In this document: positions 1 to 20,616 of the stretch, in pieces
Position numbering within the stretch: position 1 is the first letter of the stretch
Layout: each line of letters opens with the position of its first letter
Virus record (IMG/VR): IMGVR_UViG_3300007517_000278
Coordinates: 1-20,616 of that record
Direction: 5' to 3' (one strand)
DNA: 20,616 nt
Source of the DNA: a virus
Position numbers and translations under genes: made by a program
Notes under the pieces: model-generated
Database searches by the model: none
Told to the model about the DNA's origin: nothing
What the model saw: only the letters and a program-made list of their open reading frames with translations

Positions 1-58
1 AGAATCCAGGCTTGAAAAATCATCAGGCCATTTTGCTGTAAAGGATGCAAAGGTAATC

Positions 59-313
59 ATGAAAAGTCCGAATGGGTATGTAATTGATCCTAGCCTACTT
101 TTCTTGCTAGAAGATGTCAAAAAGATCGAGATTGCAGATGTTGAAAAATTTGAACATTTTGCAAGTGAAATCGAATCCTTTATGTTATGGGTTCGATATC
201 GGAAATTGACAGCACTTCAAAAAGTAAATCTGTATATGTTGGTGTGCCAGGGGGTAGCACTCAATCTAAATATAGATCAAGAGGATTCAGATTTTGAAGC
301 TGAAAATGAATGA
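59..313 (+). CDS. Hypothetical protein, 84 aa
   Basis: I do not recognise this protein. It is acidic toward the C-terminus and predicted soluble, with alternating hydrophobic and charged residues suggesting helices and no membrane segment. The ATG at 59 has an AAAGG ribosome-binding site six bases upstream, which favours this start. However, the same frame is open all the way to the left edge of the window (from base 2), so the gene could be the 3' end of a longer one whose start lies outside. Its stop overlaps the next start as ATGA at 310-313, so the two are probably translationally coupled. By position, before a terminator that faces the tail operon, it may belong to the upstream head or packaging module, but no motif shows this. 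Confidence 0.7.
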   Translation: MKSPNGYVIDPSLLFLLEDVKKIEIADVEKFEHFASEIESFMLWVRYRKLTALQKVNLYMLVCQGVALNLNIDQEDSDFEAENE

Positions 314-744
314 TTGAAGTTGATCGCTTAGTAAAGGCAACGCTCAAGACTATCCCTAAAGCTTGGTTTAATGAATCGCCAAACCTACGATTAATTTATC
401 GAAAGAAAACAGCATCAGTGGTGCTTGGAATAGTTCAAACACAAGAGACGGTTATAGAACTTCTGGCATCTGTAACAAAATCGCGTGAAAATCAAGATGT
501 AGCTGAGGATGGTCTATCAGAAGATGTTTCAAGGCTCACGGGCTATCTAATTTCACCAAAATTTTACCCTGATTCCTTAGACAATAACCTTGTATTTGCG
601 GCGGAGCTAACCCTGGCAGATGGTTATAAATTACCAGGGTCTTTTACTCTAGTTACTGAAACTCAAAACCGCAGCGTTTCGATGCATAAAATCAGAGGTT
701 CATACATCTCTGGGCTGTTTACGACAGTCGCAAGAAATTATTAA
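310..744 (+). CDS. Hypothetical protein, 144 aa
   Basis: Unrecognised protein, last gene of the plus-strand operon entering from the left. The start ATG overlaps the previous stop by four bases (ATGA), the usual sign of coupled translation. The C-terminal half (about residues 75-140) alternates hydrophobic and polar residues and contains several Gly and Pro turns, consistent with a beta-rich fold. The N-terminal third is helical, followed by an acidic linker around residues 60-72. There are no membrane segments or cysteine clusters. The stop TAA runs directly into a strong palindromic terminator. A virion or head-tail connector role is possible from the phage context, but this is inference only. 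Confidence 0.8.
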   Translation: MIEVDRLVKATLKTIPKAWFNESPNLRLIYRKKTASVVLGIVQTQETVIELLASVTKSRENQDVAEDGLSEDVSRLTGYLISPKFYPDSLDNNLVFAAELTLADGYKLPGSFTLVTETQNRSVSMHKIRGSYISGLFTTVARNY

Positions 745-772
745 ATCCACTCAAGAATTCTTGAGTGGATTT
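743..772. terminator. Bidirectional terminator, 30-bp perfect palindrome
   Basis: The 15-base arm AAATCCACTCAAGAA is followed at once by its exact reverse complement, and the plus strand continues with a run of T residues (770-774). On the minus strand the hairpin is followed by an A/T-rich stretch. It sits exactly between the convergent 144-aa gene (stop at 742-744) and the last gene of the minus-strand tail operon (stop at 775-777), so it most likely ends both transcripts. Confidence 0.85.
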
Positions 773-774
773 TT

Positions 775-1047
775 CTAAGGCATCCAACTTGCTAGAATAG
801 CGCCGCCTACCCCCCGAACTCCTACAAACAACTCCCCACGGCGAATCGTGCCTGGTGAAATCGGAGTAACGGGCATTCTGCCACCATTCGCTGATAAGCC
901 CCAATGACGCCCATATTCATACCCGTCATAGGTTAGGTTAAATTCTTTTTTATTATCTTTAGAATCCTGCTGATTTACGATTGTTTCCCTCCGTTGTTCT
1001 CGCCCTGTTAGCACTGAAACTCTAGCGCGGTCGGTGAGCTTATTCAT
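775..1047 (-). CDS. Hypothetical phage protein, 90 aa, last gene of tail operon
   Basis: Small unrecognised protein closing the minus-strand structural operon. Its ATG overlaps the stop of the 387-aa gene as ATGA (1044-1047), so expression is probably coupled. The N-terminal 35 residues are charged and rich in Arg, Asp, Asn and Gln. The C-terminal half is rich in Gly, Pro and Arg (around residues 55-85), with no transmembrane segment and no cysteine. The position after the fibre-like genes, together with the small size, suggests a tail-tip accessory or fibre-assembly protein, but there is no direct evidence. A 61-residue frame on the same strand overlapping its 3' end is a shadow. Confidence 0.75.
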   Translation of the reverse strand: MNKLTDRARVSVLTGREQRRETIVNQQDSKDNKKEFNLTYDGYEYGRHWGLSANGGRMPVTPISPGTIRRGELFVGVRGVGGAILASWMP

Positions 1048-2207
1048 GGTAGATAACGCCCTGAAGGTTGAAAATAAACCCCTGCCTCAACTACACCAAT
1101 AAAGGGTAAACGTTCGTTTCCTACTAAGCGATTTAATGTAATAGGTACAGCACTTTGAATCACTCCACTACACTCAGTAGGAGAATTAGTTACTTGCACA
1201 TTACAAAGCCATACCTGAGTCTCTAATTCTATCCCAAAGAGCATAAAATCTTCAATAGTTGAGGCTTGAAGATCAAAGAAATTTAGGTTTGATCCAAGTA
1301 TAGGTTCTGTCGGTACGACTACGGTAATCTTCCCATTGTTGCGATTAATAGGATTGCTACCTTGGAAACGCCCGCCTCTACCACCGGGTAAAAACTCACT
1401 TTCTTGACAAAAAGAGGTTGGGTCTACTCCATTGAAAGTACGGTTATGGAAATTAAAACCTCTCTGGTAATAATCCCAAGTGCCAATATGTTCGTTTGAC
1501 CCTGTTTCAATTTCTGTTACAGTTCCACCTCGATCAATTAAAAAAGCTTGCTTATTCGGATACCTCCAATAATCTGAATTTGGATTGTTTAACTGTGCAT
1601 CATAATCAGCAGGACGAGGATCGTCAAGGTTTCCCGTCCCAAATGGGTATAAGCGTCCTTTCCTAACCTCTAGAATTGCTCCACGTTCATCTAGTGCCAT
1701 TGCGGAATGAAAGGCATCGGTTCTAATATTATCAGAAGCAATTGGGCGAGTTCGACTTTGCTCAAATACTAATTGGAATGGGCAAATACCACCTATATAA
1801 CATCGTTGGATATCAAAGCCCTGTGGCCCTCCAGATATGTCTTCTATAAACACATAAGCCAATTCTGCAATTGGTGATCTTGGATTCTCTTCAATTGACG
1901 TACGCCGCCTGCTCATCTGACCTAAGCGAAGTCCACACCCTAGGGTCTGAATAGGACTGCCACGGGTCACTGATGCATTTGTGATGTATTGCCCCCTGGT
2001 AGGGTATGGCGTGCCTCCTAGGGGCTGTATCAAGGGACTGCCGTTCTGCCATCCTGCGGAGATATGATGAGTGCTACATTGCTGATTCGCTTGTTTGGCA
2101 TCGATAGCGCTAGAGCGGTCTAATCTGCCGCCCTCATTCGCATATTTAGCGCGGTCTTTTAGATTCTCTAATTCATCGTCATTAGGTTTGCAGCATGGAT
2201 CTACCAT
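1044..2207 (-). CDS. Putative tail tip/receptor-binding structural protein, 387 aa
   Basis: Unrecognised at family level. It is rich in Asn, Gly, Pro, Ser and aromatic residues, with short beta-prone stretches throughout and no coiled coil, as is common in phage tip and receptor-binding proteins. The N-terminal 60 residues are hydrophilic, with a Cys pair at residues 5-6, and probably act as an attachment or linker region. Further Cys residues are scattered (near positions 43, 90, 136 and 142), which is unusual for a cytoplasmically made virion protein. It starts at ATG 2207 and shares one base with the preceding stop (TAATG), so translation is probably by re-initiation. Its position downstream of the hub and fibre genes supports a distal tail role (inference). 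Confidence 0.75.
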   Translation of the reverse strand: MVDPCCKPNDDELENLKDRAKYANEGGRLDRSSAIDAKQANQQCSTHHISAGWQNGSPLIQPLGGTPYPTRGQYITNASVTRGSPIQTLGCGLRLGQMSRRRTSIEENPRSPIAELAYVFIEDISGGPQGFDIQRCYIGGICPFQLVFEQSRTRPIASDNIRTDAFHSAMALDERGAILEVRKGRLYPFGTGNLDDPRPADYDAQLNNPNSDYWRYPNKQAFLIDRGGTVTEIETGSNEHIGTWDYYQRGFNFHNRTFNGVDPTSFCQESEFLPGGRGGRFQGSNPINRNNGKITVVVPTEPILGSNLNFFDLQASTIEDFMLFGIELETQVWLCNVQVTNSPTECSGVIQSAVPITLNRLVGNERLPFIGVVEAGVYFQPSGRYLP

Positions 2208-2905
2208 TAGGTATTCCCTACTTGAGCGGTGATTTCCAGGGTTTGACTCGCCTGTAGGTTTCTAGTATTATTTCCGCCTCCATCGTTAGGAACTTTATCA
2301 AAACCTATCGCTACCCCATTGGCATACCTCACGACTAAAGCACCTGTAAAGCTACTGCCAGCGGCGATCGCCGATCCTCCTGATGTTGCAGCTAACCTAA
2401 ATTGATCTGTTGTTAAACCTGTCGAGACAACAAAATAAAAGGTATCTGCTAAAATCAGTGATGGGTAAGCGCTAGCCCCTGTAAAAAATACGCGATCGCC
2501 TGCAATCAAACCATGACTCGCCACTTGAAAAGCATTCGCAGTAATCGCTGTAATTAATCTATTTGCAATCGCTGATCCATCTGCAAGTAACACTGCACAA
2601 TCATATTGAGTGGCGATCGCTGGAGTAGCTGCTTTTATGATATTCACTATGACCGATGCAAAGGATACCGTGTTAGCACCTGTGTTTTTAATTGCAGCCC
2701 CGCTTGGTGCCCAGATTGATCTAGAATAGCCCTCACTATTTAATGATTCTCTTCCTAGCACAGATATCAAAGTAGCGTTTTGAGTCATCAAATCTGTATC
2801 ATTCAGCAGAATTATTCGGAATGACCCTGGCGCAAATTTGGTGCGGCTACGGAATCCAATATCAAGTAATTCAACAAGGCCATCAAGGAAAGGTAAAAAA
2901 GGCAT
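2207..2905 (-). CDS. Putative tail fibre protein with inserted GHGL/GDRV-type domain, 232 aa
   Basis: The outer parts (about residues 28-112 and 193-229) fit the same beta-sandwich pattern as the neighbouring 285-aa protein: a short strand (FRIILLND), a GYSR motif near 59-62, an internal strand, and a final strand with a TLEITAQV ending. Between them, residues about 116-193 match a compact phage-virion domain that I recognise by its hallmarks: a V-A-S-H-G-L turn (128-133), GDRVFF (136-141), a tyrosine/phenylalanine-rich YFVV-type strand (157-160), and FRLAATSGGSAI (169-180). So one beta domain seems to be inserted into a loop of another. The likely role is in the tail tip or fibre, contacting the cell surface. 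It follows the 285-aa gene by one base and ends overlapping the next start. Confidence 0.75.
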   Translation of the reverse strand: MPFLPFLDGLVELLDIGFRSRTKFAPGSFRIILLNDTDLMTQNATLISVLGRESLNSEGYSRSIWAPSGAAIKNTGANTVSFASVIVNIIKAATPAIATQYDCAVLLADGSAIANRLITAITANAFQVASHGLIAGDRVFFTGASAYPSLILADTFYFVVSTGLTTDQFRLAATSGGSAIAAGSSFTGALVVRYANGVAIGFDKVPNDGGGNNTRNLQASQTLEITAQVGNT

Positions 2906-2906
2906 T

Positions 2907-3764
2907 TTAGGTTACAGATAGGATTCTTACTTGGATTGAATTGGAAGGGAAAAGAACACCCGAAGCTCCCACGCTTAAAATTCTTGAGTTTGCAAAATTG
3001 CCCCCACATAGCAGATTTCCACCGCTAGCAGCATCAAAGATTCCACCTGCTATTGCAGTGCCTTGATTCGTGGTAGGATTTGCAAAAAGCATAGGAGAAG
3101 CAACCGGAAATGATGCAAAAGATTGTTCAGAACCCGTATTAATGCTGGCACCATTAAAAGTTTCAATACGAGTATAGCCTCCACCAGGGGGTTCAACTCC
3201 ACCTATCCCTGTAATATAATTTGGAGCGGTTGTAAAATATGATCCAAAAATTCTTGGCTTGGCATAGGCTACTGACCCAAAAGCCAAATCTAATAGGCGA
3301 CGACATAGGAAGCCCGAGCAGCCCCCTACGCTGGCTGTATTGATAGCGATCGCAATACTGCCAGCGGCGATCGATACATTTGCCCCTGAAGCAAAATCTA
3401 ACGGCACAGTAAAACTCCCACCCCCAAGCCATGTGCCAAAAGTAGCAGAATCATAAAATCCGAAGCCCAAAAAAGATAGGGCGCTTCCAGCCGTACCAAA
3501 ACTTAAAGGAGAACCATTAACTTTTTGAGTTACGAATCCCGAGGTTGAAGCTAATGGGAAGTTGGTTAAATTATTCGTAATTGCTACCCTCACAATACTT
3601 GCGGCTTCTACTGCATCACCTCCATCAAAATAACTGGTTGGTGCTGTGATTAAAAGACCAATGTAAATAGTTGCCAAAGAGCTATAAGTAGGAGAGTTGG
3701 ACTCGCTCACAAAAGCTTGACTTAATAATTCAGAGGCTAAAGACCCAGAAATTGAACTAGGCAT
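2907..3764 (-). CDS. Putative tail fibre protein with two tandem beta-sandwich domains, 285 aa
   Basis: Two copies of one domain can be aligned by eye. Copy 1 (about residues 30-142) opens with IYIGLLITAPT and copy 2 (about 170-285) with IFGSYFTTAPN. Both continue with a Gly-rich turn and a [I/Y]xR strand (SIVRVAI versus GYTRIE), then a G-x-F-D/Y-x-A motif (GFYDSAT at 102-108, GIFDAASGGN at 241-250), then a final hydrophobic strand. This pattern is known from phage tail-fibre or minor tail proteins in which a small LYxxL...GGYxR...FDAxxGGxLL domain is repeated. The intervening segment carries CGGC-like cysteines (residues 149-154). The start ATG shares one base with the hub gene stop. The domain reading is fairly secure, the receptor-binding role is inferred. 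Confidence 0.75.
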   Translation of the reverse strand: MPSSISGSLASELLSQAFVSESNSPTYSSLATIYIGLLITAPTSYFDGGDAVEAASIVRVAITNNLTNFPLASTSGFVTQKVNGSPLSFGTAGSALSFLGFGFYDSATFGTWLGGGSFTVPLDFASGANVSIAAGSIAIAINTASVGGCSGFLCRRLLDLAFGSVAYAKPRIFGSYFTTAPNYITGIGGVEPPGGGYTRIETFNGASINTGSEQSFASFPVASPMLFANPTTNQGTAIAGGIFDAASGGNLLCGGNFANSRILSVGASGVLFPSNSIQVRILSVT

Positions 3765-6322
3765 TAGGTGAATACTCCATAAATCTCGAATTCAGATAGC
3801 GCAAATCTATTATTGCCGCTGCTATTTAGTGCAGTTTGAATCAACCTAAAATAACGATAGGCAGTAGATCCACCCACAGGATATGAATAGAATGTCGCGG
3901 CTGTATAGGTTAAGCCTGTCCTCACATCTAAGTCTACCCATGTTGTTGCATCGTTAGACCCCTGGAACGTAAAGGCAGTTGGGTGGTTGATGCTACCATC
4001 GCCAGCGGCACTTCTAGCCCTTACTGTATAGTAATTACAAACGAGAGTGCGATTACCAACTCGACTAATATCGAATTGCATCCAACTATTAGCAAAGTTT
4101 CCAGTAGTTACCGCGCTGCTAATGCGATCGGTCATTCTTGATACGTCAAGGTCAAAGTTATTCAGACTTGAGAATGTGACAAGACTTAATCCCCGTCCAT
4201 CGGGTAATGCACTACTTGGGTTTAGTCGTGATGTGGTTAAACCTAGAGTTCCAAGCCACTGAAATAAACCATTAAGGTCATTATTTGAAACGTAAGTACG
4301 GGTTGACCCTGGCACAAAATCTTGTACTGACAGTGCAAAATTTGATGTCGTTTCAGAAGCCATCGATCCAAGGATTCCAGCCACAATTGGAGTGATCACA
4401 GTCCCCGCTGTTAAGCTTCCGGTAAGTGCAATATTCCCAACTAAATTAGCTGGGATACTACTGCTATATCCCAATGCTAATAATGAGCCTGTAAGTTGCA
4501 CTAAGCCCGATAAAGAAGTGCTTTCAGCAAATGGAGGATATAGATATTCATTTGGATCATTTACACCATCTCCAGGGGTTATCCCTGGTGAAACTCTACG
4601 TACTTGACCTAGATTAATGCTATCTCCTGACACAACCCCACTAACAAAATTATGAATGAATGCAATGCCATCGGTAAGATGCCTTGTGACGACTCCGCTA
4701 GGCGATCGCCAATCAATTACCATCAGGGGTTGATATTCAGTAAGGATGCGATCGCTCAAAGGTAGAATCCAATTCAGCCTTGATTGCCTCCCATGAAGTA
4801 ACGCGCCTTCTAAATTCGCAACAGCAACGCAATGGGCATCGCTGACAGGATAACTCACATCAAAATCACGATCATCCTCACCTAAAATTGACCCTGAGAT
4901 TGGTGGAAATCTCACCTCACCCTTGAACTGGGTTTCTTCTCCTTGATTGGCTTCATCGCGCCTCTCAGGTGCGGGTGGAGTGCTGCCGCCTGCGCTGCTG
5001 TATGTTGTTTCAGCGCGGCTAGTCTCACCGGGTTTGTAGCGTCTGGTTTTGCTAGATTGAACCCATCCTTTTCCACTTTTACTCCAAGATTGAGTTACCC
5101 ATTCTGATAACTTCATCCCATAGGTGCGGATATTGCCGCCTAAATAATTAGGCGCTGTACCTAATACTAAAGCGGCAGGCTCATAAGTTTTTGTTTCAAT
5201 GCGAACTGTCGCATCGTTTTCATAGAAATAAGATTCGATAATTTCTTTTGAATCAATCCTATCAGTTGCACCAGGGTTAGTCGTGGGAAAAATGACGCCG
5301 CGAGGTTGTCTAATGATTGTAGTTTTACGTCTTAGTAATCCCTCGCCTTCTTCATCATAAAGTGTGATTGTATCTTCTTCTGATGCTGTAATCAGTGAGG
5401 CTTGCCCTGGAAACTGAACCGGAAATATCCGGCCTCTCGGTTGACGGCTATTAGTGCGAGTAATGATTTGATGTGTTCCAAATCCGAGAAACACTGTTGA
5501 GCTTATTTCTGATGGATCAAACTCTTCATCAGCAGCGATGGCAAATACAGTTGATGGGTTTTCAGTCGGGGAAACATTAGGAGCTACGCCAGAAGCTCTA
5601 ACTAACTCTACTGGTGTTTCATCAGGCGCGATCGCACTCACTTCAACTTCACCAATGCCGATCCTAATTCTTAAATCTGGCGTAGGAGGTTTAACTACTA
5701 CCTTACTAGCTCTTAGCTGCTCTTGATTATCTATCCATAAGACATATCCAGCATCCCAAGCGAGTTGCCCCATCGTAGCTACATAACTTTGCTCAGTTAC
5801 GATTGGATAATTAATAGGCCATTCGTCAATAGGATCTAAAAGATTTCCAATATAAATTTTTGCAGCAAGTCTATTAATAATCTCAGTGCGAGTTGCTGAT
5901 GTCCCTAAAATCACCCCGCTGTCATCTACAGGGGGCTTGCGAAGGTCTTTAAGTGCTAAGAGACATCCTACTTCAATCTCTAGTTCTGGTGCCCTTCCTA
6001 GTGGTGATGCAGGCACCTTAAGGATACGCAGACGTCCCCTAGGATGAGCGATAATCGCGCCTGCGCTATTTTCAATTGTGATAATCACCCTGCATTTTCT
6101 AGCGAATCGTGCAGGATTTTCAAGCGGGTCGAATGATTCTAAAAATGGCACCAGGGGTGATGCTGGGATAGTTAATGTCCCTGTAGTTTTACTAAGGCCA
6201 TCACTGCCTAGATGCGAATCTTTTACATCAAAGCCAATTACAGGTACAACAATAGCGCTACTGCCATTCGGGTAGGCTAGCGATACACTGATAGGGTTGT
6301 TTCCAAGGTCAAGAATTGGCAT
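3764..6322 (-). CDS. Baseplate hub/tail tip protein with C-terminal discoidin-like domain, 852 aa
   Basis: Large protein following the distal-tail gene, the position of hub or tail-associated proteins in siphovirus operons. The N-terminal part (about 1-230) is a beta-rich domain ending in a YVLWIDNQEQLRAS-type segment typical of hub-like folds. A long Pro/Gly/Arg-rich middle region (about 290-480) follows. The C-terminal roughly 140 residues end in a recognisable F5/8 type C (discoidin) pattern: FTFQGSNDATTW, then a TAYRYFRLI strand, then FALSEFEIYG at the very end. Such domains bind sugars or lipids, so the tip may itself carry an adsorption module. There is no obvious peptidase or lysozyme motif. 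A 20-base gap separates it from the upstream gene, the second-largest internal gap in this operon. Confidence 0.8.
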   Translation of the reverse strand: MPILDLGNNPISVSLAYPNGSSAIVVPVIGFDVKDSHLGSDGLSKTTGTLTIPASPLVPFLESFDPLENPARFARKCRVIITIENSAGAIIAHPRGRLRILKVPASPLGRAPELEIEVGCLLALKDLRKPPVDDSGVILGTSATRTEIINRLAAKIYIGNLLDPIDEWPINYPIVTEQSYVATMGQLAWDAGYVLWIDNQEQLRASKVVVKPPTPDLRIRIGIGEVEVSAIAPDETPVELVRASGVAPNVSPTENPSTVFAIAADEEFDPSEISSTVFLGFGTHQIITRTNSRQPRGRIFPVQFPGQASLITASEEDTITLYDEEGEGLLRRKTTIIRQPRGVIFPTTNPGATDRIDSKEIIESYFYENDATVRIETKTYEPAALVLGTAPNYLGGNIRTYGMKLSEWVTQSWSKSGKGWVQSSKTRRYKPGETSRAETTYSSAGGSTPPAPERRDEANQGEETQFKGEVRFPPISGSILGEDDRDFDVSYPVSDAHCVAVANLEGALLHGRQSRLNWILPLSDRILTEYQPLMVIDWRSPSGVVTRHLTDGIAFIHNFVSGVVSGDSINLGQVRRVSPGITPGDGVNDPNEYLYPPFAESTSLSGLVQLTGSLLALGYSSSIPANLVGNIALTGSLTAGTVITPIVAGILGSMASETTSNFALSVQDFVPGSTRTYVSNNDLNGLFQWLGTLGLTTSRLNPSSALPDGRGLSLVTFSSLNNFDLDVSRMTDRISSAVTTGNFANSWMQFDISRVGNRTLVCNYYTVRARSAAGDGSINHPTAFTFQGSNDATTWVDLDVRTGLTYTAATFYSYPVGGSTAYRYFRLIQTALNSSGNNRFALSEFEIYGVFT

Positions 6323-6342
6323 TAGATTGATTTTAGCATGAG

Positions 6343-6828
6343 CTAGGGAGTAGTTTTTATTCCTTCAATTAATTGGAACTGACAGGTAATCCACGCACCA
6401 TCTTTAGCAAATTCAGGAGGGTCAACAAATAAAGCATTAAATCTCGCTTTATATTTTAATCCAGCCCCATCAAGTGTTGCGATTTGCCCTGCTGCTAATG
6501 CGCGAGTTCGGCTGATGAGTGAAACCCCTGGCTCATAAATAAAGTCAATAAAGTCATCAAGAATTAGATATTGAAATGGCCTTGTTAGAAGCCACAGGCT
6601 ATAAATCTGTTTTAATCTATCAGCATCAATTTGCTTAAATCTTGCACCGACAGTCCACGTATGCGGAGATTCATAAGGGATTGATTCAGCAATTACTGAT
6701 CCGGCAAACGAGCGGCTAAAAGTTGGGACTTCAATCCTTTGGCGTGGATAGTTAGTTTCTGAAAATGGCGAGGTAAAACGATTGCCAAGTGTCAAACTAA
6801 TTGTATTAAAAGTAAGCGCTAAGGTCAT
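6343..6828 (-). CDS. Putative distal tail-like minor tail protein, 161 aa
   Basis: The gene directly follows the tape measure and overlaps it by four bases (ATGA), the place of the distal tail or minor tail protein that caps the tube. The sequence is beta-rich at the N-terminus (residues 1-60), with a central FKQIDADRLKQIYSLW helix (about 64-79) and a DDFIDFIYEPG segment (91-101). The C-terminal strand WITCQFQLIEG is typical of small tail-tip adaptor proteins. Length is in the range for such adaptors, although classical Dit proteins are often larger. I assign the role mainly by gene order. No catalytic motif or membrane segment is present. Confidence 0.75.
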   Translation of the reverse strand: MTLALTFNTISLTLGNRFTSPFSETNYPRQRIEVPTFSRSFAGSVIAESIPYESPHTWTVGARFKQIDADRLKQIYSLWLLTRPFQYLILDDFIDFIYEPGVSLISRTRALAAGQIATLDGAGLKYKARFNALFVDPPEFAKDGAWITCQFQLIEGIKTTP

Positions 6829-9800
6829 AGTTTTGCCCGTCTAAAATTCGCAGTACCAATATCTGACAATACTTGACCGACAGCCGCTACAGGGTCAGGT
6901 GCGGAGACTGAGACACATCGCGGGGTATTAGCTAATTGCATTACAGCTACTTTTAGTTCGTCAATCTTGGCAACTACAGCAGCATCGCCAGTTTGAATAG
7001 TACTGCTCAAGTCTAGCCCACTTCCCATATCAGCGATTTGTAACGATGGCACTTTAGTTTTAAGTTGAGTGGCGACTGAGCTTGTAGTTAAGCCTCTTGC
7101 ATTAAATCCAGTTCTTTGACCACTTGCAATTCGCTGTTTCTCACTCTGATCAGCCGATAGAGTCTGAATGCCCCTAGAGGTCAATACCCGACCCGAGCTG
7201 GTAGATTCGGTAGAATCCTTTGCCACATCCTCAACTTTAGTCTTAGTTTCTCTAGCGTCTGCGATCGCTCCCCTTTGATCTAGAACCGCTCCATCTTGCT
7301 GCTGTTGTTGTGTTTTTTGCGTAGTGTTGAGAGTTTGACTTTCCAGGGCGTTAATCTGGCTTTGCTGTGTGATGGCTTCACCCGCCTGCTCTAAGCGCTT
7401 TTCTTGCAAAGCTAAAACCCGTTGTAGGCTTGTAATTTCGGCTTCAGTTGCTCCATTAACTAGGGCTTTTTGAATGGCGATCTCAGCTTCTACTTTGGCA
7501 ATTTCAGCCGCTATTTGCTGGCGCTCTAGTTCAATAGCGCGCTGTTGCTGCTGTAATGCAAGCTGCTGTAACTGAATTTGAAACTGTTGCTGTAAGAAGG
7601 TTCCTTGCTTTTGAATTTGCTGTAGCTTCAATTGTTCAACCCGTACCGAGTCCCCATCTCGACTAGCGGCCTCGATCGCTCTATCGTACCGGGCATTTTC
7701 AGCCCCGGCTAAAGCTGTTTGTAGATTCTGTTGAGCCGATAGCAGGCTGTTTTGTTGCCCGATAGCATTTTGCTGTAATTCGAGATTGCTTGAACGATCT
7801 TCCCTTTGAGCTTGTGAAGGTGCGAATGACTGGTCAATAGCCTCTAATGCAGCTTTTTTCCGCTCCTCATCTGCCTTTAGCGCCGCTGCCCTCGCGGCCT
7901 CTTGAGCCGCAATTTCCTTTTCGATTCGCGCTAAGTTAAGGCTTCCAATTTCTCCATTTAGCTCAATCTCACGGGTAGCAGCATCCTCAGCGCTTAAGAT
8001 TCCTTGCTGCCTTAAACCTTGAATCTGAGACAATTCATCTCGCCTTAATGCGATTGTTTGACCAATACCCTCCTGTTCAATCGCGGCAATATCCTTTGCA
8101 GCATTATCAGCCGATTTTGAACCCTCTAGCTGAGATTGTTTGATTGCAATAATTCGATCATTCTGACTGCTGGCGATCGCCGCTTCCGCTTCACGGTTAG
8201 CCTTCTCAATAGCATCTAAGGCTTTTCGCTCAATTGCTTCCCTGGCACTAGCTAGGTTTTCAGCAATTGCTAATCGAGCATCTGCCACTGCGCTATCAGC
8301 CGATAAAATTTGGCTGTTCAGTTCCTTAATCTGTTCAGGGTCAGTAGTTGAGCTTAATAAGTCACGCAGTTGAGTTGCTTGATTTTCAGCTAGAACTAAA
8401 CGCTCTTGACCTGATGATCGCTGTTGCTCTAAGAGTTGCGATTGACCATCAGCTTCAGTAGTCAAACCCAGAGCCACAGAGGTTTTAATCTCAGCTTCTC
8501 TGAGCTTGTCAGCATTCGACAGTTCAGTAGATCGCTGGGTATAAGCTTCAGTTGTGGCAGTGATAGCATCAGCCGCTTTTTTCTCTGCCGCTGCGATCGC
8601 GTCGCCTGCATCTACTGATGCATCGCTTGATTCTTTAGCAATTCCCGTCCGTTTTACTAAAGCTGTTTGCTCTGTTTCTAGCTCTTTTATGGTGCCATTA
8701 ATCTTGCCACTCAACTCCTCATAAGCAACCGTACCAAGCTTTTCTGGGCTAAGATTCGCTAAGTCTTCCTTCGCTTTAGTAATAGCTGCTGATAATAATT
8801 CAGAAACTTTTGCAGCATCCTCTTGAGAACCTGAAAAGGATCTAGACGCATCGATCGCATTGCCCATCGCTTGCTGTAATTCACTCACCCCTAGACGTGC
8901 ATCTTCAAGCCTTTTTTGTGCATTTGTTGGTACTTCTAAAAAGTCAGGTGGCAAGCCTGTTAATTTATTTATAGTGGAATTTACTTCATTGAACTTAGTA
9001 ACAAGGCCATCAATAAAATCAGTTGGAGGCGGTTCTTTTGGCAGAATTCCTTCGGCTGCTTCTTTAGTTTTGCCCATCTCAAGTTGTAAATCAAGCAATG
9101 ACTTTTCAATTTCTCCAGCGGATTCTTTGAAGCCTTTACCACCATCGTCAAATCTTGATACCGCTATCTGGACTGATGCCATGGCAATCGTAACTAGACC
9201 TAAAGTGAGCAGTAACGAACCTAAACCTAAAGCTGCCGCTTTTGCACTTTTGCCAAATGCAGATTGTGCCAGGGTAGCTATTGCTAATTTAGCTGCATTC
9301 CCTGTCAATCTCGCATTGGCTAGGCTTAACTGAGTATTAAATAATAATTGAGCCGAAGCCGCTCCGGTTTTTGCAATAGTGTTCAAAATTGTCGCGGCAG
9401 TCTCAGCAACTTGAGTTGCCACCAATTGAATATTCAGTAGTTTGTAAGTTGCGATTATTGCAACCGCAGCGGCGATCGCGCCTGTTAAAGCTGTCGTAGC
9501 TAAAATTGCGCCCTTAATTGGCGCAGGCAATAATAGAAATGCATTTAGGAGTCCGGTTGCAGCCCGAACCACAGGCTCAAGACCAATCGCTACAAATTTA
9601 CCGAGTTCTGCCGCTGCCGCACTAATCGAACCTGTAAAAAGATTGATACTCCCGCCTAATCCTTGCGTTAATTCAGCACTAGCCTTAGCCGATGCTCCTT
9701 GAAAGTTTTTAACTTCAGAAGTAACCTCAGCTATTCGTGCAGGCGTAGCATTCAAAAGTGCAGTTACGGCTAATCCGCCTTCTACACCGAATAGGGCTTT

Positions 9801-11225
9801 CGTTACAACATCTTGGTCTACTTGTGCTAGATTCCCTAATCCCGATTTTAGATCTGGTAAAATCTCAAGAATTGATTTCATACTGCCGTCGCTATTTCTA
9901 GCGGATGCACTAACAATATCAAAAGCTTCAGACATCTTTTTACTGCCACGAACCAAACCAGTAAACTCAGTCTCAGACCCGGCACTAGCTATCTTGAGGC
10001 GATCGAGTGCTGTGGCTAAGTTTCGTCCGGCCTTACCCCCCTGGATGCCAGCATCACCTAATAGACCTAACACAATCAAAATATCGTCTAAAGGTTGGTT
10101 ACTTGCCTTAGCCACAGTTCCGGCATAAACCAAGGATTCACCCAAACCTGAAATAGAGGTATTAGTAGAGTTTGCAGTTTGTACTAAGAGATCTGCTACT
10201 TCTTGAGTCTCACTAACGTCTTTGCCAAAAGCTCTAAGAGTTTTAGAAATGATATCGCCAACTGTTTCTAAACTCTCACCTGTAGCTTCTGATGCCTGTA
10301 CAATTCCAGCAAGGGCTACTTTAGTTTGTTCCGCAGAAAAACCAGCGCGACTAAGACTAATCGACATCTGAGCTATCTGAGCTGGTGTTTTCGTAGTAGC
10401 AATTCCTAAACGTTCAACTTCAGTTCGTAAAGCATCAAATTGCGCATTACCTAAACTCCCACTGATAACACCAGATTGTCGAAGTGCATTATCAAATTCT
10501 AGAAATTCTTGCGTACCCTTAACAAATGCCCCACCAATTCCAGCGGCGATCGCCCCCGCGCCTGCGGCAATCGCGGTTAGTCCATCTGTGGTTTGACCTG
10601 ATGACTTATTAATTTGATCAAACTGAGACTTAGTTATACCCAATTCCTGATTCAAAACTTGAAATTTTTGAGCTGTAGTTGCTCCTACTTGATTGAGTTG
10701 GGCTAACTTCGATACAGCTTCATTTGCTTCCTTTGCAGTCAAACCTAACCCCTGGGCAAATCTTTGAGCCGCGCCGTAACTTGTGCCAAGCGCATTGGCT
10801 AATCCAGCAACGTTTTTACTATTGTTTTGAATAGTTGCCGCTTGGGATCTAAGATTTCCATCTACTAGTTTTGCAGCATTTCCCAGTTGATACATCTGAG
10901 TAGCTGTTAGACCAAATTCAGCCTTCAGTATCTTATATTTTTCAGCCGTGGTAGCGCCTGCGGCATTTAATTGACCAATCCTAGTTACAGCCGCTTGCGC
11001 CTGCGTAGCGGTCAAGCCTAGGGCATTTGAGAACTGTTGAGCCGCGCCTACAGTACCGCCTAAAGTCTTAGATAGTTTCACAATCGAGCTAGTCTCGACT
11101 GAAACTTTTACCTTAACTTCAGGTTGTTTGATTTGTTGCTTAATTACATCAGATGCCTTCTGAGCATCCTTTATTAACTGAGCTAGAGATAGGGAGACGC
11201 TTAACTCAACTGATCCAACTGTCAT
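6825..11225 (-). CDS. Tail tape-measure protein, 1466 aa
   Basis: It sets tail length and is threaded in the tube lumen until ejection. Evidence includes extreme length and very high Ala, Gln and Glu content. A tape-measure core lies at about residues 240-410, with the family pattern of LSRAGFSAEQT, TVGDIISKTLRAFG, and GLLGDAGIQGGKAGRNL. Strongly hydrophobic segments at about 556-594 and 662-687 could span the host membrane during DNA entry. A long coiled-coil, Gln-rich region covers roughly 860-1330. The N-terminus carries two direct repeats (about 51-116 and 142-207) with the shared core G-A-A-Q-x-F then LGLTA and GATTA. Using the usual 0.15 nm per residue rule gives an upper estimate near 220 nm for the tail. 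A 41-base gap separates it from the upstream gene. Confidence 0.95.
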   Translation of the reverse strand: MTVGSVELSVSLSLAQLIKDAQKASDVIKQQIKQPEVKVKVSVETSSIVKLSKTLGGTVGAAQQFSNALGLTATQAQAAVTRIGQLNAAGATTAEKYKILKAEFGLTATQMYQLGNAAKLVDGNLRSQAATIQNNSKNVAGLANALGTSYGAAQRFAQGLGLTAKEANEAVSKLAQLNQVGATTAQKFQVLNQELGITKSQFDQINKSSGQTTDGLTAIAAGAGAIAAGIGGAFVKGTQEFLEFDNALRQSGVISGSLGNAQFDALRTEVERLGIATTKTPAQIAQMSISLSRAGFSAEQTKVALAGIVQASEATGESLETVGDIISKTLRAFGKDVSETQEVADLLVQTANSTNTSISGLGESLVYAGTVAKASNQPLDDILIVLGLLGDAGIQGGKAGRNLATALDRLKIASAGSETEFTGLVRGSKKMSEAFDIVSASARNSDGSMKSILEILPDLKSGLGNLAQVDQDVVTKALFGVEGGLAVTALLNATPARIAEVTSEVKNFQGASAKASAELTQGLGGSINLFTGSISAAAAELGKFVAIGLEPVVRAATGLLNAFLLLPAPIKGAILATTALTGAIAAAVAIIATYKLLNIQLVATQVAETAATILNTIAKTGAASAQLLFNTQLSLANARLTGNAAKLAIATLAQSAFGKSAKAAALGLGSLLLTLGLVTIAMASVQIAVSRFDDGGKGFKESAGEIEKSLLDLQLEMGKTKEAAEGILPKEPPPTDFIDGLVTKFNEVNSTINKLTGLPPDFLEVPTNAQKRLEDARLGVSELQQAMGNAIDASRSFSGSQEDAAKVSELLSAAITKAKEDLANLSPEKLGTVAYEELSGKINGTIKELETEQTALVKRTGIAKESSDASVDAGDAIAAAEKKAADAITATTEAYTQRSTELSNADKLREAEIKTSVALGLTTEADGQSQLLEQQRSSGQERLVLAENQATQLRDLLSSTTDPEQIKELNSQILSADSAVADARLAIAENLASAREAIERKALDAIEKANREAEAAIASSQNDRIIAIKQSQLEGSKSADNAAKDIAAIEQEGIGQTIALRRDELSQIQGLRQQGILSAEDAATREIELNGEIGSLNLARIEKEIAAQEAARAAALKADEERKKAALEAIDQSFAPSQAQREDRSSNLELQQNAIGQQNSLLSAQQNLQTALAGAENARYDRAIEAASRDGDSVRVEQLKLQQIQKQGTFLQQQFQIQLQQLALQQQQRAIELERQQIAAEIAKVEAEIAIQKALVNGATEAEITSLQRVLALQEKRLEQAGEAITQQSQINALESQTLNTTQKTQQQQQDGAVLDQRGAIADARETKTKVEDVAKDSTESTSSGRVLTSRGIQTLSADQSEKQRIASGQRTGFNARGLTTSSVATQLKTKVPSLQIADMGSGLDLSSTIQTGDAAVVAKIDELKVAVMQLANTPRCVSVSAPDPVAAVGQVLSDIGTANFRRAKL

Positions 11226-11266
11226 GTTGAAATTTCTCTAGGTGTTCCAGGGTATAGTTCCCACAA

Positions 11267-11683
11267 TCAATCCATCAAAAATTCTTGACTCACAGTAAGG
11301 CTAAAGGTTTCAATGTTATCTAGTTTCAAACTCCTTAAAATTCTCTCAGCACTCACCAAACGTAAATGAGAGAATTGAGATTTCATTGTATCTAGGATTA
11401 ATGGCATAGATACTAAAGTGGTTTGAGTAATATCCCATTGATTCGCAATGATTTCAATACTAAAAGTTTGTCTAAAGCTTCCAAAAGAACTAGCAATAGG
11501 CACTCGGATACTTGGCACGATTACCAACTCCAAACCTGTTTTTTTGACCTCATCTAATAGCGGATCAGAATTGTCATCGATAACAATCGCGGGTCGAGTC
11601 TGACCATTGCTAAAGGTATAGATTCCAAGTTGACTCGCTAGAGCGATCGCCAGAACATTTCTAATCTCCTGAGAATTTATCAA
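11267..11683 (-). CDS. Putative tail terminator/tail completion protein, 138 aa
   Basis: Small alpha/beta protein located between the gp10-like gene and the tape measure, where many siphoviruses carry the tail terminator that caps the tube. A helix (residues 3-17) is followed by strands at about 52-60 and 70-80, and a final strand near 125-133. This fits the small alpha/beta fold of terminator proteins, but there is no diagnostic motif, so gene order is the main argument. The start appears to be TTG at 11681-11683, overlapping the previous TGA as TTGA, with an AAGG upstream. The nearest in-frame ATG is far inside the gene. Use of TTG with a stop overlap suggests that translation depends on ribosomes finishing the upstream gene. 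Confidence 0.75.
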   Translation of the reverse strand: MINSQEIRNVLAIALASQLGIYTFSNGQTRPAIVIDDNSDPLLDEVKKTGLELVIVPSIRVPIASSFGSFRQTFSIEIIANQWDITQTTLVSMPLILDTMKSQFSHLRLVSAERILRSLKLDNIETFSLTVSQEFLMD

Positions 11684-12033
11684 AGTCTTGACCTTAATCC
11701 CTTTTCAAAGATATTCTGTTGCTCAACTCTGCGGATTGCCTCAGCCATCCAATCGCGCCCACCCACCCTTGCACCATTCCGGCGCGTATAGCCTCTCCGC
11801 ACGGCATTAGCATAGTCTACGGTATTCCTGAGAATGGCAGATCTGCTTTTAATATCGATTCTTTGGCTATCCCTTAATTTTCCAGTGTCGATGATATCGC
11901 CATCAAAGCCATCAAATACCCCTGGCTCAGCGATGACCTCTAAAGCAGCCCGATGAATGGCGAGGGCAGTTTGCCCCATTGAGGTTTCTGCCGCCCTGGT
12001 AATTTTCTCTAAATCGATCCTGACTTTAATCAT
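11680..12033 (-). CDS. HK97 gp10-like neck/minor tail protein, 117 aa
   Basis: The protein fits the gp10-like pattern: an N-terminal amphipathic helix (residues 6-35), a DTGKLRDS segment (49-56) followed by a short strand, then an N-T-V-D-Y-A-N-A-V motif (70-78) and a basic Gly/Arg turn. The WMAEAIRRV helix (95-103) ends the fold. In gp10-family proteins the conserved tyrosine-alanine motif followed by Gly and a C-terminal helix is characteristic. They act at the head-tail joining interface or as tail-completion proteins. The start ATG shares a base with the previous stop (TAATG type junction). Family assignment is by motif memory, not by a search, and is fairly confident. Confidence 0.8.
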   Translation of the reverse strand: MIKVRIDLEKITRAAETSMGQTALAIHRAALEVIAEPGVFDGFDGDIIDTGKLRDSQRIDIKSRSAILRNTVDYANAVRRGYTRRNGARVGGRDWMAEAIRRVEQQNIFEKGLRSRL

Positions 12034-12428
12034 TAGGGATAGACCACAAAAGAATTAGGCAGAAACCATCCTTTAATTTCCTCTACTAAATCTATATCAA
12101 GGTCTTTTAGTACCTGATTACGTCCTGTAAATCTTAGTAAAAACGTACCACTTAAACCCTGATAAATGGCAGTACAGATTGAATCAGGTTGAACCCGAGC
12201 AATTAAGGAACTTGGGGTGACTAGATACCCCTGGAGATACATCGCATTAGAATCAGCGCCAGGGGGTCTAAATCCGATGGGAACCCGTCGCACCCCCATC
12301 ATGGCTGTAGCTATAACATTAAGATCTGCTGACCTCCAATTGCCCCGTAAGTCCTGCTCTAGTGTTGCAGATTCAACAGTGAAGGTTGCCGTAAGGATCT
12401 CAAACTGAGTAAAATTTTGAGTAGACAT
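12033..12428 (-). CDS. Putative neck/tail structural protein, 131 aa, first gene of the structural operon
   Basis: First gene of the minus-strand structural operon. The sequence is mostly beta-prone, with a central VRRVPIGFRPPG loop (46-57) and a C-terminal helix KDLDIDLVEEIKGW (about 108-121). No family is recognised. Its position before a gp10-like gene makes a head-closure or connector role likely, but this is context only. The upstream 64 bases lack an obvious consensus housekeeping promoter on the minus strand. It shares one base with the next gene, so it is the lead gene of a run of coupled cistrons that continues to the tail tip. Confidence 0.75.
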   Translation of the reverse strand: MSTQNFTQFEILTATFTVESATLEQDLRGNWRSADLNVIATAMMGVRRVPIGFRPPGADSNAMYLQGYLVTPSSLIARVQPDSICTAIYQGLSGTFLLRFTGRNQVLKDLDIDLVEEIKGWFLPNSFVVYP

Positions 12429-12492
12429 AGAGAAAATTCAGGATCTAATTAATAGTTCCTATGGCAATTTCTAAAAAAGTTTTTCAAAACCC
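12429..12492 (-). other. Upstream region of the structural operon without clear housekeeping promoter
   Basis: Reading the minus strand from the duplicated promoter toward ATG 12428, I find A/T-rich segments (for example TTGAAA and TATTAA words) but no pair with a 16-18 base spacer that approaches TTGACA/TATAAT. The tail operon must start here or read through from farther upstream. An alternative sigma factor, such as the one encoded at 14227-14967, would explain the missing consensus (inference). Confidence 0.35.
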
Positions 12493-12521
12493 TTGACATT
12501 ACCCCTAGATTTTGGCATACT
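12473..12521 (+). repeat. Direct repeat copy 1: duplicated promoter cassette
   Basis: A 49-base segment that matches 12848-12896 at 47 positions. The two differences are adjacent (TT versus GC) just after the -35 hexamer. The cassette covers an A/T-rich upstream part with the small inverted repeat GTTTT-TC-AAAAC, the -35, the whole 17-base spacer and the -10. Flanking sequences of the two copies are different, so the promoter itself is the duplicated unit. Confidence 0.95.
12493..12521 (+). promoter_or_regulatory. Consensus promoter P1 (TTGACA-17-CATACT)
   Basis: The perfect -35 TTGACA (12493-12498) and the -10 CATACT (12516-12521) are separated by 17 bases. An A-tract and the GTTTT-TC-AAAAC inverted repeat lie directly upstream and could serve as UP element or operator. 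Transcription would begin near 12528 and read through a G+C-rich leader of about 130 bases into the small acidic protein gene at 12659. Confidence 0.8.
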
Positions 12522-12522
12522 A

Positions 12523-12658
12523 AAAGAGCGGGGGGAGAGACAACCCACCGAGGCGGTGCAACCCCGCGACAGAGGCAAACCCCTCTTACCGCTGGGACGA
12601 GACCGGGTGAAATTGCTGGTGATGAGCCTGCGCGAAAATCGCCTAGGAGGGCACGGAC
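12523..12658 (+). other. G+C-rich leader between P1 and the 53-aa gene
   Basis: About 135 bases of leader with roughly 58% G+C in the sampled part. Complementary words AGCGGGG (12527-12533) and CCCCGC (12561-12566) could close a stem around an inner ACC/GGT pairing. A frame beginning at GTG 12556 (basic peptide of about 45 residues ending at 12693) overlaps the start of the downstream gene in another frame. It has a purine-rich GGGGGAGAG too far upstream for a good ribosome-binding site, so I treat it as doubtful. No known riboswitch class was recognised. Confidence 0.35.
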
Positions 12659-12820
12659 ATGGACGCTTTTGTTTTGGTAAAGAAAAATGGTGAAGGCTTC
12701 TGGGAAATCTTGAACATCGGCCTAGGAGGGCTGATTGCCGAGGCAGACACTCTGGAAGAGGCGATCGCGCTTCTAGAAGAGAGCGGCTATGAGGCGGGCG
12801 ACTGGAGGGTTGAAGGTTAA
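12659..12820 (+). CDS. Small acidic protein, 53 aa (accessory/moron candidate)
   Basis: Not in any family I recognise. The ATG at 12659 is preceded by a perfect AGGAGG (12645-12650) eight bases upstream, the strongest ribosome-binding site in the window. The product has about 12 acidic and 3 basic residues, so it is strongly negative. The N-terminal strand (MDAFVLVKKNG) and Gly-rich turn are followed by a helix ADTLEEAIALLEESGYEAG (29-47), a small beta-alpha fold. It is expressed from its own promoter P1, with no partner in the same transcript before P2. Small acidic phage proteins are often inhibitors of host enzymes or DNA mimics, but that role is only a possibility here. Base composition is richer in G+C than in the tail genes next to it. 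Confidence 0.75.
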   Translation: MDAFVLVKKNGEGFWEILNIGLGGLIAEADTLEEAIALLEESGYEAGDWRVEG

Positions 12821-12847
12821 AGGCTAGGGAATGGATCAACCATTCCC

Positions 12848-12896
12848 AAAAAAGTTTTTCAAAACCCTTGACAGCACCCCTAGATTTTGGCATACT
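12848..12896 (+). repeat. Direct repeat copy 2: duplicated promoter cassette
   Basis: Second copy of the 49-base promoter cassette, with 47 of 49 bases identical to 12473-12521. It begins with the same A-tract and GTTTT-TC-AAAAC element and ends at CATACT. The bases after it (TAAGAG) still resemble copy 1 (AAAGAG) for a few positions, then diverge completely. Confidence 0.95.
12868..12896 (+). promoter_or_regulatory. Consensus promoter P2 (TTGACA-17-CATACT)
   Basis: Identical hexamers and spacing to P1: TTGACA at 12868-12873, CATACT at 12891-12896. Start of transcription is expected near 12903, giving a short leader of about 26 bases to the ATG at 12929. The conserved spacer word CCCCTAGATTTTGG in both copies could be an operator shared by the two genes. 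Confidence 0.8.
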
Positions 12897-12928
12897 TAAG
12901 AGAGACAGGTAAAGAAAAGGAGACCCCG

Positions 12929-13189
12929 ATGAACTACACCGCGATCGCAGCCCAGCTCAAGCAGACGACCGACCCAGAAGTGACGCTGGAAATCGCAGCC
13001 ACCTGGTCACGCCGGGAAATCGAGAAAGCCACCACTGAGTGCAATGCACTTGCAGCAGAGGGTGATGAAGATGATATCGCCCCAGCGATTGAGCGCCTCG
13101 CCATTCTAGAGCTGTGCAGCAATCCTGCATTCGTCGCAGGCTGTAAAGCCCACTGGGACAAGCTAGACGCCATGCTGAACGCTGCCTGA
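12929..13189 (+). CDS. Small acidic helical protein, 86 aa (accessory/moron candidate)
   Basis: Unrecognised, all-helical-looking protein. Helices can be drawn at about residues 3-12, 15-24, 26-43, 50-63 and 66-84, separated by an acidic loop GDEDD (45-49). Acidic residues outnumber basic ones by about two to one. Three cysteines (35, 63, 72) are not in a metal-binding spacing. I chose ATG 12929 because AAAGGAG (12916-12922) lies just upstream. A longer reading from a TTG at 12887 would start inside the P2 promoter. The gene has about 62% G+C in the sampled 60-base line 12961-13020, clearly above the tail operon, and starts with a HIP1 octamer in its fifth to seventh codons. It shares its promoter design with the 53-aa gene but not its sequence. 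Confidence 0.8.
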   Translation: MNYTAIAAQLKQTTDPEVTLEIAATWSRREIEKATTECNALAAEGDEDDIAPAIERLAILELCSNPAFVAGCKAHWDKLDAMLNAA

Positions 13190-13193
13190 GTTT

Positions 13194-13209
13194 AAGGGCG
13201 ATCGCCCTT
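13194..13209. repeat. 16-bp perfect palindrome around a HIP1 octamer
   Basis: AAGGGCGATCGCCCTT directly follows the stop of the 86-aa gene. The core GCGATCGC is the cyanobacterial HIP1 word; here it is extended by four matched bases on each side. No T-run follows, so a terminator is doubtful. It could form a short hairpin at the mRNA end. Confidence 0.6.
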
Positions 13210-13236
13210 GTGCCACTATCAATCTTAGGGAGAAAA

Positions 13237-13473
13237 ATGAACTGCCCACACTGCAATAGCCCCATGAAAAAATGGGGCAAATCTAAGTCAGGTCATCAGG
13301 TTTGGCGTTGTTTAGAATGCTGCAAAAATACGACAGGATTTACTGTAGGACGACCTGTAGGCACTATAGGAGAATGCCCCAAGTGCAGTAGCAGCCGCAC
13401 TAGACATACGACATCTAGGCAACGTCCCAGGGGTAGATGCGGTGATTGCGGTGCGACTTGGAAACTGGATTAA
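13237..13473 (+). CDS. Double zinc-ribbon protein, 78 aa
   Basis: The protein has four CxxC pairs: C3/C6, C25/C28, C47/C50 and C68/C71. This gives two consecutive zinc ribbons of nearly equal size (about residues 1-33 and 45-74). The first (CPHC...GHQVWRCLEC) resembles the zinc ribbon at the N-terminus of IS1/IS1595-type transposases. The second has a basic, Arg-rich loop between its knuckles, suggesting nucleic-acid binding. I chose ATG 13237, which has AGGGAGA just upstream; a GTG frame start at 13210 would lie in the palindrome. The stop overlaps the convergent DUF3102 gene by four bases, and a 12-bp palindrome AGAAAATTTTCT (13474-13485) follows. There is no catalytic domain, so it is not itself a transposase. 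It may be a small regulator of transcription. Confidence 0.8.
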   Translation: MNCPHCNSPMKKWGKSKSGHQVWRCLECCKNTTGFTVGRPVGTIGECPKCSSSRTRHTTSRQRPRGRCGDCGATWKLD

Positions 13474-14225
13474 AGAAAATTTTCTGCCTCACTTAGCAGT
13501 AAGTCGCTCAAATTTCCAAGTCGAGATGCTGTGCAAATTCGAGTTAGAATTTCTTCTAAGAATTCAACCCTGGTACGCTCAATTTCTAATTCAGTAGATA
13601 ATAATTCAATCTGACTTGATTGATATTGCTTGGCACTGTGCGGAATTTTATTAGGATACTTTGGATGTAACTCACTAATTAATAGAGTTACTTCTAACCC
13701 ATCCGATTCCATATTTATCAGACCATCAGAGATAGAATCTTTGATGGTCATTTGTTTGCCCTGATGAACCCCGTTTTGAACTGTGATAGATTTCCCCTGG
13801 TGCAAACATAGGGTATCGGTGCCTGATTTGAGCGCTTTAGCTCGGGCATGGCTGATGTACTCCCCATCTTGAGCCATCACAATCGCCTGATCCCTTATGG
13901 ATTTAGAGTCAGAATTCGATAGCTCATAGAGTGCAGATAAATCGAAGTTGTCCAGATTATGGACATCTTGAAAAGCCCTCGCTACATTCTCGAATTTATT
14001 AGCAGTTGATTTGCCCCAAGCAAATTCTAGTTCTAGCCATTTTCGATAATGACCATAGCCTAAACAAGATTTTACCTCTAATAATAATCTGCCGATTTCA
14101 ACAGCACCGTAAGTTGTTTTACGGATTATCCCTCGGATTTCTGTTTTGCATCTTTGCGAAATGTCTCTCTGGGTTTCAGATAAGACATCATAGTTAAATA
14201 CATTAATTAATTCTAGATTTGGCAT
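13470..14225 (-). CDS. DUF3102-family protein, 251 aa
   Basis: The N-terminal half matches DUF3102: a helix around 24-36, then EIGRLLLEVKSCLGYGHYRKW (43-63, the conserved IGxxLxxxKxxLxxGxxxxW pattern), then FAWGKSTANKFENVARAF (68-85), a helix-turn-helix-like stretch. ALYELSNSDS (98-107) follows, as in many cyanobacterial plasmid and phage members. The family is linked to plasmids, phages and ParB-like or replication-associated contexts, its precise role is unknown. A middle region repeats the word HQGK (142-145 and 154-157). A coiled coil of about residues 204-228 ends the protein, suggesting oligomers. It begins one base after the sigma gene stop, so both are probably on one transcript. DNA binding is likely, the target is unknown. 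Confidence 0.85.
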   Translation of the reverse strand: MPNLELINVFNYDVLSETQRDISQRCKTEIRGIIRKTTYGAVEIGRLLLEVKSCLGYGHYRKWLELEFAWGKSTANKFENVARAFQDVHNLDNFDLSALYELSNSDSKSIRDQAIVMAQDGEYISHARAKALKSGTDTLCLHQGKSITVQNGVHQGKQMTIKDSISDGLINMESDGLEVTLLISELHPKYPNKIPHSAKQYQSSQIELLSTELEIERTRVEFLEEILTRICTASRLGNLSDLLLSEAENFL

Positions 14226-14226
14226 T

Positions 14227-14967
14227 TTATATTACTGAATAAAGATTGATAGACCGGAGACGTCGCAAGCCTTCAGAGATCCAAAGTTCTACCAGGGTAG
14301 GCTCAACTTGATAGGTCTTGGCAATATCGATGGTGCTGAGTCCCTTAAAATATCTAGCTAGAATAATGCTCCGATAAATTCTAGGCAATCTCGCTACTTC
14401 ACTCCGCACTATTTTATATATCTGCTCATCATCTTCAGTTTCAGAAGTTAGAGAAACAGCATCATTCAGATCTAATACAATTTTGCGTGCTGTCACTTCA
14501 GATATTTGTTTCCATTGAACTTCTGAGATCCCGATTGATTGCGCTGCCTGCTGTTCAGTAATTTCTAATCTGCCTGATGCGATCGCCCGACGTTGGATGC
14601 TTCTCACCTTACTTGCAGCTTCGATTGAGCGACGGGGCACTTTGCCTAAATCCCATGAGTAATCACGTAAAAAGTGCTGAATCTCGCCATTAATGTAAGG
14701 TATGGCGAATGAGCTAAAAGCATAACCCTGGCATGGTTGAAACCTCTCAACAGCCTTAATCAAGCCGATTCTAGCAACCTGACATAAATCCTCATAGGGC
14801 ACTGCGCAGATTTCTTTCCACCGATGCGCTTCATCCCTAGCGAGGCCATCATTCAAATCGACTAAGTGATTTCTTGAGGCTATTGAGCGATTAATCGCGT
14901 ATTCCTTGAAACATAATAATTCTTTATCGTTAAACATCTGACCCATAAGAAATCTTATTTCTATCAT
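14227..14967 (-). CDS. SigF-like sigma-70 family RNA polymerase sigma factor, 246 aa
   Basis: Directs RNA polymerase to specific promoters. Numbering from ATG 14967, region 2 covers about residues 25-115, with the hallmarks EDLCQVARIGLIKAVERF and AFSSFAIPYINGEIQHFLRD. This matches the pattern I know from cyanobacterial SigF (group 3). Region 3 (about 118-155) is followed by an acidic linker and region 4 (about 188-240), with LPRIYRSIILARYFKGLSTIDIA-type helices and a recognition helix near 218-238. The frame is open up to 15108, but that extension would overlap the divergent tail-tube gene, so an internal ATG is used. 14967 and 14937 are both possible, neither has a good ribosome-binding site. 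The location between two structural arms suggests a late-gene regulator (inference). Confidence 0.88.
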   Translation of the reverse strand: MIEIRFLMGQMFNDKELLCFKEYAINRSIASRNHLVDLNDGLARDEAHRWKEICAVPYEDLCQVARIGLIKAVERFQPCQGYAFSSFAIPYINGEIQHFLRDYSWDLGKVPRRSIEAASKVRSIQRRAIASGRLEITEQQAAQSIGISEVQWKQISEVTARKIVLDLNDAVSLTSETEDDEQIYKIVRSEVARLPRIYRSIILARYFKGLSTIDIAKTYQVEPTLVELWISEGLRRLRSINLYSVI

Positions 14968-14977
14968 GGCATAAAGC

Positions 14978-15007
14978 TTGTGGGAACGCTCATACAGAAA
15001 CCATAAT
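14978..15007 (+). promoter_or_regulatory. Weak promoter candidate for the tail-tube operon
   Basis: TTGTGG (14978-14983) and CATAAT (15002-15007) with an 18-base spacer lie just upstream of ATG 15021. The leader would be very short, at most about 7-8 bases, and only TTGAG is available as ribosome-binding site. The match is poorer than for the other plus-strand promoters, so another sigma factor may act here. Confidence 0.3.
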
Positions 15008-15020
15008 CTGTTGAGAAAAA

Positions 15021-15950
15021 ATGGCAAGCCAAGTTTTGAGCGGATCGGGTACTCAAGTACTTTTCGGAATCTTGCATCCCTCTTTGTTATCACAAGATCC
15101 TGTGCCACTACCTCCTGATGTCCTAATAACGTTAGCTAGCGCGGCTGTGGTCGGTGCTGCAACCCTGACTACTGCAGCTTTAGCCAAACCTCTACCCGCA
15201 GGATCAGCATTGCAATTCTACCCACCTGCGGGGGCAATCGCAGTAGTCCTGAGTGCTGCTGCTCTTAAAGGCGCGACAACAATAACTGTGACTGCTCTAT
15301 CGGCGGCTGTTGCAATCGGGGCAAAAATCCAATTTCTTGATTATGAATTTAGTGTTGAGGTAACTGCGGTTGCTGCTAGCAGCGCAACAACCATCACAGT
15401 CAGACCCCTGAAGCAAGCTCTTTTAAGTGGAGCTGCCGGAAGGGTATTTGCGGGTATTTTTCAAACTGCCTATACATCTGCTGATGCTACTACAGGCGCG
15501 ATTTCACTCAGTGTCTTAGCCTTGGATGAGGCGATCGCCACTGCCTCTATCGCGCTTCATCGCGGACTGCTGTTGCTCCAGGGGGGTACGTCTGTATCCG
15601 AGGAGGTTTCTACCGATGAAGAGTCAGTAGTAATTTTCGGTGATGGCGCGGGGTATGCAAATGGATCAGCTACAGGCGCGAGTTGGACGATGAGTTATGA
15701 AGCCCTGGTGCTTCCAGGGGAGCCTGGTTATTATCGTCTCAGCTTTGCCGCTCGTAATGCCGTTAAAGGAGTTTTCGGGTATGTCGTAAAACGCGATACA
15801 CCAGCATCGGGATTCATTTTTGGTGAGCAATTTGAGGGTCTATGTCAGTTAGTGGGAATCTCAAAAGATAATCCCTCAGATGGTAACATTACATTCAGCA
15901 CGTCCTTTAATGGACGCGGTGAACCCACGAGTACGCCACCTCGCAAATAA
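15021..15950 (+). CDS. Major tail (tube) protein, 309 aa
   Basis: Polymerises into the tail tube through which DNA passes. The C-terminal half follows the tail-tube pattern: SWTMSYEAL (221-229), PGYYRLSFAARNAV (235-248), a YVVKRDTPASG segment (254-263), and a final NITFSTSFNGRGEP (289-302). The N-terminal half holds an Ala/Thr-rich repeat: about residues 33-66 and 74-105 share the pattern LxxAAxxGAxTxTxxAL...LPAGsxxxF, and a weaker third unit is at about 112-140. Repeats of this kind are common decoration or spacer elements in phage tube proteins. Start ATG 15021 lies 54 bases from the divergent sigma gene start. It is separated from the tape measure and on the opposite strand, unlike the usual order. 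G+C is about 48% in a sampled line. Confidence 0.75.
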   Translation: MASQVLSGSGTQVLFGILHPSLLSQDPVPLPPDVLITLASAAVVGAATLTTAALAKPLPAGSALQFYPPAGAIAVVLSAAALKGATTITVTALSAAVAIGAKIQFLDYEFSVEVTAVAASSATTITVRPLKQALLSGAAGRVFAGIFQTAYTSADATTGAISLSVLALDEAIATASIALHRGLLLLQGGTSVSEEVSTDEESVVIFGDGAGYANGSATGASWTMSYEALVLPGEPGYYRLSFAARNAVKGVFGYVVKRDTPASGFIFGEQFEGLCQLVGISKDNPSDGNITFSTSFNGRGEPTSTPPRK

Positions 15951-16169
15951 ATGCTCACATCTCTGACTGGACATGTCATATTCGCCTGCCATGTGAAAGT
16001 GTCAGGCGATTTTTTCAATGCTGGCTTATTAGTTTTAGATGCTAGTTTTGTGCCAGGGGTTCATGAATTATGGGATGCTGAAAATAATCGTTATTGGGTA
16101 TCGGTAGAAGGAACCCCTGGTAGTCTCAGTTATGAAATTGACTTGAGGCGATGCGATGCTCCCCTTTAA
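15951..16169 (+). CDS. Hypothetical protein, 72 aa, between tail tube and chaperone-like genes
   Basis: Starts directly after the tail-tube stop (TAA followed by ATG), so translation is probably by re-initiation. The sequence is mostly beta strands: VIFACHVKV (9-17), GLLVLDASF (25-33), NRYWVSVEG (45-53), and SYEIDLRR (60-67). It lacks membrane segments. The WDAENNRYWVSVEG part resembles a small beta-sheet domain. It overlaps the next gene by 14 bases, and its last codons read CTT TAA, which is a possible +1 frameshift site. Its position and size suggest a tail-assembly accessory protein, but nothing is diagnostic. Confidence 0.7.
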   Translation: MLTSLTGHVIFACHVKVSGDFFNAGLLVLDASFVPGVHELWDAENNRYWVSVEGTPGSLSYEIDLRRCDAPL

Positions 16170-16896
16170 TTTTGCGCCTGAATTATTCACAATTGGCACT
16201 CTATCAATTCCCCGATATGGTTGCTTAACTGTAGCCGAAGCGATCGCACTCGACAGCTTGCTAGAATCTCAATCGGAACTGCTCAGCACTGTAGGAGATA
16301 GTGCCGAATTCGTGGCGATTCTCCATCTAAATCCACTATTGGCATCGCTTGTTTTAATTTCTAGGCATGATCCAAACTGGACTTTAGAGAAAACAGTAAA
16401 TACATTCTCTTTAGAAGAAATTAGGCAGATTGCAGATTTTACCTTGGGGGAGCGACGCCGCTGGAAAGATCTAAGCAATCTACCTACAGAAGATGGATAT
16501 GGAAAACCTACGGATTGGTCTGAGATTTTTTGGTCACTCCAGTTACACTATCCAAATGAAACGAGATTTAATTCTGAACATTTTAGCAGTTGCCCTATCC
16601 TCATTATTGAGCAAGCCATTACAGCAGCTACTCGATTAGAACTAGAGAGATCACATCGCGCCGCGATTCCAATATCGCTGCTAGGTGTGTACAGCCTGAT
16701 GAGCCAGGGGCTAAAAAATATAGAACCTGCTCACTTCAATCCATTTGAAAGGATGCTGAATCAGGCCGAAGCTAGAGAAGAAATTAAACCAGAGATTGCC
16801 CAAACTTTGATTGGATTAGTCGATTCTGGCAAAGTTCCAACATGGGCGATCGCCATGATTCCCCTGGGTAAAATGAGGCTAGCGGCGAAATCCTGA
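16156..16896 (+). CDS. Putative tail assembly chaperone-like protein, 246 aa
   Basis: Directly downstream of the tail tube gene, where tail-assembly chaperones normally sit before the tape measure. The N-terminal part reads LFTIGTLSIPRYGCLTVAEA (10-29), a pattern of a short beta hairpin followed by a helix entry seen in chaperone-type tail proteins. A middle PTDWSEIFWSLQLHYP segment (117-132) and helices rich in Leu, Ile, Glu and Arg follow. No catalytic motif or membrane segment is visible. The ATG at 16156 has GAGG (16145-16148) seven bases upstream, so independent initiation is well supported; it overlaps the 72-aa gene by 14 bases in the +1 frame. The family call is from context and pattern only. 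Confidence 0.7.
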   Translation: MLPFNFAPELFTIGTLSIPRYGCLTVAEAIALDSLLESQSELLSTVGDSAEFVAILHLNPLLASLVLISRHDPNWTLEKTVNTFSLEEIRQIADFTLGERRRWKDLSNLPTEDGYGKPTDWSEIFWSLQLHYPNETRFNSEHFSSCPILIIEQAITAATRLELERSHRAAIPISLLGVYSLMSQGLKNIEPAHFNPFERMLNQAEAREEIKPEIAQTLIGLVDSGKVPTWAIAMIPLGKMRLAAKS

Positions 16897-16910
16897 CAGC
16901 TTCTAGGTAA

Positions 16911-16938
16911 AGATTTTTAGAAATCTGTTGACAGATTT
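16911..16938. promoter_or_regulatory. Operator candidate: alternating AGATTT/AAATCT words across the -35 of P3
   Basis: AGATTT (16911-16916), AAATCT (16921-16926) and AGATTT (16933-16938) alternate with spacers of four and six bases. Each neighbouring pair forms an inverted repeat, one just upstream of and one embracing the TTGACA of P3. A dimeric repressor bound here would occlude the -35. Confidence 0.4.
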
Positions 16939-16956
16939 AGACATGCTTGATAGATT
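16928..16956 (+). promoter_or_regulatory. Promoter P3 (TTGACA-17-TAGATT)
   Basis: TTGACA at 16928-16933 and TAGATT at 16951-16956 have a 17-base spacer. The expected start near 16963 gives a 33-base leader to ATG 16996. It lies just past the stop of the tail-chaperone-like gene, so the small gene cluster can be expressed separately from the tail cassette. Confidence 0.65.
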
Positions 16957-16995
16957 AGGGATATCGAAAGCCCTTTAGGTATCAGGCAAAACAAC

Positions 16996-17301
16996 ATGAC
17001 TTACATACCAGGAAACGCTACCACACCAGAAGAAGACGAAATTCAGTCAAGGGTCGCACAAAGCTGGTCAATAGCAAAGAATGCCGACTACGGGGATTCC
17101 CGCAAGGGGTTAGAGGCGCTTGGTTTCTCTATCTTGAAAGAGAGCAAACTGTTTTACAGCGTGAACCCTCCAGAAGGTTTTACAAAATCTACCGAAGGCG
17201 ATTGGACATCAGTATTCGATGCTGCGGGGAAAAAGGTTCTCATGTCGTTCTACAAGAGCAACCCTTGGGACGCTGATGCGTACATGCACTTTAAGGATTA
17301 A
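16996..17301 (+). CDS. Phage hypothetical protein, 101 aa
   Basis: Function unknown, but it resembles a widespread phage protein type with the pattern FY-x-V-x-P-P-E-G-F, then W-x-x-x-x-D-x-x-G-K and then FYKxxxxDxxAxMxF. Here these are FYSVNPPEGF (53-62), WTSVFDAAGKKVLMSFYK (69-86) and DADAYMHFK (92-100). The fold looks like a small alpha/beta domain with an N-terminal acidic helix (residues 10-30). It is the first gene after promoter P3. Only a weak ribosome-binding site (CAGG) precedes the ATG. It is followed by a strong hairpin, so it may be the only gene on a short transcript. Confidence 0.75.
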   Translation: MTYIPGNATTPEEDEIQSRVAQSWSIAKNADYGDSRKGLEALGFSILKESKLFYSVNPPEGFTKSTEGDWTSVFDAAGKKVLMSFYKSNPWDADAYMHFKD

Positions 17302-17309
17302 ACAGTAAG

Positions 17310-17345
17310 CACTGCAATCGAATCCTAATTAATTCGATTGCAGTG
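17310..17345. terminator. Strong hairpin without T-run (14-bp perfect arms)
   Basis: CACTGCAATCGAAT (17310-17323) is repeated as its exact reverse complement at 17332-17345, with an 8-base loop. It follows the stop of the 101-aa gene by eight bases. There is no T-run after it, so it may be a rho-independent-like attenuator, an mRNA-end stabiliser or a protein-binding site rather than a classical terminator. Confidence 0.6.
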
Positions 17346-17370
17346 TAGAATAACCTAGAGAGAAAATCAA

Positions 17371-17778
17371 ATGGAAATCGGGCAAAAAGTAGCGCTATAT
17401 TCTCATAATGTGTTTTATCGTTTCTTGACTATTGAACGGATTGCAGCCTTTCAGGTGTCTGAACTTGAACTAAAATTTTGCTATGAAACGAATGAAGGAT
17501 CAGCGTTCGACATGAATCCTGATCCTGATACGGGGCGCAGGTTCTATATAGCGAATAAGACCTTTTGGATTTCTGAACCACAGGTGATGAGAGTTACAGT
17601 TAGGGTGCAAGAAATTGTAGAGAAAAGTTTTGTAATAGAGGTTCCGGATCAAAGTGAAGAATCATTAAAGGCTTATATTCAAGATCAAATAGATGAGGGT
17701 GATTTGACTGGTGGAGAAGTGGAAGAAACTGTTATGGTTCTGAAGTCTTTTAAAGCAGAAAAGCCCATTGTAGGATAG
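17371..17778 (+). CDS. Hypothetical protein, 135 aa
   Basis: Unrecognised, acidic and predicted soluble. The N-terminal half (1-66) is beta-rich with many aromatic residues. The C-terminal half (about 72-128) follows a pattern of a strand VRVQEIVEKSFVIEVPD, a helix SEESLKAYIQDQIDEGD and a strand VMVLKSF. This is reminiscent of DpnD/PcfM-like small phage and plasmid domains (strand-helix-strand), but the match is weak. The start ATG 17371 has AGAGAG about nine bases upstream. No separate promoter was found after the hairpin at 17310-17345, so read-through from P3 is likely. Its end is followed by promoter P4. Confidence 0.75.
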   Translation: MEIGQKVALYSHNVFYRFLTIERIAAFQVSELELKFCYETNEGSAFDMNPDPDTGRRFYIANKTFWISEPQVMRVTVRVQEIVEKSFVIEVPDQSEESLKAYIQDQIDEGDLTGGEVEETVMVLKSFKAEKPIVG

Positions 17779-17804
17779 ACTTAAAAATTTATTTGATTTT
17801 GCCC

Positions 17805-17834
17805 TTGACGTTCTATGTATACCTCGATTATAAT
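17805..17834 (+). promoter_or_regulatory. Promoter P4 (TTGACG-18-TATAAT)
   Basis: TTGACG (17805-17810) and a perfect -10 TATAAT (17829-17834) are 18 bases apart. Transcription should start near 17841, leaving a leader of about 27 bases with AAGGG (17855-17859) before ATG 17868. The -10 lies in the centre of a long inverted repeat. Confidence 0.8.
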
Positions 17835-17844
17835 TGAGATATAC
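17817..17844. promoter_or_regulatory. Operator candidate centred on the -10 of P4
   Basis: Arms GTATACCTC (17817-17825) and GAGATATAC (17836-17844) are complementary at eight of nine positions, and the centre ATTATAAT is itself palindromic and contains the -10. The 28-base element is symmetric at 12 of 14 pairs. Binding here would block polymerase directly. Confidence 0.55.
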
Positions 17845-17867
17845 CAAGCAACCCAAGGGCAAAAACA

Positions 17868-18056
17868 ATGAACGACCAGTACTTCTCAGACGCTTCACAA
17901 GAATATCTCGATAGCCTAGACAACGACGCACGGGAAGGCTACATGGAGGGCTTCACCGGGACTAAGCCCACAGTCAAAGGTAGACTTTTTGGAATGCGTC
18001 GGGCAATGTACTTTAAGGGATTTAACCAAGGCAAACTCGACCGGACTAAGGCATGA
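17868..18056 (+). CDS. Small hypothetical protein, 62 aa
   Basis: Unrecognised. The N-terminal 30 residues are acidic and helical (DASQEYLDSLDNDAREGYM); the C-terminal half is basic, with GRLFGMRRAMYFKGF (38-52). A repeated GxxxG-like glycine and aromatic pattern (YMEGF, YFKGF) suggests two similar helix ends. Hypothetical functions such as DNA or RNA binding through the basic half cannot be proven. It has its own promoter P4 with an operator-like element and AAGGG eight bases upstream of the ATG. It is followed within three bases by the TTGACA of promoter P5. Confidence 0.75.
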   Translation: MNDQYFSDASQEYLDSLDNDAREGYMEGFTGTKPTVKGRLFGMRRAMYFKGFNQGKLDRTKA

Positions 18057-18058
18057 TG

Positions 18059-18086
18059 TTGACAGATACCTTAAGAATACTATAGA
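18059..18086 (+). promoter_or_regulatory. Promoter P5 (TTGACA-16-TATAGA)
   Basis: TTGACA (18059-18064) and TATAGA (18081-18086) with a 16-base spacer. Start of transcription is expected near 18093, inside the right arm of the inverted repeat. The purine-rich AAAGAAAAGAG before ATG 18123 acts as ribosome-binding site. Confidence 0.7.
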
Positions 18087-18098
18087 GTGTTCTTAAGG
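18069..18098. promoter_or_regulatory. Operator candidate of the ribbon-helix-helix gene
   Basis: CCTTAAGAATAC (18069-18080) and GTGTTCTTAAGG (18087-18098) are complementary at 11 of 12 positions, and the six bases between them are the -10 hexamer TATAGA. This is the expected layout of an autoregulatory site of the small DNA-binding protein encoded directly downstream. Confidence 0.65.
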
Positions 18099-18122
18099 AT
18101 CTAGATTTGAAAGAAAAGAGTT

Positions 18123-18290
18123 ATGAAAAAAGTAGTGAGAATGGAAGTCCTGTATGCCAGGGTTCCACCTGATGTGAAGATTTGGGTTAAGTATGAAGCT
18201 CAAAGAAATAATGTGACTGAATGCGCTTTTATGCGATCTCTAGTTATGAGAATTTACAATCAAGATATGATCCAAAAAGAGCGGGGATAG
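18123..18290 (+). CDS. Ribbon-helix-helix-type DNA-binding protein, 55 aa (candidate autorepressor)
   Basis: The 55-residue product fits an Arc/CopG ribbon-helix-helix fold: strand EVLYARVPPD (8-17), helix A VKIWVKYEAQRNN (18-30), a turn with V-T-E (31-33), and helix B CAFMRSLVMRIYNQ (34-47). The strand carries alternating residues that would enter the DNA major groove in a dimer. Such proteins bind short inverted or tandem repeats as dimers of dimers and usually repress their own promoter. Here a near-perfect 12+12 inverted repeat surrounds the -10 of its promoter. No toxin-like partner is obvious; the next gene (57 aa) has an unknown product. The fold call is by pattern only. Confidence 0.75.
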   Translation: MKKVVRMEVLYARVPPDVKIWVKYEAQRNNVTECAFMRSLVMRIYNQDMIQKERG

Positions 18291-18299
18291 GTTGCTAAA

Positions 18300-18473
18300 G
18301 TGTCAAGATATCCAATCATCAGAGGCTTTCAGTATTGTTATTTCAGCGCTCTAGATTGGTGGATGCTCATCCGTTATTCTGATTCAGAGTCCTTAAAAAA
18401 AGATCGCCGCCTTACCTTTTTTGCAGGGCTAGGCGGCAACTGGAATCAGCTAGATAACGAGATTTATGATTAG
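18300..18473 (+). CDS. Small hypothetical protein, 57 aa (GTG start)
   Basis: A GTG-started frame nine bases after the ribbon-helix-helix gene, with GCGGGGA about ten bases upstream as a weak ribosome-binding site. The product is rich in aromatics (W20, W21, Y14, F15, W48) with a central charged segment KKDRR (33-37) and FFAGLGGNW (40-48). Unrecognised. Its DNA holds a GCCGCC...GGCGGC inverted repeat around 18407-18436, which may be coincidence. Its stop overlaps the convergent 129-aa gene by four bases. Since it follows a candidate repressor gene in one transcript it may be its partner, for instance as the second half of a toxin-antitoxin pair, but no known toxin motif is present. Confidence 0.5.
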   Translation: MSRYPIIRGFQYCYFSALDWWMLIRYSDSESLKKDRRLTFFAGLGGNWNQLDNEIYD

Positions 18474-18859
18474 GGATTCTGCGGATTCCCTATTTTTGAA
18501 TTCAATTTAATCCAAGTGTCAAATACATCTTGAATTGAATCTCGCTCTATAAATATCTGGACTTGCTTATTATCTTTGGCGTCAAATATCCATCGGGTTA
18601 CGCAAGTCTTAAAATTTATTTCAGCCCAGATAAACTTAAGACCATAGCAGCGATCGCCCCATTTCTGATGTTTGGGGAAAAAGTAAATAGCATGGTCATA
18701 AATATTTTGATCATCTGCCATCGGGCGTTCTATGGCATTGATATAAAAGTCGAAACGTTCTAACCCCTGGTAAGGTATTTCAAACCTAACAAAATTTCTA
18801 AACTCAGGTCTAATTTTAGAATTTGACCAATTAATATTTGATCCACGTTTACAAGTCAT
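18470..18859 (-). CDS. Hypothetical protein, 129 aa
   Basis: Unrecognised, mixed alpha/beta protein on the minus strand. The sequence has a strand EFRNFVRFEIPYQ (about 19-31), FYINAIERP (37-45), an aromatic-rich middle part with HAIYFFPKHQKWGDRCYG (56-73), and a C-terminal helix RDSIQDVFDTWIKLNSK (106-122). A slightly longer frame begins with TTG at 18865; I prefer ATG 18859, although neither has a good ribosome-binding site. The promoter just upstream has a perfect -10 and an inverted repeat in its spacer, so expression is probably controlled. It is the only minus-strand gene in this region and is divergent from the replication gene. The 3' end overlaps the 57-aa gene tail to tail. Confidence 0.75.
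   Translation of the reverse strand: MTCKRGSNINWSNSKIRPEFRNFVRFEIPYQGLERFDFYINAIERPMADDQNIYDHAIYFFPKHQKWGDRCYGLKFIWAEINFKTCVTRWIFDAKDNKQVQIFIERDSIQDVFDTWIKLNSKIGNPQNP
18471..18497 (+). terminator. Rho-independent terminator of the small gene cluster
   Basis: TAGGGATTC (18471-18479), loop of four bases, GATTCCCTA (18484-18492), then five T residues (18493-18497). Eight of nine stem positions pair. It lies directly after the stop of the 57-aa gene and inside the 3' end of the convergent minus-strand gene. Confidence 0.75.
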
Positions 18860-18891
18860 AATCAATTTTTGTTTACAGAATCTTTACAAGC

Positions 18892-18919
18892 ATTATAACA
18901 CGCGGGTTTGGCGTGTTAA
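18892..18919 (-). promoter_or_regulatory. Minus-strand promoter (TTAACA-16-TATAAT)
   Basis: Read on the minus strand, TTAACA (18919-18914) and a perfect TATAAT (18897-18892) are 16 bases apart. A start near 18885 gives a short leader to ATG 18859. The spacer is filled by the inverted repeat AACACGC/GCGTGTT. Confidence 0.65.
18897..18917. promoter_or_regulatory. Operator candidate between divergent promoters
   Basis: AACACGC (18897-18903) and GCGTGTT (18911-18917) are perfect reverse complements with a 7-base centre. The element covers the spacer of the minus-strand promoter and ends ten bases before the -35 of the plus-strand promoter at 18927, so one bound protein could control both the 129-aa gene and the replication gene. 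Confidence 0.5.
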
Positions 18920-18926
18920 ACGATTA

Positions 18927-18955
18927 TTGACAGAAAAGCTCACAACCCCTAAGAT
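18927..18955 (+). promoter_or_regulatory. Promoter P6 for the replication gene (TTGACA-17-TAAGAT)
   Basis: TTGACA at 18927-18932 and TAAGAT at 18950-18955, with a 17-base spacer. The expected start near 18962 places the hairpin at 18963-18995 at the very 5' end of the transcript. Confidence 0.7.
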
Positions 18956-18962
18956 AGTAGAA

Positions 18963-18995
18963 ATCCCGATAGCCTTTTTGGGAAGCCATCGGGAT
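18963..18995 (+). promoter_or_regulatory. 5'-leader hairpin upstream of the replication gene
   Basis: ATCCCGAT (18963-18970) pairs perfectly with ATCGGGAT (18988-18995), and an inner GC/GC pairing can extend the stem. It starts almost exactly at the predicted transcript start and lies 30 bases before ATG 19026. It could protect the 5' end or act as a translational control element. There is no T-run directly after it, so it is not a terminator. Confidence 0.5.
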
Positions 18996-19025
18996 AAGTG
19001 AAGTGCTAATCCAAGCGAGTTACCT

Positions 19026-20616
19026 ATGATTATGGCATCAAAAAGAAATCTAGTCAATATCTGCCACGAAGCTGCTCTACGTTTTAACAACTCCACAGGT
19101 AGAGAAAATAAGCTCATACCCTGTTATGGAAAAATTGAAACAAATGAAAGTGGCAAGGTTGAATACAAGAAACCGCCATGTAAAGGTTTTGATGTAAATA
19201 AGTATTTATCGAATGTTGATGAGATTCGTAAGATAACGTCTATTGAAATAATTGCCATCCAACTCGGAATGGATTATATCGCGTTTGACCTAGACTCAAA
19301 AGAGGCGATCGCCAGCTATGAACAATTTTTCGGAAAAGATTCTTGTAATGCTCCCACATTAAAACTGTGGAGTGTTCCAGGGGAGCGCGCCTGTTATTTA
19401 TTCCTGCGATCGCCACAATGCAAGAATCTATCTAAACAGCGATTTGGTGGTATTGACATCAGATATGATGCTCAGTATCAAGCGATCGGCGGCTGGCATC
19501 CTAGAGGGATGCTGTACGAAAACAATGGGCTAGACCCTGCTGAGATACCTGAGAGTATTATTTTGGCGCTAGAGCGTCAGCAATCTCAAATCTATCGCAA
19601 TAACAAAGAAGAGACTCAGCAGAGTCACTCAGGAGAGTCTAGCCATGTCGAGTTGATGCGGCTAGAATCCATGATCACGATGCTCCAAGCGTGTGATGTG
19701 GAATCGGTATCAGCAGATTGTAGCTATCAGGATTGGTTAAGAATTTCATTCATCTGCCATGAGATTGATTCAGGCGATGGCGGTTTTGATTTATGGAATA
19801 GGTTTAGTCGCGCTAGTTTCGTAACAGGTGAAGCTTGCATCAAATACCCTGGTGAGGATGTCTTACTTAAAAAGTGGCAGTCGATTAATCCACAGAATAA
19901 AAACCGTAAAGCGACAATCGCAACAATTGTCCAACTGTTTAATTCGACATTTGATATAGCGCCAAAGGAAATTAAGTCTGAGTATTCTAATCTCAAGAAT
20001 GATATAGACATTCAGTACAAGAGCGAAATAAGGACGCTAGACGCGGCGTTTGCCATCATTGCAGAACTCGACACGTCTAGCCTAGATGCGTCGCTCACAA
20101 GCCTTTTACAGCCCCTTACAATCGAATTCAAACAGAGACTTTTTGATTTAGAAAATCAGTATCATAGATATCTCGAATTAGAGAGAATCAAAAGACTTCA
20201 GGCGAATCCAGTTGCTGAGGTTAGCGCGCCAGGGTTAGACTTTTCTACCCTAGAGTGTATTTTTTCTTTGATTCCTTCTGGTGAGAAAATCAAAACTGTT
20301 TTAGACAATAACAATATAAATTATTTAATCGGGATAAGCCTTCTACTCACGGCCTGCGCTAGCACTATTAGAAAAAATAGACAAGGAATTTTTACAGGAA
20401 ATAAAGGAGAATTCCGGCTAAATCTTTTTACGATTTTAATAGGTGAAACTTCTAAGGGAAAAAGCAGAGCGATCAAACTTTTTACAAAAGCGCTTAACGA
20501 TCTTGAGATGGAAGCCTTTCAATTAGATGAGCTAAGGACTCAGCAGTTTGAAGTTGAGGATGAGATATGGAAATATCGAAAGCCGGATGAACGAAAAGCA
20601 ATTCTCGAAAATTATA
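19026..20616 (+). CDS. Primase-polymerase/PriCT/DUF3987-type replication protein, 3' end outside window
   Basis: Open frame of 530 codons that runs off the right edge without a stop. Three parts can be seen. An archaeo-eukaryotic-primase-like domain (about 25-170) has the DxD-type catalytic motif YIAFDLDS (84-91) and a later GIDIRYD...GGWHPRG strand region (142-161). A PriCT-2-like domain (about 215-305) has YQDWLRISFICHE (234-246), FDLWNRFSRAS (254-264) and KKWQSI (282-287). A DUF3987-type ATPase begins at about 405, with a Walker A GETSKGKS (473-480). Such proteins prime and unwind DNA at phage or plasmid origins. The usual second primase motif with histidine (SGGxH type) is replaced by PGERACYLF (118-126). 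The start has a weak AAGCGAG upstream; ATG 19032 is an alternative. Confidence 0.88.
   Translation, partial: MIMASKRNLVNICHEAALRFNNSTGRENKLIPCYGKIETNESGKVEYKKPPCKGFDVNKYLSNVDEIRKITSIEIIAIQLGMDYIAFDLDSKEAIASYEQFFGKDSCNAPTLKLWSVPGERACYLFLRSPQCKNLSKQRFGGIDIRYDAQYQAIGGWHPRGMLYENNGLDPAEIPESIILALERQQSQIYRNNKEETQQSHSGESSHVELMRLESMITMLQACDVESVSADCSYQDWLRISFICHEIDSGDGGFDLWNRFSRASFVTGEACIKYPGEDVLLKKWQSINPQNKNRKATIATIVQLFNSTFDIAPKEIKSEYSNLKNDIDIQYKSEIRTLDAAFAIIAELDTSSLDASLTSLLQPLTIEFKQRLFDLENQYHRYLELERIKRLQANPVAEVSAPGLDFSTLECIFSLIPSGEKIKTVLDNNNINYLIGISLLLTACASTIRKNRQGIFTGNKGEFRLNLFTILIGETSKGKSRAIKLFTKALNDLEMEAFQLDELRTQQFEVEDEIWKYRKPDERKAILENY

Follow-up and report, generated by a model that had tools for sequence, protein, structure and literature searches.

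Introduction

Two kinds of described system were compared with the locus reported here. Criteria by which prophage morons are recognized have been given (PMC2920897), and a moron-type placement, antisense to the lytic genes, has also been described (PMC7067206). The other kind is the PeSL, a promoter-stem-loop cassette of T4-type phages (Arbiol 2010; Comeau 2014, as cited in PMC4503421). In this study, we analyzed a linear IMG/VR virus record of 20,616 bases, the whole of which is referred to as the window, and focused on a region in which nearly the same promoter sequence stands twice in front of small genes.

Results

A 49-base promoter-like sequence is present in two copies

The initial annotation had proposed that 49 bp, comprising a −35, the spacer, a −10 and an upstream element, are duplicated. 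This was confirmed: the segments 12473-12521 (copy 1) and 12848-12896 (copy 2), both on the + strand and 375 bases apart, are identical at 47 of 49 positions, with coordinates exactly as first noted. The only two mismatches are adjacent (TT/GC) and occur where the spacer begins. Exact direct repeats in the window reach 26 bases, compared with 17 bases at most in 100 Markov-simulated windows, and the runner-up ungapped match to the 49-mer within the window reached 28/49. When up to three mismatches were allowed, the core pattern occurred twice in the window, at the two copies, against 0.04 occurrences expected. The window thus holds no further copy.

In copy 1, an A/T tract containing GTTTTTCAAAAC (12479-12490) is followed by the −35 TTGACA (12493-12498), a 17-nt spacer, and a TGG-CATACT extended −10 ending at 12521. 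Each copy is thus laid out as AAAAAAGTTTTTCAAAACCC-TTGACA-17 nt-CATACT with TGG ahead of the −10, and GTTTTTCAAAAC, a palindrome just upstream of the −35, is placed identically in copies 1 and 2. Among 13 promoter-like sites scored in 11500-16500, the two copies ranked first and second (TTGACA-17-CATACT plus TGn). Judged from these motifs, each copy is a predicted near-consensus sigma-70 promoter with an extended −10, that is, a strong promoter of the bacterial type. The likeness between the copies ends sharply at the promoter edges on both sides; the upstream flanks are unrelated (9/40 bases match), and the gapped alignment of the copies stops 8-9 bases beyond the −10.

A hairpin, GGGAATGG-ATCAA-CCATTCCC (12828-12848, + strand), is located between the 53-aa gene and copy 2, directly ahead of the latter. 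It has no adjoining U run and is a possible weak terminator. The hairpin is found at copy 2 only, as the sequence preceding copy 1 folds no better than chance. No canonical terminator was called after either transcription unit.

The copies precede two unrelated acidic protein genes, the second followed by a zinc-ribbon gene

Copy 1 is followed by a G+C-rich leader of 137 bases (12522-12658, + strand), which folds no better than expected by chance (z −0.2) and has no Rfam match. Next comes the gene of a 53-aa acidic protein (12659-12820, + strand; pI 4.05), with the Shine-Dalgarno sequence GGAGG before its ATG and a codon score of +0.17, where the known genes of the window score 0.08-0.24. An AlphaFold single-sequence model of this protein has a mean pLDDT of 91 and a beta-beta-beta-alpha-beta order. 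Comparison of the model with a viral structure library placed small phage proteins on top, and one named DpnD/PcfM-like BFVD entry matched at E 2.7e-3 with a TM of 0.86 by query length. The corresponding family, PF14207, showed no sequence match to the protein at E 10. In the PDB, HicB-like proteins gave weak matches; matches to designed PPR proteins and lectins were regarded as chance.

After a short leader, copy 2 is followed by the gene of an 86-aa acidic protein (12929-13189, + strand; pI 4.37), which has the Shine-Dalgarno sequence AAGGAG and a codon score of +0.06 on the same scale. The protein is predicted to be all-helical (pLDDT 83.5, good in one of five models). Its fold matches were discarded, the best one (Z 7.0 at rmsd 7.0 over 81 residues) representing helical-bundle background. 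The 53-aa and 86-aa proteins gave no alignment with each other, so the description of the two as sequence-unrelated, small and acidic held.

The initial annotation did not include a third small gene of this strand, which encodes a 78-aa basic protein (13237-13473, + strand; pI 9.7) with two Cys4 zinc ribbons. Its full-length codon score is negative; the zinc ribbons are nonetheless recognizable, and the IS1/IS1595-type zinc ribbon exceeds the NCBIfam cut-off. Matches to the Lar families PF14354 and phrog_6422 were weak (E 0.0023 and 0.0011) and much weaker than the IS1/IS1595 match; the PF14354 score of 18.6 bits does not reach the Pfam cut-off of 28.6. Because the 78-aa gene lies downstream on the same strand, promoter copy 2 probably drives two genes, and the 86-aa and 78-aa genes are probably cotranscribed. 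The sub-threshold Lar-like zinc ribbon and the DpnD/PcfM-like fold give weak hints of defense inhibition by the island proteins, and a PADLOC search for defense systems returned no match.

The base composition of this region is deviant. From 12526 to 13189, G+C is 55%, against 43% for the whole window, and this is the most G+C-rich stretch of 660 bases that the window contains. The island is therefore richer than its surroundings, as had been proposed, although the proposed figure of about 58-62%, taken from sampled lines, is not reached by the island as a whole; about 65% is reached only in the leader (12526-12658). GC3 is 0.58-0.64 in the 53-aa and 86-aa genes and 0.28-0.47 in other genes, and the composition of the 78-aa gene is less deviant than that of the two acidic genes.

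Neighboring genes and the virus

The left neighbor of the island is the first gene of the tail operon (12033-12428, − strand) and the right neighbor is a DUF3102 gene (13470-14225, − strand). Beyond the latter lie a SigF/SigB-like sigma factor gene (14227-15108, − strand) and then the major tail protein gene, on the + strand. The small genes run opposite to the flanking genes on both sides. The island had been described as wedged between late genes and oriented against the tail operon; this is correct on the left, where it is antisense to that operon, but on the right it adjoins the minus-strand DUF3102 and SigF-like sigma genes, which are not late structural genes. In its listed extent, the sigma factor frame shares 88 bases with the divergently oriented gene of the major tail protein. 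The true start of the frame is probably at about 14967, since similarity to the sigma factor of the record IMGVR_UViG_3300045391_004484 begins at residue 49. A search with a fragment of the sigma factor yielded three genome loci, all non-cyanobacterial. No sigma-70-type site scoring at least 9/12 was found within 200 bases ahead of the tail operon start (12428, − strand), and the tail operon promoter may be of the type used by the phage SigF-like factor. Elsewhere, an inverted repeat with 38-base arms (76% complementary) occupies 17793-17868, immediately before a 62-aa gene at 17868, and contains a promoter-like TTGACG-18-TATAAT site.

The window contains 23 HIP1 sites (GCGATCGC); the closest match of the tape measure is to cyanophage PSS2, and the top plasmid matches to DUF3102 are from Nostoc and Gloeothece. 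Taken together, these three observations led us to infer a cyanobacterial host, and the virus is probably a cyanobacterial tailed phage, a siphovirus. No viral relatives of the tail gene and the tape measure were obtained by peptide-pattern search, and tRNA and Rfam searches of the window gave no match. No integrase was found in the window, the record of which is a linear fragment, so that lysogeny is assumed here.

Distribution of the sequence and a distant relative

No exact-pattern match to the cassette was obtained in IMG/VR or in the GTDB species genomes, and region 12440-13240 had no blastn match among phages and plasmids. Using the DUF3102 alignment as the query, we collected 12 viral loci. 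With up to three mismatches allowed, the cassette was not found in these 12 DUF3102-bearing viral records or in two plasmids, and none of the DUF3102-bearing viral loci had a repeated promoter. The 53-, 86- and 78-aa proteins had no detectable relative in the collections searched. The collection scans demand an exact match at fixed bases and may have left out the nearest records, so the cassette is better called not common than unique. With no copy retrieved from IMG/VR, GTDB, phages or plasmids, none beyond the two in the window, and no repeated promoter at the DUF3102-bearing loci, the proposal of a mobile family of promoter-gene cassettes shuffled between phages is not supported.

The distant relative IMGVR_UViG_3300045391_004484 (70.5 kb), which has an integrase and a terminase, carries a sigma factor gene and a DUF3102 gene ordered as in the window (9268-10759 of its locus; 39% and 28% identity). 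The pair is thus a module common to two distant phages, in which the DUF3102 protein may assist the sigma factor. The relative lacks the island, and its tail genes do not adjoin DUF3102. On one strand, it has consecutive tail-completion-like, o11270-like, major tail protein, o16156-like and tape-measure-like genes. The window has the major tail protein and o16156 genes on the + strand (15021-16896) and their usual neighbors on the − strand (6825-12033). The tail cluster (6825-16896) is thus split and its major-tail-protein block inverted relative to the distant relative, with no direction of change implied. Since the major tail protein and o16156 genes are separated from the minus-strand tail genes by the island together with the sigma-DUF3102 pair, the island sits at a rearranged junction.

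Discussion

With the repeat, promoter geometry, gene layout and deviant composition observed here, we lean towards a moron-like island of a cyanobacterial phage, in which two units stand under a locally copied host-type promoter. The moron layout suggested by the initial annotation survives in its sigma-70-type promoters of the genes' own, deviant G+C, antisense orientation and small genes, which fit published descriptions (PMC2920897, PMC7067206), but not as a family of mobile, shuffled cassettes. The locus looks like an ordinary moron-type island with a locally duplicated promoter rather than a widespread mobile cassette.

According to the mechanism that we propose, a stretch of 50-60 bases, including the A/T-rich upstream element, the −35, the spacer and the extended −10, would have been copied locally, and two unrelated small genes would have acquired the same promoter in this way. 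There would be two transcription units with one promoter copy each, the 53-aa gene forming the first and the 86-aa and 78-aa zinc-ribbon genes the second. Host RNA polymerase with the primary sigma factor would read both units, either early or in the assumed lysogeny. Transcription of the small genes would then be independent of the minus-strand tail genes, which may depend on the phage SigF-like factor. The island proteins are probably directed at the host or at a competing phage and have no part in the virion. We consider it very improbable that cyanobacterial phages possess a hitherto undescribed system of promoter cassettes, with this island as one of its units, through which a copied promoter recruits small genes directed against the host or its defenses, here those for the DpnD/PcfM-fold, helical and double zinc-ribbon proteins.

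Alternatively, the two copies might be a co-regulated promoter pair of the phage control programme. GTTTTTCAAAAC would then be an operator or activator site, the likeness would be kept by selection rather than by recent copying, and the genes, including that of the zinc-ribbon protein, would be phage regulators and not cargo. The equal position of the palindrome in both copies is consistent with this, as is the adjoining DUF3102-sigma pair, which looks regulatory and is conserved in IMGVR_UViG_3300045391_004484. However, the spacer is kept at 15 of 17 positions, more than promoter or operator function alone needs, and the window has no other occurrence of the motif; we judge this explanation rather unlikely. 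A mobile promoter or PeSL-like promoter-stem-loop cassette, able to pass from one phage to another and to bring about the shuffling of genes, could account for the hairpin immediately before copy 2 and for the position of the island at the junction of the tail-cluster rearrangement seen against the distant relative. It is improbable, because the patterns used retrieved no copies from phages, plasmids, GTDB genomes or IMG/VR, folding at copy 1 is at chance level, and related loci have no repeated promoter.

Linear IMG/VR records are often fragments, and short repeats are known places of misjoining. The 49-base repeat might accordingly mark a point at which the metagenome contig was wrongly joined, and both the linear record and the unusual order of the tail cluster would suit such an artifact. 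Against this, the copies differ from each other, read pairs could bridge the 375 bases that separate them, the three small genes are co-oriented, and the island has HIP1 sites throughout, like the remainder of the window, making an artifact highly unlikely. A protein-coding repeat, in which a minus-strand 140-aa frame (12471-12893) that is open and in register begins and ends inside the repeat (375 = 3 x 125) and would carry MPKSRG[A/N]VKGFEKLF twice, was rejected on its negative codon score (−0.16) and is scarcely credible, as both repeat differences alter an amino acid (Ala/Asn) and the acidic + strand frames have both coding-type scores and ribosome-binding sites.

Returning to the moron-like island with a locally copied promoter, its genes would, if expressed in the host, become candidates for a role in lysogenic conversion or host takeover by cyanobacterial phages. 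The near-identical copies offer a clean case of how duplication of a short promoter could admit new small genes while leaving the phage programme undisturbed.

Among known proteins, the 53-aa product resembles DpnD/PcfM-like proteins (PF14207) in its predicted fold but not in sequence, and the 78-aa product shares Cys4 zinc ribbons with the Lar restriction-alleviation proteins (PF14354, phrog_6422), although it falls below the Pfam cut-off. Of the repeated promoter elements already known, PeSLs (cited in PMC4503421) come closest to the element of the island: both are promoter-bearing intergenic elements repeated amid small accessory genes, and a stem-loop stands beside copy 2. Two defining features of PeSLs set them apart from the island. 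The promoter and stem-loop of a PeSL are repeated as a unit, whereas the hairpin here lies outside the repeat and at copy 2 only; and PeSLs occur in many copies between shuffled genes, whereas this fragment record has two copies in the window and related records have none. The element was found in a single phage, one not shown to be T4-like. Compared with prophage morons (PMC2920897, PMC7067206), the island lacks a clear terminator and has no relative found, and one promoter sequence is common to its two units; it nevertheless resembles them in its small genes, its own host-type promoters, its deviant G+C, and its orientation opposed to the phage operons.
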